DNA from: Natrinema salinisoli | GTDB taxonomy: Archaea > Halobacteriota > Halobacteria > Halobacteriales > Natrialbaceae | Assembly (NCBI RefSeq): GCF_020405205.1 | Contig: NZ_CP084469.1 | Span: 434,001 to 498,000 of the forward strand | Length of the DNA: 64,000 bases | Reading direction: 5' to 3' | Shown: one piece after another, positions 1 through 64,000 of the stretch | Layout of the letters: the number at the start of each line of letters is the position of its first letter | How positions within the stretch are numbered: position 1 is the first letter of the stretch | Position numbers and translations under genes: made by a program | The notes under the pieces: generated by a model | Databases searched by the model: none | Told to the model about the DNA's origin: nothing | The model's input: only the letters and a program-made list of their open reading frames with translations

Positions 1-754
1 CGGCACCCGCGTGAAAGAGTGATCCGCCCCGGAAATCGACTGCGAGCAGTGCCGGGCCGGCGACGCCGGCGAGCAAGACGATCGCGACGAGCGGCGGCCT
101 CGCCGAGGCTGTGAGCAGTCGCGGTAACAGCCGGAAGCCGATCGCGAACACGAGCAGAGCCGCCGTTCCGGCCGCGAACACGTGGGTCGCCGCCGCTCCG
201 TTCGCCGGCAGACCCGGTAGCTCGAGGCCGATTTCGGCGGCCGGAGAGAGCGCGGAACCGACGAGAAGGTACGCGAGCACGACGGGAACGGCCGCGTTCG
301 CGAGGCGGTCGACCCGCACACGGTGGGTATCGGTCGTGCCGGTGCCGGTCTCCCGCCCCGTCGGGTTATCTCGGACGGTCCAACAGAGAACGACGACGAA
401 GACGAGACAGCCGACGAACCAGCTCGTCGCACCCACGACCGCGAGCGTCGGCGGACCGATTCCGGTCGCCGCGGCGAACGTCGCGACCGTTCCGAATAGT
501 GCGAACGGGAGATGGACCGCCGGCGCGTGTGGAACGGCCAGTTCGCGGGCGAAGTACGACGGGACGAGCGTGTAGGCCTTGCCGAAGACGACGTGGAGGA
601 CGAACCCGAACACGCCGAGCGGAACCGTCGCTGTTCGCGGCAGGCCGATCGCGACGGCGACGTGCCACGCGAGGAAGAAGCCGACACCCGCCGCGACGAA
701 GGCACGGGACCAGCGCGTGACGGTAGCGGTCGCGGTTCCGCCCTCCGAGACCAT
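1..754 (-). CDS. Polytopic membrane protein, 3' end outside window
   Basis: The frame is open from an ATG at 754 to the window edge without a stop, giving about 251 residues; the C-terminus is missing. Several hydrophobic segments are visible: residues about 17-35, a stretch containing HVVFGKAYTLVPSYF, one at about 85-100, one at about 108-125, and two or more near the truncated end. The conserved His/Tyr-rich loop recalls haloarchaeal multi-pass proteins distantly like NnrS or haem-copper oxidase subunit I, but I cannot assign a function. The gene starts 6 bases after the stop of the next gene upstream on the same strand, so the two probably share a transcript. Confidence 0.7.
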   Translation of the reverse strand, partial: MVSEGGTATATVTRWSRAFVAAGVGFFLAWHVAVAIGLPRTATVPLGVFGFVLHVVFGKAYTLVPSYFARELAVPHAPAVHLPFALFGTVATFAAATGIGPPTLAVVGATSWFVGCLVFVVVLCWTVRDNPTGRETGTGTTDTHRVRVDRLANAAVPVVLAYLLVGSALSPAAEIGLELPGLPANGAAATHVFAAGTAALLVFAIGFRLLPRLLTASARPPLVAIVLLAGVAGPALLAVDFRGGSLFHAGA

Positions 755-760
755 CGGAGA

Positions 761-1336
761 TTAGAACGGCGACTGTACGGTCGTCTCGTCTTCCTCCCGT
801 CCCCGGTCGATGGGACTCTCCGCCGATCCGCCGACCGGTTCGTTCGGGACCTCGCCGGACTCGCGGTACTGCGCTTCGATCCGCTCGAGCGTCTCGTTGA
901 GCGATTCGGACTGGTGGTGGGTCGGGCGGACGCGAACACGCACGAGATCGTACTCGTGGCGGTCGCTCAGCCCGTTCCACGCGCGGAACGAGCCCTTGAC
1001 GAGCGCGTCGGCCTGCGGACAGAACTCCGTGGTCGGACTGAACTCCGCCCGAAGAATGCTCGGATCGTCGGCGTCGACCGCGTACCGGTATCCCGCGTCG
1101 GGATGGCGTCGATCGAGGTTGAGCCGAGCCAGGTTGTAGCCGAAGGTCGCGTCGTAGACGCCACGCTCTTCGAACAGGTCCCGCGTGATATCGTGGAACG
1201 CGACGTGCTCGTCGCCCTCGAGAAGGTCGTGCCCCTCGAGGTACTCCCCCGGTTCCGGGATGTGGCCGGCGACGAACGACCCCGGCTCGTCGAAACTGTC
1301 CCCGTCCGTCGATCGTCCGCTCGAAAAGGGATTCAT
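761..1336 (-). CDS. Conserved haloarchaeal protein of unknown function
   Basis: This 191-residue acidic soluble protein has no signal peptide or membrane segment. Residues about 20-160 look like one folded domain, including the segment EFSPTTEFCPQADALVKG with a single cysteine; the C-terminal 30 residues are acidic and look disordered. I do not recognise a catalytic motif. The FCP region loosely recalls MIP18/DUF59-type Fe-S assembly proteins, but this is too weak to name it. It lies just upstream of the membrane protein gene at the window edge and is probably cotranscribed with it. Confidence 0.75.
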   Translation of the reverse strand: MNPFSSGRSTDGDSFDEPGSFVAGHIPEPGEYLEGHDLLEGDEHVAFHDITRDLFEERGVYDATFGYNLARLNLDRRHPDAGYRYAVDADDPSILRAEFSPTTEFCPQADALVKGSFRAWNGLSDRHEYDLVRVRVRPTHHQSESLNETLERIEAQYRESGEVPNEPVGGSAESPIDRGREEDETTVQSPF

Positions 1337-1632
1337 CGTACGACGTGCTTCGTCGCGGACCGTCCAGTAGTTCGTTGCGAATATGTTCGGTAGTCCTCAG
1401 TACGGTCCGAGATCCGGCGAATTCCGCGATTCTTACATCTACAACCGGTGATTGCGTGATAACTGTCGCCCCCTGAATAGTTTTAGATACCTTTAATGAA
1501 ATAAAATCATTAGTTATTTTCCCTAAAATAAATTCTCTGATGACCATATATGTACTATGTTGTATATTTTTGGAGTCCAAGCTCGGGTTGGGGCCAGAGG
1601 ATTTATATCCGACCGACAAAAGGGTCCGGTCA
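1337..1632. other. Divergent intergenic region, AT-rich
   Basis: About 300 bases separate two divergent genes. Bases about 1480-1560 are strikingly AT-rich for this genome. I see promoters here but no open frame I would call. Confidence 0.5.
1601..1610 (+). promoter_or_regulatory. TATA box, HalOD1 gene
   Basis: ATTTATATCC is centred about 27 bases before the ATG at 1633. This is the spacing expected for an archaeal promoter with a leaderless transcript, and it supports that start over an in-frame upstream ATG at 1540. Confidence 0.65.
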
Positions 1633-1926
1633 ATGCTACTCTCAGTCGATCAGTCGGACACATCAGCCGGGCAGTCTATCAGCTTCGACGTTATCGCTGC
1701 CGTCGCCGAAGCGGAGGGGATCGATCCCGTCGAACTCGAGCCGCCGGAGTACGACGCTCTCTACGACGTAATCAACCCGGAAGCGCTCGATTCGCTCTTT
1801 GCGACTCGCGAAAACGGCAAAGAACGACCGACCGGACGCGTCGAATTCCACTTCTGTGGCTACGACGTCGTCGTCACGAACGACGGCGATGTCGACGTCT
1901 CCGATCGCGACGGCGACCGCGAGTAA
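1633..1926 (+). CDS. HalOD1 output domain protein
   Basis: The 97-residue protein matches the haloarchaeal output domain HalOD1. It starts with a short polar N-terminus, then SISFDVIAAVAEAEGIDPVEL, the characteristic PPEYDALYDVINPEALDSLF segment and a beta-hairpin end (VEFHFCGYDVVVTNDG). In larger proteins the domain follows receiver or PAS domains; alone it is presumed to be a small signalling or regulatory adaptor, of unknown mechanism. The frame is open further upstream to 1540, but the TATA box at 1601-1610 lies inside that extension, so the ATG at 1633 was chosen. Confidence 0.85.
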   Translation: MLLSVDQSDTSAGQSISFDVIAAVAEAEGIDPVELEPPEYDALYDVINPEALDSLFATRENGKERPTGRVEFHFCGYDVVVTNDGDVDVSDRDGDRE

Positions 1927-1945
1927 CACACCTGGATATCCACGG

Positions 1946-2341
1946 TCACCGGTGTCGTTCGATTCGCGTTCGCCACTCCGGAGGAACGGACTGGGACCCG
2001 CCAGTTTCCGGATCAGCGAGCACTTGAACGGTGTGTGCGGTCGCCGCTTGCGACCCGTTCGCTCGGATTTCGTACTCGATCGGGATGCTCGAGTCGCCGA
2101 GTTCCGGGACGCGAAGCGCAACCGTGACGGTGTCGTCGGCCTCGATCGGTTTCACGTACTCGATCTCGAGGTGGACTAACACCGTGTCCGTCTCGACCAG
2201 CGAGATATCGAGCACGTCACGGAAGAAGTCCTCGCGAGCCTGTTCGAGGTACGTCGCGTAGGTCGCGTTGTTGACGTGCCCCATGAAATCGATGTCGCGG
2301 AGCCGAACGTCGACGGTCGTCTCGTAGCTGTAATCGTCCAT
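1946..2341 (-). CDS. Acyl-CoA thioesterase, hotdog fold (4HBT type)
   Basis: This 131-residue single-domain protein has the 4-hydroxybenzoyl-CoA thioesterase signature near its N-terminus: VRLRDIDFMGHVNNATYATYLEQARE, with the conserved Asp, the GHVNN turn and the helix that packs in the hotdog fold. The C-terminal half supplies the beta-strands (VLVHLEIEYVKPI, DTVTVALRV). It is expected to hydrolyse an acyl-CoA thioester in the cytoplasm; the substrate cannot be read from sequence. A start 18 bases upstream (2359) is possible, but MDDYSYET is the usual beginning of such proteins and GGTGA lies directly before it. Confidence 0.88.
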   Translation of the reverse strand: MDDYSYETTVDVRLRDIDFMGHVNNATYATYLEQAREDFFRDVLDISLVETDTVLVHLEIEYVKPIEADDTVTVALRVPELGDSSIPIEYEIRANGSQAATAHTVQVLADPETGGSQSVPPEWRTRIERHR

Positions 2342-2425
2342 CACCGGACGGTACGGCACTGGCCGCCGTATAGTTGATTGCTCGCCATTGCCGTCGGATC
2401 GGCGGAGGGAGACCGCCGCGAGCGC

Positions 2426-3178
2426 TCAGTCGTCGGCCGTCGCCGCCTCGAAGACGTTCTCGTGGAGCCGATCCGCGACGATCTCCATCAGCGGCTCCAT
2501 ATTGCGCGTGTCCGCTCGGTTGTACTCGACGAGCGTCTCGAGGGAGCTCTCGTCGCCGCGTTCGTACTCGTGCCAGAGACGGACCGCATCGCGTCCGCTG
2601 AGGTCCGGCATGTCCCGGTCGATGCCGAGATCTTTTTCGATCGCTTTCAGCCCGCCGTCGAGCCCGAGCTTCTTGCAGGGGTACATGATATCGACGTGCG
2701 GGACATCGACGTCGACGTCGAAACAGGTCTCGAGGAAGGGCACGTCGAAGCGCTGGCCGTTGAACGTGACCAGCAGCGCTGACTCGTCGAGCTCCCGCTC
2801 GAGGCGCTCGCTCGTGAGGTCGCGGTCCTTGACGAAGGTCTTCGTCTCGCCGCCGCGGTGGACGCTGACGGTCGTCACGTCGTTACACGAGGCGTCGAGT
2901 CCGGTCGTCTCGATGTCCAGAAAACACGTCTCGGACCTGACGTTCTCGTAACACCGCCAGCGACTGGACGCCGGGAGCGCCTCGGCGAAGACGGAGACGT
3001 CCCCGCGCTCGAGGTGGGTCCAGCCGTCGTCGATAAACGTCTCGATCCGATCGGCCAGCGTCGACCCGACGACGCTGCCGTCGAACTCGTCCCAGTGGGT
3101 GATGCCGTTCTCCCACAGGCGGCGTTCGGTGGTTTCCCCGACGCCGCGGACGGGAATGAAACTGTTCTCGATTCGCAC
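2426..3178 (-). CDS. RNase H-fold 3'-5' exonuclease (YprB/RNase_H_2 type)
   Basis: The 250-residue protein has an N-terminal helical part (residues about 1-80, with a helix-hairpin-helix-like GVGETTERRLWENGI) followed by a DnaQ-like exonuclease core. Motif I is FLDIETTGLD (about 86-95), motif II is VTFNGQRFDVPFL (about 136-148), and motif III is VEYNRADTRNM near residue 220, so the DEDD metal-binding residues appear to be present. It belongs to a haloarchaeal YprB-like family presumed to act on DNA or RNA ends; the biological substrate is unknown. Confidence 0.85.
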   Translation of the reverse strand: MRIENSFIPVRGVGETTERRLWENGITHWDEFDGSVVGSTLADRIETFIDDGWTHLERGDVSVFAEALPASSRWRCYENVRSETCFLDIETTGLDASCNDVTTVSVHRGGETKTFVKDRDLTSERLERELDESALLVTFNGQRFDVPFLETCFDVDVDVPHVDIMYPCKKLGLDGGLKAIEKDLGIDRDMPDLSGRDAVRLWHEYERGDESSLETLVEYNRADTRNMEPLMEIVADRLHENVFEAATADD

Positions 3179-3241
3179 ACCAGTGCAGGGGAACGGTGTG
3201 AATAAAAACGCTTGGATCGGCCGCGACGCGGTCCCGACGGT

Positions 3242-5077
3242 TTAGCTGTCGTCGCTGTTGTCCGAGAGGTACAGCGTCCGGTCGATGATGCTGACGGCCG
3301 CTTCGCCCCACTGCTGGATGGCGGCACCGTCGGAGTCGGGGATCTCGATCACGATCCGGTCCCGACCGATGGTGACGTCAGCGTCGGGCGTCGAGTCTTT
3401 CTCCGCGAAGCTCTGCATCTGATACTGGAGTAACCGTTCCGTCGAGCCGGTGATATCGATCGTCTCGGCGCCGAACTCGAGGGTCAGCACCGCGCTGCCG
3501 TCGTCGGTCTCCTCCGCCCGCACGTCGAATCGGTGGCTCGAGAGTTCCGGGGCCGGCGCGTCCTCGTTCATCGTGTCCACGGCCTCCTCGACGGTCACGT
3601 CCGGCTCGTCGGCCTCGAACTGGCCCTCCTCGAACTCGAAGCTCGAGAGCGTATCCGCAGCCGGTTCGTCGCCGTCGTCCACGGCCGGTTCGCCGGCGTC
3701 GTTCTCGGCTTCGGAGTCAGTCGGCTCGGTTTCCCGTTCACCGGCTGTCTCCGAGTCGGTCGTCGATTCGAGGGTCGATACGTCGGTTTCGCTCCGCTCG
3801 TCGACGGTATCGGGAACGTCGGTCCCGGACTCCTCCTCGTCGGGAGGACCCGGTTGCCGATCCGTCTCACGTCCGGCATCGCCGGGCGGATTTTCTCCGT
3901 TCGCGTTGGCCGACGACTGGTCCTCTGAGACGTCGTCCGCTTCGTCGTCGAACGAGAGAACGTCGATTTCGTCGGGAGATTGCGGAATCTCGTCGTCGGC
4001 CGTCCCGTCGGCTGTGTCGTCGGCCTCGACTTCGCTCTCGTCTTCGTCACTCTCTTCCGCGTCTTCGTCACCGTCGATCGCGGGCTCGTGGTTCTCGCCG
4101 GAGTCGCGTTCCGAATCGGCCTGCGTATCGTCCGTCGGCTCGTCGTCAGCAACGGGCTCACCCTCCGTCGAGTCGTCGACATCGGCGTCCTCGTCGACCG
4201 CCGCCTCCGTCCCCGCGCCCGGCATGGGGGTCGCCACGGTCTGCTCCTCGTCGGAGGGATCCGACTCGCTCGAGTCACCCGGTCCCGCCGCGATGATTTC
4301 GGATTCGTCGATCCCGGACGCCGAGCCGTCGGGGAGTGCGCCGGCGATCGTCGGACCGGCCGCGTCGATCGCGTCACGGTCCAGCGGCGTGGCGTACCAG
4401 GCGGTTCGGTCGGGTGACGTGATGAATCGGCCGCGATTGTGCTCGGCTCGCGGATGTTGCGGCTGTTCGTCGTCAGCATCCGCTTCCGCATCCGATGCCG
4501 AAGGGTCCTCGGAAACTGCCTCCTCCACCGAGGCCTCGGTATCCCCTTCGTCCGTCTCGTCTGCGGGTTCTCGGACCTTCGCTTCGTCCGAGGGATCCTC
4601 GTCCGGGTCTGCGGACGGCTCGTTCGAGGCCCGTTCCTCCCTCGATTCGCCCCGTTCGCCGGCTGCTCGAGGCTGCTGGTGGTACTGTGTCTGTGACTGG
4701 GGCCCCGACTCGGGAGCGCCGGGTGAACCCGTCTGACCGGCCGCAGCCTGCTGTGGACCCGCTGCCCGTTGCTGGCCCGCCTGCTGTGGCTGCTGGGCCT
4801 GTTGGGGTTGGTTCGGGTCGCCACCGGAGCTGATCGTGCCGCCGCTCAGGTGAAGCTGTGTTCCGCCACCACCGCGGGGCGCGTTCGACATATTGTCCAG
4901 ACTGTGTGCGATGTCCGTCAGATCGTCGTCGATATTGTCCTCGAGCTTGTCGATCTTGTCACCGACGCTCCGGAGGGCGAGAGCGACGTCCCAGAGGACG
5001 ACGACGCCGAAGAACAAGAGTGCGAGGAAGACAGTTACGGCGGCTCCGCCGAGAAGCTCAGTACTAGCGTCGACCAT
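3242..5077 (-). CDS. Large acidic membrane-anchored haloarchaeal protein
   Basis: The protein is about 611 residues. A single N-terminal membrane segment (about 11-34, TVFLALLFFGVVVLWDVAL) is followed by a short coiled-coil-like stretch (VGDKIDKLEDNIDDDLTDIAHSL), then a Gln/Pro/Gly-rich linker and more than 300 residues of low-complexity Asp/Glu/Ser/Thr. The last 95 residues regain normal complexity (RFDVRAEETDDGSAVLTLEFGAE to the end) and form the likely functional domain. I do not recognise that domain. The ATG at 5077 was chosen because the preceding 20 in-frame residues would overlap a TATA-like sequence at 5107-5116. Confidence 0.8.
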   Translation of the reverse strand: MVDASTELLGGAAVTVFLALLFFGVVVLWDVALALRSVGDKIDKLEDNIDDDLTDIAHSLDNMSNAPRGGGGTQLHLSGGTISSGGDPNQPQQAQQPQQAGQQRAAGPQQAAAGQTGSPGAPESGPQSQTQYHQQPRAAGERGESREERASNEPSADPDEDPSDEAKVREPADETDEGDTEASVEEAVSEDPSASDAEADADDEQPQHPRAEHNRGRFITSPDRTAWYATPLDRDAIDAAGPTIAGALPDGSASGIDESEIIAAGPGDSSESDPSDEEQTVATPMPGAGTEAAVDEDADVDDSTEGEPVADDEPTDDTQADSERDSGENHEPAIDGDEDAEESDEDESEVEADDTADGTADDEIPQSPDEIDVLSFDDEADDVSEDQSSANANGENPPGDAGRETDRQPGPPDEEESGTDVPDTVDERSETDVSTLESTTDSETAGERETEPTDSEAENDAGEPAVDDGDEPAADTLSSFEFEEGQFEADEPDVTVEEAVDTMNEDAPAPELSSHRFDVRAEETDDGSAVLTLEFGAETIDITGSTERLLQYQMQSFAEKDSTPDADVTIGRDRIVIEIPDSDGAAIQQWGEAAVSIIDRTLYLSDNSDDS

Positions 5078-5268
5078 GTATGCTACTCTTTGAACGGATA
5101 GTTCGTTCGATATATAGAACTTGTGGCGGAACATCAATACTACTGGAGATACATCGGCCGGAGACGGACGAGAACGCCGTTCTACTTCCGACCCCGGAAT
5201 TGCAGTCGATGGTTACGACAGCGGTCTTGTCGGATCTGTTATTAGAAGTCGAACGCTATCGTCGCGAC

Positions 5269-5928
5269 CTATAGCTCGAGCCAGTCCGTCGTCGTATCGG
5301 TCTCGCGGAGATACCACCGCTGTTCGTCTGTCCCGTTCCGGGAGCGAACCGTGACGACGGCGTCGAACATCGGCTCGAGGAGGTTGACGGCGTCGTGGTC
5401 GGGATCAAGCGGGAGGTGGTAGTGTCCCATCCCGTTCGCCTGATCGACCCGTGCAGTCGTCATGTGCAGCAGACGAAACACCGTCTCGGTGTCGTACGTC
5501 TGCAACAACGGAACGAGCGAATCGACACAGACGCGAAGTTCCGACGGTGAAAATCCGTCCGCCGAATCGTCGAAGTCGTTGATCGTCTCGACGATCTCGA
5601 TCCCGAGCGTTCCCAGCGACGGGCGATCGGTCTCGGTTTCGTCCGTCGCCGTGCCGATCTCGAGTACTTCCCTCGAATCGATCGTCCGAACCCGGTCGGT
5701 CGCAACGTCGTCCCCGTCTCTTGCGGTCGTTCGATCGTCCCCCGCCGTCACGAAGAGTCGGTATCGCGAGTCCCGCTCGTCTGCACCGAGCAGTTGGTGA
5801 CAGGCCGTCTCGTGTGTACCCGCCGCCGCACCGACGAGCAAAATATTGCTCCCCTCCTGCTTGAGCGTACCGAGGGTCCGCGTGAACGACGCACGGTCCG
5901 GCACGACTCCCCCTCGCTCGTCTTCCAT
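5269..5928 (-). CDS. KaiC/RecA-like protein of the DUF7504 type
   Basis: The 219-residue protein begins with RASFTRTLGTLKQEGSNILLVGAAAGTHETAC, which aligns with the first strand and P-loop position of KaiC-like ATPases, but AAAGTHET lacks the invariant GK(T/S). Later segments (TLGIEIVETINDFDDSADGFSPSELRVCVDSL and YDTETVFRLLHMTTARV) follow the haloarchaeal pattern of DUF7504 proteins, a family thought to be derived from RecA/KaiC folds and linked to signalling. ATP hydrolysis is therefore doubtful. A TATA-like sequence (5954-5962, minus strand) is about 30 bases before the start. Confidence 0.8.
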   Translation of the reverse strand: MEDERGGVVPDRASFTRTLGTLKQEGSNILLVGAAAGTHETACHQLLGADERDSRYRLFVTAGDDRTTARDGDDVATDRVRTIDSREVLEIGTATDETETDRPSLGTLGIEIVETINDFDDSADGFSPSELRVCVDSLVPLLQTYDTETVFRLLHMTTARVDQANGMGHYHLPLDPDHDAVNLLEPMFDAVVTVRSRNGTDEQRWYLRETDTTTDWLEL

Positions 5929-6067
5929 TCCATCGAATCAGTCACGCGGCGAGCGTATAAAAATTGTGGCCAACGGCCACTCTGAAAAATGACAGGTTCG
6001 GAAATTACCGGTCGGTGGCGATCGCCTGGACCGTCCTGTTTTTTACACCGGCGGTCTTAAATCAGCT

Positions 6068-6796
6068 ATGGCCGATCACGACGACGAACTCGTCGACGCG
6101 GTTCGCGAACTGACGCGAACGATCGACGATCTCCGGACGGAACTCGACGGCTCGGCCCCACGCCGTAGCCCGCCGCTCCGACCACCGACGCCCCGGGAGA
6201 TTCTCCGGTTCACGGACGAAATCGCCCTTCCCGCCGCGCTGGCCGTCCTCGAGACCAGCGTTCGCGCGCTCGAGGCGTTCCAGCGGAGCCTGAAGGTCGT
6301 TCGGACCGGGCGAACGGCCCGAGATCGAACGTCGGAAGCCGCCGAGGCGACGAGCGAGCGGGCGAGTGCCTTCCGACGGACGACGCTCTCGCAGCTCGAT
6401 ACCGTCCTGGCCGAACTCCAGCGAGCCGCGTCGGGCGGCGGACTCCCCGCCGACGACGAGGCTCGCGACCTCCTCGCGGAGGCCCGCGAACTCCGCGACG
6501 ACGTCGACAGCCGCCTTCGGGACGTCGCCGAGCGAGAGTCGGACTCGTCCGATTTCGATCGATCGGAGTCCGGGGACGGCGTCAGCATCGATATCGAGGA
6601 CGGTCCGCCGAGCGACCCCGAGATGGAGACGGACCGCGACGACGAGGACGACTCCGCCGTCGACGTCGATGCCGAACTCGAGACGCTCCGGGATCAGTAC
6701 GGGGAGGAGGACGATAGCTCGAGCGATGATGGCGCAGGCGCTGCTGACTCCGATGCTGAGGACGACGATGCTGAAAACGGAAACGATGACCGGTGA
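6068..6796 (+). CDS. Conserved haloarchaeal coiled-coil protein with acidic tail
   Basis: Residues 1-150 of this 242-residue protein are rich in heptad-like helices (LVDAVRELTRTIDDLRTEL, a central PTPREILRFTDEIALPAALAVLETSVRALEAFQRSL, and further helices to about 165). The rest is an Asp/Ser-rich acidic tail interrupted by one short helix. There is no membrane segment. It resembles a family widely conserved in Halobacteria whose role is unknown; a scaffold role is only a guess. The TTTTTTACAC stretch at 6039-6048 fits a TATA box 24 bases before the ATG. Confidence 0.8.
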   Translation: MADHDDELVDAVRELTRTIDDLRTELDGSAPRRSPPLRPPTPREILRFTDEIALPAALAVLETSVRALEAFQRSLKVVRTGRTARDRTSEAAEATSERASAFRRTTLSQLDTVLAELQRAASGGGLPADDEARDLLAEARELRDDVDSRLRDVAERESDSSDFDRSESGDGVSIDIEDGPPSDPEMETDRDDEDDSAVDVDAELETLRDQYGEEDDSSSDDGAGAADSDAEDDDAENGNDDR

Positions 6797-6809
6797 GACG
6801 CACTGATCG

Positions 6810-7214
6810 CTAGACCGGCTCGAACCGATAGCCGTCCCACTCTTGACTCTCCGGTTCTCTGATGCCCGCACCGGGCTCGCGGAGCTCGTCGACGTACACC
6901 GGCCGCACCTCGTCGCCCGTCTCGATGTCGCCGGTGGTCAGCTGACCGATCGCGCGGACCGAGTCTCCCTCGTCATCGGACTCCGTCCGATTATCCGAGG
7001 CGCTCCGCGCCTCGCTGAGGTCGAATTCGACGATCGCGAGGTGATTGGGCTCGCGCACACCAGGTGGCGTGGCCGTACTCGTCGTCCACGTCACGACCTT
7101 GGCGGTGTACTCGCTGAGGTCGATCGTCTCGACCGGTTCCGCCCCGCCCGGACCGCGCGGGTGACCGGGGTAACTGATCGATCCGTCCTCGTAGCGCGTC
7201 GCGTCCATGCTCAT
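6810..7214 (-). CDS. DUF35 OB-fold protein, thiolase partner, copy A
   Basis: This 134-residue protein is the DUF35/OB-fold partner that accompanies archaeal thiolases. Its strands include SYPGHPRGPGGAEPVETIDLSEYTAKVVTWTTS and NHLAIVEFD, and it ends with PVYVDELREPGAGIRE. In methanogens the DUF35 protein bridges thiolase and HMG-CoA synthase and channels acetoacetyl-CoA; a similar scaffolding role is likely here. The start overlaps the thiolase stop by 4 bases (ATGA), so translation is coupled. Compared with copy B it carries about 15 extra acidic/Ser residues after IVEFD. The N-terminal rubredoxin-like Cys knuckle of some DUF35 proteins is absent. Confidence 0.88.
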   Translation of the reverse strand: MSMDATRYEDGSISYPGHPRGPGGAEPVETIDLSEYTAKVVTWTTSTATPPGVREPNHLAIVEFDLSEARSASDNRTESDDEGDSVRAIGQLTTGDIETGDEVRPVYVDELREPGAGIREPESQEWDGYRFEPV

Positions 7215-8371
7215 TGTGCAGCCTCCATGATGGTCGTAATCACGCAGTTGCCGAAGCCCCCGACGTTACAACACAGTCCCGCATCCGCATCGACCTGTCG
7301 CGGGCCGGCCTCGCCGACGAGCTGTTCGTAGATCTCGACGCCCTGTGCCACACCGCTGGCTCCCAGCGGGTGGCCTTTCGACTTGAGCCCGCCCGAGGTG
7401 TTGGTCGGCAGCTCGCCGGTGTCTCGCTCGGTGTATCCCTCCTCGACGAGTTTCCAGGCCTCGCCCTGCTCGGCGAATCCGAGCCCCTCCATCTGGAGGA
7501 ACTCGAGGATGGTGAACATGTCGTGGAGTTCGGCCACGTCGATGTCCTCGGGACCGAGCCCACTCATCTCGTATGCGCCTTTGCCACTCTCGACGACGCC
7601 GCCCATCACCGTCGGATCCTCGCGCTCGTGGACGACCTGCGTGTCCGTCGCCCCGTCGACCCCCGAAACGACCACGTAGTCGTCCGTATACTCCTTCGCG
7701 ACGGATTCGGGACAGAACATGAGCGCCGCCGAGCCGTCCGTGATCGGACAGAAGTCGTACAGCCGCAGCGGGTCCGCCACGATGGGCGACTCGAGGATCG
7801 TCTCGAGGTCGACTTCCTTCTGAAACTGGGCGTGGGGGTTGTCCACGCCGTTTTTGTGGTTCTTGACCGCGACTTTCCCGAGGTTCTCGCGAGGCGCGTC
7901 GAACCGCTCGAGGTAGTGGCGGGCGGTGAGGCCAGCGAACGACGGGAGCGTGACGCCGACTTTGTACTCCGCTGGGTGCGTCACCGATGCGATGATGTCG
8001 GTCGTCTCGGGCGTCGATCGGTGGGTCATCTTCTCGCCGCCGACGAGCAACGTCATGTCGCTGGCCCCGCTTTCGATCGACTGCCAGGCGGCGTAGATAC
8101 CCGCGCCACCGCTCGCACTCGTCTGGTCGACGCGCTGGGTGTACGCCGGCATCGCACCGAGATCGTGTACCAGCGCGTTCATCACGCCGGTCTGTCCCTC
8201 GAACTCGCCGCTGGTCATATTCGAGACGTACAGGTGGTCGACGTCGTCCGCATCGACACCCGCGTCCTCGAGACACTCGATGCCGGCCTCCGCGAGGAGA
8301 TCCATGATCCATTCGCCCTCGCGTTGCCCGAACTGAGTCATCGAGGCGCCGATGATCGCAACTCGTTCCAT
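7211..8371 (-). CDS. SCP2-type thiolase family protein, copy A
   Basis: The 386-residue protein has the full thiolase fold: GASMTQFGQ at the start, the NHKNGVDNPHAQF loop, ELHDMFTILEF with His283, KGHPLGASG with His334, and a Cys-rich GLCCNVGGFGNC end. At the position of the usual nucleophilic cysteine (ACASG in typical archaeal thiolases) it has TSASGG, so residue 85 is Ser. Condensation of acetyl-CoA units for mevalonate synthesis, or beta-oxidation thiolysis, are the family roles, but the Ser85 substitution makes the reaction uncertain. It is the upstream gene of a two-gene operon with DUF35 copy A. A TATA-like ATTTAAAATTAAG (8412-8424, read on the minus strand) lies upstream. Confidence 0.9.
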   Translation of the reverse strand: MERVAIIGASMTQFGQREGEWIMDLLAEAGIECLEDAGVDADDVDHLYVSNMTSGEFEGQTGVMNALVHDLGAMPAYTQRVDQTSASGGAGIYAAWQSIESGASDMTLLVGGEKMTHRSTPETTDIIASVTHPAEYKVGVTLPSFAGLTARHYLERFDAPRENLGKVAVKNHKNGVDNPHAQFQKEVDLETILESPIVADPLRLYDFCPITDGSAALMFCPESVAKEYTDDYVVVSGVDGATDTQVVHEREDPTVMGGVVESGKGAYEMSGLGPEDIDVAELHDMFTILEFLQMEGLGFAEQGEAWKLVEEGYTERDTGELPTNTSGGLKSKGHPLGASGVAQGVEIYEQLVGEAGPRQVDADAGLCCNVGGFGNCVITTIMEAAQ

Positions 8372-8628
8372 ATCTGGTGAACCCTCTGCCGATGGCTGAC
8401 CACGAACGGTGATTTAAAATTAAGGGGGAACGACATTCGACGAATTTCGCACACCGAACGGGGGCCATAGTTCGATCGGGAGACGTGTCTCAACAATCAG
8501 TCGGAGCCTTTTTGGCGATAGTCACGGGTGAAGGGGCGCTGGTTGGTGGGTTCAAGGAATCCGTTTCGATCCCATCCACGGACGCGTCTCGAGTACGGAG
8601 AACTCGAGACACGCCACTAATTCCGCAC

Positions 8629-8988
8629 TTACACCGGTTCGAACCGGTAGCCGTCCCACTCCTGACTGTCGGGCTCTCTGATACCCGCACCGGGTTCGCG
8701 GAGTTCGTCGACGTACACTGGTCGCACCTCGTCGCCCGTCTCGACGTCGCCGGTAGTCAACTGACCGATCGCACGGACGGACTCACCATCCACGTCGAAT
8801 TCGACGATCGCGAGGTGATTGGGCTCGCGGACGCCGGGCGGCGTCGCGGTACTGGTCGTCCACGTCACGACTTCCGCAGTGTACTCGCTGAGATCGATCG
8901 TCTCGACCGGTTCCGTCCCGCCCGGCCCTCGCGGATGACCGGGGTAACTGATCGAGCCGTCCTCGTAACGCGTCGCTTCCATCGTCAT
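8629..8988 (-). CDS. DUF35 OB-fold protein, thiolase partner, copy B
   Basis: The 119-residue protein is nearly identical to copy A over most of its length (SISYPGHPRGPGG, IDLSEYTAEVVTWTTSTATPPGVREPNHLAIVEFD, RAIGQLTTGD, VYVDELREPGAGIRE). It lacks the acidic insertion, going directly from IVEFDVDGE to SVRAIGQ, which probably represents the ancestral form. It overlaps the stop of thiolase copy B by 4 bases. The pairing within each cassette suggests that each OB protein works with its own thiolase. Confidence 0.88.
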   Translation of the reverse strand: MTMEATRYEDGSISYPGHPRGPGGTEPVETIDLSEYTAEVVTWTTSTATPPGVREPNHLAIVEFDVDGESVRAIGQLTTGDVETGDEVRPVYVDELREPGAGIREPDSQEWDGYRFEPV

Positions 8989-10142
8989 CGTGCAGCCTCC
9001 ATGATAGTAGTGATCACGCAGTTGCCAAAGCCGCCGACGTTACAGCACAGCCCCACGTCCGCGTCGACCTGTCGCGGGCCGGCCTCGCCGACGAGTTGTT
9101 CGTAAATCTCGACGCCCTGTGCCACGCCGCTCGCGCCGAGGGGGTGTCCTTTCGATTTGAGCCCGCCCGACGTATTGATCGGGAGCTCGCCGTCGCGGTC
9201 CGTGTAGCCGTCCTCGACGAGTTTCCAGGCCTCGCCCTGCTCGGCGAAGCCCAGCCCCTCCATCTGGAGGAACTCGAGGATGGTGAACATGTCGTGGAGT
9301 TCGGCCACGTCGATGTCTTCGGGCCCCCGACCGCTCATCTCGTAGGCACCGTTGCCACTCTCGACGACGCCGCCCATCACGGTCGGGTCCTCGCGCTCGT
9401 GGACGACGTGGGTGTCCGTCGCTCCGTCGATCCCCGAAATCACGACGTAGTCGGCCGTATACTCCTGTGCGACCGACTCGGGACAGAGCATGAGCGCCGC
9501 CGAGCCGTCCGTGATCGGACAGAAGTCGTACAGTCGCAGCGGATCGGCCACGATGGGCGACTCGAGGATCGTCTCGAGATCGACTTCTTTCTGAAATTGA
9601 GCGTGGGGGTTGTCCACGCCGTTTTTGTGGTTCTTGACCGCGACCTTCCCGAGGCTCTCGCGAGGCGCGTCGAAGCGCTCGAGGTAGTGGCGGGCGGTGA
9701 GGCCGGCGAACGATGGAAGCGTGACGCCGGTTTTGTACTCGACGGGGTGTGTCAGCGACGCGATGACGTCGGTGGCTTCCCCGGTCGTCCTGTGGGTCAT
9801 CTTCTCGCCGCCGACGAGCAGCGTCATGTCACTGGCTCCGCTGGCGACCGACTGCCAGGCGGCGAAGATCCCGGCACCGCCGCTGGAACTCGTCTGGTCG
9901 ACGCGCTGGGTGTACGCCGGCATCGCGTCGAGGTCGTGTGCCAGCGCGTTCGGCACGCCGGTCTGTCCTTCGAACTCGCCACTCGCCATGTTCGAGACGT
10001 ACAGGTGCTCGACGTCGTCAGCGTCGACACCCGCGTCCTCGAGACACTCGATGCCGGCCTCCGCGAGCAGGTCCTGAATCCACTCCCCCTCGCGTTGCCC
10101 GAACTGGGTCATCGAGGCTCCGATAATCGCAACACGTTCCAT
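8985..10142 (-). CDS. SCP2-type thiolase family protein, copy B
   Basis: The 385-residue protein is a close paralogue of copy A. It shares the ELHDMFTILEF, KGHPLGASG and LCCNVGGFGNC motifs and has TSSSGG at the nucleophile position (Ser85 instead of Cys). Differences are scattered (for example PNALAHDLDAMP against MNALVHDLGAMP), so this is a real, diverged duplicate and not an assembly repeat. It is cotranscribed with DUF35 copy B. The gap to copy A is about 260 bases and contains no gene. Confidence 0.9.
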   Translation of the reverse strand: MERVAIIGASMTQFGQREGEWIQDLLAEAGIECLEDAGVDADDVEHLYVSNMASGEFEGQTGVPNALAHDLDAMPAYTQRVDQTSSSGGAGIFAAWQSVASGASDMTLLVGGEKMTHRTTGEATDVIASLTHPVEYKTGVTLPSFAGLTARHYLERFDAPRESLGKVAVKNHKNGVDNPHAQFQKEVDLETILESPIVADPLRLYDFCPITDGSAALMLCPESVAQEYTADYVVISGIDGATDTHVVHEREDPTVMGGVVESGNGAYEMSGRGPEDIDVAELHDMFTILEFLQMEGLGFAEQGEAWKLVEDGYTDRDGELPINTSGGLKSKGHPLGASGVAQGVEIYEQLVGEAGPRQVDADVGLCCNVGGFGNCVITTIMEAAR

Positions 10143-10166
10143 ATCCTACTCGGACTCAGGTCAACA

Positions 10167-10175
10167 ATTTATAAG
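10167..10175 (-). promoter_or_regulatory. TATA box, thiolase cassette B
   Basis: Read on the minus strand, TTATAAATT lies about 28 bases before the ATG of thiolase copy B, fitting a near-leaderless haloarchaeal promoter. Confidence 0.6.
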
Positions 10176-10256
10176 TGAGGGTCGGGACGGCGATCGCACT
10201 TGCGGCGCGGTCCAGAATCGATGGATACTGACTACTCGACCGAACCGGCTGGTCCG

Positions 10257-11561
10257 CTACGATGCCGATTCCGCGGCCGTCGTCCGCAACTCGCTCGCGC
10301 GCGAGCGCGCCTGTGAGATGACCGCCGGTCGGGCCTCGAAGGAGACGACGACGTCCTCGTCGCCGTAGGTGACGTCGTCGACGTTCGCGTTGTCGTGGAT
10401 CCACGAGACGACGCTCATCGTGTCGTCGGTCATCGGAAGCATCAGCCGCTCTTCTTCCCAGTCGGGCAGTTCGTCGTCGATCCGCTCGAGCAGGCGGTCG
10501 ACGTTGAGTCCGTCCTTGGCGCTGACCGCGACCGGGTTCGGCGCGAGCGACGAGAGGGCCTCGCGCTTCTCCGCGAGGTCCTCGTCGCTGACCTGATCGA
10601 TCTTGTTCAGGACCGTCACGATCGGTGCCTCGTTGCGCTCGTAGAGCGTGTCGTGAGAGGTGACTAGCTTCTCGTGGATCTCGTCGACCGGCTCGCTGAC
10701 GTCGACCACGAGCAAGACCAGATCCGCCCGGTAGACCGAATCCAGCGTCGACTTGAACGACTCGACCAGCCAGTGGGGAAGGTCGCTGATGAACCCGACG
10801 GTGTCGGTCACCAGCACGTCCCGCCGATCGATCGCCGCACGCCGGGTCGTCGTCCCCAGCGTCGTGAACAGCTTGTCCTGGGACTCGGCCGTCGGGTCCA
10901 GATCGGGGTGGAGCTCCTCGTTCTCCTCGACCTCGAGGTCGGTCGCGAGCTGGCGCAACAGCGTCGACTTGCCCGCGTTGGTGTAGCCGGCCAGCGCGAC
11001 GAGATCGAACCCCGAATCGCGCCGGCGCTCCCGGCGATGTTGTTCGGTCTGCTCGATCCGCTCGAGTTCGTCGTTGATCCGGCTGATCTGGGCCTTGATG
11101 TCACGCTCGCGGCTCTCGTCGTACTCACCGAGGCCCATGAAGCCGGGGTGTTCCTCGCGTTTGGCGAGGCTCGTTTTCGCCTCCGCGCGGGGCAGTTCGT
11201 ACCGGAGTTCGGCCAACTCGACCTGGAGCTGGGCCTTCCGCGTCTGGGCGCGCTGGCCGAATATCTCGAGGATCAGCGTGAACCGGTCGATAACCTCGAC
11301 GCCCGACGGGAAGAGCTGGCCGAGGTTGTACGTCTGGTACGGACCGAGCCGGTTGTCGAAGATGACGGTCGTCGCCTCAGTCTCCTCGACGAGTTCGGCG
11401 ACCTCCTCGGCTTTCCCCTCTCCGATCTGGAGGGCCGGATCGGCACGTCTGGACTGCGTGACCTCGCCGACGACGGTGTATCCCGCTGCGCGAGCCAGAT
11501 CGCGGATCTCGCTCGTGTCGGCCGTCCCTGAATCGACGCGTTTGACGACTATCGTGTTCAT
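10257..11561 (-). CDS. hflX: GTPase HflX
   Basis: HflX is a ribosome-associated GTPase that in bacteria splits stalled or hibernating ribosomes. The N-terminal HflX domain includes GYTVVGEVTQSRRADPALQIGEGKAEEV and the FDNRLGPYQTYNLGQLF segment. A long charged coiled coil follows (about 155-210), then the G domain with P-loop GYTNAGKST, switch region with DTVGFISDLPHWLVESFKSTL, and NKID specificity motif. The C-terminal 70 residues form the small extra domain. The start at 11561 (MNTIVVKRV) was chosen over an in-frame upstream ATG, since the upstream 32 residues look non-coding. Confidence 0.95.
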   Translation of the reverse strand: MNTIVVKRVDSGTADTSEIRDLARAAGYTVVGEVTQSRRADPALQIGEGKAEEVAELVEETEATTVIFDNRLGPYQTYNLGQLFPSGVEVIDRFTLILEIFGQRAQTRKAQLQVELAELRYELPRAEAKTSLAKREEHPGFMGLGEYDESRERDIKAQISRINDELERIEQTEQHRRERRRDSGFDLVALAGYTNAGKSTLLRQLATDLEVEENEELHPDLDPTAESQDKLFTTLGTTTRRAAIDRRDVLVTDTVGFISDLPHWLVESFKSTLDSVYRADLVLLVVDVSEPVDEIHEKLVTSHDTLYERNEAPIVTVLNKIDQVSDEDLAEKREALSSLAPNPVAVSAKDGLNVDRLLERIDDELPDWEEERLMLPMTDDTMSVVSWIHDNANVDDVTYGDEDVVVSFEARPAVISQARSRASELRTTAAESAS

Positions 11562-11866
11562 GCGAGTGGCTGTGTGTATCCCGGGCGCGGACGGCCGTGG
11601 TCCGAGCGGTGTCGCTGGTCGACCGTGTGATTCCTCGCTCGCACACGCCGGTTCCACTGGTATCGCGGGCGCTGCCGCGTAGACCGGACTACGTCAACGA
11701 TGCCGGTCGCGCACCTCCGTTGGACGCACGTGATTCATACGCATCCGTACGCGGTGAACCGTCTTGAATCCCGCGCCCGCCACCGCCTTCGGATTCACTC
11801 GGGGACCGCTCCTGAGACGCATCCGACCGCAACAGTCATAAGAACTGACTCGATAGGGATCGTATA
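11562..11866. other. Divergent intergenic region hflX / FUN14
   Basis: About 305 bases lie between two divergent starts. A weak TATA-like TCATAAG (11837-11843) precedes the FUN14 gene at leaderless spacing. No small gene or strong hairpin was recognised. Confidence 0.4.
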
Positions 11867-12184
11867 ATGATAGATCTCGACCCAACGACTCTCGGTATGG
11901 AGTTCGGGGGCGGCGCGGCCATCGGCGGCCTCATCGGGTTCGCCACGAAGAAGCTCGCGAAGCTCCTCGCGGTCATCGTCGGGGTCCAGCTGATGGTCTT
12001 TCGCTACCTCGAGTCGCAGGGAATCCTCATCGTCGACTGGAACCGGCTGTCCGCGGGCCTGCTGAAAACGCAAGCGCGCGCACAGGACGCGGCGGACATC
12101 AGCTGGATTCAGTCGATGATCTCGACGCTGTCGATCGGTGCGGGCTTCACCGGCGGTTTTCTGATCGGATTCAAGCGCGGATAG
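11867..12184 (+). CDS. FUN14 family membrane protein
   Basis: This 105-residue protein has the FUN14 pattern: a Gly-rich first membrane segment (about 12-30, GGGAAIGGLIGFATKKLAK), a second (about 31-50, LLAVIVGVQLMVFRYLESQGI), a central amphipathic helix, and a last Gly-rich segment (STLSIGAGFTGGFLIGFKRG). Eukaryotic FUNDC proteins sit in the mitochondrial outer membrane; the archaeal function is unknown. The short VDWNRL motif after the second segment is typical of the family. Confidence 0.88.
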   Translation: MIDLDPTTLGMEFGGGAAIGGLIGFATKKLAKLLAVIVGVQLMVFRYLESQGILIVDWNRLSAGLLKTQARAQDAADISWIQSMISTLSIGAGFTGGFLIGFKRG

Positions 12185-12217
12185 CGACGACAGCCGGTCC
12201 AGCGGCGCGCGATTCCG

Positions 12218-12943
12218 CTATCGCGTCTTCAGATCGTCTTTGTCCTTCACGATCTCTGTCTCCGCGTTACCGCTGGTGTGTTCGTTGACCGTGTCGTAAA
12301 ACTCGTTTTGGAGCCCCGCTGGGAACGTGAGCACGCCGATCCACGAGCCGTCGTTTTGCCACTCCTCGCGCTCGAGATCGCCGAACTGTCGGATCTTCGC
12401 CTGTGCGCTGCCCGCGTGATCGGCGGGCACCTGCACGGCGACGGTGACCTCCTCGAACCGGATCGGGATCACCGGCCGCAACGCGTCCAGCGCGTCGTCG
12501 ACCTGCTCCTGAACCGGTTCCATCGGATCGACAGTGAAGCCGGCCTCCTCCAGGGCGTTCTCGATCCGCTCGGGAGGATGCGGCGCGTTGTCCATCTGCG
12601 GATTGACCGCGTTGCGCGTGATGGTATCGATCAGCTGCTTGCGCTTTTGCTCTTGCATCTCGCGGCGCTGATCGGCCGTGATCTGTATCTCCCCCTGTTT
12701 GATCACTTCGGGGATGATCTCGAGGGGTTCCGTCGTGTCGAAGACCTTCTCGAGATCGGCCTCCGCCGGCCGATCACCGCGAGAGGCGTCCTCGAAGACG
12801 TCCTCGGCGGCGATCACGTCCTCGAGGTCGCCGTCGAACTCGTCGCGTTTGATCTCCAGCGCCGCGTCCGGATCTACGAGCACTTCGAAGCGCGCCCCGT
12901 GTGACTCGAGTCGCGCCGTCACTGCCTCGTCAAGCGAAATCAT
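12218..12943 (-). CDS. SBDS family ribosome maturation protein
   Basis: SBDS/Sdo1 helps release the anti-association factor eIF6 from the large ribosomal subunit. This 241-residue copy shows the FYSH domain (MISLDEAVTARLESHGARFEVLVDPDAAL to about 90), the central helical domain (EIQITADQRREMQEQKRKQLIDTITRNAVNP), and the C-terminal ferredoxin-like domain (PIRFEEVTVAVQVPADHAGSAQAKIRQFG). The start at 12943 matches the usual beginning of the family; an in-frame upstream ATG would add 21 unrelated residues. It lies 200 bases after psmA on the same strand. In many archaea SBDS sits beside the proteasome and exosome genes; exosome genes are absent here. Confidence 0.93.
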   Translation of the reverse strand: MISLDEAVTARLESHGARFEVLVDPDAALEIKRDEFDGDLEDVIAAEDVFEDASRGDRPAEADLEKVFDTTEPLEIIPEVIKQGEIQITADQRREMQEQKRKQLIDTITRNAVNPQMDNAPHPPERIENALEEAGFTVDPMEPVQEQVDDALDALRPVIPIRFEEVTVAVQVPADHAGSAQAKIRQFGDLEREEWQNDGSWIGVLTFPAGLQNEFYDTVNEHTSGNAETEIVKDKDDLKTR

Positions 12944-13142
12944 ACGTGACGATTCCTCCGCCAATGAAAAGAGTGTTTCCCGACCCGATCCGCTGATCGG
13001 GCTCAATGTCCAGTGTGTCGTGTCGGACTGTGACCGATCGTTACCTCACCGAGCCGCCTGCCGATCGTGATATGCGGTTTGCTGTGGGATTTCGTGGCGA
13101 GCGTGGGAAAACGGCCGTCGGAGCGCGGAATCGACGCCTCGA

Positions 13143-13916
13143 TTACTCGGACGGTTCGTCGTCGGCTTCGTCCTCGTCCTCGCCCGTATCGAGGAGGTCG
13201 TTCTCCTCGAGATGAGACTGGATCCGGTCGCGGTCGAACTGTTCGAAGGATTCGGTTTCGACGTCGACGGTCGCCAGCCCCACTTCGTTGGGGAGCAGGG
13301 AACCGTCGTTGACGGACGCGAGCGCGTCGAGGGCGAGCTGGATGCCGCCGTCGAGGTCGGCCTCGTCGTCGTAGTTCTCCTCGAGGTAGGTCTGGAGTTC
13401 GCCGCGGTCGGAGCCGACGGCGAGCGCCTTCCACTCGTAGGGCGTCCCCGAGGGGTCGGTCTCGAACAGGCGCGGTTCGCCGTTGTCGATGCCGCCGACG
13501 ATCAGCGCGACGCCGAACGGTCGGGCGCCGCCGACCTGGGTGTACTGCTGGATGTGGTCGGTGACTTCCTTGGTCAGCGTCTCGACGCCGATCGGTTCGC
13601 CGTAACGTAGCTGGTTGACCTGCGTCTGGCGGCGCGCGAAGTCGATCAGCTGGCGGGCGTCAGCGACGTGGCCCGCGCTGGCGATCCCGACGTGGTCGTC
13701 GGCCTTGTGGATCTTCTCGACGCTCGAGTCCTCGAGGAGCGGTGACGGAACTCGCTTGTCGACGGCGAGGACGACGCCGTCGTTCGTTCGGACACCGATA
13801 CTCGCCGTGCCTCGTTTGACCGCCTCGCGAGCGTACTCGACCTGGTAGAGTCGGCCGTCGGGCGAGAAGATCGTGATGCCGCGGTCGTATGCCTGCTGTT
13901 GTTGTTGTCCCTGCAT
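13143..13916 (-). CDS. psmA: Proteasome subunit alpha
   Basis: The 257-residue protein carries the alpha-subunit N-terminal helix H0 (AYDRGITIFSPDGRLYQVEYAREAVKRGTASIGV) that gates the 20S core, followed by the Ntn-hydrolase fold (VVLAVDKRV, GVALIVGG, YKALAVGSDRGELQTYLEENY-like segment). Alpha rings are not catalytic. It has a Gln-rich start (MQGQQQQQAYD) and an acidic C-terminal tail. It is the last gene of the operon rnp3-methyltransferase-rnp2-psmA; only 4 bases separate it from rnp2. Confidence 0.96.
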   Translation of the reverse strand: MQGQQQQQAYDRGITIFSPDGRLYQVEYAREAVKRGTASIGVRTNDGVVLAVDKRVPSPLLEDSSVEKIHKADDHVGIASAGHVADARQLIDFARRQTQVNQLRYGEPIGVETLTKEVTDHIQQYTQVGGARPFGVALIVGGIDNGEPRLFETDPSGTPYEWKALAVGSDRGELQTYLEENYDDEADLDGGIQLALDALASVNDGSLLPNEVGLATVDVETESFEQFDRDRIQSHLEENDLLDTGEDEDEADDEPSE

Positions 13917-13920
13917 AGTA

Positions 13921-14406
13921 TCACACTAAATCGTAATCGAGGTCTGTCGCGCCCACGAACGCATCATCGAGTCGCACGTCCCCAACGCCGTCCCGCAGGA
14001 CGGCGACTCGCTCTTCGTTCCCGAACACGACGTTTCTCTCTCCCGAATCTTGCCCGTCGCGTCCTAAATAGTTTTCTTCAGCGGCCCGGATCGTGCCACT
14101 GATACCGCGGACCCGAAGGCCGACCGCAGCACCGTCGATCTCGTCGATACAGGCGAGGGCCGCGCGTGCCGGCTCGGTCTCTCCGCGGCGGGCTTTGACG
14201 AGCGCCTCCCCCCGTCCGTCGGCGAACCCGAACCGAACGACCGACAGCTCGGCGTCAGCACTGCCCGGATCGCCGAGCAAGTTCTGGCCCGCGTACCACA
14301 GCTCCCGCTGAAAGGATCGTCTTCCGATTCGCTCGTCCGGCCACGTCTCGAGTTCGACCGCGAGATAACGCCAGCGCGGACGGAGGTGCTTCGGGAGGTG
14401 TTTCAT
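13921..14406 (-). CDS. rnp2: Ribonuclease P protein component 2 (Pop5/Rpp14)
   Basis: Pop5 is a core protein of archaeal RNase P, which removes 5' leaders from pre-tRNA. The 161-residue protein starts with the typical MKHLPKHLRPRWRYLAVELE, followed by LWYAGQNLLGDPGSADAELSVVRFGF and the RAALACIDEIDGAAVGLRVRGISGTIRAAEE core. The C-terminal 40 residues are a haloarchaeal extension. Its binding partner Rpp30 (rnp3) is encoded two genes upstream. It overlaps the preceding methyltransferase gene by 4 bases. Confidence 0.95.
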   Translation of the reverse strand: MKHLPKHLRPRWRYLAVELETWPDERIGRRSFQRELWYAGQNLLGDPGSADAELSVVRFGFADGRGEALVKARRGETEPARAALACIDEIDGAAVGLRVRGISGTIRAAEENYLGRDGQDSGERNVVFGNEERVAVLRDGVGDVRLDDAFVGATDLDYDLV

Positions 14407-15035
14407 TCCTCCCCGGCCGCGTCGTCCGCGGTCGAACTTCGCTCCGCGACCAGCACGCCGACCTGGTCGTGGACGCGCTCGACCGCCGTCAGCGAGAAGC
14501 CGGCGTCGGTAAAGGCGTCCGCGAGTTCCCCGACGGTCGCCGGATCGTCGACCTCGGGCGAGTAAAACGGCTCGTCCGGGTTGGGCTCTCCGAAGAACAT
14601 CACGTCCCCGAGGACGAATTTCCGGGGCTCGAGATCGGCGATGACGGCGATCGCCTCGCGCTTTTCCTCGTCCGAGAGGTGGTGCAGGGCGAAGTTCGAG
14701 GTGACCACGTCGACCGGGCCGTCGTAGTTCGGCTCCCGGAAACTGCCGGTATCGAACGACAGGTTCTCGAGTCCCGCGTCCGCGGCTTTCCGTTCGGCTT
14801 CCTCGAGCATGCCCTCGCTGATGTCCCGGCCGACGACGCGTGTCGCGTCGGGGGCGAGCGCGAGCGCGATCGCGCCGGTTCCTGTCGCAAGGTCGAGGAC
14901 GACGTCGTCGGGTTCGGGAGCGGCGTGTTCCACGACGAGGTTCGCACAGGCGTGGTACTCGTCGGACTTCGAGTCGTCGTACTCGCCGGCCTTCTCGTCG
15001 AAGCGGGCGGCGTGTTCCTCAAGGCTCTTCTTCAT
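14403..15035 (-). CDS. Class I SAM-dependent methyltransferase
   Basis: The 210-residue protein has a Rossmann-type methyltransferase core: motif I VVLDLATGTGAIALALA, the acidic loop after strand 2 (VVGRDISEGML), and motif IV VTSNFALHHLSDEEK. It overlaps rnp3 by 17 bases and rnp2 by 4, so it is firmly part of the RNase P operon. The substrate is not known. Its position suggests an RNA or translation-linked target, but the sequence resembles generic small-molecule/UbiE-like enzymes just as well. The start at MKKSLEEH (15035) was preferred to 15062. Confidence 0.9.
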   Translation of the reverse strand: MKKSLEEHAARFDEKAGEYDDSKSDEYHACANLVVEHAAPEPDDVVLDLATGTGAIALALAPDATRVVGRDISEGMLEEAERKAADAGLENLSFDTGSFREPNYDGPVDVVTSNFALHHLSDEEKREAIAVIADLEPRKFVLGDVMFFGEPNPDEPFYSPEVDDPATVGELADAFTDAGFSLTAVERVHDQVGVLVAERSSTADDAAGEE

Positions 15036-15723
15036 ATCTCCCCCGTTCGACCCCCGGCTCAATGAACGACTCGGAGTCGACGTGTCGATTTCGCTCGGCC
15101 AGCCGTCCCCACTCTGCGAGACCCTCCTCGACGAACTCGCCGGAAAAACCGATCTGCTCGCCGAGCGCTTTCAGTTCCCGGGGAGCCCGCAACTCGAGGT
15201 GCGAGGTCGGCTCGGCGCTCACGACGTAGGGCGCGTCGTAGTGATCGACGATCTCCCGGAGCTTTCGCAGCGATTGCAGGATGCGGACGCGGCGACCGCC
15301 GCTCTCTCGCAGCACGCCCGAGAGGTCGAACTCGAGGCGAACGCCGTTCTCGACGGCGGCTTTCGCCAGGACGTGATTGACGTCCCCGTTCCCTGTCATC
15401 GGGTGGGCGAGCACGTCGACCTTCGCCTGTTCGACGGCGAAGCGATTCAGCGCCGTCGTCCCCCCGTGGATCCCGACGATCGTCTCCGACGTTCGGTAGT
15501 TCCCCACCGACCCGCTCGCCTGCTGGGGATCGTCGGCCCGGATCTCCACTCCCTCGACGACGTCGATCCCGTACTCCTCGCGGATCGCTTCGGGGTCGTA
15601 CGCTGCTCGAGCGTCGGCGTGATTGCGCACGACCACGCCCTCGTACCCGTAGTCGGCCGCCGTCTTCGCGAGCCTGGCGACCGTGCTCTGTCCGTCGGGA
15701 TGGGCGTGGACGGCCTCGTACAT
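15019..15723 (-). CDS. rnp3: Ribonuclease P protein component 3 (Rpp30)
   Basis: Rpp30 pairs with Pop5 in archaeal RNase P. The 234-residue protein is a TIM-barrel-like PHP-related fold: GYEGVVVRNH, YGIDVVEGVEIRADDP, VDVLAHPMTGNGDVNHVLAKAAVENGVRLEFDLSGVL, and YVVSAEPTSHLELRAPRELKALGEQIGF. It is the first gene of the four-gene operon ending with psmA. The last 17 bases overlap the methyltransferase start. Confidence 0.95.
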   Translation of the reverse strand: MYEAVHAHPDGQSTVARLAKTAADYGYEGVVVRNHADARAAYDPEAIREEYGIDVVEGVEIRADDPQQASGSVGNYRTSETIVGIHGGTTALNRFAVEQAKVDVLAHPMTGNGDVNHVLAKAAVENGVRLEFDLSGVLRESGGRRVRILQSLRKLREIVDHYDAPYVVSAEPTSHLELRAPRELKALGEQIGFSGEFVEEGLAEWGRLAERNRHVDSESFIEPGVERGRYEEEP

Positions 15724-16054
15724 ATTTGACCCGTCTCACGGCGTCGACTTGGGGTTTGCGCCATAGAAACCGAACAGCGAATCAATCGTAGAACGCTGTG
15801 GCCGGGACCGCGCCCGAACGAACTGTGAGGGCGCGGGACCCGGGGGAGGGCAGGCGCTTACCCGTAATCTACCGCGAGCGAACGAAGTGAGCGAGCGGCC
15901 TTTTTTGGTCAAGATTTTTTGCGCGAGTGGTGAACGAAGTGAACCCGAGCGGAAAAAGGTCGGTGCGAGTGCTTTTGATCAACCTTTTACCGAGGGACAT
16001 CGCGAGCGAAGCGCTGAGCGCTTCGCTCGCGATAGACTGCAGAGTAAAAGGTTG
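15724..16054. other. Gene-free region with GAGCGA-type repeats and hairpins
   Basis: This 330-base stretch between the rnp3 start and the tbsP stop has no gene. It holds CCGCGCCC (15808-15815) inverted against GGGCGCGG (15829-15836), a run of degenerate repeats around 15873-15951 (GCGAGCGAACGAAGTGAGCG, then GTGAACGAAGTGAACCCGAGC), two T6 tracts (15901-15906, 15915-15920), and the composite palindrome described separately. Confidence 0.7.
15980..16054 (-). terminator. Composite palindrome, probable tbsP terminator
   Basis: A perfect 16-base inverted repeat (TCGCGAGCGAAGCGCT at 16000-16015 and its complement at 16017-16032, with a 1-base spacer) sits inside an outer 11-base inverted repeat (CAACCTTTTAC at 15980-15990 and GTAAAAGGTTG at 16044-16054). 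The outer right arm ends immediately before the tbsP stop. On the minus strand a T5 tract follows at 15957-15953. The structure is explained best as a transcript end or an inserted palindromic element. Confidence 0.6.
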
Positions 16055-16873
16055 TTAGTTGAGAATCGACTGTGCAACCGTCGCGAGCTGGCCGTTGTCG
16101 GCCTCGCTGAGGCGGTCGTCGCCGATTTTCAGGCGGAGCCGCGGACGACCGACGTCGATGGGAACCTTCTCGGTGTCGATCAGGCCCATGTCCTCGAGCT
16201 TGGTCTTCGTGCGGGAGAACGTCGCCTTGGAGGCGATCCCGACGTCCTCGCCCCATTTGCTGATGTCGTAGAGCAGGGCCTCGTTCTTGGCTGCCACGAG
16301 CAGCGAGATGGTCACTTCGTCGAGGCCGTCGCCGTCGCCGCGAGCGGTCTCGAGCGAGTTGAGGATGGCGGTGAAGTCTTCCTCGGCGGCGGGACTGATC
16401 TCGTCGGAGAGGGTTTCGCGGACGTTCGTGATCGGCGGCGTCCGGAGGTTGAAGTCGGCGGCGTCCTCCCAGCGACCGGCGTACGTGTCGTAGGTGTCCT
16501 CGACGAAGCTGTCGTCGTCGGTAATGAGTCCGCCGACGCGGTCGCCAGCGTGGACGAGTGCGATGACGCGGTCCTCGCTGACGAGCAGCGAGTTCTCGGG
16601 TGCCTCGTCGAGGGTTCGCAGCGAAAGCGCACCCTCGCTGATGAGGTCGGCGGCGTTCGAGGCGACGATGAAATCGTCCATGACGTCTTTCAGCGTCCGC
16701 TCGTCGGCGAGCATGTGTACCGACGGCAGGTCCCCGTCGAACGCGGTCGCGACGGAAACGAACTCTTCGATGGCGTCCCGCGACGGGTTAACCATGTACA
16801 CGTCACCGCTCGCATCCTCGAGGACGGACTCGAGGATATCGTCAATCTGGTGGTTTAGTAAATTCGAGGTCAT
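16055..16873 (-). CDS. tbsP: Transcriptional regulator TbsP
   Basis: The 272-residue protein matches the haloarchaeal TbsP/DUF5821 family from its first residues (MTSNLLNHQIDDILESVLEDASGDVYMVNPS). The N-terminal 150 residues look like a sensor or phospholipase-D-like regulatory domain (PSVHMLADERTLKDVMDDFIVASNAADLI). Residues about 195-250 form a winged helix (VTISLLVAAKNEALLYDISKWGEDVGIASKATFSRTKTKLEDMGLI). TbsP works with TrmB in haloarchaea on glyceraldehyde-3-phosphate dehydrogenase (gapII) control. The family assignment is from memory of the sequence pattern. A TATA-like box lies at about 16904-16914 (minus strand). Confidence 0.78.
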   Translation of the reverse strand: MTSNLLNHQIDDILESVLEDASGDVYMVNPSRDAIEEFVSVATAFDGDLPSVHMLADERTLKDVMDDFIVASNAADLISEGALSLRTLDEAPENSLLVSEDRVIALVHAGDRVGGLITDDDSFVEDTYDTYAGRWEDAADFNLRTPPITNVRETLSDEISPAAEEDFTAILNSLETARGDGDGLDEVTISLLVAAKNEALLYDISKWGEDVGIASKATFSRTKTKLEDMGLIDTEKVPIDVGRPRLRLKIGDDRLSEADNGQLATVAQSILN

Positions 16874-17104
16874 GCCTATACAGAAGTAATCGAGAGCAGC
16901 CTACTTAATTTTGGTGGCCGTTTGCACACCAGAACTTCTCCTCTCGGGCCTGTACCGGTAATTTTTGTCCCATAATTCATTAGTTCGCCGATGAATGATG
17001 GCTATCACTTACATGCCTCGACGAACGTTGAACGCCACTGTCGGTAATTCGATCAATCGCCGCGGCGTATGACGATCGTCTGACTGGTATCCGCATCACC
17101 AATA

Positions 17105-17113
17105 TCTATATAT
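17105..17113 (+). promoter_or_regulatory. TATA box before 45-codon ORF
   Basis: TCTATATAT is one of the clearest TATA matches in the window and is centred about 29 bases before the ATG at 17138. No other plus-strand start lies nearby, so it argues for a real transcript here. Confidence 0.55.
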
Positions 17114-17137
17114 TGGAAGCGTGTTAGTCGGTATCGT

Positions 17138-17275
17138 ATGGGTGTTCGACATGTACGACCGTGGTGGGTCGTTCAGGAGCTGGTCGACGGAGCGCGAACG
17201 ATGCTAGAGACCGATCGTCCGACGGGGCGGTTTCCCGCACGAGCGAAGCGCGTCAGTACGTACGGCGGGCCGTAA
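17138..17275 (+). CDS. Possible small leaderless gene, 45 codons
   Basis: An ATG at leaderless distance from a strong TATA box opens a 45-residue frame beginning MGVRHVRPWWVVQELVDG, with a possible amphipathic helix (WWVVQELVDGARTMLE) and a basic end. It stops 6 bases before the convergent stop of the CHAT gene. I recognise no family. The frame could be chance, or the promoter could drive an RNA antisense to the CHAT 3' end. Confidence 0.35.
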   Translation: MGVRHVRPWWVVQELVDGARTMLETDRPTGRFPARAKRVSTYGGP

Positions 17276-17281
17276 ACGTAG

Positions 17282-19465
17282 TCAGCGTTCGAACTGGCGA
17301 CTCAGTTCTTTCGACCAGTAGATATCCCCGTCGTAGATCACCGACGCCGCCGTTTCGTCGAGCATGGTTGCGAGCGCCGACTCCGTGAGGGTGAAACTCG
17401 ATTCGTTCCCGCAGAGGTGGGCGTACTCGTTACCGTCGGTGTGGGGGAAATAGTACGAGCCGGTCACCCGCGTGGAGTAACAATCGAGCGTCAGCAGGTA
17501 CCGGCGTTCGCCATCGGCTTCGTCGAGTTCCTCGAGTTTCGCAGTCGTCGGAAGCTGGTTTTCACCCTGAACGAGCGAGTGGGTGCCGTCTCCGACGACG
17601 GCGTAGTCTTTGCCCATCATGATTCGCCTGCGGGCGAGTCCCATCGCCCGCTCGATGCTGAAGCCGTGGACCAGCAGTTTGGCGAACGTCGATCCGACTT
17701 TGACCGCGTGGTCGTTCAGGACTTTCGTGAACGTCACGGCACCGGCGACGATCCCCTTTTCGATCAACTGCATCCCTTCGTAATAGGAGCCACAGGCGTT
17801 GAGGAAGAACGTCTGTGCGTTGCACCGGTCGAGACTCGAGGTCGCGAGCGTCCCGTCGGGACACCGGAGTCCACTGGTCTCGCAGTGGCCGATATAGTGC
17901 ACGAAATCGTGATCGTCCTCGAAGATCCTGGCAAGTGCATCGGTTTCGAGGGACTCCGCGACGGTCACGTCCATGGAGAGGTCCTCCGATCGCTGGCGGT
18001 ATATTTCGGCGACGTCGTCGTGTTCGCCGGCCATCTCGGGATCGTTCAGCACGACGCAGATCGAGGTCGAATCGCTCGCCCGCTCGAGGAAGTCGAGTCG
18101 GTTGTGGTAGGCCTCGGGTGCGGATTTGAAGACGTCGATCGGAACGCCGTCCGCGAGCCAGCCGTGCGCTCGGCCGCCCCGGAGTTCGGGTTTGACGATG
18201 TCCACCGAGGCGACCTGTCCGGTGCTGGCCCTGTAGGAACCGATCGGTCCTCCGCTACTGGCGCCCGTTCGGGGATTGGTTCCGGCTCCGGCCCCTGCGC
18301 CGGGAACGGGTCCCTGACCCCGATAGAAGTCCTCGAGGGAGCGTTCGACCAGTTCCTGCCCCTCGAGTTCGGAGGTTCGAGGGGTGTAAATCATACTCAA
18401 CCGATCGAGCAGGAACGGCAGCGTTTCGACGCTGTCGTAGGTCGGCGTCACGTACGTCGACAGGTGCCACTCCGGGAGGCGGTGTTTGATCGCCGCGTAC
18501 GGGATGTCGAGATACGTAGCGAGTCGATCCTGCAGCGAGGCGTGGTACAGCGCTTCTGCATCGAGCCCGAGGGCATCCAGCAGGCTGCGCTCCGAAAGGT
18601 TCGTTCCGTAGGGGCCGACGTTACGCACCAGGCAGTCCAGGAAGAACGTCTTCCGGAGCAGCCGCTCGACGTCGCGCTCCAGCTCGGGCATCGGTGAAAG
18701 CTCCTTCTCGATCGCGTGATCGAGCAGTCGGAGTCGTGGCCGGGTGCGATCCGACCTGGGTCGGTTCCCGAGCACTTCCTCCGTCGTCCGCACCGTCGCC
18801 TGCACGTAGTACGCCAGCGGCGCAGTCGTGAACAACGACTCGTAGTCCGGCGGGACGACCAGTTCGATCCCGTTATCGGGAGTGTCGGACCGGATGTATT
18901 CCGGGACCTCGAGGGAATCGCCGTGCTCGATCAGCGAGGGATGGCCACGGAGGGTCGGGTACGACCGGTCCGGTCCGTCGGTTTTGTGCGAGGCGGCCAT
19001 GTGGGTGACGGCCTCGGCGATCGCCGACGGGGAGTCGGGGACGGTGATGGTGCCGGCGGGGAACTCGTGGCGGCACCGGACGCCGAGGATAACGCGAGTT
19101 CGGTCGGGAAAGGAGACGATGATCGACTCGTAGTCGTCGGTCTTCTGAATCGTTGCACCGCCGGAAAATCGGAGATAGGCCTTGATCTCCGTGTCGACGT
19201 CGACGACGTACTCGCCGGGAGACAGCGTGAGTGGGTCCCCGCTGGGGTCGAGTTCGTACTGGTCCTCGAGACCGAGCGAGAACGCGTAGACGACCGCGTG
19301 CGGGAACCGGAGCTCGTCCGTCGTCAGGACGATCGTATCGTCGACCGGACGCGAGATGTCGACGCCGGAGTCGTCGACGACGAGTTCGTCACCGTTGACC
19401 GTTAGCTCGGCGTTGTCCGCGTCGGTGACGTGGAGGGTGTCGCCGTCTACCGCCCACTCTATCAT
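17282..19465 (-). CDS. CHAT-domain (caspase-like) protein
   Basis: The 727-residue soluble protein has a CHAT protease fold in its C-terminal third. The catalytic dyad is visible as HYIGH (His527) and FFLNACGSYYEG (Cys558), followed by the typical GIVAGAVTFTKVL, SIERAMGLARRRIMMGKDYAVVGDG segment. Residues 1-380 form one or two further domains with no match I know (N-terminal beta-rich DTLHVTDADNAELTVNGDELVV; a helical middle with ERDVERLLRKTFFLDCLVRNVGPYG). A Gly/Ala/Ser linker (about 383-412) separates them from the CHAT part. CHAT enzymes are cysteine peptidases in programmed death or immunity, cutting a partner protein. No obvious partner or gasdermin is adjacent. Confidence 0.85.
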   Translation of the reverse strand: MIEWAVDGDTLHVTDADNAELTVNGDELVVDDSGVDISRPVDDTIVLTTDELRFPHAVVYAFSLGLEDQYELDPSGDPLTLSPGEYVVDVDTEIKAYLRFSGGATIQKTDDYESIIVSFPDRTRVILGVRCRHEFPAGTITVPDSPSAIAEAVTHMAASHKTDGPDRSYPTLRGHPSLIEHGDSLEVPEYIRSDTPDNGIELVVPPDYESLFTTAPLAYYVQATVRTTEEVLGNRPRSDRTRPRLRLLDHAIEKELSPMPELERDVERLLRKTFFLDCLVRNVGPYGTNLSERSLLDALGLDAEALYHASLQDRLATYLDIPYAAIKHRLPEWHLSTYVTPTYDSVETLPFLLDRLSMIYTPRTSELEGQELVERSLEDFYRGQGPVPGAGAGAGTNPRTGASSGGPIGSYRASTGQVASVDIVKPELRGGRAHGWLADGVPIDVFKSAPEAYHNRLDFLERASDSTSICVVLNDPEMAGEHDDVAEIYRQRSEDLSMDVTVAESLETDALARIFEDDHDFVHYIGHCETSGLRCPDGTLATSSLDRCNAQTFFLNACGSYYEGMQLIEKGIVAGAVTFTKVLNDHAVKVGSTFAKLLVHGFSIERAMGLARRRIMMGKDYAVVGDGTHSLVQGENQLPTTAKLEELDEADGERRYLLTLDCYSTRVTGSYYFPHTDGNEYAHLCGNESSFTLTESALATMLDETAASVIYDGDIYWSKELSRQFER

Positions 19466-19591
19466 TCGGTTGGCTGAATGTCACTGAGACAAGTTAGTTG
19501 TATCGGGCTGAGATGAATTTCCTGGGAAGCCACGTTCGACCGGAACGGATTCCCGACCAGGTAGTGGCTCGACTTGCCGGGGAAGGGTACA

Positions 19592-19598
19592 CTTATAC
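19592..19598 (+). promoter_or_regulatory. TATA box, glyA
   Basis: CTTATAC is centred 27 bases before the ATG at 19622. This supports that start over an in-frame upstream ATG at 19574, which lies upstream of the TATA box. Confidence 0.65.
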
Positions 19599-19621
19599 AG
19601 CCGCCAGACCGCATTTCGGAT

Positions 19622-20869
19622 ATGAACCACGATACGGTTCGGGACGTCGATCCCGCCGTCGCAGACGCCCTCGAGGGCGAGGTAGACCGCCAGCGAGAGA
19701 CGCTACAGATGATCGCCAGCGAGAACCACGCCAGCGAGGCCGTCATCGACGCGCAGGGGAGCGCGCTGACGAACAAGTACGCCGAGGGCTACCCGGGCGA
19801 GCGATACTACGGCGGCTGCGAGTACGCCGACGAGGTCGAAGGCCTCGCGATCGACCGCGCGACGGAACTGTTCGGTGCCGAGCACGTCAACGTCCAGCCC
19901 CACGCGGGGACACAGGCCAATCAGGCAGTCTACTTCGCGATGCTCGAGCCAGGCGACAAGATCCTCTCCCTGGACCTGAACCACGGCGGCCACCTCAGTC
20001 ACGGCCATCCGGCGAACTTCACGGGGCAGCTCTACGAGGTCGAACAGTACGAAGTCGACCCCGAAACGGGCTACATCGACTACGACGATCTCGCGGATCA
20101 CGCCGCCGAGTTCGACCCCGACATCATCGTCTCGGGGTACTCCGCCTACCCGCGCGAGATCGAGTGGGAACGTGTTCAGGCCGCCGCCGACGACGTCGAC
20201 GCGTTCCACCTCGCGGACATCGCCCACATCACCGGCCTCGTCGCCGCCGGCGTCCACCCCTCGCCGGTCGGCATCGCCGACTTCGTCACCGGTTCGACCC
20301 ACAAGACGATCCGTGCCGGTCGCGGCGGGATCGTCATGTGCGACGAGGAGTACGCCGACGACATCGACGCGGCGGTCTTCCCCGGCGGACAGGGCGGCCC
20401 GCTCATGCACAACATCGCCGGCAAGGCCGTCGGCTTCAAGGAAGCCCTCGAGCCCGAGTTCGAGGACTACGCCGAGCAGACGGTCGCGAACGCGAAAGCG
20501 CTCGGCGAGTCCCTCTCGGAGAACGGTCTCTCGCTCGTCTCCGAGGGCACGGACAACCATCTGGTTCTCGTCGACCTCCGCGAGAGCCATCCGGACACCT
20601 CAGGCGGCGACGCCGAAGAGGCGCTCGAGGAAGCCGGCATCGTCCTCAACGGGAACACGGTGCCCGGCGAGACGCGCTCGCCGTTCAATCCGAGCGGTAT
20701 TCGCGCCGGGACGCCGGCGCTGACCACGCGCGGTTTCGACGAGGACGACTGCCGGACGGTCGGCGACCTGATCGCTCGCGTCGTCGACGCTCCCGAGGAC
20801 GAGGCCGTCCTCGAGGACGTCCGTTCGGAGGTTGCGACGCTGTGTGAGGAGAACCCGCTGTACGAGTAA
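19622..20869 (+). CDS. glyA: Serine hydroxymethyltransferase
   Basis: GlyA interconverts serine and glycine while loading a one-carbon unit on folate. The 415-residue PLP enzyme has the N-terminal LQMIASENHASEAVIDAQGS, the YPGERYYGGCEYADEVE signature, and the PLP lysine motif VTGSTHKTIRAGRGGIV. It ends with the C-terminal domain containing GIRAGTPALTTRGFDEDD. It is first of a run of plus-strand genes ending in folD, the next enzyme in folate one-carbon metabolism. Confidence 0.97.
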   Translation: MNHDTVRDVDPAVADALEGEVDRQRETLQMIASENHASEAVIDAQGSALTNKYAEGYPGERYYGGCEYADEVEGLAIDRATELFGAEHVNVQPHAGTQANQAVYFAMLEPGDKILSLDLNHGGHLSHGHPANFTGQLYEVEQYEVDPETGYIDYDDLADHAAEFDPDIIVSGYSAYPREIEWERVQAAADDVDAFHLADIAHITGLVAAGVHPSPVGIADFVTGSTHKTIRAGRGGIVMCDEEYADDIDAAVFPGGQGGPLMHNIAGKAVGFKEALEPEFEDYAEQTVANAKALGESLSENGLSLVSEGTDNHLVLVDLRESHPDTSGGDAEEALEEAGIVLNGNTVPGETRSPFNPSGIRAGTPALTTRGFDEDDCRTVGDLIARVVDAPEDEAVLEDVRSEVATLCEENPLYE

Positions 20870-21027
20870 CGTCCTCCCCGCGCCGAAGCGCGAGGATTCT
20901 CGATTCGACTGTTTCTCTCTACGCCCCACCGAGAGCCGGAGGCGTATCGGCCCTGTTCTCGTTCGGGGGAGCGGTCCCTGTCACTCGCCGGCACGCGGTT
21001 TTTCAACAGAGTCACCGTACCGCCGCC

Positions 21028-21984
21028 ATGTCCACACGCCCGACGGGGACGATTCTGGACGGCGATCGGTTGCTCGCGCTCCGAGAGACGACGGCGACGA
21101 CGGCCTCGGCGCTAGCGGTCGAAGTGACGCCAGTGGCCGACCACATGGGTGCCTCGAGGGGCGACCACATCGACTGGGACGTCGACGACTACGAGGACGA
21201 GCCGATGCTCGTGTTTACCGGAATCGAGGACGCGGCCACCGCCGACGCGCCGTATCCTCGGCAACTCCGCGAGGAGAACGGCGAGGTCGTGGCACCGGTT
21301 CCGGACCCGCTGGTTCGTGCCGAGCCGCCCGCGGGACTCGGCCTCGAGATCGAGGCGTACGACGCCGACGACCCGTTGCTGTTCGACGCCATCACCGCCG
21401 GCGAAACGATCGGGCTCGTTCCAGTCCGGTTCGACGAGGGTCGGACGTATCGCGCCGAACCGCTACCGGGAGTCGCGGACGACAGCGACCCCGTCGCGGA
21501 GGAAGTCATCGACCACGAAGACCGCGGCGATCCGACACCCCGTCCCGAGACGATGAGTGCACCCATCGATCCGGAGGTGTTCGAGTCGACCCTCGCGGAG
21601 CCCGACCACGATGTCAGCGAAACCGACGTCGTCGGAGTCCTCGAGGCGATCGAGCGCCTCGATCTCGTCGGGACGGGTGACCACGTCGCTGGCGTCCCGC
21701 CGCTCTCCGCCGATCACCGGGCAGTCTGCCTCCTCGAGGACGACGTCTGGACGGATCGGTTGGGCCCCGAACTCGAAGCGAACGACGTCGACGTCGATCC
21801 CGACGCACTGGCCGTCGCGCGGACGGTTCACGAGCGCCAGGCCAGCGCGCTCATCGACGCGGCAGGCGCGACCGAGTATCGGGGGCTCGAGGACGAGTAC
21901 GCACCGGTAGTGACCGATGCGCGCGACACCGCCGAGTGGGACGTTTCGGAACCGGGTACCGCCGATCGAAGCGAGACGAACTGA
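21028..21984 (+). CDS. Haloarchaeal protein of unknown function
   Basis: This 318-residue acidic soluble protein has no signal peptide or membrane segment. The N-terminal half looks beta-rich (TGTILDGDRLLALRETTATTASALAVEVTPV, EPMLVFTGIEDAA). The C-terminal part is helical (DVVGVLEAIERLDLVGTGDHVAGV, DALAVARTVHERQASALIDAAGA). I recognise no motif. It lies between glyA and a hydrolase on the same strand, with gaps of 158 and 83 bases. Confidence 0.75.
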   Translation: MSTRPTGTILDGDRLLALRETTATTASALAVEVTPVADHMGASRGDHIDWDVDDYEDEPMLVFTGIEDAATADAPYPRQLREENGEVVAPVPDPLVRAEPPAGLGLEIEAYDADDPLLFDAITAGETIGLVPVRFDEGRTYRAEPLPGVADDSDPVAEEVIDHEDRGDPTPRPETMSAPIDPEVFESTLAEPDHDVSETDVVGVLEAIERLDLVGTGDHVAGVPPLSADHRAVCLLEDDVWTDRLGPELEANDVDVDPDALAVARTVHERQASALIDAAGATEYRGLEDEYAPVVTDARDTAEWDVSEPGTADRSETN

Positions 21985-22067
21985 TTCGTCAGGGGGTATC
22001 GGTCGCCGCTTCTCGTGTCGTTCCAGATGACGTAGCTTTTTCTACATGTATTACGTTATCTCTTGCC

Positions 22068-22880
22068 ATGACTGAGAGTCCGACAAGCGACATGTATCGA
22101 GCCAGACCCGATGCGCTGACGACCGACGTCGGTGACGGGCAGCCGATCGTCTTCGCTCACGGGACGCTGATGGACCGAACGATGTTCGCACCGCAACTCG
22201 AGGCCCTGAAAGACGAGTACCGAGCCATAGCATATGATCTACGCGCGCGTACGGACCGATACGCGCCGGGCTACGATCTGCGGGATCTGGCCGACGACTG
22301 CGATGCGCTGTTGGACGGAATCGGCGAGGACAGCGCCGTCATCGCCGGGATGTCGATGGGCGGGTTCATGGGCCTTCGGTTCGCGCTCGAGTACCCCGAG
22401 CGCGTCGACGGGCTCGTCTTGATCGACTCGATGGCAGCGCCGCACACCGCTGAAGAGCAGGAGGTCTACGGCGAGCTCGTCGAGCCGCTCGAGGGGTCGA
22501 CCGATTCGAACCCACGGGACCTGGCGGAAGGCGTGACGGGGTACCTCTTCGGCGAGACGACCCGCGAGGAGAACCCCGAACTGGTCGAGGCGTGGGTCGA
22601 CCGCTGGGCGACCTATCCCGGCGCGGCGGTCTACAACGAGTTGCACTCCTGGCTCGACCGGCCGGACGTGACCGATCGGCTCTCGGAGATCGACGTTCCG
22701 GTCCTGATCGTCCACGGCGAGGAGGATCCCTCGATCGATCCCTCGAGAGCCGAGCCGATGCTCGATGAACTCCCCGACGCCGAGATGGAACTGATTCCCG
22801 AGGCCGGTCACACGTCGAACCTCGAAAATCCGGAACCCGCCACCGACGCGATCAGATCGTTCCTCGACGAGCGATTCTGA
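22068..22880 (+). CDS. Alpha/beta hydrolase
   Basis: The 270-residue protein has the alpha/beta-hydrolase triad: nucleophile elbow GMSMGG (Ser96), acid in HGEEDPSIDP, and His in EAGHTSNLENP near the end. The oxyanion HGTL motif sits at residues 31-34. The general look is of the haloperoxidase/esterase branch; the substrate is unknown. The ATG at 22068 was chosen because a TATA-like stretch (22036-22044) precedes it at leaderless spacing; an in-frame upstream start at 21936 would overlap the previous gene. Confidence 0.9.
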   Translation: MTESPTSDMYRARPDALTTDVGDGQPIVFAHGTLMDRTMFAPQLEALKDEYRAIAYDLRARTDRYAPGYDLRDLADDCDALLDGIGEDSAVIAGMSMGGFMGLRFALEYPERVDGLVLIDSMAAPHTAEEQEVYGELVEPLEGSTDSNPRDLAEGVTGYLFGETTREENPELVEAWVDRWATYPGAAVYNELHSWLDRPDVTDRLSEIDVPVLIVHGEEDPSIDPSRAEPMLDELPDAEMELIPEAGHTSNLENPEPATDAIRSFLDERF

Positions 22881-22978
22881 GATGGCATGTCCACGAACGT
22901 GTATATTCTGGCCAGATATGGCGCTGTTCTGAGCACGAACCCGGGGATTAATGAGCCTCGCGGCCGCCCACTCGAGTA

Positions 22979-23872
22979 ATGACAGAGATCATCGACGGCA
23001 ACGCCGTCGCGAGCGAGATTCGCGACGATCTGACGGACGCGATCGAGACGCTGGCCGACGCGGGTTCGCGACCGGGACTGGCGACCGTGCTCATGGGCGA
23101 CGACCCCGCGAGCCAGACCTACGTGAACATGAAACAGCGCGACTGCGAGGAGGTCGGCATCGAGAGCCACCACGTCGACGTCGACGGCGATGCCCCGCCC
23201 GAGGAGCTGTACGATGCGATCGCGGACCTCAACGAGGACCCCGAGGTTCACGGATACATCGTCCAGGCCCCGGTCCCGGACCACGTCGACTACCGCGACG
23301 TGATCCGGCGGATCGACCCGATCAAAGACGTCGACGGGTTCCACCCCGAGAACGTCGGTCGGCTCGTCGCCGGCGACGCCCGGTTCCGGCCCTGCACTCC
23401 TCACGGCGTACAGAAACTGCTCGAGTCGGCGGACATCGAAACGGAGGGCAAGGACGTGACCATCGTCGGCCGTTCGGATATCGTCGGCAAGCCGCTCGCC
23501 AATCTGCTGATCCAGAAAGCCGACGACGGCAACGCGACGGTGACCGTCTGTCACTCGCGGACCGACGACCTCGCAGCGAAGACCCGGAGCGCGGACATCG
23601 TCGTCGCCGCCGCTGGCGTCCCGGAACTCGTCGACGGCTCGATGCTCTCGGTCGGGACGGTCGTCATCGACGTGGGCGTCAACCGCGTCGACGCCGACAC
23701 CGACAAGGGCTACGAACTCGTCGGCGACGTCGAGTTCGAGAGCGCGAAAGAGAAAGCGAGCGCGATCACCCCCGTCCCCGGCGGCGTCGGCCCGATGACG
23801 CGCGCGATGTTGCTTTACAACACGGTCAAGGCCGCGAGCCTGCAGGAAGACGTCGACGTCGAGCTTCCCTGA
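22979..23872 (+). CDS. folD: Methylene-THF dehydrogenase / cyclohydrolase FolD
   Basis: FolD oxidises methylene-folate and opens methenyl-folate to 10-formyl-folate. The 297-residue protein has the catalytic Tyr/Lys pair in YVNMKQRDCEEVGI (Tyr48, Lys52), the IVQAPVPDH loop (in place of the common QLPLP), IDPIKDVDGFHPENVGRL, the NADP-binding GRSDIVGKPLANLL, and the C-terminal PVPGGVGPMTRAMLLYNT signature. With GlyA three genes upstream it makes formyl groups for purine synthesis. Confidence 0.96.
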   Translation: MTEIIDGNAVASEIRDDLTDAIETLADAGSRPGLATVLMGDDPASQTYVNMKQRDCEEVGIESHHVDVDGDAPPEELYDAIADLNEDPEVHGYIVQAPVPDHVDYRDVIRRIDPIKDVDGFHPENVGRLVAGDARFRPCTPHGVQKLLESADIETEGKDVTIVGRSDIVGKPLANLLIQKADDGNATVTVCHSRTDDLAAKTRSADIVVAAAGVPELVDGSMLSVGTVVIDVGVNRVDADTDKGYELVGDVEFESAKEKASAITPVPGGVGPMTRAMLLYNTVKAASLQEDVDVELP

Positions 23873-23952
23873 ACTCCAACCGGAAACGCGTTCGCAAGTC
23901 GTCTCTGCGGATAGTTTTGCAGTCGGTCGTCCAAATCGCTCGTTCGATTCCG

Positions 23953-24678
23953 TCAGTCGATCGACCCGAATTCGAGCGCGTCAAGCCGTTCCTCGGCCTG
24001 GGAAAGTGCGACCTCGTCGCCGCGCAATCCGTTCGCCAGGTCGCGGGTCGCGCCGACGAGTCGCTCTGCGACCCGCGGGTCGACGTCGCCGTCGAGCATT
24101 CGAATCCGTTTGACGTGCTCACCGAGGGTCTCGAGGGCGGTCCGTTCGCTCGCGGTCAGTTCCCTGTCTTCCGTCCAGGTCCGGACGTCGCGGCGGTACT
24201 CCCGAACTGCGTTCGCGTACGCGAGTCCGCGAGCGGCCCGGAGCGATTTCGGAACCTCCTCCACGGGGGGTCGCGTGCCTCCGTCGGCGTCTCGGAGCAG
24301 GGAGAGGAAGTAGAGCTCCTCACGCTCCTCGAGCGTGATTTCGCGGGCGACGATGTCCGCAACGTGGAGCAGTTCGATCGCGGCGAGGTAGTCGTCGTCG
24401 AGTTCGCGGAGGCTGCCGGCGTTGACGAACCCTCGGCGGCGTACGTACTCGCGACACCGGTCTCGGGCCCGTTCGGCGAGGTCGTCGGTCGACGTCTCGT
24501 CGATCGCGTTTCGGACGGGGGTGAGATCGAACGCGACCTCGAGATCGGTGTGTTCGGTGCGTTCGTCGACGCCGACGCTTCGGAGGCTGCCACAGGCCGG
24601 ACATCCGACGCTCCCGGTCTCGTAGTACGACCAGCGCGTCCCACACTCCTTGCATTCGCGCTCACCCCGGATCTTCAT
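23953..24678 (-). CDS. Zinc-ribbon haloarchaeal protein (DUF7117 type)
   Basis: The 241-residue protein opens with a four-cysteine zinc ribbon: MKIRGERECKECGTRWSYYETGSVGCPACGS. The rest is helical, with segments DDYLAAIELLHVADIVAREITLEEREELYFLSLLRDAD and ERTALETLGEHVKRIRMLDGD. This fits the haloarchaeal family called DUF7117; the function is unknown, and the ribbon suggests nucleic-acid or protein binding. An in-frame ATG 204 bases upstream was rejected because the extra sequence looks random. Confidence 0.82.
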   Translation of the reverse strand: MKIRGERECKECGTRWSYYETGSVGCPACGSLRSVGVDERTEHTDLEVAFDLTPVRNAIDETSTDDLAERARDRCREYVRRRGFVNAGSLRELDDDYLAAIELLHVADIVAREITLEEREELYFLSLLRDADGGTRPPVEEVPKSLRAARGLAYANAVREYRRDVRTWTEDRELTASERTALETLGEHVKRIRMLDGDVDPRVAERLVGATRDLANGLRGDEVALSQAEERLDALEFGSID

Positions 24679-25168
24679 GGACGTCGCTACGGTCGGGACA
24701 CCAAAAGTCCCACCGGACCCATTACGCGGTAGTGACGGATCGCGGTCGGTCCACGGAGTGATTCTCACGACGGCTCGAGTTAGCCGTGCGATCTGAGAGC
24801 TGCTGTCCCCTTTCTCGAGACACATCCCGCCCTGTGAAGATGCGAGCACGGTGACAATCATCGATCGTTCGGCGTCGTTCAATACAGTATTATCGGGTAG
24901 TTAGCGCAGGCCACGTCGGAAAACGAGAGCGACGGATAACTCACGATCGGTTCCTGCAGGCCGAGTTCCGTCTTGGATCGCTCTTCCCAGACGACCACAC
25001 GGAACCGGTGCTTCGTCGGTGTTCGACTGCCGGACGACCATTGAGAATCGTTTCAGGACCGAAACTCCGTCCTTCCCGACGGAAACGGAGCGCGAGGTCC
25101 CCCACTCCCGGGCACCACCGACCGTCAGCGTGACGGCTTTTTTGCGTCCCCGGCCGAAAGTCACCGGT
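24679..25168. other. Gene-free intergenic region
   Basis: These 490 bases lie between divergent genes. Open frames exist on both strands but have scrambled composition and no recognisable protein. I see no strong hairpin. A spacer or untranslated RNA is possible. Confidence 0.4.
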
Positions 25169-25315
25169 ATGCGCGACGAAGAAGAAATCCGAGAGCAGTA
25201 CGAATTCCTCAAAGAACACCTGGAGAGCGACGAGATGCGACACGACGGCGTCGAGGAGATGTTCACGTACTACAAGCGCGCGATCGGGTGGGTACTCGAG
25301 GAAGAACACATCTGA
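25169..25315 (+). CDS. Small conserved haloarchaeal protein, 48 residues
   Basis: The 48-residue acidic helical protein (MRDEEEIREQYEFLKEHLESDEM, ending YYKRAIGWVLEEEHI) looks like a two-helix hairpin typical of small conserved haloarchaeal proteins. The in-frame extension back to 25019 looks non-coding and was discarded. Function unknown. Confidence 0.65.
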   Translation: MRDEEEIREQYEFLKEHLESDEMRHDGVEEMFTYYKRAIGWVLEEEHI

Positions 25316-25405
25316 TCGCGGCCGAGCGTAGCGGGGCCACTTCTCGTCGGCCACTACTCCACACCGTGTCGTTACATTTAAGTACTCTCCACAGCATCGT
25401 CCACG

Positions 25406-25435
25406 TGACGCTTCGCTTGGAGGGCCGAAGCGTCA
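25406..25435. repeat. Hairpin 1, 10-base perfect stem
   Basis: TGACGCTTCG (25406-25415) is followed by a 10-base loop and its exact complement CGAAGCGTCA (25426-25435). No gene is adjacent for which it would be an obvious terminator. Confidence 0.7.
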
Positions 25436-25461
25436 GCGGGGACCAATTCAGGGCGGCAAGC

Positions 25462-25491
25462 GATCGCGTGACACTTTTCCGTCACGCGATC
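25462..25491. repeat. Hairpin 2, 11-base perfect stem
   Basis: GATCGCGTGAC (25462-25472), an 8-base loop ACTTTTCC, and GTCACGCGATC (25481-25491) form a perfect stem 26 bases after hairpin 1. The two together look like a structured RNA or the end of a decayed mobile element. Confidence 0.7.
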
Positions 25492-25782
25492 TGCTTTCCT
25501 GTTTCGATACCACCACTCTCGCAGTGTCGACAGCGTCGCTGTATTATTTATATCTCAGAAGTCATTAATCCATCGTACAGATATATAATAGTACCGAAAT
25601 ACAATTCATGAACAGTAAACATGAATTGCTCATTATGTGTGGTTTAGCGGTCGATTCGTCACGGGTGTTATGAATCCACCGAGCTGAAAACGAGACTGCT
25701 CACTGGTAATAGGCCCCTTTCGGTCGTAACAACCCGATAGCCTTATTAAAATTCGACAGTAAGTAAGATTGGTACTTTCCCA

Positions 25783-26058
25783 ATGTACGACCTGACAGGA
25801 TTTCAGCGTGACTTGCTCTACGTCATCGCTGGCGAGGACGAACCCCACGGACTGGCGATCAAAGAGGAACTCGAACAGTATTACGAGAAAGAGATCCACC
25901 ACGGACGACTCTATCCCAACCTCGACACCCTCGTCGACAAGGGACTCGTCGAAAAGGGCCGGCGCGACCGTCGGACGAACTTCTACACGCTCACCCGCCG
26001 CGGCCGCCGCGAACTCGAGGCACGCCGCGATTGGGAGACACAGTACGTCGATCTGTAG
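25783..26058 (+). CDS. PadR-family transcriptional regulator
   Basis: This 91-residue protein is almost entirely a winged-helix domain: LTGFQRDLLYVIAGEDEPHGLAIKEELEQYYEKEIHHGRLYPNLDTLVDKGLVEKGRRDRRTNFYTLTRRGRREL, with the PadR HGLAI recognition-helix region and a wing rich in Arg. It is small for the family and lacks the C-terminal dimerisation helix of long PadR proteins. The target is not apparent; the next gene (a membrane protein) begins 95 bases downstream on the same strand. Confidence 0.92.
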   Translation: MYDLTGFQRDLLYVIAGEDEPHGLAIKEELEQYYEKEIHHGRLYPNLDTLVDKGLVEKGRRDRRTNFYTLTRRGRRELEARRDWETQYVDL

Positions 26059-26153
26059 CTTTCGGACGTCGTTCGATTCCGTCAGGGGTCGCTCCGTTCC
26101 ACCGAGTGGCTACGCTACCGGTCCCTTCATAGCTCGGCGCCGGCGCGTCGCTT

Positions 26154-27482
26154 ATGTACGGTCGTGGCAAACGATCAGCAGTGAGTGAGGTCGTACTGCA
26201 GATCGCCGACGCGCCCCTCGAGGAGACGGTCGTCCGACTCGCACTGGCAAGCGCGCTTGGAATGTTCCTCGGACTCGAGCGCGAGTGGTCCCAGAAGTCC
26301 GCCGGGATCCGGACATTTTCGCTGATCAGCCTGCTCGGTGCGGTCTTTACCGTCCTCGTTCTCGAGAGCGATATCGGCGAGGGGCTCCTCGTTCTGGGCG
26401 GAGTGCTCGTCGTCGTCCAGGGCATCTTGCTCGCCGTGCAGGGGCTCACCGAGGACGATCCGGCCGATACCGGCCTCTCGTTGACGACGTCGGTGTCGAT
26501 GCTCGTCGCCTACGGCATCGGCGTGCTCGTGGCCGTCGGATTCATCCTCGAGGGCGTCACCGTCGCCGTTCTCTCGTCGCTGCTGTTGGTGCTCAAACGG
26601 GAGCTCCACGAGTTCGCCTGGGGCCTCTCTCGACAGGAGATGCGCTCGACCACGGAGTTCGCCATTCTCGCCTTCGTCATTTACCCGATCCTCCCGGCCA
26701 GATACGAGTTCGACATCGCCGGTATCACCATCCCGCTCGAGCCCCAGGTCATCTGGCTGATGGTCGTTGCCGTGGCGGGGATCGGAATCGTAAACTACGC
26801 GATCGTCTCGACCTACGGCGGCCGCGGCATCGCGATCACCGGCTTTTTCGGCGGCCTGGCCTCCTCGACGGCCGTCGTCGGGACGATGCTCGATCACGTC
26901 AACCAGCGGCCCGAAGCGGCTTCCTACGCCGTCGCCGCGATCCTGCTCGCGAACGCCGCCATGGCGGCCCGGAACCTCGCGATCGCGGTCGGATTCACGG
27001 CGGGCGGTGGCACCGACATCCTGGTCGAAGCGATCGTCCCGCTGGGTACCGTCATCTTGCTGGCCTTCGCGGTCGCGGCCCTCACGGCAGACTGGAGCGA
27101 ATCCGGGCCGATGGAACTCGAGAGCCCGTTCTCGCTCAAGAACGCCCTCGCCTTCGGGGCCGTCTTCCTCGCCGTCCTCGTCTTCGGATCGCTGGCCGAG
27201 ACGTGGTTCGGGACGCTCGGCTTCTACGCGACCGCCGTGGCCAGCGGGTTCGTCTCGAGCGCCGGTGCAACCACGTCCGCGGTCGTCCTCTATCGCGGCG
27301 GCCAGCTGGGGGCACCGGAGGCGACGATCGCGATCTTGCTCGCGACGGTCTCGAGCATCGTCGTCAAGGCGCTGCTGGCGGCGACGTCGACGAACGACGG
27401 GTTCCGGAACCGGATCGCGGCCTACAGCACGGTTTTACTGGTCGGTGGCGGATTGGCCGCCGCAGTCATCGTCGTCGTGTAG
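26154..27482 (+). CDS. MgtC/DUF4010 family membrane protein
   Basis: The 442-residue protein has an MgtC-like N-terminal domain (LALASALGMFLGLEREW, SAGIRTFSLISLLGAVF with the conserved Arg) of about four membrane segments. A DUF4010 domain with eight or more segments follows, including GGRGIAITGFFGGLASSTAVVGTML and ASGFVSSAGATTSAVVLYRGG, a pseudo-repeat of the same Gly/Ser motif. Family members are presumed transporters; the substrate is not established. A start at MYGRGKRS is plausible; another in-frame start is not obvious. Confidence 0.9.
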   Translation: MYGRGKRSAVSEVVLQIADAPLEETVVRLALASALGMFLGLEREWSQKSAGIRTFSLISLLGAVFTVLVLESDIGEGLLVLGGVLVVVQGILLAVQGLTEDDPADTGLSLTTSVSMLVAYGIGVLVAVGFILEGVTVAVLSSLLLVLKRELHEFAWGLSRQEMRSTTEFAILAFVIYPILPARYEFDIAGITIPLEPQVIWLMVVAVAGIGIVNYAIVSTYGGRGIAITGFFGGLASSTAVVGTMLDHVNQRPEAASYAVAAILLANAAMAARNLAIAVGFTAGGGTDILVEAIVPLGTVILLAFAVAALTADWSESGPMELESPFSLKNALAFGAVFLAVLVFGSLAETWFGTLGFYATAVASGFVSSAGATTSAVVLYRGGQLGAPEATIAILLATVSSIVVKALLAATSTNDGFRNRIAAYSTVLLVGGGLAAAVIVVV

Positions 27483-27510
27483 AGCCGGTTTGGCGGGCCG
27501 AACACATTAC

Positions 27511-27519
27511 TTTTATTTA
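27511..27519 (+). promoter_or_regulatory. TATA box, class III aminotransferase
   Basis: TTTTATTTA is centred 25 bases before the ATG at 27540, fitting a leaderless transcript. Confidence 0.65.
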
Positions 27520-27539
27520 ACGGTTGGCGTAGATATTGT

Positions 27540-28904
27540 ATGGACCGAGCAACGGTCGAACCGCAGGTCGACTCGATCCCCGGCGAACGCGCCAGCGAGT
27601 GGGTCCAGTACCACCACCAGTTCGCCGCGCCGAGCACGTACGTCTACGAGTTCGTCTGGGACGCGGGCGGCGAGGCGGTCGGCCCGTTCTGTACCGACGT
27701 CGACGGTAACGTCCTGTTGGACTTCACGAGTCACGTCGCGGCCGCGCCGCTCGGCTACAACAACCCGACGATACGGGAGAAGCTCCGCGAATTCGACGTC
27801 GTCGACCCACTGAAGATCGCGGGACAGGATTTCTACGTCAGCGGCGGCGGCTCGCCCACCGACCCCGACTTCCCCGGTCCGACGCAGCTGATGGACCGGT
27901 TGATCGCGATGACCGATCACTACGACATGGACCGGGTGTTCCTCTCGAATTCGGGTGCGGAAGCGGTCGAGAACGCGATCAAGATCTGCTACGCCGCCGG
28001 CGGTCACCGCGCGTTCACTTTCGATGGCGCCTTCCACGGCCGGACGTTGGGTGCGCTCTCACTCAACCGTTCGAAAGCCGTCCATCGAAGCGGCTTCCCG
28101 GAAATTCCGGGCGTCGTCAGCGTTCCCTATCCCGCCACTGACGAAGAGTACGAGACCCGATGGCGAACGGACGGCCCCGGCGGCAACGTCGTCGCGGACG
28201 CGCTCCACCCCGAACGCGGCGTCGTCCACCCCGACGAAGTCGCCTACCTCATCCTCGAGCCGATCCAGGGCGAGGGCGGCTACCGGGTCGCCCACCCCGA
28301 GTTCGCCCGCGACCTCGAGGCGCTCCGCGATCGGTACGGCCTCCGGATCGTCGCCGACGAGATCCAGTCCGGACTGGGGCGCACGGGCGAGCTGTGGGCC
28401 GTCGATCACCTCGATCTCACGCCGGACGTCATCACCAGCGCGAAAGGGCTCCGCGTCGGCGCGACGATCTCCCGCTCGGACGTGTTTCCCGAGCAAACGG
28501 GCCGGCTCTCCTCGACGTGGGGGGCAGGCGATCTCATCGCCGCCATGCAGGGCGTGCTCACGATCGATACCATCCACGAGGAGAACCTGCTCGCGAACGT
28601 CCGCGAACGAGGCGAACAGTTGCGGATGCACCTCGAGGACGCCATTGACGATGGTAACGCGCCCGGTATGATCGACGTCCGCGGCCGCGGACTGATGCTC
28701 GCCGTCGAGTTCGATACGAAAGAGCGCCGCGACGCAGTCCTCGAGAGTGCGTTCCACCGCGGCCTACTGACCCTCGGGTGTGGCTACAAGACGCTTCGGT
28801 TGCTGCCGCCGTTGGACGTGACCGAACGGGAGATCGAACTGGGGACGAGGCTGTTGCTCGAGTCGATCGCGGACGTGGAGCGAGAGTTGCAAAAAGCGCC
28901 CTGA
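27540..28904 (+). CDS. Class III PLP aminotransferase
   Basis: The 454-residue protein has the class III fold: VTFTSHV-like cofactor region LLDFTSHVAAAPLGYNNP, FLSNSGAEAVENAIKICYAAGGHRAFTFDGAFHGRTLGALSLN, the Asp site VADEIQSGLGRTGELWAVDH, and the PLP lysine in ITSAKGLRVGATI. It resembles 4-aminobutyrate or acetylornithine-type enzymes, but SAKGLR replaces the usual SKxxGGG, so the precise substrate is uncertain. The C-terminal part (GLLTLGCGYKTLRLLPPLDVTEREIE) is typical. Confidence 0.93.
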   Translation: MDRATVEPQVDSIPGERASEWVQYHHQFAAPSTYVYEFVWDAGGEAVGPFCTDVDGNVLLDFTSHVAAAPLGYNNPTIREKLREFDVVDPLKIAGQDFYVSGGGSPTDPDFPGPTQLMDRLIAMTDHYDMDRVFLSNSGAEAVENAIKICYAAGGHRAFTFDGAFHGRTLGALSLNRSKAVHRSGFPEIPGVVSVPYPATDEEYETRWRTDGPGGNVVADALHPERGVVHPDEVAYLILEPIQGEGGYRVAHPEFARDLEALRDRYGLRIVADEIQSGLGRTGELWAVDHLDLTPDVITSAKGLRVGATISRSDVFPEQTGRLSSTWGAGDLIAAMQGVLTIDTIHEENLLANVRERGEQLRMHLEDAIDDGNAPGMIDVRGRGLMLAVEFDTKERRDAVLESAFHRGLLTLGCGYKTLRLLPPLDVTEREIELGTRLLLESIADVERELQKAP

Positions 28905-29005
28905 TTGCTCCTCGTTCGATCGGACGACGATCGTCTGCGAGAAGGGTACGCCGTTCCGCAAATTAGGCGGCAAATTATTTCACAGCGGAGTACGTACCGT
29001 CGAAT

Positions 29006-29254
29006 ATGTCACACCGGGTCGAGGACGAAACGACGGTAAACGACAGCTATTCGGTAACGGTTCCGGCAGCGGTCCGGCGTGAACTCGACATCGAAGCGGG
29101 GGACAAAATCCGCTGGTGTGTCGACGAAGGCGGTTCCCTCTCCGTCGAAGTCGTCACGCAACGGTACGGTGCGTTTTCCGAACTGGAGCCGGTCGATATC
29201 GGTGACGAGACGAACGCGGCCGACGACCACGACCTCATCGCCGGTGACTCGTGA
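29006..29254 (+). CDS. AbrB/SpoVT-type antitoxin (VapB-like)
   Basis: This 82-residue protein has the swapped-hairpin AbrB fold at its start: DETTVNDSYSVTVPAAVRRELDIEAGDKIRWCVDEGGSLSVEVV. Its acidic C-terminus would wrap the toxin. The stop overlaps the PIN gene start (TGATG), the classic arrangement of a toxin-antitoxin operon, in which the antitoxin represses the shared promoter. Confidence 0.9.
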   Translation: MSHRVEDETTVNDSYSVTVPAAVRRELDIEAGDKIRWCVDEGGSLSVEVVTQRYGAFSELEPVDIGDETNAADDHDLIAGDS

Positions 29255-29682
29255 TGGGCCGTGCTGTCGTCGATGCGAACGTCCTCATCGCGGCTCGGTT
29301 ATCACGCGATCAGAATCACGACCGCGGTGTTGCTATCTCGGAAGCGTTCGATCGAGGCGACCTTCCGACCGCATACGTTCTGAGTGACGTCCTCGAAGAG
29401 ATCATCAATTACCTCCAAGCGAGGAGTACTCACGATGTCGCCGTTCGGACACTCGATGCGCTCATCGAGAGCAGTGGGTTCGAAATCATCCACACGCCGA
29501 AACGCGATATCGATAGTGGACGGTCGCTGTTCCGGAAATACGACTCGCTTTCACTGACGGATGCCGTCATCGCAGCTTCGATGCAACGGCGAGAACTCGA
29601 GTATCTCTACTCGTTCGACGACGGGTTCGATGCCGTCGACGGCATCAGTCGGATGACGACGGTGGCCAATCCGTTCGAGTAG
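29254..29682 (+). CDS. PIN-domain toxin (VapC-like ribonuclease)
   Basis: The 142-residue PIN protein carries the acidic metal-binding residues: Asp7 in VVDANVLIAA, Glu in VLEEIINYLQ, Asp in SLTDAVIAASM and Asp in YSFDDGFDAV. Family members are ribonucleases, often cutting tRNA or rRNA. The ATG at 29254, which overlaps the antitoxin stop, was preferred to a GTG one codon earlier. Together with the upstream AbrB-type gene it forms a VapBC-like module. Confidence 0.9.
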   Translation: MGRAVVDANVLIAARLSRDQNHDRGVAISEAFDRGDLPTAYVLSDVLEEIINYLQARSTHDVAVRTLDALIESSGFEIIHTPKRDIDSGRSLFRKYDSLSLTDAVIAASMQRRELEYLYSFDDGFDAVDGISRMTTVANPFE

Positions 29683-29708
29683 TCCGTTATTCGGAGAGGG
29701 AGTAACTG

Positions 29709-31001
29709 TTACTCCCCGCGAAGCTCGTTCATGTGGTCGATTCGACGCTGAATGAGATCGGCTTTCCCGATGTCGTGGCGGACGCGCAGCCCCTCTTCGC
29801 CGGCGACTGCGAGCGCGTCTTCCGCGATTTCCTCGGCCTCGGTTATCGAGTCGGCGACGCCGACCAGCGCGAACGATCGGGAGGTAGTCGTGTAGATGCC
29901 GTCGTCGCGTTCGTCCACGCTGGCGTAGTACAACAGCGCGTCACCGGCGCTTTCCTCGTCGACCTGAACCTTCGCCCCGGCTTCGGGATCGGTCGGGTAC
30001 CCCTCCGGTACGGCGTACTTGCAGACCGTCGCCTGGGTAGCGAAGTCGAGTTCCGGCAGCGACTCGCCGTCGCGAGCGGCGGTGAGCACGTCGAGGAAGT
30101 CGGTCTCGAGCACGGGAAGCGTGTTCATCGCCTCGGGGTCGCCAAAGCGGGCGTTGAACTCGACGACGCGCGGGCCGGTGGTGGTCAGCATGAACTGGCC
30201 GTAGAGGATGCCCCGGTAGTCGTCGAGGGCGTCGACGGTCGCCTCGATGATCGAGACGGCCTCGTCGTACTCCGCTTCCATCATGAACGGCAGTTCGTCG
30301 GTCGCGTCGGAGTAGCTGCCCATGCCGCCGGTGTTGGGCCCCTCGTCGCCCTCGTAAGCGCGCTTGTGGTCCTGCACCGCCGGCGCGGTTCGGAACTCGC
30401 CGTTGGCGACGAACGCCTGGACCGTGAACTCCTCGCCGATCAGCCGCTCCTCGAGGACGATCCGGTCGTAGTCGGAATCGCGGATGTACTCCTTGCCTTC
30501 CTCGGCGGTGACCTGATCGCCGATGACCTTCACGCCCTTGCCGCCGGTGAGGCCGACGGGCTTGATCGCGAGATCGCCGTCGTACTCGTCGATAAAGTCA
30601 CACGCGGCTTCCATGTCGTCGAACGTTTCGAAGTCCGGACAGCCCGGAATGTCGTTTTCCTGCATAAACTCCCGCTGGAAGGCTTTGTCCGTCTCGATTC
30701 GGGCCTCCGCTTCCTTCGGACCGAACGGGTACACACCCGCGGCCTCGAGCGCGTCCGCGACGCCGGCCTCGAGATACGCTTCGGGGCCGATGACGGCGAT
30801 GGTCGCGTCGACTTCCTCGGCGTAGTCGACGACGGCCTCCGATTCGGTCGTCTCGAGCGTTTCGAACCCGGACGCGATGCGGGCGATGCCGGGATTTCGG
30901 TTACCGGCACAGGCGTACAGGTCGGCCTCGCTGTCCTCGAGCGCGCGGGCGATGGCGTGCTCGCGGCCGCCACCCCCGATCAACAGAACGTTCTCTCGCA
31001 T
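29709..31001 (-). CDS. purD: Phosphoribosylamine-glycine ligase
   Basis: PurD joins glycine to phosphoribosylamine early in purine synthesis. The 430-residue ATP-grasp enzyme starts MRENVLLIGGGGREHAIARALEDS, then has the ATP-grasp core (DLAIKPVGLTGGKGVKVIGDQ, VLEERLIGEEFTVQAFV) and NTGGMGSYSDAT, and ends with the C-terminal GKADLIQRRIDHM. The in-frame ATG at 31076 was rejected; the extra 25 residues do not match the family, whose proteins begin at the Rossmann GGGGREHA. It consumes the glycine made by GlyA. Confidence 0.96.
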   Translation of the reverse strand: MRENVLLIGGGGREHAIARALEDSEADLYACAGNRNPGIARIASGFETLETTESEAVVDYAEEVDATIAVIGPEAYLEAGVADALEAAGVYPFGPKEAEARIETDKAFQREFMQENDIPGCPDFETFDDMEAACDFIDEYDGDLAIKPVGLTGGKGVKVIGDQVTAEEGKEYIRDSDYDRIVLEERLIGEEFTVQAFVANGEFRTAPAVQDHKRAYEGDEGPNTGGMGSYSDATDELPFMMEAEYDEAVSIIEATVDALDDYRGILYGQFMLTTTGPRVVEFNARFGDPEAMNTLPVLETDFLDVLTAARDGESLPELDFATQATVCKYAVPEGYPTDPEAGAKVQVDEESAGDALLYYASVDERDDGIYTTTSRSFALVGVADSITEAEEIAEDALAVAGEEGLRVRHDIGKADLIQRRIDHMNELRGE

Positions 31002-31145
31002 GGTCGAAAGCGGAACGCACGAACCTGTAAGCGTTGCTCTTTCCTCGGCTGGAAGTATCCACGACCGTGGATACATTTTCGACCACTCGGTCGACGACGT
31101 CCACCGAGTCGGCGGCCGGAACGCTCTCGGACCGACGAAAACCGA

Positions 31146-31967
31146 CTACCGTTGGAGGAATTCGTCGTCGAAGGTGAGGCTCCCCTCGTCGACGGGCGTG
31201 AACTCGGCGGCGACCAGGTTACCCGCCGGATCGAAGATTTCGGCCTCGTCTCGCATCGCGTACAGCCGGTCGACCTCCGTTTGCGCGCCCTCCTGGGGGA
31301 AGAAGAGGAACCGCTGGTTCGTACCGAGGTACTGGGCGTGGACGGTGTTGTAGTCGGTGAACAGGCCGCTCTGTTCGATGTCCTGCGGGATCCAGCCCTG
31401 TGGCCCCGAGGTGATTTCGAACAGGGCCTTCGAGTAGAAGTCATCGGGACGAACGGCCGCTTCACCGCCGGCCCCCTCCAGGATCTCGAAGTCCTCCCCC
31501 TCCTCGATCTGGAAGGGGAGATCGGCGTCGGTGAGCGGTCGATACTGGACGCGAAGGAGGTTTTCAACCGCCAGCGCGTCGTCGGCCCGGTCCGACAATC
31601 TGTCGTCGAACACGTACACCTCTCCTTCCGTGACGGCGGTGTCCGCCGGAACGAAGAGATACCCCTGATCGTTGGTGTTGAAATGCTCGATGACGCGCGC
31701 GTCGTAATTTTGCAGCACGTCCAGGTCGCCCACGACGGGGGAGTCTTCCAGCGGCGGTGAGACGACCCGAAAGACGGCACCCGAAAAGTACGCCGCTCGA
31801 GTCGCGATTCCCTCCCGAAATTCCCCGTTCGTACCCCCGTTCTCGTTCTGTGCCGTCGCTTCCCCTCCCGCGACGCTCCCGGTCGCACCGAGTCCCAGCG
31901 CGGCCGAGGCGACTGTGCTCCGCTTCACGAACCGGCGCCGTGACTGCTGGATCGGCTGGTCAGTCAT
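31146..31967 (-). CDS. Tat-exported haloarchaeal protein of unknown function
   Basis: The 273-residue protein has a clear twin-arginine signal (SRRRFVKRSTVASAALGLGATGSVAGGEATAQ) with likely cleavage near residue 40. The mature part is soluble and beta-rich (AYFSGAVFRVVSPPLED, YLFVPADTAVTEGEVYVFDD, RFLFFPQEGAQTEVDRLYAM). I recognise no enzyme motif. It lies 144 bases upstream of purD on the same strand, but a shared operon is not clear. Confidence 0.85.
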   Translation of the reverse strand: MTDQPIQQSRRRFVKRSTVASAALGLGATGSVAGGEATAQNENGGTNGEFREGIATRAAYFSGAVFRVVSPPLEDSPVVGDLDVLQNYDARVIEHFNTNDQGYLFVPADTAVTEGEVYVFDDRLSDRADDALAVENLLRVQYRPLTDADLPFQIEEGEDFEILEGAGGEAAVRPDDFYSKALFEITSGPQGWIPQDIEQSGLFTDYNTVHAQYLGTNQRFLFFPQEGAQTEVDRLYAMRDEAEIFDPAGNLVAAEFTPVDEGSLTFDDEFLQR

Positions 31968-32093
31968 GGTGAATCGAGTGTCCCTCTCGGGTATGGGGCC
32001 GTTTGCTCCAGTACAGGATAGTACTCGTGCTGGCTCTTGCAGCCGTTCGGCAGCGGTACCGCGCGACCAGTGGTCTGAAGACCGCGACGGCGG

Positions 32094-32708
32094 CTACCCG
32101 TTCGAATCGGAGCGCAGTCGCTGCCTGAAAAAGCCCACGAGTTCGCCGACGGCTCCCGTCCCCCAGACCGCTACGATCACCGCACCGACGGCGTTGAACA
32201 CGAAGTCGGTAACGATGTCGTCGATCCCGTAGACGGTGACGAGTCCGCCGAAGGCGAACTCCAGTACCTCCCAGAAGACCCCGACTGCCAGGACGAACAC
32301 GACGATGAATACCGACCGAAATTTCGGCGGCACGTCGATCTCGTCGGAGTGGAGTTCGAACGCCCGGAACGAAGCGTATCCCAGCCCTGCGATCACGCTC
32401 GCCGAAACCGTGTGCGTGATCTCGTCGTACCACTGAAACCACTCGTAGAGACCGAGCGACCCGACGGTGTGGAGGACGACCGCCCCCGTGATCCAGAGGG
32501 TGAGGCCGGCGTCCATCGAGTACCCGTACTCCCGGCGCAACGCTGCCGGCAACAGCGTGATACCGAGCGCGAGACCCGCCGTAACGGCTATGCTGTACCG
32601 GCCCGTCGCCGCTCCGTATCCGACGAGCCCGAGAAGGACGAGCTGCAGCGCGCGCACGATACCCCGTTCCTGGGAATCCGACAGCGCAAGCGTCTCGCCG
32701 AGTCTCAT
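32094..32708 (-). CDS. Membrane protein, YjdF/DUF2238-like
   Basis: The 204-residue protein has about six membrane segments. EWFQWYDEITHTVSASVIAGLGYASFRAFE, followed by VGVFWEVLEFAFGG and YGIDDIVTDFVFNAVGAVIV, matches the pattern of YjdF (DUF2238) proteins, with conserved WYDEITH, EVLEF and DxxxD residues. Its function is unknown. It overlaps the gene upstream by 4 bases (ATGA), so the two membrane proteins are translationally coupled and may form one complex. Confidence 0.85.
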   Translation of the reverse strand: MRLGETLALSDSQERGIVRALQLVLLGLVGYGAATGRYSIAVTAGLALGITLLPAALRREYGYSMDAGLTLWITGAVVLHTVGSLGLYEWFQWYDEITHTVSASVIAGLGYASFRAFELHSDEIDVPPKFRSVFIVVFVLAVGVFWEVLEFAFGGLVTVYGIDDIVTDFVFNAVGAVIVAVWGTGAVGELVGFFRQRLRSDSNG

Positions 32709-33292
32709 GGTGACCTCGAGTCGCTCGTCGGTCGACCGACGGCACCGACGGGTTCGAACCGGACGAAGTACCACTGGAAGATCCCGCCCAGAACGAGTCC
32801 GACTGCGGTGACGATGACGAAGTCCCACTGGAGTTCGGTCTGCGATCGCAGGAATTCGGTCCCGAGCCACTGGTCCGAGTAGAACTGGGCGACCGTCCAG
32901 AGCGCCTGCAGCGCGACCGTCGTCAGGACCGCGAAGACGACCGCGAACCGATGGCTCAGTTCGACCGACGTGAACGCAATGAGCTCGACGACGACGATGA
33001 TTGCGAGCGTCGCGATCGCGAGATACGCCGTCGCTTCGAGCGGAAAGCCGACCACTCTGGCGACGACTGCGATCGCGGCGACCGACAGGAGCGGCCAGGA
33101 AACCATCGCCGTCCAGTCGCGGGTCGCCAGCGCCGGTATCGATGCGACGGCCACGACAATCAGTTCGAAGGCACCCCATAGCGGGACGTCCCGCAGCAGA
33201 CCGTCGATCCCGTCGAGCGCGACGATCCCGAGCAGTACCCATCCGATGACGGCGTTCGTCCGCTCGTCGTGGACGAGTCCCTCGAGCGTCAC
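32705..33292 (-). CDS. Polytopic membrane protein coupled to YjdF-like gene
   Basis: The 195-residue protein has about five to six membrane segments (VIGWVLLGIVALDGIDGLL, FELIVVAVASIPALAT, WPLLSVAAIAVVARVVGF, LAIATLAIIVVVELIAF, FAVVFAVLTTVALQALW, FVIVTAVGLVLGGIFQWYFV). Overall shape resembles the downstream partner, suggesting an old relation, but the YDEITH-type motif is missing. Function unknown. Confidence 0.82.
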   Translation of the reverse strand: MTLEGLVHDERTNAVIGWVLLGIVALDGIDGLLRDVPLWGAFELIVVAVASIPALATRDWTAMVSWPLLSVAAIAVVARVVGFPLEATAYLAIATLAIIVVVELIAFTSVELSHRFAVVFAVLTTVALQALWTVAQFYSDQWLGTEFLRSQTELQWDFVIVTAVGLVLGGIFQWYFVRFEPVGAVGRPTSDSRSP

Positions 33293-33466
33293 TACCTGCT
33301 AGGACGGTACGGCGACACAAAAATCCGAACCACGCTTTCAGCGGAGACGAGCCGGCACCGTCCCTCTCAATCGCGGAGATCGACCGCGTCGATCGCACGT
33401 CCGTCTCGACCGGTTCGGTCCCCGGACCGATACCGATAAATTCGCACGGTTTGAACGTCACGCTCA

Positions 33467-34483
33467 ATGCGACAGTACCTCGAGCTCGTCGACACGGTCC
33501 TCTCGACGGGGACGCACAAGCCCAACCGGACCGGCGTCGACACCATTTCGTCGTTCAGCGAGCACTACGAGGTCGACTTACAGGAGGGGTACCCCCTGCT
33601 CACGACCAAGGAGATGGACGGCTATCGCTGGAACTCGATGCTTCACGAGGTCTGCTGGTATCTCTCCGGCGAGGAACACATCCGCGATCTCCGCGAGGAG
33701 ACCAAGATCTGGGACGCCTGGGCCGACGACAAGGGGCGGCTGGATACGGCGTACGGCCGCTTCTGGCGACGGTTTCCGGTTCCGGAAGACGACGCCCGAC
33801 TCGAGGGCGAGTCCTGGCCGGACGAGAGCCACCAGTGGGTGACCGAGGAGGCGGACGGCCGGCGGACCTTCGACCAACTGCAATACGTGATCGATACGCT
33901 CTCGGACTCCCCGAACTCCCGGCGGCTCGTGGTCAACGCGTGGCATCCGGCCAACGCGGCCGTCTCGACGCTGCCGCCCTGTCACTACTCGTTCGTCTTC
34001 AACGTGCAAGGCGACCGGCTGAACTGCCATCTCACGCAGCGGTCGGGCGACACTGCCCTCGGCATCCCGTTCAACATTGCGGCCTACGCGCTTCTGACGA
34101 AGGTCATCGCCCAGCAGACAGGCTTCGAGCCCGGAACCTTCGCTCATACCGTCGTCGACACGCACGTCTACTGCGGCCGCGGCGCGCGCGGGGACTGGTA
34201 CGCGGAGAACCTCGAGGCCCTCCAATCCAGACTGGCCGACGCCGACGAGAAGGGAGACTATCTGGACATCAAGGCGTGGCTCGAGTCCGAAGCGCCGCCC
34301 GAGGCTGCGGGCGACCAACGACTCGATCACGTCCCCGGCCTGCTCGAGCAGCTCTCGCGGGAGCCACTGGACCGCCCGACGCTCGAGGTGGCGGACGTCT
34401 CGATCGACGAACTGGAATACGAGGATGTCGAGCTTCGAGACTACGAGTCCCACGACGGGATCGAGTTCTCGGTGGCCGAATGA
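33467..34483 (+). CDS. thyA: Thymidylate synthase
   Basis: ThyA methylates dUMP to dTMP using methylene-folate. The 338-residue protein shows the dUMP-binding NRTGVDTIS, the catalytic Cys172 in LPPCHYSFVFNV, the QRSGDTALGIPFNIAAYALL motif and the HTVVDTHVYC motif. It is longer than the 264-residue E. coli enzyme owing to a loop near residue 105-135 and a C-terminal extension with tail. Its stop overlaps the DHFR start (ATGA), so the two are made together; this is needed because the reaction turns reduced folate into dihydrofolate. Confidence 0.96.
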   Translation: MRQYLELVDTVLSTGTHKPNRTGVDTISSFSEHYEVDLQEGYPLLTTKEMDGYRWNSMLHEVCWYLSGEEHIRDLREETKIWDAWADDKGRLDTAYGRFWRRFPVPEDDARLEGESWPDESHQWVTEEADGRRTFDQLQYVIDTLSDSPNSRRLVVNAWHPANAAVSTLPPCHYSFVFNVQGDRLNCHLTQRSGDTALGIPFNIAAYALLTKVIAQQTGFEPGTFAHTVVDTHVYCGRGARGDWYAENLEALQSRLADADEKGDYLDIKAWLESEAPPEAAGDQRLDHVPGLLEQLSREPLDRPTLEVADVSIDELEYEDVELRDYESHDGIEFSVAE

Positions 34484-35049
34484 GCGAGGATCGGGACGCG
34501 CCGAGGGACGCGACGCGAGCACTCGAGACCGACCGCGAGCTCGTCGCGATCGTCGCCGTCGCGGACAACGGCGTCATCGGGCGGGACGGCGACATGCCCT
34601 GGCACATTCCGGCCGACCTCCAGCATTTCAAGGTGACGACGATGGACCACCCGGTCATCATGGGCCGGGTGACCTACGAGGGGATCCTCGAGATGCTGGG
34701 CGGGCCGCTGCCCGGCCGGACGACTGTCGTGCTAACGAGCCGAGACCTCGAGACGCCCGAGAACGCCGTGGTGGCACACGGACTCGAGGACGCCCTCGAA
34801 GCGGCCGAGACGGCTGCGCGGGAGCGCCACGACGACGCCGACCGAATCTTCGTCGCCGGCGGGGCGACGGTCTACGAGCAGTTCCTGCCCGCAGTCGATC
34901 GATTGATCGTGACCGAAATCCACGAGGAGCCCGACGGTGACACCTCTTTCCCCAACTGGGACCGCGAGGAGTGGCGCGAACTCGAGCGGGACGACCGCGA
35001 CGGGTTCGCGTTCGTGGAGTACGAACGGGAGACTGATCCAGTACGATAA
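34480..35049 (+). CDS. folA: Dihydrofolate reductase
   Basis: The 189-residue DHFR regenerates tetrahydrofolate with NADPH. It shows LVAIVAVADNGVIGRDGDMPWHIPADLQHFKVTTM (substrate and cofactor loop, with DMPWHIP), VIMGRVTYEGI, TTVVLTSRD and the FVAGGATVYEQFLPAVDRLIVTEIHEE end. About 20 N-terminal residues precede the core. The start at 34480 overlaps the thyA stop by 4 bases. Confidence 0.95.
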   Translation: MSEDRDAPRDATRALETDRELVAIVAVADNGVIGRDGDMPWHIPADLQHFKVTTMDHPVIMGRVTYEGILEMLGGPLPGRTTVVLTSRDLETPENAVVAHGLEDALEAAETAARERHDDADRIFVAGGATVYEQFLPAVDRLIVTEIHEEPDGDTSFPNWDREEWRELERDDRDGFAFVEYERETDPVR

Positions 35050-35968
35050 CTACTCGCCGGGCCGTCGCAATGAGCGAATAGAGTCCGCTTTCGTTTGTGA
35101 CGTATCACGCTGTTGCTTCCGGAGGCAACTCGATATACCGTCGGTTACTGCCTCAAATATCTACTTTCCTCGACCATCGAACGCCGTGTCGCGTTCCGAT
35201 ATGGGAACCAGCAGATATCGGATTCGTGGGGCCGTCTCCCGGAGAGATGCTGGAAATACGATGATCCTGAGTCGGTTCGGTCCATTCCATCGGGTAGGGT
35301 ATCGGTTGGGGAACGGTTGCTACCAGACGAATTCGATTTTACGGATACGTCGTTGCTACCGTAATTCGTCTCTCATACTGCCTGACTGTCCCAGGAACTC
35401 GCGTTCCGGTTGCGGTTTCATCCGGTGCTGTCACGTTCGGTCCGTTCGCTCGGAATGTGGCAATTGTACGGACCGATCACAACGTTCCAGCCAACTAGTT
35501 CGTCGGCCGATACGAGCGACGGAACCGGCCGGGGTCGCGCCGGTTGATCGTACACGACTACAGACTCTTTTACGGACTGTTGCCATGTGCATATCCGTCT
35601 TCTACTCAGTTCCGACGGACGTACAGGCACGGCTTCCGCCGATACACGGCGGCTAGCTGCCAGAGCTATTATTCCGCGGTACAAACGACATAATTCGCTG
35701 TTCCTCGTTCCGAACCGCATTGACCCTGTTTCTGATACTACTGGGGCCGTGATAGACCGCCGCGAATACGATTTTTAGAGGGTGAAACTGTCAGTAACCG
35801 TGTCTACCTAAAAACATCGAATCGGGCGTCACGAACGTCTTTCGAATGCCAGCACTCCAAGATCCTCCCAGACTGATTAAATTAATTGATACGGAAAGAA
35901 ACGGTCGGCGGCGTTTATTCGACAACTCGACTAACGTCCGTTCACCCCAACAGGGGTTTGAGAGAAAA
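35050..35968. other. 0.9-kb gene-free stretch
   Basis: Between folA and the first Tat gene lies the longest gene-free stretch of the window. It seems lower in GC than its neighbours, and open frames are short with compositions unlike local proteins (many Arg/Ser/Cys). I could not identify a protein, an inverted terminal repeat or an RNA gene. A decayed insertion or an untranslated RNA is possible. Confidence 0.5.
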
Positions 35969-36517
35969 ATGAGTGAACAAGACACGACAGGCGACTCGAG
36001 GCGGTCGTTCATGGCGAAGGGCGCCCTCGCGACAGGCGCACTGACGCTCGGAACGGGTGCCTTCGGGACAGCTACGGTCGGTGCACAGGAGAACGAAGTA
36101 GCGGTCTTCGCGTCGGGTTTCTTCCCCGGCGCGGAGTTCACCGTTCTCGACGAGCTCCAAACGAGCACGACAGTCGAGGTGTTACAGTTAGAAGGGGAAA
36201 CAGTTGACGAGATTTCCCAACCCGACGAGTGGACCGGGCATATCATCCGATACGAAATCGGATCGGAATCGGGAATCACGACGTTCATGTTCGTGCGCGG
36301 TGGGAGCTTGAGTGCCGGTGATAGTGGAACGATCGCCTCGGACGCATCGGTGCTAAGTCCCGATCTGAATCTCATAAACACGTCACTGAACGGTGATGAC
36401 GTTGAGACGGACGAGACGGACGAGACGGACGAGATGAACGAGACGGAAGAGACGGAAGAGACGGACGATAACGGTGTGGACGTGAATGTGACGACTGACG
36501 AGAACGGAGGTGAATAA
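35969..36517 (+). CDS. Tat-exported protein, paralogue 1 of tandem family
   Basis: The 182-residue protein has a Tat signal (DSRRSFMAKGALATGALTLGTGAFGTATVGAQ) and then a domain of about 90 residues: VAVFASGFFPGAEFTVLDEL, TTVEVLQLEGETVDEISQPDEWTGHIIRYE, MFVRGGSLSAGDSGTI and SPDLNLI. The C-terminus is a low-complexity (Asp-Glu-Thr)n tail encoded by GACGAGACG-type repeats. The domain recurs in the next two genes. I know no name for it. The start at 35969 follows the family Tat rule; the in-frame upstream ATG at 35846 would bury the signal. Confidence 0.82.
   Translation: MSEQDTTGDSRRSFMAKGALATGALTLGTGAFGTATVGAQENEVAVFASGFFPGAEFTVLDELQTSTTVEVLQLEGETVDEISQPDEWTGHIIRYEIGSESGITTFMFVRGGSLSAGDSGTIASDASVLSPDLNLINTSLNGDDVETDETDETDEMNETEETEETDDNGVDVNVTTDENGGE
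36506..36513 (+). promoter_or_regulatory. Shine-Dalgarno, paralogue 2
   Basis: GGAGGTGA lies 6 bases before the ATG at 36520 and overlaps the end of the upstream coding sequence. In this mostly leaderless genome it argues that paralogue 2 is translated from an internal site on the same mRNA. Confidence 0.7.
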
Positions 36518-36519
36518 CA

Positions 36520-36843
36520 ATGGTTCAAGATGATGGAACTGTCCTGGTGTACACGTACAATTTCGAAGCCGGCGAGAGCTTCGACGTCGTCTCGGAGCTC
36601 GAGACGTCTACGACGGTGCGGGCTCTGCAGACCGCCGAAGAAGAAACCGTCTCTGAAATCTCTCAGCCGGACGAATACAATGGTTACGTCATTCGATACC
36701 AAGTCGACGACGGACCACAGGGACCGACGGTCCTCATGTTCAGCCGTGATGCAACGTTCGATAGCGGTGATACCGGGACGCTTGGCGAAGATGCGCAGAT
36801 CTTCAGCACTGAACTGAATCTCATCGCAACGCCGTTGGATTAG
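36520..36843 (+). CDS. Paralogue 2 of tandem family, no signal peptide
   Basis: The 107-residue protein consists only of the domain seen in the upstream gene: VLVYTYNFEAGESFDVVSELETSTTVRALQ, SEISQPDEYNGYVIRYQVDD, MFSRDATFDSGDTGTLGEDAQIFSTELNLIATPLD. It has no signal peptide, so it would stay in the cytoplasm unless carried out with its partner. It starts 2 bases after the stop of paralogue 1, with a strong SD site. Confidence 0.85.
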   Translation: MVQDDGTVLVYTYNFEAGESFDVVSELETSTTVRALQTAEEETVSEISQPDEYNGYVIRYQVDDGPQGPTVLMFSRDATFDSGDTGTLGEDAQIFSTELNLIATPLD

Positions 36844-37004
36844 AGCTGCTCTCCCATTTTTAGCGACAGAGACCGATGACGCTTGCCACGGTTGCAACGG
36901 ATCGAACGCCGTACTGGTAGCGACGCGAGGACGATCGGGGACGAACGGAGTCGCGACCGCCGATGCGAGGGCAGCGAACCTGCACGCCGATACATCATCG
37001 ATAC

Positions 37005-37565
37005 ATGAAATCAAGCCAAGAGAGGAGCGGATCGACCGGATCTGACGGCCCACGGACCGATCCGACGACTGCTGCGACGAATCGGCGGTCGGACACCACC
37101 GGCGCAGCCGATCGTAATTCGTCCGAACTGCCCCGCTCAAACGACGCCGCCGACGCATGCTCGTCCGAAGGAGGGCCACCGGACGACGGCGACGCATCGG
37201 AACGATCCGTGCTGATACCGATGGACGGGTATCGGCCGGGGATGACAGTCCGCGTAGTCGATCGGTTACCGGCGCCGATCGTCGTCGAACTCCTCGAACT
37301 CCCGAACGACGAAACCGTTCCCGTCCTGACGCGACCTGACGAATACACCGGCTATGTCGTCCGATCCGAACCCGGTGGAACGCAAGTCTGGTCGACGGTG
37401 ATCGTATTTACGCGTGATTCGCTGGAGAGCGGTGCGTGCTACGCGTTCGACGTCGGTGCGCAGGTGTTCAGCACGCAATTGTACCTCTTTGAGACGACGG
37501 CCCGTCGCATCGGCTCGACCGATTCGGCACCCGACGGGAACGACGGCGAGTGTAGTAGCAACTGA
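37005..37565 (+). CDS. Paralogue 3 of tandem family, long polar N-terminus
   Basis: Residues about 75-170 of this roughly 186-residue protein again carry the domain: VLIPMDGYRPGMTVRVVDRLPAPIVVELLELPNDETVPVLTRPDEYTGYVVRSE, VIVFTRDSLESG and AQVFSTQLYLFET. The N-terminal 70 residues are Ser/Thr/Asp-rich and probably disordered. There is no Tat or Sec signal. It is more diverged than the other two (it has lost the hydrophobic LNLI ending). A start at 36963 is also possible. Confidence 0.75.
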   Translation: MKSSQERSGSTGSDGPRTDPTTAATNRRSDTTGAADRNSSELPRSNDAADACSSEGGPPDDGDASERSVLIPMDGYRPGMTVRVVDRLPAPIVVELLELPNDETVPVLTRPDEYTGYVVRSEPGGTQVWSTVIVFTRDSLESGACYAFDVGAQVFSTQLYLFETTARRIGSTDSAPDGNDGECSSN

Positions 37566-37700
37566 AAGTCAATGCACACCTACTCGCACGACTCCGTCGC
37601 GATTTGTGTGTGAATCGTTTCGGTTGCTACTATAGCGACGGACTGCGATCGACCGTCCGATTCGAGAGCGATCTGACCGTCGCGTCCGGTGAGCCCGTGT

Positions 37701-37708
37701 CTTTTACC
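37701..37708 (+). promoter_or_regulatory. TATA box, DUF255 protein
   Basis: CTTTTACC is centred 27 bases before the ATG at 37731, supporting that start. Confidence 0.55.
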
Positions 37709-37730
37709 GACCGCAGCCATAGGCTCCGAC

Positions 37731-39926
37731 ATGGATTCCCCAACGCAGCGCAACCGGCTCGAGGAAGAAGAGAGCCCGTATCTGCGCCAGCACGCGGACA
37801 ACCCGGTCAACTGGCAGCCATGGGACGAACAGGCCCTCGACGCTGCCAAGGAACGCGACGTGCCGATTTTCCTCTCGATCGGCTACTCGGCGTGTCACTG
37901 GTGTCACGTCATGGAGGAGGAGAGCTTCGAAGACGAAGCGGTCGCCGACGTGCTCAACGAGAACTTCGTCCCGATCAAGGTCGACCGCGAGGAGCGCCCG
38001 GACGTCGACAGCATCTACATGACCGTCTGCCAGCTCGTGACTGGGCAGGGCGGCTGGCCGCTCTCGGCGTGGCTCACCCCCGAGGGCAAGCCCTTCTTCA
38101 TCGGGACCTACTTCCCGCCCGAGGGGAAACGCGGCCAGCCCGGCTTTCTCGACCTCTGTGAGCGCATCAGCGACTCCTGGGGGAGCGACGAGGACCGCCC
38201 CGAGATGGAGACCCGCGCCGAGCAGTGGACCGACGCCGCGAAAGACCGGCTCGAGGAGACGCCGGACGCAGCGGAGGTCGATGCTCCCGGGTCTGCGGGC
38301 CCGCCCTCGAGCGACGTCCTCGAGACGGCCGCGGACGCGATTCTCCGCAGTGCCGACCGCCAGTACGGCGGCTTCGGGTCGGGTGGACCGAAGTTCCCGC
38401 AGCCCTCTCGTCTGCGCGTGCTCGCCAGAGCGTACGATCGAACCGGTCGAGAGGAGTGTCTCGAGGTGTTCGAGGAGGCCCTCGACGCGATGGCCGCGGG
38501 CGGACTCTACGACCACGTCGGCGGCGGTTTCCACCGCTACTGCGTCGACCGGGACTGGACCGTGCCCCACTTCGAGAAGATGCTGTACGACAACGCCGAG
38601 ATCCCGCGAGCCTTCCTGTCGGGCTACCAGCTGACGGGTCAGGATCGCTACGCGACGGTCGTCTCGGAGACCCTCGCATTCGTCGACCGGGAGCTGACCC
38701 ACGACGAGGGCGGCTTCTTCAGTACCCTCGACGCTCAGAGCGAGTCACCCGAGACCGGCGAGCGCGAGGAGGGGGCTTTCTACGTCTGGACGCCCGACGA
38801 AGTACGCGAGGTCCTCGAGAACGAGACCGACGCGAGCCTCTTCGGCGCGCGCTACGACATTTCCGAGTCGGGCAACTTCGAGGGTCGGAATCAGCCCAAC
38901 CGCGTGGCCCGGGTGTCGGAACTCGCCGCCCAGTTCGATCTCGAGGAGAGCGAGATCCTGAAGCGACTCGACTCCGCCCGCCAGCAGCTGTTCGAAGCCC
39001 GCGAGGAACGTCCGCGGCCCGACCGCGACGAGAAGGTGCTCGCCGGCTGGAACGGCCTGATGATCTCCACGTACGCCGAGGCCGCGCTGGTACTCGGCGA
39101 GGACGAGTACGCCGAGACCGCCGTCGACGCCCTCGAGTTCGTTCGCGACCGCCTCTGGGACGACGACGAACAGCGGCTCTCGCGGCGATACAAGGATGGG
39201 GACGTCAAGGTCGACGGCTACCTCGAGGACTACGCCTTCCTCGCACGCGGTGCGCTCGATTGCTATCAGGCCACCGGCGAGGTCGACCACCTCGCGTTCG
39301 CCCTCGAATTGGCACGCGTCATCGAGGCCGAGTTCTGGGACCCGGACCAGGGGACGCTCTACTTCACGCCGGAGAGCGGCGAGTCGCTCGTGACGCGCCC
39401 GCAGGAACTGGGGGACCAGTCGACGCCCTCCGCGACCGGCGTGGCGGTCGAAACGCTGCTCGCGCTCGACGCCTTCGCTGCCGATGACTTCGAGGAAATC
39501 GCCGCTACCGTCCTCGAGACCCACGCGAACACTATCGAGGCGAGCGCGATCGAGCACGCGACGCTCTGTCTCGCCGCCGATCGACTCGCGGCCGGCGCGC
39601 TCGAAGTGACGGTTGCCTCCGACGACCTCCCCGACGAGTGGCGCGATCGGTTCGCGTCGCAGTATCTGCCCGACCGACTCTTCGCGCTGCGCCCGCCGAC
39701 CGAAGACGGGCTCGAGAGCTGGCTCGATCAGCTGGAGCTCGAGGATGCGCCCGCGATTTGGGCTGGCCGAGAGGCGCGCGACGACGAACCGACGCTGTAC
39801 GTCTGCCGCGATCGGACGTGTTCCCCGCCGACCCACGACGTCGAGGAGGCCCTCGAGTGGCTCGGTGAGAACGGCGGCTCCGTCGGCTCGAGCGAGACGA
39901 TAGACGAATCGGGGAGTCCGTTCTAG
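37731..39926 (+). CDS. DUF255 thioredoxin-domain protein (YyaL/SPATA20 family)
   Basis: The 731-residue protein begins RLEEEESPYLRQHADNPVNWQPW, the DUF255 thioredoxin-like domain, with CxxC in SACHWCHVMEEESF and GGWPLSAWLTPEGKPF. The remainder is an (alpha/alpha)6-barrel similar to N-acylglucosamine 2-epimerases (YDHVGGGFHRYCVDRDWTVPHFEKMLYDNAE, WNGLMISTYAEAALVL). Human SPATA20 and bacterial YyaL share this layout; the biochemical role is not settled. The start at 37731 fits the family and a TATA box. Confidence 0.93.
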   Translation: MDSPTQRNRLEEEESPYLRQHADNPVNWQPWDEQALDAAKERDVPIFLSIGYSACHWCHVMEEESFEDEAVADVLNENFVPIKVDREERPDVDSIYMTVCQLVTGQGGWPLSAWLTPEGKPFFIGTYFPPEGKRGQPGFLDLCERISDSWGSDEDRPEMETRAEQWTDAAKDRLEETPDAAEVDAPGSAGPPSSDVLETAADAILRSADRQYGGFGSGGPKFPQPSRLRVLARAYDRTGREECLEVFEEALDAMAAGGLYDHVGGGFHRYCVDRDWTVPHFEKMLYDNAEIPRAFLSGYQLTGQDRYATVVSETLAFVDRELTHDEGGFFSTLDAQSESPETGEREEGAFYVWTPDEVREVLENETDASLFGARYDISESGNFEGRNQPNRVARVSELAAQFDLEESEILKRLDSARQQLFEAREERPRPDRDEKVLAGWNGLMISTYAEAALVLGEDEYAETAVDALEFVRDRLWDDDEQRLSRRYKDGDVKVDGYLEDYAFLARGALDCYQATGEVDHLAFALELARVIEAEFWDPDQGTLYFTPESGESLVTRPQELGDQSTPSATGVAVETLLALDAFAADDFEEIAATVLETHANTIEASAIEHATLCLAADRLAAGALEVTVASDDLPDEWRDRFASQYLPDRLFALRPPTEDGLESWLDQLELEDAPAIWAGREARDDEPTLYVCRDRTCSPPTHDVEEALEWLGENGGSVGSSETIDESGSPF

Positions 39927-40036
39927 CGTCAGCGGTCGGAATTTCCCTCTCGAGACGATATGTCGTAGCGAAAGCTCTGCCGTTCAGAGACGGGTCGGAC
40001 ATTGATTACGCTGGGCTTGTGAGTGGACAGTACTCG

Positions 40037-40240
40037 ATGAGCAAATCGATTCAGTTCTCCGACGCGTTCTATCAGCATATCGCGTCTCACAACCGCGATG
40101 ACGAATCAATAGAGGAGACGCTCCGACGGCTCATCGGCGGTCCAAACCCCGACGCGGTCAGCGGAATCCTCTCCGCCGAAACTGCAGCAACGATGCGGGA
40201 ACAGCTATCCGAATCATCCGAGAACGGCCTCGATGAGTAA
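40037..40240 (+). CDS. VapB-type antitoxin, orphan
   Basis: The 67-residue protein begins KSIQFSDAFYQHIASHNRDDESIEETLRRLIGG, matching the haloarchaeal VapB-like/DUF7557 family that usually pairs with a PIN toxin. No toxin gene follows; the next feature is a convergent thioredoxin gene. An upstream GTG at 40019 is possible, but the ATG is the common family start. Confidence 0.7.
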   Translation: MSKSIQFSDAFYQHIASHNRDDESIEETLRRLIGGPNPDAVSGILSAETAATMREQLSESSENGLDE

Positions 40241-40285
40241 CCAGTGTGTCGGAACGACTCGAGAGAGTCGGTTCGAATCGACGAA

Positions 40286-40660
40286 TTACGACAGTTCCGC
40301 TTCGATTTCCTCAGCCAACCAGACCGCCGGCGGCACGTCCTCTTCCTCGACGAAGCGGGTGATCTCCGCGCCCTCGTCGTTTTCGACGACGATCGTCGGA
40401 ATGTACTCGATGCCGTACTCCTCAACGCCCGGACCCTGCTTGTCCTGATCCAGACTGAACTCCTGGATTCGGTCGTCGGGAACGTCGGCCGCCTCGAGTG
40501 CCGCACCGAAGTCGGGCAACAGAGCACGACAGTCCTTGCACCAGTCGCCGGCCCAAATCTTGTACACCAGTTCGCCGCCGCGCGCTGCGAGCGTGTCGAC
40601 CGCTTCCTCGTAGGACGCGGCGTCCCACGTGGGGTTCGGCCGCATGGTCTCGAGACTCAT
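40286..40660 (-). CDS. Thioredoxin family protein
   Basis: The 124-residue protein has a thioredoxin fold with the active site WAGDWCKDCRALLPDF (CxxC = CKDC) and the cis-proline loop IEYIPTIVVENDEG. It is cytoplasmic, has no signal peptide, and probably reduces disulphides. The start at 40660 (MSLETMRPN) was chosen; the frame upstream looks like random coding. Confidence 0.9.
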   Translation of the reverse strand: MSLETMRPNPTWDAASYEEAVDTLAARGGELVYKIWAGDWCKDCRALLPDFGAALEAADVPDDRIQEFSLDQDKQGPGVEEYGIEYIPTIVVENDEGAEITRFVEEEDVPPAVWLAEEIEAELS

Positions 40661-40761
40661 ACACCCAGGTTGGGCATCGGACGGCTTAACCGCGGTGCTT
40701 CGAGAGCGGGTGCGACTCGACGGGGCTCGAGGGAGATCGAGCCATCGAGGCGAACGGAGGC

Positions 40762-41091
40762 TCACTCGAACGTCTGAAATTCGACCGTCCGTCCTTCGGG
40801 ATCTGACGCGAAAAACTGGTAGATGTCGTACGTGTCGTTGAACTGCGGTTCGCCGTCGGCCCGATCGGCCAGCTGTTCGTACCGTTCGTCGACGCCATCG
40901 CGATCGTCGAAGACGAACGTGACGATCCCCTCGGTATCCGCGCAATCCCTGTCGCAGAATCCGAACCGAAACGCGCCCGCCTCGAGGATGGTACAATCCG
41001 GCTGCTCGAGCCAGACCTCGGCTCCGAGCGAGCGGTAAAAGTCGATCACGTCGTCGTGGCGCTCCGTCCGAAAGAACACGATTCCGTCCAT
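40762..41091 (-). CDS. VOC (glyoxalase/bleomycin-resistance) domain protein
   Basis: The 109-residue protein is a single VOC domain: IVFFRTERHDDVIDFYRSLGAEVWLEQPDCTILEAGAFRFGFC, then YQFFASDPEGRTVEFQTFE at the end, with the conserved metal-ligand-type Glu. Such proteins bind a metal and often handle small electrophiles; the substrate is unknown. The start at 41091 avoids 53 low-quality upstream residues. Confidence 0.88.
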   Translation of the reverse strand: MDGIVFFRTERHDDVIDFYRSLGAEVWLEQPDCTILEAGAFRFGFCDRDCADTEGIVTFVFDDRDGVDERYEQLADRADGEPQFNDTYDIYQFFASDPEGRTVEFQTFE

Positions 41092-41219
41092 ACCGGCTGG
41101 TTGCGGCACAGGGTCAAAAAACTTCAAACGGGTATCGCGTTCGGCTCGATCAGTGACGCTGACGGTACCCCCATGATTCGGTCCGACACACCGGCACGTC
41201 CTGCCGAGGTCCCGCACGG

Positions 41220-41226
41220 GTTTACG
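41220..41226 (+). promoter_or_regulatory. TATA box, cysM
   Basis: GTTTACG is centred 27 bases before the ATG at 41250, consistent with a leaderless transcript. Confidence 0.5.
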
Positions 41227-41249
41227 TCTCGAACACCTACAGCGGGCCA

Positions 41250-42233
41250 ATGAAAGGGAGCATCCTGGACACCATCGGCTCGCCGCTCGTCCAGGTCGAC
41301 TCGCCGGAGGGAGCGACTGTCGCCGCGAAAGTCGAATCGTTCAACCCCGGCGGATCGGCCAAGGACCGGCCGGCCCGCGAGATGATCCGGGCCGCCGAAC
41401 GCGACGGGCTGATCGAACCCGGCGACTGGCTCGTCGAACCGACCAGCGGGAACACCGGAATCGGCCTCGCGCTCGTCGCCGCCGCCCGCGACTACGATCT
41501 GACCATCGTCATGCCCGCCTCGAAATCCAAGGAACGCCAGCAGATCATGTCGGCCTACGGGGCCGATCTCGAACTGGTCGACGGCGAGATGGCAGACGCC
41601 CGCGCTCGCGCCGAGGAACTCGAGGAGGAGGGTGCAGTCCAGCTCGGCCAGTTCGAGAACCCCGCGAACCCGCAGGCGCACTATCAGACGACCGGCGAGG
41701 AGATCGTCGAACAGGTCGGCGACCGCGAGGTCGATGCCCTCGTCGCCGGCGTCGGGACCGGCGGCACGATATCCGGAATCGGGCGGCGTCTCCGGGAGGA
41801 GTTTCCCGACATCGAGATCGCCGCCGTCGAGCCGGCCAGAAACGCCGTCCTCTCGACTGGCGAAGCGGGTCACGACGAGTTCCAGGGGATGGGCCCCGGC
41901 TTCATCAGCGACAACCTCGATCTCGACTTGCTTGATCGCGTCGAGACGGTCAAACTCGAGGACGCCGAGGAGGAGTGTCGCCGCCTCGCACGCGAGGAGG
42001 GAATTCTCGTCGGCCAGTCCAGCGGCGCAACGAGTCTCGTCTCCCAGCGGATCGCACGAGAGATCGCCGACCCCGACGTCACGTGCCCCGAGGTGCCGAC
42101 CGCGTTCGACGAGGGACGACAGTCGGCCTCGCCCGAGACCGACGGTGGACAGGCGGCCGACGATTGCCCGCTGGTCGTCACCGTCTTCTGGGACAGCGGC
42201 GAACGGTATCTCTCGACCGGGCTCTTCGACTGA
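41250..42233 (+). CDS. cysM: Cysteine synthase, CysM-type
   Basis: The PLP enzyme makes cysteine from O-acetylserine (or a phospho/acetyl relative) and sulphide. The 327-residue protein has the PLP-lysine motif SFNPGGSAKDRPAREM, the substrate loop VEPTSGNTGIGLAL, the phosphate-binding GVGTGGTISGIGRRL, and the VGQSSGATSLVSQRIA Ser site. A haloarchaeal insertion near residues 280-310 (TFDEGRQSASPETDGGQAA-like) precedes the terminal strand VVTVFWDSGERYLSTGLFD. Confidence 0.93.
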   Translation: MKGSILDTIGSPLVQVDSPEGATVAAKVESFNPGGSAKDRPAREMIRAAERDGLIEPGDWLVEPTSGNTGIGLALVAAARDYDLTIVMPASKSKERQQIMSAYGADLELVDGEMADARARAEELEEEGAVQLGQFENPANPQAHYQTTGEEIVEQVGDREVDALVAGVGTGGTISGIGRRLREEFPDIEIAAVEPARNAVLSTGEAGHDEFQGMGPGFISDNLDLDLLDRVETVKLEDAEEECRRLAREEGILVGQSSGATSLVSQRIAREIADPDVTCPEVPTAFDEGRQSASPETDGGQAADDCPLVVTVFWDSGERYLSTGLFD

Positions 42234-42379
42234 TCGGACTTCGTTTTCGACGTTCTATCGGCCGTTATCGCCCGTTCTATTCGCTCCATGCGGAGAATCG
42301 GTTCCGGATCTCCCTAACGAAAACGACTCTTTTACCTTCCAGAATACACTTTAATCATCGCATCGTATCGTGAATCGGG

Positions 42380-43060
42380 ATGACATGTCCCTCCAGACGA
42401 ACGGTGCTGAGCGGAGCCGGGTCCATACTCGCGCTCTCGGCAGGCTGTCTCTCAGACGACACTAACAACGGATCGAACGGTAACGGAAACGGCGATTCGG
42501 ACGGAAACGGCGGCGGCAACGGCGATAGTGACGAGGGATCGACCGACGGTGACGACACCGATGCGGAATCGACTCCGCCCGAGAAACTGGCGGGGCACGA
42601 AACCCACGCGTTCCAGTCTCCGGACCGGTCGGAATCGCCGGCGGCGTCCCTGTTTATCGAGCGCACCGGCGCCGAAGATTGGCTCGACAAGCGGGAAGAA
42701 ACACCGGACGCACTGTCCGAATTCGTCGAGGCAACCGACTTCGAGACGTCGGTCCTGGTGTCCCTCGAGGCCGGCGCGCCCAACCCCTGCCACGAGCTGG
42801 CCCTCGAATCGATCGACGTCGACGAGAACGAGGACGGGGACGACGCGCTCGCCCTCGAGGCCGCGGTTCGAGAGGAATCGGACGATGACGAGGCCTGTAT
42901 CACGCAGGAGGTGACCGTCGGCCGCCTCGTTCGAGCGACGTTCGAATCCGAGCGACTAACGACGGTGTCCGCGAGTATCGTCGACAGAAACGGTCAGAGC
43001 CACGGGATCGGAATCGCGAGCGACAGCACATCTGCGAGCGCGAGCGATAGCGAGGAGTAA
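42380..43060 (+). CDS. Tat lipoprotein of unknown function
   Basis: The 226-residue protein begins SRRTVLSGAGSILALSAGCLSD, a twin-arginine signal ending in a lipobox (Ala-Gly-Cys), so the mature protein would be tethered to the membrane by the cysteine at about residue 23. A 40-residue Asn/Gly/Asp/Ser linker follows, then a compact domain (ETHAFQSPDRSESPAASLFIERTGAEDWL, FETSVLVSLEAGAPNPCHELALESIDV, ITQEVTVGRLVRATFE). Two cysteines in the domain could pair. Function unknown. Confidence 0.85.
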   Translation: MTCPSRRTVLSGAGSILALSAGCLSDDTNNGSNGNGNGDSDGNGGGNGDSDEGSTDGDDTDAESTPPEKLAGHETHAFQSPDRSESPAASLFIERTGAEDWLDKREETPDALSEFVEATDFETSVLVSLEAGAPNPCHELALESIDVDENEDGDDALALEAAVREESDDDEACITQEVTVGRLVRATFESERLTTVSASIVDRNGQSHGIGIASDSTSASASDSEE

Positions 43061-43131
43061 CCGGCAACTGCGAATCGGTCCTCCGTCTCGATCGCCGGTG
43101 TTCGTGCGATCGCCCCCGATCGGGAGCCGCG

Positions 43132-43743
43132 TCAGGGAGTATATTCGGATTCAGTGAGGCGGACGATGAGCGTTTCCTCGACGTCTCGGAGATCGTATTC
43201 GGGAAGTTCGCCGTCGGTTCGGCGCACGTACAGCGGTTCGACGAGCCGATGCGTCGGCTCGGCGACGCCCGGCCGGTCGGCGTCGCTCGAGTCGTCCGCG
43301 CCCGCCGACGGTTCGCCGTCCCCCGCGGAGTCGGTCGTCCCGCTCGGGTCGTCGTCCGGCCCCCGATTCGAGTCGACGGCTCCGGCAGGGGTGTTGGGCT
43401 CCGGGTCAACTCGCTCGAGTCCGTACAGCTTGCAGAATTCGTCGGTTTCGTCGGGCTCGACGTCGCCGTTTCGGAGCTGCGTCGCCAGCGGCCGCGAGAG
43501 CCACTCGTCGTCGCTGATGCTCGGTTCCTGGACGAGGACCTCGTTGACGAACCGGGTGAGATACCAGTTGAGGTCGTTCAGCAGCGAGACGGCAGCGCCG
43601 ATGCTCACCGTCCGGACGGCGAGGGAGTTCTCGAACGGCCGCTCCAGATCGTAGGTCGCCAGCGCTTCGCGAGCCGTTTCGCGGGAGAGTAGCTCGTACT
43701 GGAGGTTGGTCCCGGCCTCGCCGATGAGACAGACGCGGGTCAC
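43132..43743 (-). CDS. DUF5804 family haloarchaeal protein
   Basis: The 203-residue protein matches the haloarchaeal DUF5804 pattern: MTRVCLIGEAGTNLQYELLSRETAREALATYDLERPF, then SIGAAVSLLNDLNWYLTRFVNEVLVQEPSISDDEWLSRPLATQLRNG, and EFCKLYGLERV. A disordered Asp/Ser/Gly linker (about 115-160) separates this from a short beta ending (PLYVRRTDGELPEYDLRDVEETLIVRLTESE). Function unknown. Confidence 0.82.
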   Translation of the reverse strand: MTRVCLIGEAGTNLQYELLSRETAREALATYDLERPFENSLAVRTVSIGAAVSLLNDLNWYLTRFVNEVLVQEPSISDDEWLSRPLATQLRNGDVEPDETDEFCKLYGLERVDPEPNTPAGAVDSNRGPDDDPSGTTDSAGDGEPSAGADDSSDADRPGVAEPTHRLVEPLYVRRTDGELPEYDLRDVEETLIVRLTESEYTP

Positions 43744-43852
43744 TACTGTGTGGTCGGAGCGACGGTGTAATGTCGGTTTCGGCTTCTAGATGGGTTCCCC
43801 GGTAGGTCAGGCTTCTGTCGTAACACGAATCGATCCGGGACCGCGACCGTAG

Positions 43853-43967
43853 TGAAAGCCCCTGCTCCGATCGACTCGATGGACTCGCTGCGCGCTTCAA
43901 GGTTCGCTTCACTCACCTCTGTAGTGCTTGCGTCGTCCGTCTTCGTCGATCGGAGCAGCCCCTTTCA
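43853..43967. repeat. Long-range inverted repeat in intergenic region
   Basis: Arms TGAAAG-CCC-CTGCTCCGATCGA (43853-43874) and TCGATCGGAGCAG-CCC-CTTTCA (43946-43967) pair as 13 plus 6 base pairs around a symmetric 3x3 CCC/CCC internal loop, with about 71 bases between. No gene lies in 43744-44035. It may be a dispersed haloarchaeal palindromic element or a structured RNA. Confidence 0.65.
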
Positions 43968-44035
43968 GTCCCACCCAAGCGGTGGCTCGCTGCATCACCT
44001 ACGAGCAGGGTGAAAACGAAATCTGTGATGCCGAT

Positions 44036-45214
44036 TCAGGGTTCGACCAGTTCCGCGTTCTTCGCCGCTTCCTCGGCGCGCTCGAGCAGGTCGTCCGGTT
44101 CGGCCCGCAGCAGCGGTTTTAGCCGAGCGTTGGTCTCGACCTGATCGGGGGTGACGCGGTTGCAGCCGGCGTTCATGGTCGAGTCGGTGAACGTACCGAT
44201 CTCGCGGGCCTGGGCGACGATGTACTGTTTGTCACGGGTCAGCAGCGGCCGGTGGATCGGCAACCGCGTCGCACGGCTGGTGACGCCGAGGTTCCGGATC
44301 GTCTGACTGGACTTCTGGCCGGCGGCCTCGCCGGTGACGATTCCATCCGCGTTAATGCGTTCGGCCAGCGTCTCCGCGGCACGATAGAAGAACCGGCGCA
44401 GGGAGAGCATCCGGCCCTGTTCCATCTCCCGAACCAGCAGATCGACCGTCTCGCCGCCGGGGATCCGGTAGACCTGCATGTCGAAGTTCGGCGCGTACTC
44501 CGAGAGGATTCGGACCGTTTCCATGGCGCGCGCCTCGTGGTCGATCCCGCCGTAGTCGCCGAGGTCGACGTAGGCGGGGACGACCGGGCTGCCGCGTTTC
44601 ATCATCTCGTAGGCCGCGACGGGCGAGTCGATCCCGCCGCTGACCAGGGCGATGACCGGTTCCTGCGATCCGAGCGGGAGCCCGCCCGGCCCATCGATCA
44701 TCTCGAGGTAGACGAACGCCACGTCCTCGCGCACTTCGACGCCGAACGTGAGATCGGGATCGTCGAGGTCGACTTCGGGTTCGAACTCGTCCTCCACGGC
44801 CTCCCAGACGGCCGTGCCGGCCTCGCGAGCCAGGTCTTCGCTGTCGTAGGGGAGGCTCTTGTCCGCTCGACGGGCGTCGACCGCGAACGTGCCGCCGTCG
44901 TAGTGCTCGAGTGCGGCCTCTTCGACCGCCTCGAGGATGCGTTCCTTTTCGGGACTGACGGTCAGGGCGGGGCTCGCGGAGACGACGCCGAAAGTGTCCG
45001 TCGCGGCGTCGGTCGCGGCCTCGATGGCGTCCGCGCTCGTGTGAACGAGCGGCCGGTTCCACCGGCGCTCGACCTCGCCGGGAATCGACCGGTCCGCGAG
45101 GAGGGCCTCGAGGTTCTCCGCGAGGCGGTCCTCCATGTACCGCTTGACCGTGTTGCTCTTGGTGTTGAGGTCCCCGTGACGAACGAGGACGGTGTCGGCT
45201 CCCGGGGGGTGCAT
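44036..45214 (-). CDS. thiI: tRNA 4-thiouridine synthase ThiI
   Basis: ThiI puts sulphur on uridine 8 of tRNA and in some organisms supports thiamine synthesis. The 392-residue protein has an N-terminal ferredoxin-like region and THUMP domain (LVRHGDLNTKSNTVKRYME, PLVHTSADAIEAATDAATDTFGVVSASPAL), then the PP-loop ATPase SGGIDSPVAAYEMMKRG (PP-loop Asp at about 200). The C-terminal rhodanese domain of bacterial ThiI is absent. Active-site cysteine GCNRVTP is present near residue 348. A TATA-like box (minus, 45237-45245) is at leaderless spacing. Confidence 0.94.
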   Translation of the reverse strand: MHPPGADTVLVRHGDLNTKSNTVKRYMEDRLAENLEALLADRSIPGEVERRWNRPLVHTSADAIEAATDAATDTFGVVSASPALTVSPEKERILEAVEEAALEHYDGGTFAVDARRADKSLPYDSEDLAREAGTAVWEAVEDEFEPEVDLDDPDLTFGVEVREDVAFVYLEMIDGPGGLPLGSQEPVIALVSGGIDSPVAAYEMMKRGSPVVPAYVDLGDYGGIDHEARAMETVRILSEYAPNFDMQVYRIPGGETVDLLVREMEQGRMLSLRRFFYRAAETLAERINADGIVTGEAAGQKSSQTIRNLGVTSRATRLPIHRPLLTRDKQYIVAQAREIGTFTDSTMNAGCNRVTPDQVETNARLKPLLRAEPDDLLERAEEAAKNAELVEP

Positions 45215-45286
45215 GGACTGTGATAGACGGTTCGGGCTATAAGGGGGTTACGAGGTCGGGGTCGCCATCGAGGAGGCCACCGTCGG

Positions 45287-46540
45287 TCACACGATCGACT
45301 CCTCGACCGTCGGGCTCAGGCTGCCGGTGTACGAGTAGATTCCGGCGACGAGAACGGCACCGGCGATCAGCGGGATTATCGCGCTGAGGGCGTACAGCAC
45401 GTCGTAGCCGACGGCGGTGGCGAACGGAAGCGAGAGCAAGGGTCCGAGACCGCCGCCGACGTCGCCGAAGATATTGTTAGTGCCCATCGCCCTGCCCATC
45501 CGATCCTCCGGTGTGAGATCTGCGAGCAGCGCCGTAAGTGGACCGCCGACGCCGCCCTGTCCCGCGCCGATGAGGATACAGCCGAGTACGACGGCGCCCA
45601 ACGACGGCGCGAGCGTGAGCACGACGAACCCGGCACAGCTCGTCGCGAGGAAGGCGATCAGGACGGGCATCCGAGCGCCGACGGCGTCGCTGATCTTGCC
45701 GCCGGAGATCGTAAAGACCGCTCCTGAGAGTGCGGACACCGCCATCAGCAGTCCGGAAGTCCCCTGTTCCCCGTAGTCGATGCCGTAGCCCGCGAGTTCG
45801 ACCGAGAGCGTGAGCGATTCGACCTCGAGGTACAGCACCAGCGTCGAGAAGAGTACCCCGATGTACGCGAAGTAGAGGCCGAAGTTGACCAGCCCGACGG
45901 TGAGCGCGGGCAGGGTCGTCTCGAAGTCCCAGGGTTTGATCGACGAGTCGGTCGATTCGACGTGGGTTTCGGGAACGATGAAGAACGCGATGACGCTCGC
46001 GAGACCGGCGAACGAGGCCGCCAGGGCGAACGCCCAGACGTTGGAGTAGACCTCGCTGACGATGCCGCCCAGCACCATGCCCGCGGGGAAGCCGAAGGTG
46101 ATTCCGGCCCGGACGATGCCCATGCTCGTTCCCCGCGAGCTGGCTTCGCTGACGTCGGCGGTGATCGTGTACGCCGTCGCGAACACGAGCGCGCTCCCGA
46201 TCCCCCAGGTGACCCGCGCGACGACGAACCAGAGCTCCGGCGTCGCGGACCTGATCGCGATCACGTAACCGAACGTCGCCAGTCCCTCGACCGCCAACCC
46301 GACGACGAACGGCGTTCGAGTCCCGATCCGGTCGACCAACACGCCGGCCGGCCCGTTCGCCACCAGTCGCGTCCAGCGGTTCGCCGAGAGAATGACGCCG
46401 ACCATGAACGCGGAAATCCCCAGCACCTCGCCGAGATTCGGCAGGATCGGGAAGACGACCCCGCCGCCGAAACCGACGAAGAAGGTACTCGCGACGACGG
46501 CGTAGACGACGCGATCCGAACGGGTCGATGGCGGTGACAC
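45287..46540 (-). CDS. MFS transporter
   Basis: The 417-residue protein has 12 predicted membrane segments (for example VVYAVVASTFFVGFGGGVVFPILP, LWFVVARVTWGIGSALVFATAYTI, TLPALTVGLVNFGLYFAYIGVLF). The MFS signature lies after segment 2 (NGPAGVLVDRIGTRTP), with a second copy after segment 8 (GGKISDAVGARMP). It resembles drug or small-molecule exporters; the substrate cannot be deduced. It is separated from thiI by 72 bases and probably has its own promoter. Confidence 0.92.
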   Translation of the reverse strand: MSPPSTRSDRVVYAVVASTFFVGFGGGVVFPILPNLGEVLGISAFMVGVILSANRWTRLVANGPAGVLVDRIGTRTPFVVGLAVEGLATFGYVIAIRSATPELWFVVARVTWGIGSALVFATAYTITADVSEASSRGTSMGIVRAGITFGFPAGMVLGGIVSEVYSNVWAFALAASFAGLASVIAFFIVPETHVESTDSSIKPWDFETTLPALTVGLVNFGLYFAYIGVLFSTLVLYLEVESLTLSVELAGYGIDYGEQGTSGLLMAVSALSGAVFTISGGKISDAVGARMPVLIAFLATSCAGFVVLTLAPSLGAVVLGCILIGAGQGGVGGPLTALLADLTPEDRMGRAMGTNNIFGDVGGGLGPLLSLPFATAVGYDVLYALSAIIPLIAGAVLVAGIYSYTGSLSPTVEESIV

Positions 46541-46780
46541 TGGTATCGACTCCGGCTATCTGGGGTCGACACACGGACGCAGACTGCGGTCAGATTTGGA
46601 TGTTGCGATGGATTCGCGCGCTGCCGGTACCCCACACTACGCAGTCACCATCGGCAAGGCCCCACCGGGCGATAGCTGACCGGACGAACCGAGGCCGTCG
46701 AAAGTCGGCGGGGCCGCTTGCTATTGGTCGATTAATGTGGATCAGAAAACATTTGTGTTACGTTTCGATTGTAGTACATA

Positions 46781-48682
46781 ATGTCCACTACCCTCAACCG
46801 TCGGCGTTTTCTCGCGGGTAGTGCCGGCGCGGGCGCTGCACTGGCTACCGGCAGCGTCCCGGGCTGCGCGCAGTCGACGGATAGCGATTCCGATCCGGCC
46901 GATCACGACGACCTCGAGGCGTTCGTGGACGACGCGATCGAGTCGGAACTCGCGGAGACCGACGCTTCGGGAGCCGTCGTGTCGGTCGTTCACGACGGCT
47001 CGGTCGCGCTCGCGAAGGGATACGGAGAGACCACGTTCGACGGTACGGACGTGACTGCGACCGAGACGCCGGTCCAGACGGGATCTATCTCGAAACTCGT
47101 CACCTTCACCGCGGCGATGCAACTCGTCGATCGCGGCGAGATCGACCCTCGCAGCGACGTGACCGACTCCCTCGAGTCGGTGTCGATTCCGGACGCCGAG
47201 GACCCGCTCACGCTCGCTCATTTGGCGACGCACACCCCTGGGTTCGAAATCCGATCGCGAAACGATACGGTCGGCGACCTCGCTCACCGACAGTCGCTTT
47301 CGACGTCGATCAGTACCTACCGACCGGCACGGGTTCGTCCGCCGGGCGAGCTCATGGGGTACACGAACTACGCTGCCGCGGTGACGGGACAGCTCGTCGC
47401 CGACGTCGACGGATCGTCGTTCGAGGAGTACGCCCAGCGGGAGATATTCGCCCCGCTCGAGATGGACCGAAGCACGTTCGCGCCCGTTCCCGATCACCTC
47501 GACGGGGACGGCCGCGACGCGCTCGTGGATGCGCTTCCCTGGCACTCCAACGTGCCGCCGGCGTCCGGACTGTGGTCGACGGGAGCAGACATGGCACAGT
47601 TCATGCTGGCGCATCTCCAGGCCGGTCGCACCGATGCGGGGCGAGTCCTCTCCAGGGAGGCGACGGAAAAGATGCACAGCCAGTGGTTCTCTCCTCACGA
47701 TGAACTCGACGGGATGGCGTTCGGCTTCTTCGAACGGACCAGAGACGACGTTCGGCTCCTCTCCCACGGCGGCTCGGGGCCCAGCTACGGGAGCCAACTC
47801 GTTCTTATTCCGGAGCTCGAGCTCGGCCTGTTCGTCTCGTTTCAGGGCAGTCAGACGGGCACAGCGGCAGGGTCGTTCAAAGACGAGTTTCTCGATCGAT
47901 ACGTACCGACCACCGACGCGGCGTTGACGCCGGACGGACGCCCGGAACGGGCCGACGAGCTCGAGGGCAGCTACCGACCGTTTCCGATCCACGAGCACAC
48001 GACGTACGGGAAATTGCTGCTCTCGGCGTACACCGGCGACGTGGAGGTTCGGATCGAAGACGACGGCACGCTGGTCACGGACACCGGGAGTACCAGCCGC
48101 TGGGTCGAGATCGAACCGCTCGTCTTTCGTCGGGTCGACGGCCAGCGGACGCTCGTCTTCCACGAGGAAGGGAGCGACGTCACGGCGCTCTCGAGCGACG
48201 GGATGCCGTGGGCGTCCGTGCCGATCACGCGGCTCGATGACCTGTCCGTCCAGGCCGGACTCGCGCTCGGAGCGTCCCTCGTCGTGCTCTCGGGTAGTCT
48301 GGGATGGCCCCTCGCCGCAGCCGTGCGCCGATACCGCGGGCCGCCGCAGTCACGGTCGGGATCGCCTCGACGTGCGCGGCTGGCCGCGGGTGGCGCCGGC
48401 GGACTCCTGTTCGGGTTCGTCGTCGCGGTCGTCGTCGCCTTCGCACTCGTGTCGGCCCTCGACGCTCCCTCGCTGCTCCAGCGCCCGCCCCGCGGATTCG
48501 GGCTGCTGTTCGTGCTGCCGATCGCCGGTGCCGCCGCGACGCTCGTGGCCGTGGGCTACGTCGTTCAGGCGTGGCTCGAGGGGTTCTGGAGCCTCACTGT
48601 CCGCGTCCACTACACTGCAGTGGTCTGCGCGCTCGTGGTGTTGCTCTGGCTGTTCCGCTACTGGAACCTGTTCTGGCCGTAG
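46781..48682 (+). CDS. Tat-exported beta-lactamase-fold serine hydrolase with membrane tail
   Basis: The 633-residue protein has a Tat signal (NRRRFLAGSAGAGAALATGSVPGCAQ) with a lipobox-like GCA. The class C beta-lactamase/esterase domain shows the SxxK motif in GSISKLVTF, the Tyr motif YTNYAAAV, and HGGSGPSYGS. The C-terminal 160 residues hold about four membrane segments (VQAGLALGASLVVLSGSL, GGLLFGFVVAVVVAFALV, GLLFVLPIAGAAATLVAVGYVV, VHYTAVVCALVVLLWLFRYW). The catalytic part would face the cell exterior. The substrate is unknown (peptides or esters are usual). Confidence 0.92.
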   Translation: MSTTLNRRRFLAGSAGAGAALATGSVPGCAQSTDSDSDPADHDDLEAFVDDAIESELAETDASGAVVSVVHDGSVALAKGYGETTFDGTDVTATETPVQTGSISKLVTFTAAMQLVDRGEIDPRSDVTDSLESVSIPDAEDPLTLAHLATHTPGFEIRSRNDTVGDLAHRQSLSTSISTYRPARVRPPGELMGYTNYAAAVTGQLVADVDGSSFEEYAQREIFAPLEMDRSTFAPVPDHLDGDGRDALVDALPWHSNVPPASGLWSTGADMAQFMLAHLQAGRTDAGRVLSREATEKMHSQWFSPHDELDGMAFGFFERTRDDVRLLSHGGSGPSYGSQLVLIPELELGLFVSFQGSQTGTAAGSFKDEFLDRYVPTTDAALTPDGRPERADELEGSYRPFPIHEHTTYGKLLLSAYTGDVEVRIEDDGTLVTDTGSTSRWVEIEPLVFRRVDGQRTLVFHEEGSDVTALSSDGMPWASVPITRLDDLSVQAGLALGASLVVLSGSLGWPLAAAVRRYRGPPQSRSGSPRRARLAAGGAGGLLFGFVVAVVVAFALVSALDAPSLLQRPPRGFGLLFVLPIAGAAATLVAVGYVVQAWLEGFWSLTVRVHYTAVVCALVVLLWLFRYWNLFWP

Positions 48683-48698
48683 CGTACGGTTCGGGCGG

Positions 48699-49904
48699 TT
48701 AGAACGTCGACAGTTCGCCCTCGATCACGCTGCGGGTGATTTCGGTGACGGCCGCGAGTTCCCGATCGACGATCGCCTCGACGTCGTCTTCGACGTCCGA
48801 CACCGAGACGCTATCGTCAGTGACGACCTGGACGTCGGCGACGTGGGGCTGATCGATCGGCCGGCCGATCTGGCTCAGAAGTCGGACGCGGAGGTCGCGG
48901 ATCCCGTCGACCTCGCCGACCACGCCCTCGGCGATCTCCGTCGAGAGCAGGTTGTAGATCTTCCCGATGTGGTTGACCGGGTTCTTCCCGCTCGTCGCTT
49001 CCATCGACATCGAGCGGTTGGGCGTGATGAGCCCATTCGCGCGGTTGCCTCGCCCGACGGAACCGTCGTCGCCCTGCTCGGCGGAGGTACCAGTGACCGT
49101 GAGATAGATCGACCCCTCGTCGTAGTCGTCGGCCGTGTTGACGTGGACGTCGACCGCGCGGTCGGTGTACTCGCGCGCGACGCCGTCGGCGAACTCGCGG
49201 ACCGACTCGACTGCCTCGATGTACTCGTCCATGTCCGCGATGTACTCGTCGACCATCGCCGCCGCGACGGTGACGTCGATCTCGTCGCCCTCGCGCTTGC
49301 CCATGATCTTCACGTCCGGACCGAGTTCGGGGTTTTCCTCGGCGTACTCCCCGTTCAGCCGGCGTTCGGTCTCGAGGACGATCTGTTCCGTCTCCGTCAG
49401 CGGCGCGTGGCCGACGCCGAAGCTCGTGTCGTTGGCCATCGGCACGCTGACTTCGTCCTCTCCGAAGACCTCCTGCAGATCGCCGCTTCCCTCCCCGAGC
49501 TTGACGTCGACGACGATGTCCTCGCCGACGGTCAGCTGGGGAATGTTCGTCTCGAGGTACTCCCGCGCGGCCCGCAGCGCGATGGTCTCGGCGGGGATGG
49601 TCTGGCCCTCGTAGTGTTTGGTCGCGCGGCCGACGATCAGCAGGTAGATGGGGTCGACGACCTCGCCGCCGCCGAACGCGGGCGCGGCCTCGCCGGCGAC
49701 GAGTTGCGTCTCGTCGGTGTTGAAGTGAAGTACTTCGCCGACGCGATCGAGATACTCGCGTGCGAGCGCCCCGGCGACGCTCTCGGCGATGCCGTCACAG
49801 ATGGAGTCGGGGTGTCCGATTCCCTTTCGTTCGACGATTTCGACCTCCTGATCCTCGACCGCTTGCCGGTCGATAGACTCGATCCGGATGTTCCGCTCGC
49901 TCAT
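48699..49904 (-). CDS. metK: Methionine adenosyltransferase, archaeal type
   Basis: The enzyme makes S-adenosylmethionine from ATP and methionine. The 401-residue protein is the archaeal family, not the bacterial one: [22 protein letters not shown] near the start, [81 protein letters not shown] and [14 protein letters not shown]. The gene is convergent with the hydrolase, and the 3' ends are 16 bases apart. Confidence 0.95.
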
Positions 49905-49984
49905 TGTCGGTTCTTGACGGAGCGAGTTCGTATAACTTGCGGAAACAGATACCGTCCAGAAAATGCCCTCGGGTTATGTAGCTG

Positions 49985-50542
49985 TCAACGGGCAGTCGAC
50001 TCGCCCTCGAGCAACAACCCGAGATACGAGGTCCGAATCTGATCGTCGGGATCGAGTCCCAGTCGCTCGAGCACGTCGTAGGCCCCCTCGCGGGCCACCT
50101 CGAGATCGGATTCGCTCTCGACTTCTGTCTCGACCTCGACGTACTGGCCGACGTCCTCGACCGAGTCGAGCGTGATCGTGTACCCCTCGATCGCGAACCG
50201 CTCGCGTTCCTTTCGGACGGTCGCAGCGGGTTCGAAGCCGAGGTTCGTCAGGATCGCTGCGAACGTCTCACGGTCCGCCACGGCAGTTTCGACCTCCTCG
50301 CGGGTCTTGGATTCGTCGTCGAGGAGCGGCCCCTTGTAGGTGACGCGGGTTTCGGCGGACTCGTCTTCGAGACGCTCCGACCGAATCCGAAGGGCCTCGT
50401 CCGTCTCGGCGAACTCGCGGTGGGGCGCGTCGTAGTACGTATCGACCTGGACGACGTTTCCCAGCGGCGTCGCTCCATGGTCCTCGAGGCGGTCACGGAC
50501 CGCCTCGAGAGCGGCGGGCACCTTCGCTTCGACCTCGTACAT
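49985..50542 (-). CDS. CYTH domain protein (class IV cyclase/triphosphatase fold)
   Basis: The 185-residue protein starts MYEVEAKV, with the ExExK metal-binding motif, followed by DTYYDAPHREF, ALRIRSERL, AETRVTYKGPLLDDESKTREEVETAV and FAIEGYTITLDSVEDVGQYVEVETEVE. The acidic tunnel residues look intact. Archaeal CYTH proteins usually hydrolyse inorganic or thiamine triphosphate; cyclase activity is less likely. The start at 50542 (a 2-base stagger relative to the divergent gene) was chosen over an in-frame upstream ATG. Confidence 0.88.
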   Translation of the reverse strand: MYEVEAKVPAALEAVRDRLEDHGATPLGNVVQVDTYYDAPHREFAETDEALRIRSERLEDESAETRVTYKGPLLDDESKTREEVETAVADRETFAAILTNLGFEPAATVRKERERFAIEGYTITLDSVEDVGQYVEVETEVESESDLEVAREGAYDVLERLGLDPDDQIRTSYLGLLLEGESTAR

Positions 50543-50600
50543 GGCCGTGAGAACGCACAGCGGTCGTAAGTATCGGTCGCTCTCGGCGCAAAGCGTCGTA

Positions 50601-50610
50601 CTTAAATGTA
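50601..50610 (+). promoter_or_regulatory. TATA box, SlyD-like isomerase
   Basis: CTTAAATGTA is centred about 26 bases before the ATG at 50631 and supports this start. Confidence 0.65.
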
Positions 50611-50630
50611 GACGGCCGGACGTACAACGT

Positions 50631-51599
50631 ATGACCGAGGAACAAGAGGCCGAGCTAGATGAGCAGGCCGATGACGTCGATGAAGAAGTAGCCGACGAAG
50701 ACACCGAGGAAGCCGAGGGACTGCAGGACGGCGACTTCGTCGAACTCGAGTACACCGCGTACACCGTCGAGGACGATCAGCTGGTCGATACGACCGACCC
50801 CGAGGTCGCCGAGGAAGAGGGCGTCGACGACCAGGGCCAGGAGTTCAAGCCGCGGACGATCGTCGTCGGCGAGGGCCACATCTTCGAGGCCGTCGAGGAC
50901 GCGATCGTCGGCTCCGAACCCGGCGATTCCGGCACCGTGACCGTCCCCGCCGAGGACGCCTTCGGCGAGTACGACCCGGACGACGTCCAGACCGTCAGCG
51001 CGGAGAAGATCGACGAGGACGACCGCTATCCTGGCGCAAACGTGCAGATCGACGGCCAGCAGGGCTACATCAGCACGATCATCGGCGGCCGCGCCCGCGT
51101 CGACTTCAACCACCCGCTGGCCGGTGAGGACGTCGAGTACGAGTACACGATCGCCGACGAGGTCGACGACCGCGAGCAGCAGGCCGCCGGCCTGTTCGAG
51201 ATGTACCTCGGCATGGAGCCCGAGCTCTGGATCGAGACGGACGAGGTCAAGGAAGAGGTCCCCGTCGAACCCGACGAGGATGACGACGAGGACGCCGAGC
51301 CCGAATTCGAAACCGAGACGGTCGAGAAGGAAACGCTCTACCTCGAGGCCACGCCCCAGATGACCATGAACCAGCAGTGGATGATGGGCAAACAGCAGAT
51401 CGGCCAGGACATCATCGACAAGATCGGCGTCGACCGCGTCATCGTCCAGGAAGTCATCGACGGCATGGGCGGCATGGGCATGGGCGGTATGATGGGCGGC
51501 ATGGGCGGTATGGGCGGCGGCGACATCGAGGAGGCCCTCGAGGACGCCGACGTCGACGCCGACGAGATCGTCGACGAGCTCGAAGGCGCCGAGGAATAA
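50631..51599 (+). CDS. SlyD-like FKBP peptidyl-prolyl isomerase
   Basis: The 322-residue protein has an acidic N-terminus, a discontinuous FKBP domain (GDFVELEYTAYTVEDDQLVDTTD, PRTIVVGEGHIFEAVEDAIVGSEPGD, TVPAEDAFGEYDP) and an inserted IF-type chaperone flap. Then come GGRARVDFNHPLAGEDVEYEYTI, a mixed C-terminal domain and a Met/Gly-rich segment (MGGMGMGGMMGGMGGMGGG) before the helical end. It is expected to assist protein folding in the cytoplasm. The Gly/Met tail may bind metal, recalling the His-rich tail of bacterial SlyD. Confidence 0.9.
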   Translation: MTEEQEAELDEQADDVDEEVADEDTEEAEGLQDGDFVELEYTAYTVEDDQLVDTTDPEVAEEEGVDDQGQEFKPRTIVVGEGHIFEAVEDAIVGSEPGDSGTVTVPAEDAFGEYDPDDVQTVSAEKIDEDDRYPGANVQIDGQQGYISTIIGGRARVDFNHPLAGEDVEYEYTIADEVDDREQQAAGLFEMYLGMEPELWIETDEVKEEVPVEPDEDDDEDAEPEFETETVEKETLYLEATPQMTMNQQWMMGKQQIGQDIIDKIGVDRVIVQEVIDGMGGMGMGGMMGGMGGMGGGDIEEALEDADVDADEIVDELEGAEE

Positions 51600-51699
51600 C
51601 GACACACGAGAGTCGTCGATCGTTCCGTCAGCCGTCGACGACCACGAACCTGCGCGGATCGACTTTTTCGTCCGCGAAAACGTAGGCCGAGTGGCCACG

Positions 51700-52695
51700 A
51701 TGGACGAATCGACGAGTGACGGCGGTGGAGAACGGCCGTCCGGCGGCGGAACTAGACGGGCCACGCGGTGGATCCTGCTCACCGGCAATCGGTTCGTGAT
51801 CGCTGCGGCCCTCTCGAGCGCGTTCGGACTGGCCTATCTGGGACTGTCGATCGCGAACGTCGCCCCCCTCGCGGACACGCGACCACTGCTCTACGCGTTC
51901 AGCGGACTGATATCGGGGAACTTCACGCTGATCACCGTCGTCGTCTCGATCAATCAACTAGTGCTCTCCCGCGAACTGCGGACGCCGGGCGAACTCGAGT
52001 CGGAGATCGAGCAGACGTCCGACTACCGCGAGCAGGTCGAGGCGGTCACGAACCGAACCGCACCGGCCGAGCCAGCCGGCTTCCTCCGGCTCGTCGTCGA
52101 GAGTACGCGCCAGGAGGCCCAGCGGCTCGGCGGACTGGCCGCCGGGACCGTACCGACGGACGCCCTGGACGAGATCGACGAGGTCGTGACAAGTATCACC
52201 GACGAGTTCGATCGAATCGACGATCACATCGAGCGGTCGGACGCCGGCATCTTCAGCACGCTCTCGCTGATGCTCGAGACGAACTTCGCGCGCGAGATTC
52301 AGCGGCTCGAGGAGATTCAGCGAACTCACGGAGACGACATCCCCGCGGACGTCGACGAGGCGATCGGAAACGTCCGCGACCGGTTGCGGGAGATGGACAT
52401 CGCTCGCCAGTACTTCAAGGCGATGTACCTGCAGGTCGAACTCTCCCGGCTCTCGCGGTACTTGCTCTATACGGGCGTCCTCGCGGTCGGCACCGCCATC
52501 GCGGCGCTGTTCGTTCTGACCGCCGGGGCAGGCCCGCCCTTCGCGCGGTCGGTCCGTGCGGTTATCTTTCCGATCGCCGTTGCGGCCGGTGTACTCCCCC
52601 TCATGGTTCTGTTCGCGTACATCCTGCGCACGGCGACGGTCACGCAACGGACCGCTGCGGTCACGCCGTTTACGACGCCGGAACAGGAGGCCTGA
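51700..52695 (+). CDS. Haloarchaeal membrane protein with central coiled coil
   Basis: The 331-residue protein has two N-terminal membrane segments (about 30-55 FVIAAALSSAFGLAYLGLSI and about 60-85 LYAFSGLISGNFTLITVVVSINQLV), a central cytoplasmic helical region of about 150 residues (DEIDEVVTSITDEFDRIDDHIE, REIQRLEEIQRTHGDD), and two C-terminal segments (LLYTGVLAVGTAIAALFVLTAG; AVIFPIAVAAGVLPLMVLFAYI). The frame begins with a GTG 9 bases earlier; the ATG at 51700 was chosen. Function unknown. Confidence 0.8.
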   Translation: MDESTSDGGGERPSGGGTRRATRWILLTGNRFVIAAALSSAFGLAYLGLSIANVAPLADTRPLLYAFSGLISGNFTLITVVVSINQLVLSRELRTPGELESEIEQTSDYREQVEAVTNRTAPAEPAGFLRLVVESTRQEAQRLGGLAAGTVPTDALDEIDEVVTSITDEFDRIDDHIERSDAGIFSTLSLMLETNFAREIQRLEEIQRTHGDDIPADVDEAIGNVRDRLREMDIARQYFKAMYLQVELSRLSRYLLYTGVLAVGTAIAALFVLTAGAGPPFARSVRAVIFPIAVAAGVLPLMVLFAYILRTATVTQRTAAVTPFTTPEQEA

Positions 52696-52711
52696 TGCGA
52701 AGCTGGCTGTA

Positions 52712-53338
52712 TCACGCGATGTCGCGGCTCGTGTCGATCGCCACTTCCTCCGTGAGCTCGAGCTTGATCGCATCGGTCGGCTGACTGCCGCCGCGGAACT
52801 TGGGGATCGTCAGGTGGTTCTCGAGTTCCGTGCCGGCGATCTCGGTCCGAAGATCGAAGACGGCGTCCACCGCGTGGAAGGTCCGGGATCGGTTCGTCGG
52901 AACCGTGTCCCCCTTCAGGCAGTGGAGGACGGCGATGCTCCCCGTCTCGAGCATCTTGGCTTTGAGGTCGTTGAGGAAAGTGACGTACTCGTCGGTGTCG
53001 CACCGCTCGAGGACGTCCATCGTGTCGATGATGAGGTTGGCGCCGTCGGGGAGGGCGCCGATGAGACGGGTCGCCTCCTCGAGCGGCGTGTTGCTGCTAA
53101 CGTGTCTGACCGTCGGGCTCCCGACGGACGACGGCGAGGCTTCGATCGCGTGCCGGACGGCGTCGTCGGAGCGCTCGGTCGTCAGATAGAGCGTTCCGCG
53201 GGCGGCCGTAAGCTCGTAGAGCAGAAGTTCGGATTGGCTAGCCGGCTCGGCGGTGTAGGCGACGATGCACCCCGGCGGGAGTCCACCGTCGAGCTTTCGG
53301 TCGAGTACGTCGATTCCAGTGTCCAGCCGGCCGACCAT
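52712..53338 (-). CDS. RAD55/KaiC-family protein with altered P-loop
   Basis: The 208-residue protein keeps the RecA-fold order: GIDVLDRKLDGGLPPGCIVAYTAEPASQSELLLYELTAARGTLYLTTERSDDAV, Walker B NLIIDTMDVLE, and the strand pattern after that. The Walker A site is AEPASQSE, without Lys, so ATP binding is probably reduced or lost. Such proteins occur widely in haloarchaea, some near signal-transduction genes. The start at 53338 (MVGRLDTGID) was chosen over a 41-residue upstream extension. Confidence 0.82.
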   Translation of the reverse strand: MVGRLDTGIDVLDRKLDGGLPPGCIVAYTAEPASQSELLLYELTAARGTLYLTTERSDDAVRHAIEASPSSVGSPTVRHVSSNTPLEEATRLIGALPDGANLIIDTMDVLERCDTDEYVTFLNDLKAKMLETGSIAVLHCLKGDTVPTNRSRTFHAVDAVFDLRTEIAGTELENHLTIPKFRGGSQPTDAIKLELTEEVAIDTSRDIA

Positions 53339-53473
53339 ACAGGTTAACCAATTACTACAGTGCGTGTATAACTCTTTGCCTTGGTACACCGTCTCCTGAA
53401 TCGAAGGGTGGCGACTCCCACTCGCGAGCCGAATGGAGAGATTCAAGGGGCATGCCACAGCCTACACGAACGA

Positions 53474-54418
53474 ATGCGCCACGATCACCTCATCACGAGC
53501 AAACAACTCTCTCGGGGAGACATCGAGACCGTCCTCGACTATGCGGCCGAGATCGACGACGATCCGTCGGCCGTTGCCGACCGTCACGCGGGGACGCTGC
53601 TCGGGCTGCTCTTTTTCGAGCCGAGCACGCGGACGAAGATGAGCTTCGAAACCGCCATGAAGCGGCTCGGCGGCGACGTCGTCGACATGGGATCGGTCGA
53701 GTCCTCGAGCGTGACCAAAGGCGAAACCCTCGCCGACACGGTTCGGGTCATCGAAGGGTACACCGACGCGCTCGTCTTGCGACATCCGAAACAGGGCGCG
53801 GCGACGATGGCCAGCGAGTTCGTCGACGTGCCGCTGGTGAACGCGGGAGACGGCGCGGGCCACCATCCGACGCAGACGATGCTCGATCTCTACACGATCC
53901 GGGAGAACGCCGGCCTGGACGACCTGACAATCGGCATCATGGGCGACCTGAAGTACGGCCGCACCGTCCACTCGCTGGCCTACGCCTTGACGAACTTCGA
54001 CACGCGCCAGCACTTCATCAGCCCGGAGAGCCTGCAGTTGCCCCGCGAAGTCGTCTACGACCTCCACCAGCGACAGGACGGCACGGGGATCAAAGAACAC
54101 GACTCCCTCGAGGACGTCCTCCCCTCGCTGGACGTGCTCTACGTCACACGGATCCAGCGCGAGCGGTTCCCCGACGAGAACGAGTATCAGAAGGTCGCCG
54201 GCGAGTACCAGATCGACGGCGACACGCTCGAGGCAGCGAGCGACGACCTGACCGTGATGCATCCGCTGCCGCGGGTCGACGAGATCGCACCCGAGATCGA
54301 CGAGACGGACCACGCAGCCTACTTCGAACAGGCGCACAACGGCGTCCCGGTCCGGATGGCGCTGCTAGATCTGCTCTTGAGCGACGACAAAGGGATCGGA
54401 GGTGGAACCGATGAGTAA
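53474..54418 (+). CDS. pyrB: Aspartate carbamoyltransferase catalytic subunit
   Basis: PyrB makes carbamoyl aspartate for pyrimidine synthesis. The 314-residue protein has the carbamoyl-phosphate binding [24 protein letters not shown], the [16 protein letters not shown]-type loop ([30 protein letters not shown]), and [18 protein letters not shown]. The aspartate side includes [17 protein letters not shown] and [16 protein letters not shown]. Its stop overlaps pyrI by 8 bases, so the two subunits are translated together. Confidence 0.96.
54398..54405 (+). promoter_or_regulatory. Shine-Dalgarno, pyrI
   Basis: GGAGGTGG lies about 5 bases before the ATG at 54411 within the pyrB coding sequence. 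It fixes the pyrI start and shows that internal genes of this operon use ribosome-binding sites. Confidence 0.6.
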
Positions 54419-54899
54419 CGATCACGATCATCACGACGGCAACGACGCCCACGAACTGCGGGTGAGCAAGATCCGCGATGGAACCGTCATCGATCACGTT
54501 CACGGCGGGCAGGCGCTGAACGTCCTCGCGATCCTGGGCATCGACGGGAGCAACGGCGAGGAGGTCTCGGTCGGAATGAACGTCCCGTCCGATCGCCTCG
54601 CGCGCAAGGACATCGTCAAGGTCGAAGGGCGCGAACTGAGCCAGGACGAGGTCGACGTGCTATCGCTGATCGCGCCGGACGCCACGATCAACATCGTCCG
54701 GGACTACGACGTCGTCGAGAAGCACCGCGTCGAACGACCCGACGTCGTCGAGGGCGTGCTCTCCTGTCCCAACGCCGGCTGTATCACGACCGGCGACGAA
54801 CCGGTCACGTCGCGGTTCTCGGTCCTCGAGGACGGGGTTCGCTGTTCGTACTGCGAGACGATCGTCCGCGACGAGATCGCGGCACTGATCGACACCTGA
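54411..54899 (+). CDS. pyrI: Aspartate carbamoyltransferase regulatory subunit
   Basis: The 162-residue subunit binds nucleotides and zinc. The N-terminal nucleotide-binding domain shows [29 protein letters not shown], and the C-terminal zinc domain has the four-cysteine set CPNAGC and CSYC. It is expected to give CTP inhibition and to join PyrB trimers into the dodecamer. The His/Asp-rich N-terminus ([10 protein letters not shown]) is an extra. A GTG at 54402 could also start it. Confidence 0.95.
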
Positions 54900-54985
54900 G
54901 CGTCTCGGTCGGCAGAGCGCTTCTTTCACTGGCGGACGACTATCCAGAATAGCTAAGTGATTCCCCGCCGACTTTCTAGACGTAC

Positions 54986-55099
54986 ATGTCACGTACCGTC
55001 AAAATCGTGCTCGCCCTGTTCGTCATCGCCGTCCTCTACAAAGCCGCCTTCGGCGGCTCGTCGGACGTCGAAGTCGACTACGAACCGACCCAAGAATAG
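54986..55099 (+). CDS. Single-span membrane microprotein, 37 residues
   Basis: The 37-residue protein MSRTVKIVLALFVIAVLYKA, followed by a short acidic tail, has one membrane segment (about 6-20) and looks like a small haloarchaeal protein known from other genomes. Basic residues before the segment predict the N-terminus inside the cell. No TATA box is obvious; it may be read from a transcript shared with pyrBI upstream. Confidence 0.7.
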   Translation: MSRTVKIVLALFVIAVLYKAAFGGSSDVEVDYEPTQE

Positions 55100-55145
55100 C
55101 ACCCGATTCCGAACGGCTTACGGTGACGGCGTCGTACCCTCTCGT

Positions 55146-55991
55146 ATGTACGGCGTCGTCACTCGGAACGCCGAAGAAGTACGGTGGCCGGAGTTCGACC
55201 GCGGCTTCTACGAAGTCAAAGACGTGACCGGCCGGTCCGCCGAACCGATCGCCGACGGGGTGAACATGGTTTCCTGTTTCGGCGACAACGCCGCCGCAGA
55301 CGCCGATCCGTCGCTCGTTCCCGTCGACGATATGGGACGGCCGGCCGACCGGGAACGATCCTACTTCGACTGGGCGTACATCTGTCCCTCTCGAGACGAC
55401 TATCGACAGGGCCTGTTCGATATCATCGACGACTGCGTCGCCGAAAACGAGGACGTTCGCCTCGACGATATCGGCTTCCCGCGCGCGGAGTACTGTCGCT
55501 GCGGCGTCTGCGAACAGGCGTTCGACGAAAGCGAGTACGACGACCGCATGGAGTGGCGGGCCAGCGTCGTCACCGAGTTCGTCGATGAGGCAGCCGACCG
55601 GATTCCGGGAACGGTCTACATGACGCTTTACCCGGATCCCTACCCCGGCCACCTCTACGAGCGCGCTGGCATCGACCTCGCGGCCATCGAGGAGCACGTC
55701 GACGAGTTCGTCGTCCCGCTGTACGACACCGCCTACGGCACGACCTACTGGCTCGAGACGATCGCGAAAGGGTTCGAGAGCGCACTCGAAACGCCGTTTA
55801 ATGTCGAATTGTACGGCGTAAACGTCGACGTCGACAACCTGATTCACGCGACCGAAGTCGCCCAGGAGTACGCCAACGGGGTCTTCTTCGGCTACGAGGC
55901 GAGCAAGGGTCGTGCAGCGCTGCGCCGGATGCAGGCCGACGAGCGAGAGGGAATGACGCACGGCGAACCGAGTACCGACGGCGATACCTGA
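55146..55991 (+). CDS. Glycoside-hydrolase-like TIM-barrel protein
   Basis: The 281-residue soluble protein has a pattern common in uncharacterised TIM-barrel hydrolase-like families: ICPSRDDYRQGLFDIIDDCVAENEDVRLDDIGFPRAEYCRCGVCEQAFDE (a C-P-S line, a D-x-I-G-F-P line and a CxCxxC pair). It also shows VYMTLYPDPYPGHLYERAGIDL and VYMTL strand endings, and VPLYDTAYGTTYWLE. The three cysteines may bind metal. I do not know the substrate. The start at 55146 is preceded by a TATA-like GCTTACG at leaderless distance. Confidence 0.65.
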   Translation: MYGVVTRNAEEVRWPEFDRGFYEVKDVTGRSAEPIADGVNMVSCFGDNAAADADPSLVPVDDMGRPADRERSYFDWAYICPSRDDYRQGLFDIIDDCVAENEDVRLDDIGFPRAEYCRCGVCEQAFDESEYDDRMEWRASVVTEFVDEAADRIPGTVYMTLYPDPYPGHLYERAGIDLAAIEEHVDEFVVPLYDTAYGTTYWLETIAKGFESALETPFNVELYGVNVDVDNLIHATEVAQEYANGVFFGYEASKGRAALRRMQADEREGMTHGEPSTDGDT

Positions 55992-56243
55992 CGGCGGCTC
56001 GACCGCGACGCGTTCGTTTCGTCGCTCCTAAGATGCGATTAGGGAACCGTTCAGCGCGACTTTCATCGGATTATCTCGTCGCGAGGGAGTGCTCGCCGTA
56101 CCCCGAGCACGACCGCGACGGGCCGGTTACGTATGATTGAGCCACCGGTCCGATTGGAACCGACGACTGCCTTTATTTGCGTCTCGATTGCCCGCAATCG
56201 TGACCGAGGATCGACGGCGGCCGCGGATCCTCAGGTGAAATCT

Positions 56244-57281
56244 ATGAGAAACCACCAGACACAGCAGTCGACGGACATGGACACGGAGCGGATGGCTGAA
56301 TCGACGATGAACCAGGGGAAACAGACCATGGAGCAGCTGATCGAGCTCCAGCGCGACATGGCTCGCATGACGCTGAGCGTACTCAGGTGGCAGGAAAGCG
56401 TCCAGAAGCAGAGTCTCGAGATGACGAAGTCGATGTTCGAGAGCGCTCCCGCGCCGCAGTTCACCGAGTCGATGATGGAGAGTTACCTGCGAGGCATGGA
56501 GGCGATCATGCCGGAGATGGAGCAGGCGATGGAACAGGGTATGCGGGCCGCCGCACAGCCGCAAATGGAGGGGATGCAACAGATGGGCGGGCAAATGGAG
56601 GGGATGGGCAGCCGGATGGGCGGTGGAGGGATGCACGGACAGAGCCAGCAACGGGGACCGAGTCAGCAGGGAACGAGCGGCCGAATGGAGGGCCAGCAGA
56701 TGGGGAGCCAGCCACAGATGGGCGGGCAGCAGGAAGCGAGCGGCCGGTCGCGCGGTCAGCCCACCCAGCAGTCACAAACCGGCGAGTGGGTCACGCCACA
56801 GGAGTACGCCGGCGAATCGGCCGGTGCCTCCGGCACCCGGCGACAGCCAGGATCCGAGCGATCGGGTTCGTCGGGGCAGTTCGAACAGGGGTACCAGCAA
56901 GATCGCTCGCCACAAGAATCACAGCCGCGAACTGGATCACAACAGGGCCAGGGACACAGCCAACACGGTGAGCCGCGTGAGCAGGGACGACGCGGCGGAG
57001 AACACGGACAGCCGACCCAACGGGGGCACTCGGCGATGCAGACCGGTCAGGGTCGATTACGAGACCAGTATTCACAGCGAATCGATACCGACCGGCAGGA
57101 GCAGGGGCAGCGGGATCAGCAGCACCAGCGCGGACAGTCGTCTCCGCGCGGCCCCGAAGCGGACCTGACCGACGAAGGGGAACACGACCGCGGTGAGACG
57201 GAGAGAAGTAGCGAAACCGACGAGATGGACCTCTCCTCGGAGGGCGACGGCGAGGAGGACCACGAGTCCGAGGAGGAGTAA
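56244..57281 (+). CDS. Helical protein with long Gln/Gly/Met-rich disordered region
   Basis: The 345-residue protein has an N-terminal helical region of about 85 residues (QTMEQLIELQRDMARMTLSVLRWQESVQKQSLEMTKSMF, FTESMMESYLRGMEAIMPEMEQAMEQGM) resembling phasins or the PhaE-type amphipathic helices of polyester granules. The remaining 240 residues are low-complexity Gln, Gly, Met, Ser and Arg, ending in an acidic tail. This is a prion-like composition, unusual in this window. GGTGA (56234-56238) before the ATG may be a ribosome site. A start at 56280 (MDTERM) is possible. The phasin link is inference. Confidence 0.7.
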   Translation: MRNHQTQQSTDMDTERMAESTMNQGKQTMEQLIELQRDMARMTLSVLRWQESVQKQSLEMTKSMFESAPAPQFTESMMESYLRGMEAIMPEMEQAMEQGMRAAAQPQMEGMQQMGGQMEGMGSRMGGGGMHGQSQQRGPSQQGTSGRMEGQQMGSQPQMGGQQEASGRSRGQPTQQSQTGEWVTPQEYAGESAGASGTRRQPGSERSGSSGQFEQGYQQDRSPQESQPRTGSQQGQGHSQHGEPREQGRRGGEHGQPTQRGHSAMQTGQGRLRDQYSQRIDTDRQEQGQRDQQHQRGQSSPRGPEADLTDEGEHDRGETERSSETDEMDLSSEGDGEEDHESEEE

Positions 57282-57422
57282 CCCACCCTCTCGGAACACG
57301 CGCTTCCCCGTCGCTCACGGGAGTTCTCAACGTGGAACGCGCCAGTCTCAGCAGCGTCGAACGAAAACCCTAATTCGGAACCGAGACCCCGTTGACCGGT
57401 TCGTGGACCGTGAGAAACCGTA

Positions 57423-57866
57423 TTACCGTCCGCGATCGTCGCCGATACGGTCGTCGTCATCGTCGTCGCCGATGAGTTGATCGTCGTCATCGTCGCGGAT
57501 CACACTCTCGTCGTCGCGACCGCTGATATCGTCGTCGTCCCGATCGATACCACGGTTCCCCGTTCCGGTTTCGGTGTCTCTGCTCGTGCCAGCACCCCCG
57601 CCGGTCCCTCCGGTTTCGCGACCGGAGATCTCACTCTCCAGGCGGATCTCGTCGTCGGTCACGTGATCGACAGCCTCGTCCTGAAGCGGGTACGTGTCCT
57701 CGCCGCTGTCGCTCCAGCCGAGTGTCGCCTTGACCGAGTCCGTGATTCCGGGGTCCGGTTCGACGTGGGCGGTCCCGTGTTCGACGTCCGCGACCATCCC
57801 GATCTCGTCACCGTTGGCGTTGACGACGCGCGTGCCGATGTCGTCGTCGGTAATCCGTGGAGACAT
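57423..57866 (-). CDS. PRC-barrel-like protein with acidic tail
   Basis: The 147-residue protein has a PRC-barrel-like domain of about 75 residues (ITDDDIGTRVVNANGDEIGMVADVEHGTAHVEPDP, YPLQDEAVDHVTDDEIRLE). The last 60 residues are Asp/Gly/Arg low complexity encoded by repeated GAC/GAT runs. PRC-barrel proteins in haloarchaea often bind RNA or partner proteins. The gene is convergent with the disordered-protein gene. Confidence 0.78.
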   Translation of the reverse strand: MSPRITDDDIGTRVVNANGDEIGMVADVEHGTAHVEPDPGITDSVKATLGWSDSGEDTYPLQDEAVDHVTDDEIRLESEISGRETGGTGGGAGTSRDTETGTGNRGIDRDDDDISGRDDESVIRDDDDDQLIGDDDDDDRIGDDRGR

Positions 57867-57969
57867 TGCACTCCTATTGAGAGTCGATTCGCGCAAGGTC
57901 GTGGTGCTTGCGGACGCTTGCGACCGGTCACACGGACTCGGCTCCGCGTCGATTCGGAGGCGTCTCCGA

Positions 57970-58734
57970 TTACTCGAACTCCGGCTCCCGATCCTCGAGG
58001 AACGCGGTAACGCCCTCCACGTGTGCGTCCGAGGTGCGAGCCTGCGCCTGAAGCAGGTTCTCGTAGTCCAGCGCCTCGCCCCAGGACCGTCCCATGTTCT
58101 CGTGCATCGCCCGTTTCATCATGCCGATCGTTGCCGTCGGGCCGTCGACGAGCCCGTCGACGGCGTCGGCGACGCGGTCGTCGAGCTCCTCGGCGGGGAC
58201 CGTCTCGTTGACGAGCTCGAGGTCGGCCGCGCGCTCGGCGTCGAAAAACTCGCCGGTGAACGCGAGTTGCTTTGCGGCCCGCAGCCCGACGATGTGCGGG
58301 AGCATCACGGTGCCGCCGGTGTCGGGGATCAGGCCGACTCTGACGAACGCACAGGAAAACGTCGCGTCTGCGGCGGCGTAGGCGATGTCCGCGAGCGCGA
58401 CGATCGAGAGGCCCGCACCGATGGCGTCGCCGTTTACCTTCGCGACGATCGGCACCGGACACTCGAGCATCGCTTCCACGACGCGGCCAAAGGTCTCGGT
58501 GACCCGTTCGTAGGCCTCTTGGGACGACTCGGGCGTTTCCGCCATCGACTCGAGGTCGCCGCCGGCGCTGAACGCGTCGCCCGCCCCGGTGATGACGATC
58601 GCACCGTATTCCGCCGGCGTGGCGCCTTCGATCGCGTCGGCGAGTTCGTCGGCCGTTTCCATCGTCATCGCGTTGAGCGCCTCGGGTCGGTCGAAGGTCA
58701 GCCGTAAGACGTCGTCGTCGCTGTCGATCTCCAT
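57970..58734 (-). CDS. Enoyl-CoA hydratase/isomerase family protein
   Basis: The 254-residue crotonase-fold protein has LTFDRPEALNAMTMETADEL, the oxyanion segment ITGAGDAFSAGGDLESMAE, KVNGDAIGAGLSIVALADIAYAAADATFSCAF, and PDTGGTVMLPHIVG with a Glu-poor active site. The second Glu of typical hydratases appears absent, so isomerase or hydrolase activity is possible. The gene is 130 bases after the HTH regulator on the same strand. Confidence 0.92.
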   Translation of the reverse strand: MEIDSDDDVLRLTFDRPEALNAMTMETADELADAIEGATPAEYGAIVITGAGDAFSAGGDLESMAETPESSQEAYERVTETFGRVVEAMLECPVPIVAKVNGDAIGAGLSIVALADIAYAAADATFSCAFVRVGLIPDTGGTVMLPHIVGLRAAKQLAFTGEFFDAERAADLELVNETVPAEELDDRVADAVDGLVDGPTATIGMMKRAMHENMGRSWGEALDYENLLQAQARTSDAHVEGVTAFLEDREPEFE

Positions 58735-58868
58735 ACCTCTAGGCTCGGCGCCATGATCTTAACGATAGGCGATCCGCGAATCGAGGCGGTGTCACCACTT
58801 TCGGACAGTGGGGCAGCCGCGAAAAGCATCGAGGCGGGTGCGACGGACTCGGCGTCACTCCGGGAGGG

Positions 58869-59537
58869 TCAGTTCGACGGAATCTGTGGGGCAGCGGTCT
58901 CCTCTTCCGTCACGTTGAGTTCGGACGTGACGAGCGCGCGGTAGGCCCGGCGCAGTCGCTCGGAGAGGGCCTGATGAGAGATGCCGAGCTCCTCGGACAG
59001 TTCCTGCATCGAGACCTCGCGGGGAATCTCGAAGTAGCCGTGATCGATCGCCGCGACCAGCGTCTCGTACTGGCGCGTCGTGAGGCCACACTGGGAGTGG
59101 GTCTCCTCTGCCAGATCGAACAGCCGGACGATCGTCGGCGTGGCGTCGTTGTCGTCGAGGCGGTCGTACAGCGAGCTCACGCTGTCCCGGTCGACGACGC
59201 GGACGCTGAGCAACCACTTGCCGTTCGAGGCCGAGGCGCTCAGTACGGTACCGCCCTCCTCGAGGACGATCTCGAACGGGTCGACGGTGTCGGGTTCGAA
59301 CTGGATGTCGTACAGCCAGCGGTCCTCGTCGCTACTGATCTGGGAGTAGGCGCCGATCGAGCCGGTCTCGTCGAGGGCCGTCTCGATCTCCGACTGCGAG
59401 GGCCCCGACAGCCAGAGTCCGTGGCCGCTCGAGGCGATGACCCGTTCCATCTCGCACGTAAGCGAAGGGACTGCCTCGAACAGCTCGCCGGTTCCGGTTC
59501 CGTCGGCCGGGATCTCGATGTCTGCGATGGATGTCAT
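58869..59537 (-). CDS. HTH_10 bacterio-opsin-activator-type regulator
   Basis: The 222-residue protein has a C-terminal HTH_10 domain (LTTRQYETLVAAIDHGYFEIPREVSMQELSEELGISHQALSERLRRAYRALV), typical of Bat-like haloarchaeal regulators. The N-terminal 150 residues are a sensor-like domain of the same haloarchaeal class (IASSGHGLWLSGPS, DRWLYDIQFEPD). The start at 59537 was chosen over a 16-residue extension. Targets are not apparent; the ABC permease gene upstream may be one. Confidence 0.92.
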   Translation of the reverse strand: MTSIADIEIPADGTGTGELFEAVPSLTCEMERVIASSGHGLWLSGPSQSEIETALDETGSIGAYSQISSDEDRWLYDIQFEPDTVDPFEIVLEEGGTVLSASASNGKWLLSVRVVDRDSVSSLYDRLDDNDATPTIVRLFDLAEETHSQCGLTTRQYETLVAAIDHGYFEIPREVSMQELSEELGISHQALSERLRRAYRALVTSELNVTEEETAAPQIPSN

Positions 59538-59669
59538 GAGTCTCACCCGTGGATAGAACGACGACGTCCATAACCCCACTTCCAAAGCACTTAGAACCGG
59601 GTAGCGCGACTTTCACTCGTTCTGATCGGTCGAGAGCGAGAGGATCGATAGCGTCGCGGAGACGGCAAC

Positions 59670-60527
59670 TCAGTGTCGGCGAGGCGTTCCGATCAGTAAT
59701 TGCACGGCGAGGACGACGGTCACTGCGATCGCGAGCAGAGCGAGTGCGATCGGGACGATCGCATCGATACCGCTTGCGATAAACGAGACGCGTATCTGGG
59801 TCGGCATGGTTCGCGGCGCGTACGCGACCATCATCGTCGCGCCGAACTCGCCGATCGCCCGCACGAACGTGAGCACGATGCCGGCGGCGATGGCGTTGCG
59901 TGCGAGCGGTAGCGAAACCGATCGCACGGTCCGGAGTCGTCCGTAGCCCAACGTTCTGGCCGCCTCCTCGAGGCGCGGATCGACGCCGTCGAAGCCCGCG
60001 CGAGCGGTGACGACGAGAAACGGCGCGGCGACGAACGTCTGTGCGAGAACGACGCCGGCACGGCTTCCCGTCAGTGGCATCCCGAGCGCGGCGGCGGCCG
60101 CGCCGATCGGCGTGTATCGACCGACGACGGTCAACAGCATGACCCCGCCCACGATCGGCGGGACGACCAGCGGGAGCAAGACGAGGGCCTCGACTAGCCG
60201 CTTGCCGCGAAACGAGGCCCGGGAGAGGACGTACGCGAGCGGGACGCCGAAGACGGTCGCGATCGCCGTCGAGATCGGTGCCGTCACCAGCGACGTCCCG
60301 ATCGCGTCTTGAACAGTCGGATCCGCGAGTTCTGCGAGGACGTCGACCTCCCGGGTTCGGGACAGAAAGACCGCGAACGGGACGACGAAGTACGCGAGCA
60401 ACACCGACCCGAGCAGCGCTGGGACGACGAGCCCGCTCGGGAGCCACTCGAGGCTCGCATCGAACCTGGACGCGCCCCGGTTCGTATCCGATGGCTCGCC
60501 GCTCGAGTTCCGCTCGATGCGACTCAC
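59670..60527 (-). CDS. ABC transporter permease, molybdate/tungstate type
   Basis: The 285-residue permease has about six membrane segments and the EAA motif region EEAARTLGYGRLRTVRSVSLPLA, followed by GIVLTFVRAIGEFGATMMVAY. This is the pattern of ModB/WtpB permeases. The start overlaps the binding-protein stop by 4 bases. No ATPase gene follows; downstream is an HTH regulator. It would need an ATPase encoded elsewhere. Confidence 0.9.
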   Translation of the reverse strand: MSRIERNSSGEPSDTNRGASRFDASLEWLPSGLVVPALLGSVLLAYFVVPFAVFLSRTREVDVLAELADPTVQDAIGTSLVTAPISTAIATVFGVPLAYVLSRASFRGKRLVEALVLLPLVVPPIVGGVMLLTVVGRYTPIGAAAAALGMPLTGSRAGVVLAQTFVAAPFLVVTARAGFDGVDPRLEEAARTLGYGRLRTVRSVSLPLARNAIAAGIVLTFVRAIGEFGATMMVAYAPRTMPTQIRVSFIASGIDAIVPIALALLAIAVTVVLAVQLLIGTPRRH

Positions 60528-61477
60528 GCTTCGATCGCCTCCGGCGGGTCGCCGTGGAATCGGGGGAGAGAGTTATCGACTCGCAGGCCGTGTTCGACCA
60601 GCAGTTCATCGTTTTCGAGGAGGTAGTCGACGAGCGTCCGTCCCGCGTCCGGATCGTCCGCGCCGCGTCGAACCGTGGCGGTGTAGACGACCGGCGATCC
60701 CTCGACCGTGTGACCGCTCTCGGTGGTGTAGCTCGCCTGCGCATACCGGTCTGCGGACCCGGGATCACCGAAGTTGTAGGCGTCGTCGAGCTCGCGGACG
60801 GCGACGTCGCGCTCGGCAGCCATGTTGGCGTAGGCGACCGCACAGGCTCGGTTTCCGCTTTCGACGCCGGCGAGCAACTGTGGTTCGTCGGGAACGTGGG
60901 CGACCTTGTCGGCCATCGCGTCGCGGAATCCCTCGAGTCCGTGCTCGCGCTCGGCGAGTTCGAAGAGGAGAAGGGCGCGATACCCCAGCGGATCGAGGTC
61001 GGGATCGCCGATCGCGATCGCGTCCTCGTCGGCGTCGGCGAACACCTCGTACCACGGCTCGCCCTCCGCGAGTCGTCGTCCCGGTTCGGTCTCCGGCGCG
61101 TAACCGATCACGACCTCGTTGGCTGCGAACTCGACGTCCCAGTCGGCGTGGTCGGGATAGAGTCGCTCTCGCAGGAGGTCGACGTCGGCACCGATCACGA
61201 CGTCCGGATACTTCGTTCCGTCCTCGACCAGCCGCAACGCAGCGTTGGTTCCGTAGTACTCGCCCTGGTATCCCAGCCCGGAGTCGGCCTCGAAGGCCGG
61301 ACCGACGCCGTTCTCGAGGGCGACGGCCAGGCTACCCGCGGCGAGCACGCGAACGCTGTCCGTACTACCGAGACAACCCGCGGTCCCGACCAGCCCCGCC
61401 GAGAGCGCGCCCGCCGCGGCGAGGACGCTCCGACGGCTCTTCGAGGTAGACCCAGCGCAGCCGTCGCGACTGTGCAT
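60524..61477 (-). CDS. Tat-exported molybdate/tungstate-type binding lipoprotein
   Basis: The 317-residue protein has a Tat signal and lipobox (SRRSVLAAAGALSAGLVGTAGCLGS), then a ModA/WtpA-like periplasmic-binding fold. Matches include VRVLAAGSLAVALENGVGPAFEADSGLGYQGEYYGTNAALRLVEDG, PDVVIGADVDLLRERL, and AIGDPDLDPLGYRALLLFELAERE, which is the Asp/Pro loop of WtpA. It would hand molybdate or tungstate to the permease. A GTTCC-N9-GGAAC inverted repeat (61518-61536) lies about 40 bases upstream. Confidence 0.9.
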   Translation of the reverse strand: MHSRDGCAGSTSKSRRSVLAAAGALSAGLVGTAGCLGSTDSVRVLAAGSLAVALENGVGPAFEADSGLGYQGEYYGTNAALRLVEDGTKYPDVVIGADVDLLRERLYPDHADWDVEFAANEVVIGYAPETEPGRRLAEGEPWYEVFADADEDAIAIGDPDLDPLGYRALLLFELAEREHGLEGFRDAMADKVAHVPDEPQLLAGVESGNRACAVAYANMAAERDVAVRELDDAYNFGDPGSADRYAQASYTTESGHTVEGSPVVYTATVRRGADDPDAGRTLVDYLLENDELLVEHGLRVDNSLPRFHGDPPEAIEA

Positions 61478-61517
61478 ACGTCCCGTTGGATCGACAGTAC
61501 AAATACAACTGGTTTCG

Positions 61518-61536
61518 GTTCCTATATTGTGGGAAC
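61518..61536. promoter_or_regulatory. Possible operator upstream of the binding-protein gene
   Basis: GTTCC (61518-61522) is followed by TATATTGTG and the inverted GGAAC (61532-61536), in the stretch just upstream of the putative promoter of the Mo/W binding-protein gene (start at 61477). Such a site could bind a ModE-like or other regulator. It is a visual match only. Confidence 0.3.
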
Positions 61537-61619
61537 ACAACTGATTATGGTTACGTCAACTGACCGGCTCCGGTCGCGATGGCGGACAGAATCGGTTCGT
61601 TCCCGACCGCTGGGTCCGT

Positions 61620-62168
61620 TCAACAGTCCGTTTCGTCGCTCGGTCCGCCAGCGTGAGAGAACTCGAGCCCCTTGAGCGAACGGATCGCCCCGACGAGGTC
61701 GTCGATAGAATCGTCGCCGCGTCCGACCACGGGGCCGCAGACGGCGGACGGATCTCTCTCCCCGAAGAGGATCGTCGGAAGGGGTGCCTGTGCGAAGCCT
61801 TCGACGAGCACGGTGTCGTACCCCCGACGGGCGAGTCGCTCGAGGCCCCTCGAGAGCGCCCGAATTTCGGGGTCATCCGACTCCAGAAGGGCGTCACCGT
61901 CGGGATCGGGCGGATCCCGTTTCCCTCGCGTCGCGATGTCGAAGGTCAGTTCGGGCGTTATCCCGATGACGGTTTCGGCACCCGCGGTCCGGTGGCGGTA
62001 CGTGTCGCTGCCCGGGGTATCGATCTCGACGTCGTGATGGATCGACTTGACGGTCGCGACGCGGCCCTCCGCGCCCAGTCGGGACACGAGTTCCTCGACG
62101 AGCGACGTCTTGCCGGAATCGCTCGGTCCCGCCAGACAGACGGCACGGAGAGTCGAATCTTGACGCAT
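61620..62168 (-). CDS. mobB: MobB-type molybdopterin-guanine dinucleotide biosynthesis protein
   Basis: The 182-residue P-loop protein has the MobB signature: AVCLAGPSDSGKTSLVEELVSRL (Walker A), VATVKSIHHDVEIDTPGSDTYRHRTAGAETVIG, and DTVLVEGFAQAPLPTILFGE. MobB assists GTP supply in attaching a nucleotide to the molybdenum cofactor. It is on the same strand as, and 142 bases upstream of, the anion-binding gene, suggesting a joint Mo/W theme. Confidence 0.9.
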   Translation of the reverse strand: MRQDSTLRAVCLAGPSDSGKTSLVEELVSRLGAEGRVATVKSIHHDVEIDTPGSDTYRHRTAGAETVIGITPELTFDIATRGKRDPPDPDGDALLESDDPEIRALSRGLERLARRGYDTVLVEGFAQAPLPTILFGERDPSAVCGPVVGRGDDSIDDLVGAIRSLKGLEFSHAGGPSDETDC

Positions 62169-62258
62169 GGCTCTTATCTCGGTGTAAGGCTACAAGACCC
62201 GTTCGAACGGTCGATGAACGAGGGAGTTCCGGATCGCGTTTGCTTCGTCGCTCCGTGA

Positions 62259-63536
62259 CTATCGCGAGACGGCCATCACCCACTCGTCCGGCCCTCGCCG
62301 GCGGACCTCGTACTCTTCGAAGGCGTCACCGGGCGATCCGTCTCGACCGACCGCTGCGACGAGCTCCGCCGCGAGCGGCGACGGATCGTGGTCGTTGATC
62401 AGGTAGAACGTCTCGCCGGGCTCGGTCGCCCGGAACTCCTCGGTGGCCTGCTCGTGGCGGATCGGCTTCGGCAGCCCGCGCAGATCGAGCGCGTGATCGG
62501 GCACCGAGAGATCGCCGACGTCCTCGAGTCGCTCGCGGACGGCGTCGGCGAGATCGATCGTCTCGGCTGGCACGTCGTCGCCGAAGTCCCGAACGCGCTC
62601 GTCGAAGGGCAGTTCGCACAGTACCGGCTGGTCGAGTTCCCGCTCGACGTCCGTGTCCGGGAAGAGGTCGTGCTCGCGGCCGCACTCGCAGGTGAACCCG
62701 CGCATGTTGACGACGGTTCCCAGCAGCGGGACGCCGTTTTCCTCGAACAGCGTGGCGCTGCGCGACGTGTCGTCCACGCTGGTCGGGTGGGGCGTGCTGA
62801 CCAACACCGCGCCGTCGATCGGCAGCGACTGCAGCGCTGTCAGGACGATGTCGCCGGTCCCCGGCGGCAGGTCGACGACGAGGGTATCGAGATCGCCCCA
62901 CGCGGTGTCCTCGAACAGCTCGCTGACGGCCTCGTGAGCCATCGCACCGCGCCAGGCCAACGGTTCGTCGTTCGCGATGAGGCCGACGCTCATCGCGGTG
63001 AGGTCGCCAGCGTCGATCGGTTCGGCGTTCCCTTCCGCGTTGGCGGAGACCGGGCCCTCGAGGTCCAGTAGTTCCGGCACGTTCGGCCCGTAGAGGTCGG
63101 CGTCGAAGATGCCGACGTCCCGATCGGAATCGGCCGCCAGCGCCCTGGCGAGCTGCGTCGAGACGGTCGTCTTACCGACGCCGCCCTTGGCGCTCGCGAC
63201 GGCGATCACGGTGTCGACGCCCGCGGGACCGTCGATCTCGTCGTCCGTGGCCGCATCGGGCGCGTCGCCTTCGACCGTCGCACGCTCGACGCCGGGCGTT
63301 GCCAGGGCCCGTCGGCGGATCGCCTCGGTGACGTCTTCTGCGGTCGGTTCGTCGAATCCGGCGAGGTCCGCGGCGATCCGAACGGTCCCCTCGTCGGCCG
63401 AGACGTCAGTGACTAGCCCGGACTCGAGCACGTCGCCGCCCAGATCCGGGTCTTCGACGTCTCGCAGGCCGTTCCGGACGCGGTCGGCGAGGTCGTCGGT
63501 CGGGACGTCGTCGGGAACGATATCGTGTTTCGCCAT
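62259..63536 (-). CDS. mrp: Mrp/NBP35-type Fe-S cluster carrier with DUF59 and DUF2249
   Basis: The 425-residue protein has three parts. Residues 1-100 are a MIP18/DUF59 domain (LRDVEDPDLGGDVLESGLVTDVSADEGTVRIAADL). The middle is the P-loop NTPase core (SAKGGVGKTTVSTQLARALA, FDADLYGPNVPELL, DLPPGTGDIVLTALQ, GFTCECGREHDLFP with a CxC cluster-binding pair). The C-terminal 80 residues match DUF2249 (ETFYLINDHDPSPLAAELVAAVG, YEVRRRGPDEWVMAVSR). It is expected to build or carry Fe-S clusters. The DUF2249 fusion is a haloarchaeal feature. Confidence 0.93.
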   Translation of the reverse strand: MAKHDIVPDDVPTDDLADRVRNGLRDVEDPDLGGDVLESGLVTDVSADEGTVRIAADLAGFDEPTAEDVTEAIRRRALATPGVERATVEGDAPDAATDDEIDGPAGVDTVIAVASAKGGVGKTTVSTQLARALAADSDRDVGIFDADLYGPNVPELLDLEGPVSANAEGNAEPIDAGDLTAMSVGLIANDEPLAWRGAMAHEAVSELFEDTAWGDLDTLVVDLPPGTGDIVLTALQSLPIDGAVLVSTPHPTSVDDTSRSATLFEENGVPLLGTVVNMRGFTCECGREHDLFPDTDVERELDQPVLCELPFDERVRDFGDDVPAETIDLADAVRERLEDVGDLSVPDHALDLRGLPKPIRHEQATEEFRATEPGETFYLINDHDPSPLAAELVAAVGRDGSPGDAFEEYEVRRRGPDEWVMAVSR

Positions 63537-63537
63537 G

Positions 63538-64000
63538 TTACCAGGCCTCGAATTCGTCGGCGTCCTCGTCGGGTTCGCGCTCGGTCATCAGCGTCCCGCC
63601 GTAGGGACGGTAGTCGAGGTCGTACGTGTTGGCGACCGTCTCCAGCGCGTCCTCCCGCTCGGCGATCGTCGCGGTATCGAACTCGAAGGCCTCGACGGCG
63701 TCGACCAGTTCGTCGTCGCTCACCCGTCCCTCGGCGTAGCCCGCGGCGATGCCGTCGCGGAGGACGTCGGCGTTCCGGCGCAGCCGCGTCGCCTCGTCGA
63801 ACTGCTCGCGCATATTGTCGTCGAGTCCGCCCCGATCGAGGGGGATTCCCTCGAGCAACTCGGTTGCCCGCTCGTCGAACCCATCGGCCATTGTCAACAG
63901 TTCGACGACCTGTTTCTTCGGGGTGAGCGATTGCCAGGCGCTGCGGGCGTCCTCCGCGACGACGGCGTCGACGGCTTCGGTCCACTCCGTCGACCGTTCG
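63538..64000 (-). CDS. Haloarchaeal protein, 5' end outside window
   Basis: The frame is open from the stop at 63540 to the window edge, encoding at least 153 residues; an ATG at 63891 is internal, since codons continue upstream with coding character (WTEAVDAVVAEDARSAWQSLTPKKQVVELLTMADGF). The visible part is helical (FDEATRLRRNADVLRDGIAAGYAEGRVSDDELVDAVEAFEFD). I do not recognise a family. Its stop is 1 base before the mrp start, so the two are probably cotranscribed. Confidence 0.7.
   Translation of the reverse strand, partial: ERSTEWTEAVDAVVAEDARSAWQSLTPKKQVVELLTMADGFDERATELLEGIPLDRGGLDDNMREQFDEATRLRRNADVLRDGIAAGYAEGRVSDDELVDAVEAFEFDTATIAEREDALETVANTYDLDYRPYGGTLMTEREPDEDADEFEAW

What the first reader, a model, noticed from the sequence alone, without database searches (positions are those of the whole stretch)
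17282..19465. CHAT (caspase-like) protein with a new N-terminal half
His527 in HYIGH and Cys558 in LNACGS mark a CHAT peptidase. In bacteria such enzymes work in abortive immunity or death pathways with a partner substrate. Here it is joined to about 380 residues with no recognisable domain, and lies in core genome beside TbsP and glyA without a gasdermin, TPR or nuclease partner. Either it is a conserved archaeal peptidase with a housekeeping role, or its partner is elsewhere.
Basis: partly seen in the sequence, partly recalled or inferred. Interest (0 to 1): 0.65.

Follow-up and report, generated by a model that had tools for sequence, protein, structure and literature searches.

The report
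Haloarchaeal CHAT protease with unclassified N-terminus
Most salt-loving archaea in a broad sample carry a caspase-fold protease family that standard domain searches largely miss; this copy sits at a fixed chromosomal site, while its relatives often sit beside an unstudied signalling-type protein, so it looks like a regulatory protease rather than a virus-defence toxin.

Summary
Confirmed: a 727-aa ORF on the minus strand with His527 and Cys558, invariant in 74 of 74 aligned relatives and in 96 of 109 non-redundant family members. An AlphaFold model matches SAVED-CHAT, separase, gingipain and Craspase, so CHAT is supported although Pfam misses this protein. The family occurs in 365 of 391 sampled genomes of the class. 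This copy belongs to one clade placed between glyA and tbsP. Where it is absent, glyA and tbsP are usually direct divergent neighbours (13 of 15 loci): a clean presence/absence site, so not essential. The N-terminal half folds confidently (pLDDT 93) without a confident PDB match; its R173, D277 and R281 persist in 13 of 13 members that lost the catalytic residues, so it has a role apart from proteolysis. Paralogues, unlike this copy, lie within 1 kb of a DUF7504 gene in 21 of 37 cases (0.34 expected), often with receiver proteins; defence neighbours are rare. Best reading: a regulatory cysteine protease with an N-terminal recognition module. Substrate and partner of this copy are unknown; TbsP shows no sign of being a dedicated substrate.

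The parts
17282..19465 (-). CDS, 727 aa, CHAT-family protein (stop codon 17282-17284)
   Evidence: conserved in 72 named loci
19067..19465 (-). residues 1-133: beta-sandwich, weak resemblance to supersandwich (galactose-mutarotase-like) folds
   Evidence: model pLDDT 93; VIA Z 8.8 and lower
18368..19063 (-). residues 135-366: alpha/beta domain with conserved R167, P170, R173, H175, P176, D277, R281, W333
   Evidence: best VIA row Z 6.8
18194..18370 (-). residues 366-424: disordered linker of variable length
   Evidence: pLDDT < 50; length varies
17546..18193 (-). residues 425-640: CHAT catalytic domain
   Evidence: Foldseek and VIA matches
17885..17887 (-). His527 codon
17792..17794 (-). Cys558 codon
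17285..17545 (-). residues 641-727: C-terminal beta-rich domain, function unknown
   Evidence: model
16055..16873 (-). tbsP, conserved downstream neighbour
   Evidence: PF19138, PF23336; synteny
16874..17281 (-). gap between the CHAT gene and tbsP; no sign of a gene or known RNA
19574..20869 (+). glyA, conserved divergent neighbour (name from the finding and sequence)
   Evidence: synteny

Best explanation
A CHAT-fold (clan CD) cysteine endopeptidase, probably cytoplasmic. Shown by computation: the caspase-like fold, an invariant His/Cys pair, an N-terminal module kept under separate selection, and a fixed place between glyA and tbsP within one clade. Inferred: the N-terminal module (beta-sandwich plus alpha/beta domain) recognises a ligand or partner and controls the protease across the flexible linker; on activation the protease cuts one or a few specific proteins as part of intracellular signalling. 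For the paralogues the likeliest partner, switch or substrate is the adjacent DUF7504 protein, often with a receiver protein near by. For this copy the partner acts in trans and is unknown. It is more likely regulatory than a phage-triggered suicide protease.
For: Fold: full model pLDDT 82, pTM 0.82; Foldseek SAVED-CHAT E 1.1e-7, separase 1.5e-6, RgpB 3e-5; VIA Z 18.5, 17.7 and 18.3 for these, Craspase 13.6. Catalysis under selection: in 96 of 96 members that keep the pair, N474, G526, C535 and N556 are also invariant; in the 13 that lost it those sites drift together. Independent N-half: R173, D277 and R281 in 13 of 13 dead members, W333 in 12 of 13. Regulatory setting: among 95 immediate neighbours of non-tbsP copies, DUF7504 in 16, response regulator in 8, HalX in 4, PAS_9 in 3, HalOD1 in 2; DUF7504 within 1 kb of 21 of 37 non-tbsP copies against 0.34 expected. 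Inheritance: the tbsP-linked rows fall in one clade, SH-aLRT 99, 43 of its 46 rows with tbsP next door.
Against: No activity, substrate or expression data. None of 13 tbsP-linked copies has DUF7504 within 1 kb, so the signalling partner is argued from paralogues. The H527-C558 distance was not measured (no coordinates given). Several proteases with this fold act in immunity or cell death (recalled; PDB titles name Craspase and caspases), and absence of defence neighbours does not exclude that.
Confidence: 0.55

Rival explanations
1. It acts on TbsP directly: the protease cleaves TbsP, its conserved downstream neighbour, and so links proteolysis to glucose metabolism.
For: tbsP follows on the same strand in 67 of 72 named-genome loci. 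A copy outside the tbsP-linked clade (L131) has a divergent TbsP paralogue beside it.
Against: glyA-tbsP adjacency exists without the CHAT gene in 13 of 15 loci, so the neighbourhood is shared core synteny. TbsP from loci with (96 sequences) and without (13) the CHAT gene differs at only 4 weakly distinct sites, with no special linker. The gap is 40-845 nt, unlike a tight operon.
Confidence: 0.1
2. A stress-triggered death or abortive-infection protease.
For: Closest folds include SAVED-CHAT, Craspase and caspases; multi-copy paralogues occur, also on plasmids (25 records); caspase-like activity linked to stress is reported in Haloferax volcanii (PMC3615174, abstract).
Against: Fixed core locus in one clade; defence neighbours rare; no phage hits; the same abstract argues for housekeeping functions.
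Confidence: 0.17
3. A general intracellular protein-turnover peptidase with an N-terminal substrate-binding domain, not signalling.
For: Broad distribution in the class (365 of 391).
Against: Catalytically dead lineages keep the N-half; paralogues adjoin receiver and DUF7504 genes.
Confidence: 0.13

Closest known systems
SAVED-CHAT protease (PDB 8tl0)
   Same: CHAT domain fold, best structural match (Foldseek E 1.1e-7; Z 18.5, rmsd 2.2 over 168 residues)
   Different: the match covers only model residues 464-633; no SAVED match was seen for the N-half; no PADLOC model hit this protein
TPR-CHAT Csx29 / Craspase (PDB 8d9f, 8eex)
   Same: CHAT fold (Z 13.6)
   Different: no Cas neighbour at this locus; the modelled N-half is beta-sandwich plus alpha/beta, not a TPR array
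Separase (PDB 5fc2, 5fby)
   Same: clan CD fold; alignment reaches back to model residue 206-207 (Z 17.7 and 17.4)
   Different: no large helical repeat domain in the model; no sequence match
Gingipain RgpB (PDB 4ief, 1cvr), family C25
   Same: fold (Z 18.3); one of 42 relatives hits Pfam C25 weakly, E 0.19
   Different: gingipains are secreted (recalled); no signal sequence was noticed here by eye, no predictor was run

Membership tests
CHAT / clan CD peptidase | caspase-like alpha/beta fold | tested here: met
   (predicted model)
CHAT / clan CD peptidase | conserved His then Cys catalytic pair | tested here: met
   74 of 74; 96 of 109 across paralogues
CHAT / clan CD peptidase | match to Pfam PF12770 | tested here: inconclusive
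   window protein none; 14 of 42 relatives at E<=1, best 1.5e-5; scores against the curated cut-off not shown there
CHAT / clan CD peptidase | His and Cys close enough for catalysis | not tested
CHAT / clan CD peptidase | peptidase activity | not testable with these tools
   needs protein
CHAT-based defence system | adjacent immune partner (gasdermin, TPR, Cas or nuclease) | tested here: not met
   tbsP-linked loci show core genes; 95 neighbours of other copies gave only scattered PADLOC hits
DUF7504-linked CHAT pair | DUF7504 gene within 1 kb | tested here: not met
   0 of 13 tbsP-linked copies; 21 of 37 other copies

The most novel reading that the evidence does not exclude
This family is an archaeal protease signalling system: DUF7504 (with HalX or other receivers) switches, or is cut by, a CHAT protease, and some members are pseudo-proteases that act as regulators. 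One or more members account for the haloarchaeal caspase-like activity whose gene is unknown.
Probability: 0.22. Interest if true: 0.85.

Novelty: new variant of a known kind. Interest (0 to 1): 0.6.

Why it matters
Caspase-like activity was reported as the dominant proteolysis in Haloferax volcanii with no homologous gene known (PMC3615174, abstract and passages read). A caspase-fold family present in 365 of 391 genomes of the class, and missed by Pfam in 28 of 42 members scanned, gives concrete genes to delete. It also supplies a natural contrast: the same glyA-tbsP site with and without the protease, and lineages where the protease died but the N-terminal module was kept. H. volcanii itself was not shown to carry a member here.

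Tried and rejected
TbsP as dedicated substrate: no distinct linker and few differential sites. Internal duplication (pseudo-CHAT in the N-half): hhalign of residues 135-366 and 195-366 against 424-640 gave probability under 1%; the structural alignments that reach back to residue 206 leave it open. Gene or RNA in the CHAT-tbsP gap: none seen. Phage relatives: none. Naming genus g43 as Haloferax by plasmid records failed. PF12770 found nothing in the H. volcanii control, which says little, as that model also misses the g43 copy and the window protein. A cluster of upstream neighbours (c4) had no Pfam family (two of its four members scanned) and no similarity to DUF7504. A basic-P1 preference guessed from conserved D475/E481 rests on recalled S1-pocket positions and was not tested. 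VIA lists: families not listed are not excluded; residues 135-366 were not folded alone, so no claim of a new fold is made. Searches for haloarchaeal CHAT proteins in the held papers found none, and none for DUF7504; the library holds only openly licensed papers.

Full report
Observation. The ORF 17282-19465 reads on the minus strand as 727 residues with H527 and C558 as stated. Sequence libraries give nothing for it at E<=10 (Pfam, NCBIfam, PADLOC), and PDB sequence searches give no credible hit, alone or as a profile.

Fold. AlphaFold on a 42-row alignment gave pLDDT 82, pTM 0.82, with residues 366-424 disordered. Foldseek against PDB put SAVED-CHAT first (E 1.1e-7), then separases, gingipain RgpB and, lower, caspases and a Craspase chain. 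VIA-align gave Z 18.5 to SAVED-CHAT over model residues 464-633 (rmsd 2.2, 168 aligned), 18.3 to RgpB, 17.7 to separase, 16.4 to the DdvA anti-sigma factor, 13.6 to Craspase. Fourteen of 42 relatives match Pfam CHAT at E<=1, best 1.5e-5. The H527-C558 distance could not be measured.

N-half. Residues 1-380, folded on a 115-row alignment, gave pLDDT 93.4, pTM 0.89. Foldseek had no match at E<=0.001. VIA's best rows cover about residues 1-133 and are mostly supersandwich-type proteins (Z 8.8 and lower); one row (Cwp6, Z 6.8) covers 135-366. These are weak; I claim neither homology nor a new fold. By hhalign the N-half is not a sequence-detectable copy of the CHAT domain.

Family. tblastn-confirmed relatives: 72 named-genome loci. 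Over a sample of 391 genomes of the class, 365 match at E<=0.001; the 20 listed negatives also failed with the alignment profile (6 further negatives were not listed or re-tested). Outside the class, 4 genomes of one unnamed family (f19) match at E 1e-71 to 1e-82 in a 392-genome phylum sample; their genes lie in another neighbourhood. Copy number reaches six in one genome. Twenty-five plasmid records carry relatives, named there mostly hypothetical protein, once caspase family protein and once CHAT domain-containing protein.

Two selections. In 109 non-redundant rows, 96 keep His and Cys; in all 96, N474, G526, C535 and N556 are invariant too. Thirteen lost the pair; ten of these form one clade (SH-aLRT 100), two are sister rows from one genome, and one is an f19 copy, so at least three losses. 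The dead rows keep R173, D277 and R281 in 13 of 13 and W333 in 12 of 13. The N-terminal half is therefore maintained without proteolysis. Two short fragments (both from L133) were left out of the tree.

Locus. In 67 of 72 named loci tbsP lies downstream on the same strand; of the other five, one (L050) is cut by its contig end. The CHAT gene is divergent from glyA. The tbsP-adjacent rows fall in one clade of 46 rows, 43 with tbsP next door; of the three without, one is the truncated L050. In the 31-genome sample (30 chosen by me for diversity, plus the window's), 15 have a CHAT gene directly beside tbsP and 16 do not. Of 15 tbsP loci read without that CHAT gene, 13 have glyA divergent at 86-365 nt and two have no glyA in the stretch; tbsP loci of eight further genomes without it were not fetched. 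The gap between CHAT and tbsP is usually about 400 nt and looks non-coding. The counts of distances hold some genes more than once, because loci overlap.

Partner. Among 95 immediate neighbours of non-tbsP copies, Pfam found DUF7504 in 16, response regulators in 8, HalX in 4; PADLOC gave six models, each in one protein. The 95 come from a simple gene caller of mine and leave out proteins under 100 or over 700 residues and family members. With genome coordinates for 20 genomes, 21 of 37 non-tbsP copies have DUF7504 within 1 kb against 0.34 expected; 0 of 13 tbsP-linked copies do. Related genomes share these placements by descent, so the Poisson value there is not a true probability. The window's genome holds five DUF7504 genes, one of them in this window.

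Function. The most economical account is a regulatory CHAT protease with an N-terminal recognition module. Its substrate is unknown. TbsP, a regulator that with TrmB controls gapII in H. volcanii (PMC13286277, passages read), is a neighbour but not a supported substrate. The link to haloarchaeal caspase-like activity (PMC3615174; abstract and passages read) is a testable suggestion only; H. volcanii was not searched directly.

Noticed in passing
window 5269-5928 (-): A DUF7504 protein (PF24336, E 5.5e-55) about 11 kb from the CHAT gene; the family adjoins other CHAT paralogues.
   Followed up: partly
L002 1483-3555 (-) and 3621-4898 (-); same as L173 7967-10039 and 10105-11382: The window genome's second CHAT paralogue lies beside a Cdc6-like AAA ATPase; its close relatives on two Natribaculum plasmid records have no listed gene under the match.
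   Followed up: partly
L134-L138, L188-L191, L199: A clade of ten CHAT pseudo-proteases; in five of them the upstream neighbour is one cluster (c3), an APH-type phosphotransferase by Pfam on one member.
   Followed up: partly
L131 166-984 (-): A TbsP paralogue divergent from a CHAT copy outside the tbsP-linked clade.
   Followed up: no
L140 6762-12241: Two CHAT genes flank one DUF7504 gene.
   Followed up: no
L184-L187: CHAT relatives outside the class in one unnamed family (f19), in a different conserved neighbourhood; one of four has lost the catalytic residues.
   Followed up: partly
window 13143-13916 (-): Looks like a proteasome alpha subunit by eye (recalled, not searched), about 3.4 kb from the CHAT gene.
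   Followed up: no

Follow-up and report, generated by a model that had tools for sequence, protein, structure and literature searches.

Three adjacent genes of Natrinema salinisoli, here called A, B, and C, encode copies of a single domain that forms an undescribed haloarchaeal family; their order and the tight coupling of A and B are conserved, the domains are under purifying selection, and only A carries a twin-arginine (Tat) signal. We infer that A, B, and C assemble with one another, that B and C are carried out of the cell on the signal of A as Tat hitchhikers, and that the resulting paralogous hetero-oligomer acts outside. The probability of this co-export is put at about 45%.

Three Tandem Paralogues With Different N-Termini

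The window is the whole stretch of 64,000 nt that was analyzed (Natrinema salinisoli, GCF_020405205.1, NZ_CP084469.1, 434,001-498,000), and all positions are given in its numbering. The three genes lie on the plus strand and are flanked by genes that were named by eye from their sequences, i.e., DHFR and a DUF255/YyaL-like gene. The features are:

35969..36517, plus strand: gene A, predicted Tat-exported paralogue, 182 aa (translation; orthologues in cassettes)
35969..36088, plus strand: predicted Tat signal peptide of A, with SRRSFMAKG, h-region, and VGA|Q cleavage region (translation, motif survey)
36098..36385, plus strand: shared domain of A (profile match, E 5e-37)
36386..36514, plus strand: acidic Asp/Glu/Thr tail of A, including two N-x-S/T sequons (translation)
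36506..36513, plus strand: putative Shine-Dalgarno sequence GGAGGTGA for B, within the last codons of A (sequence; similar junctions in 23 further cassettes)
36520..36843, plus strand: gene B, signal-less paralogue, 107 aa (translation; B clade; model with pLDDT 90.7)
36541..36834, plus strand: shared domain of B (profile match, E 1e-38)
37005..37565, plus strand: gene C, third paralogue, 186 aa, with a polar N-terminus of 68 residues and no signal (most likely start, from orthologues)
37209..37496, plus strand: shared domain of C (profile match, E 7.5e-30)

The sequence-only reading had described three adjacent paralogues with a common domain of about 90 residues, and both statements hold. 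A search of the own genome found exactly three copies of the domain, namely A, B, and C (against B, A has an E-value of 5e-23 and C one of 1.5e-11). The alignment covers the full length of the domain, and its 23 invariant columns are distributed across all 90-odd residues. The domains of A and B are 47-48% identical, those of C and B about 33-35%. The repeated ending FSxxLNLI, which had also been claimed, is exact in B only; A ends with LSPDLNLI and C with FSTQLYLF.

Protein A had been read as a Tat substrate with an acidic tail, and its layout agrees with this: the signal MSEQDTTGDSRRSFMAKGALATGALTLGTGAFGTATVGAQ is followed by the domain and a D/E/T tail of about 43 aa. It has the S/T-R-R-x-F-x-K motif, a moderately hydrophobic h-region, and an A-x-A-like cleavage site (SRRSFMAKG...TATVGAQ) of Tat substrates, and it matches the NCBIfam model TAT_signal weakly, with 13.2 bits below the curated cut-off of 16.7. 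B, as had been stated, is devoid of an N-terminal twin-arginine signal. Its 107 aa, starting with MVQDDG, represent the bare domain, and its start coincides with the position of the mature N-terminus of A. In C only polar residues, without an N-terminal twin-arginine signal, precede the domain, and a short tail follows it. The polar N-terminus had thus been recognized correctly, while its length is likely 68 rather than 70 residues. The start at 37005 (MKSSQERSGS...), rather than at 36963, is a judgement and the most likely one, because the N-termini of the C orthologues align there.

In the tails of all family members with a twin-arginine (RR) signal 67 N-x-S/T sequons were counted, compared to 27 +/- 4.5 in shuffled tails, and by the same count the tails of members without a signal contain no sequon. 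The sequon-rich tails of the Tat-tagged proteins would fit N-glycosylation at the surface.

An Undescribed Domain Family of Haloarchaea

The domain of about 97 residues has no match above the curated cut-offs in Pfam and NCBIfam and no sequence match in the PDB (E below 1e-3). The profile search thus did not lead to a known family, nor is the similarity of the paralogues confined to low-complexity parts, and the domain represents a family that is undescribed in these three sequence libraries. Matches to SH3_16 (in 4 of 81 members, with 0.005 as the lowest E-value), to fn3, and to eS6 are weak and scattered and were set aside. A literature search found no publications on the family. Some members are labeled "calcium-binding protein" in plasmid records (L074 and L075, on plasmids of Natrinema halophilum and Natribaculum luteum); this label is unsupported, as no matching family or domain was found.

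The AlphaFold2 model of B, which was built from an alignment of 81 sequences, has a pLDDT of 90.7. No confident fold match to it was found in the PDB (best Foldseek E 0.39) or in BFVD (best E 0.13). The best VIA-align Z in the PDB is a weak 4.7, to small OB-like barrels such as EutN, the Pf3 ssDNA-binding protein, and eS28, which share no sequence similarity with B, and this value is far below the level that shows kinship. An OB-like fold of the domain is therefore only a lead. The window contains a further Tat-exported haloarchaeal protein on the minus strand (31146-31967, P0002 family) with two internally repeated domains. Its duplicated domain resembles that of A, B, and C in length and pattern, and 26 of 121 family genomes match it at E<=0.001 (weak matches included), often near this locus. 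Profile comparison with the A/B/C domain gave a probability of only 28-65%, so that it is possibly a distant cousin.

Relatives of the domain were found in 65 of the 391 genomes of the class that were searched, and the domain profile detected them in 72 of 125 genomes of the Natrialbaceae, the family of N. salinisoli. In a sample of 295 genomes of the phylum the domain occurred within the order only. Among the genomes searched, homologues are confined to haloarchaea, chiefly to the Natrialbaceae. Some family members are carried by plasmids, and the viral contigs that were scanned for the domain yielded no relative. A contig scan with a single protein as query matched Natrinema zhouii only.

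Conservation of the Cassette and of the A-B Junction

The arrangement A-B, usually followed by C, recurs across ten genera (one genome per species was compared). The median pairwise dN/dS values for the domains of the cassette orthologues are 0.26 (A), 0.36 (B), and 0.33 (C), and therefore all three domains are maintained. The window neighbors thyA, DHFR, and the yyaL-like gene were rejected as partners, because other cassettes occupy other contexts. At the corresponding position of related genomes, with thyA/DHFR on one side and the yyaL-like gene on the other, different family members are present (L043-L046, L048-L050, L072), in many cases a pair of which one Tat signal is intact and the other degenerate. 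A damaged cassette was observed in one genome (G356, L067:14440-16638), in which no A was found, the frame of B is truncated, C is intact, and the neighboring gene for an amine-oxidase-like protein is also truncated.

Translation of B from an internal Shine-Dalgarno site had been proposed from the sequence, and the comparison of cassettes is in agreement with this proposal. The ATG of B lies two bases past the stop codon of A, with GGAGGTGA at 36506-36513 inside A, and at all 24 A-B junctions examined B starts at +2, +1, or -1 bases relative to the stop of A. Nearly all of the 24 have a purine-rich, Shine-Dalgarno-like stretch at the 3' end of A, and therefore the common C-terminus of A, NGGE or NGGD, would partly encode the ribosome-binding site of B.

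Signal-Less Members Accompany a Tat-Tagged Paralogue

The N-termini of 193 members, which come from 102 gene clusters, were classified, the first set with a regular expression and hydrophobicity (a few were corrected by eye), the second set by eye, so that some classes are judgements. By this classification RR and an h-region are both present in 113 members, a further 41 have a signal-like h-region but a non-canonical motif in place of RR (RH, RQ, RY, RD, KR, and others), and 39 are signal-less. The latter are spread over 31 clusters, and in each of these 31 an RR paralogue is present and is the 5'-most member. Tagged and untagged members are thus encoded together, as is typical for Tat hitchhikers. 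When labels were shuffled, on average 14 such clusters lacked an RR member, with a minimum of 4 in 20,000 shuffles, and when the first 64 clusters were reduced to genus-by-pattern representatives, one cluster without RR was observed versus 9.7 expected; shared ancestry persists in both comparisons and the pattern is largely inherited from a few duplications, and therefore the shuffles overstate it and should not be taken as P values.

In 36 clusters a single RR member has no nearby partner, and four clusters contain only a member with a degenerate signal (L172, L177, L181 on the plus strand, and the damaged L067). For these four an RR neighbor is therefore not required, and a fixed rule that every cluster has one RR member was dropped.

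In the domain tree, which is based on few columns and has many open forks, the B clade comprises 21 rows, every one signal-less (SH-aLRT 99), and the C clade 22 rows without a canonical Tat signal (SH-aLRT 98). Judged from the sequences, signal loss occurred several times, i.e., in the B clade, in the C clade, in L066, in L114/L115, and in L182/L183. In L066 and L114/L115 B groups with its own A, which could be due to gene conversion instead of independent loss. In L182/L183, which belong to another family, the copy without a signal shares 71-77% identity with its own A, and the tight A-B junction is lacking, with gaps of 109-146 bases. In three related genomes (L121, L123, L124) the middle gene retains a signal-like h-region without RR.

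Co-Export as the Preferred Reading

We propose that the three paralogues are the subunits of a single hetero-oligomer that is exported. A would be made first, and ribosomes would restart at the Shine-Dalgarno sequence in its last codons, so that B would be produced beside A, while C would be produced from the same region after B. The small, beta-rich domains would fold and assemble in the cytoplasm. The Tat translocase transports folded complexes, and it would export this assembly via the single twin-arginine signal of A. Being carried by A, B and C would be free to lose their own signals; that of B would have been lost exactly to the mature N-terminus and that of C replaced by polar sequence, while other tandem copies would have retained reduced RH, RQ, RY, or KR remnants. 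Outside the cell the acidic, sequon-rich tail of A would hold or display the complex. The sequence-only reading had suggested a system of several parts, possibly an exported complex or a chaperone pair. The conserved order, the coupling, and the restriction of signal-less proteins to the company of a Tat-tagged one agree best with a system of several parts that may be an exported complex, whereas nothing specific was found in favor of a chaperone pair.

Several observations favor co-export: the constant company of a 5'-most RR paralogue in the 31 clusters, the recurrence of signal loss, which partly offsets shared ancestry, the retention of coupling at all 24 junctions together with purifying selection on the domains, the truncated B frame in the damaged cassette of G356, in which no A was found, and, as background, the ternary hitchhiking of PaoABC and the large predicted share of Tat substrates in haloarchaea (see below). 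Against it count the four clusters with a degenerate signal only and the lack of the sequon-rich tail of A in B and C, which would also fit a life in the cytoplasm. It is conceivable, though we think it rather unlikely, that A acts outside while B (and C) remains in the cytoplasm and binds the same ligand or performs a related job, so that one transcript would supply inside and outside versions. The signal-less state throughout the B clade, the purifying selection on B, and the absence of the acidic tail would all be explained. However, if B functioned on its own in the cytoplasm, it would be expected to occur without A now and then, and this was seen in none of the 31 clusters; moreover, the RR-less h-region of the middle gene in L121, L123, and L124 is expected from decay and not from selection to stay inside.

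A role of B as a dedicated chaperone or inhibitor, which would cap the paralogous interface of A in the cytoplasm until export and remain behind there, seems improbable. The tight coupling behind A would suit this role, and dedicated cytoplasmic chaperones are common among Tat substrates (PMC4273604), but the 36 clusters with a lone RR member indicate that the domain needs no partner, and C is left unexplained. Still less credit is given to neutral decay, i.e., redundant tandem copies that lose their signals without any joint function. Many paralogues with half-decayed signals (RH, RQ, RY, KR) and the damaged cassette of G356 are what this process would leave behind, yet purifying selection acts on the domains of B and C, their order is conserved across genera, and the start position of B and its coupling to A have been retained.

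An Amine-Oxidase-Like Neighbor in Other Genomes

In ten related genomes the cassette adjoins a divergently transcribed gene for a Tat-exported protein of about 620 aa, here called c3, and its close subfamily (at least 54% identity) has 13 members, of which 10 are cassette-linked. No family match was found in Pfam and NCBIfam. The predicted structure has a pLDDT of 70, and the top 50 Foldseek rows are all copper amine oxidases (best Z 21.3, 342 residues aligned, rmsd 5.3); a copper amine oxidase fold is thus predicted. An alignment comprised eight linked copies (L054:8770-10638, L117, L073, L116, L057, L061, L056, L066) and 20 unlinked copies (L134-L153). The topaquinone motif N-Y-D/E-Y/N is absent in all eight linked copies, which have SSHE, SSNE, or TNHE, while all 20 unlinked copies have kept the motif with the topaquinone tyrosine (NYD, NYN, or NYY). 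The histidine of HPAQY is invariant in the alignment, and the H-x-H pair of copper ligands is not evident. The linked copies resemble one related group, and therefore the loss of the tyrosine motif was probably one event. Some c3-like proteins (L057:8645-10894; L140, L150, L151) have an N-terminal cupredoxin-like (blue copper) stretch. Taken together, c3 appears to represent a divergent haloarchaeal family that is missed by Pfam; its members are Tat-exported proteins, and a copper amine oxidase fold is predicted for them.

The genome of N. salinisoli contains c3 as an unlinked copy only (C1:637313). The link between cassette and c3 is therefore a lead that lies outside the system of the window, and c3 is a possible partner of the cassette in some lineages. 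A general haloarchaeal strategy might even be envisaged, in which tandem copies of a single domain leave the cell as a hetero-oligomer on one Tat signal, the siblings repeatedly shed theirs, and the complex, in part of the lineages, cooperates on the cell surface with an exported protein that resembles copper amine oxidases but has lost the catalytic tyrosine; this broader picture is speculative and, as a whole, doubtful.

Comparison With Known Systems

If co-export of A, B, and C is true, the family offers a natural series with intermediates of signal decay, with which it can be asked when proteins can give up their export signals, and localization predictions that rely on signal peptides only would be wrong for such siblings. 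It would also provide a test case among haloarchaea, which depend on Tat to a large extent; 39-55% of the secreted proteins of haloarchaea are predicted Tat substrates (PMC2945643).

Several features of the cassette have a counterpart in Tat hitchhiking, which has been shown for a handful of bacterial cofactor enzymes. The binary hitchhikers of the hydrogenase HybOC type resemble A and B in that one tagged and one untagged subunit are co-expressed, but they are non-paralogous, cofactor-bearing enzymes of bacteria. In PaoABC of E. coli two signal-less subunits ride on the Tat-tagged PaoA, and export requires all three (PMC4273604). Like the haloarchaeal cassette, it has the operon order A-B-C, with a Tat signal on the first subunit only and B and C signal-less. 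However, PaoABC consists of unrelated subunits of a cofactor enzyme with a chaperone, PaoD, whereas A, B, and C are copies of one domain that would be exported together.
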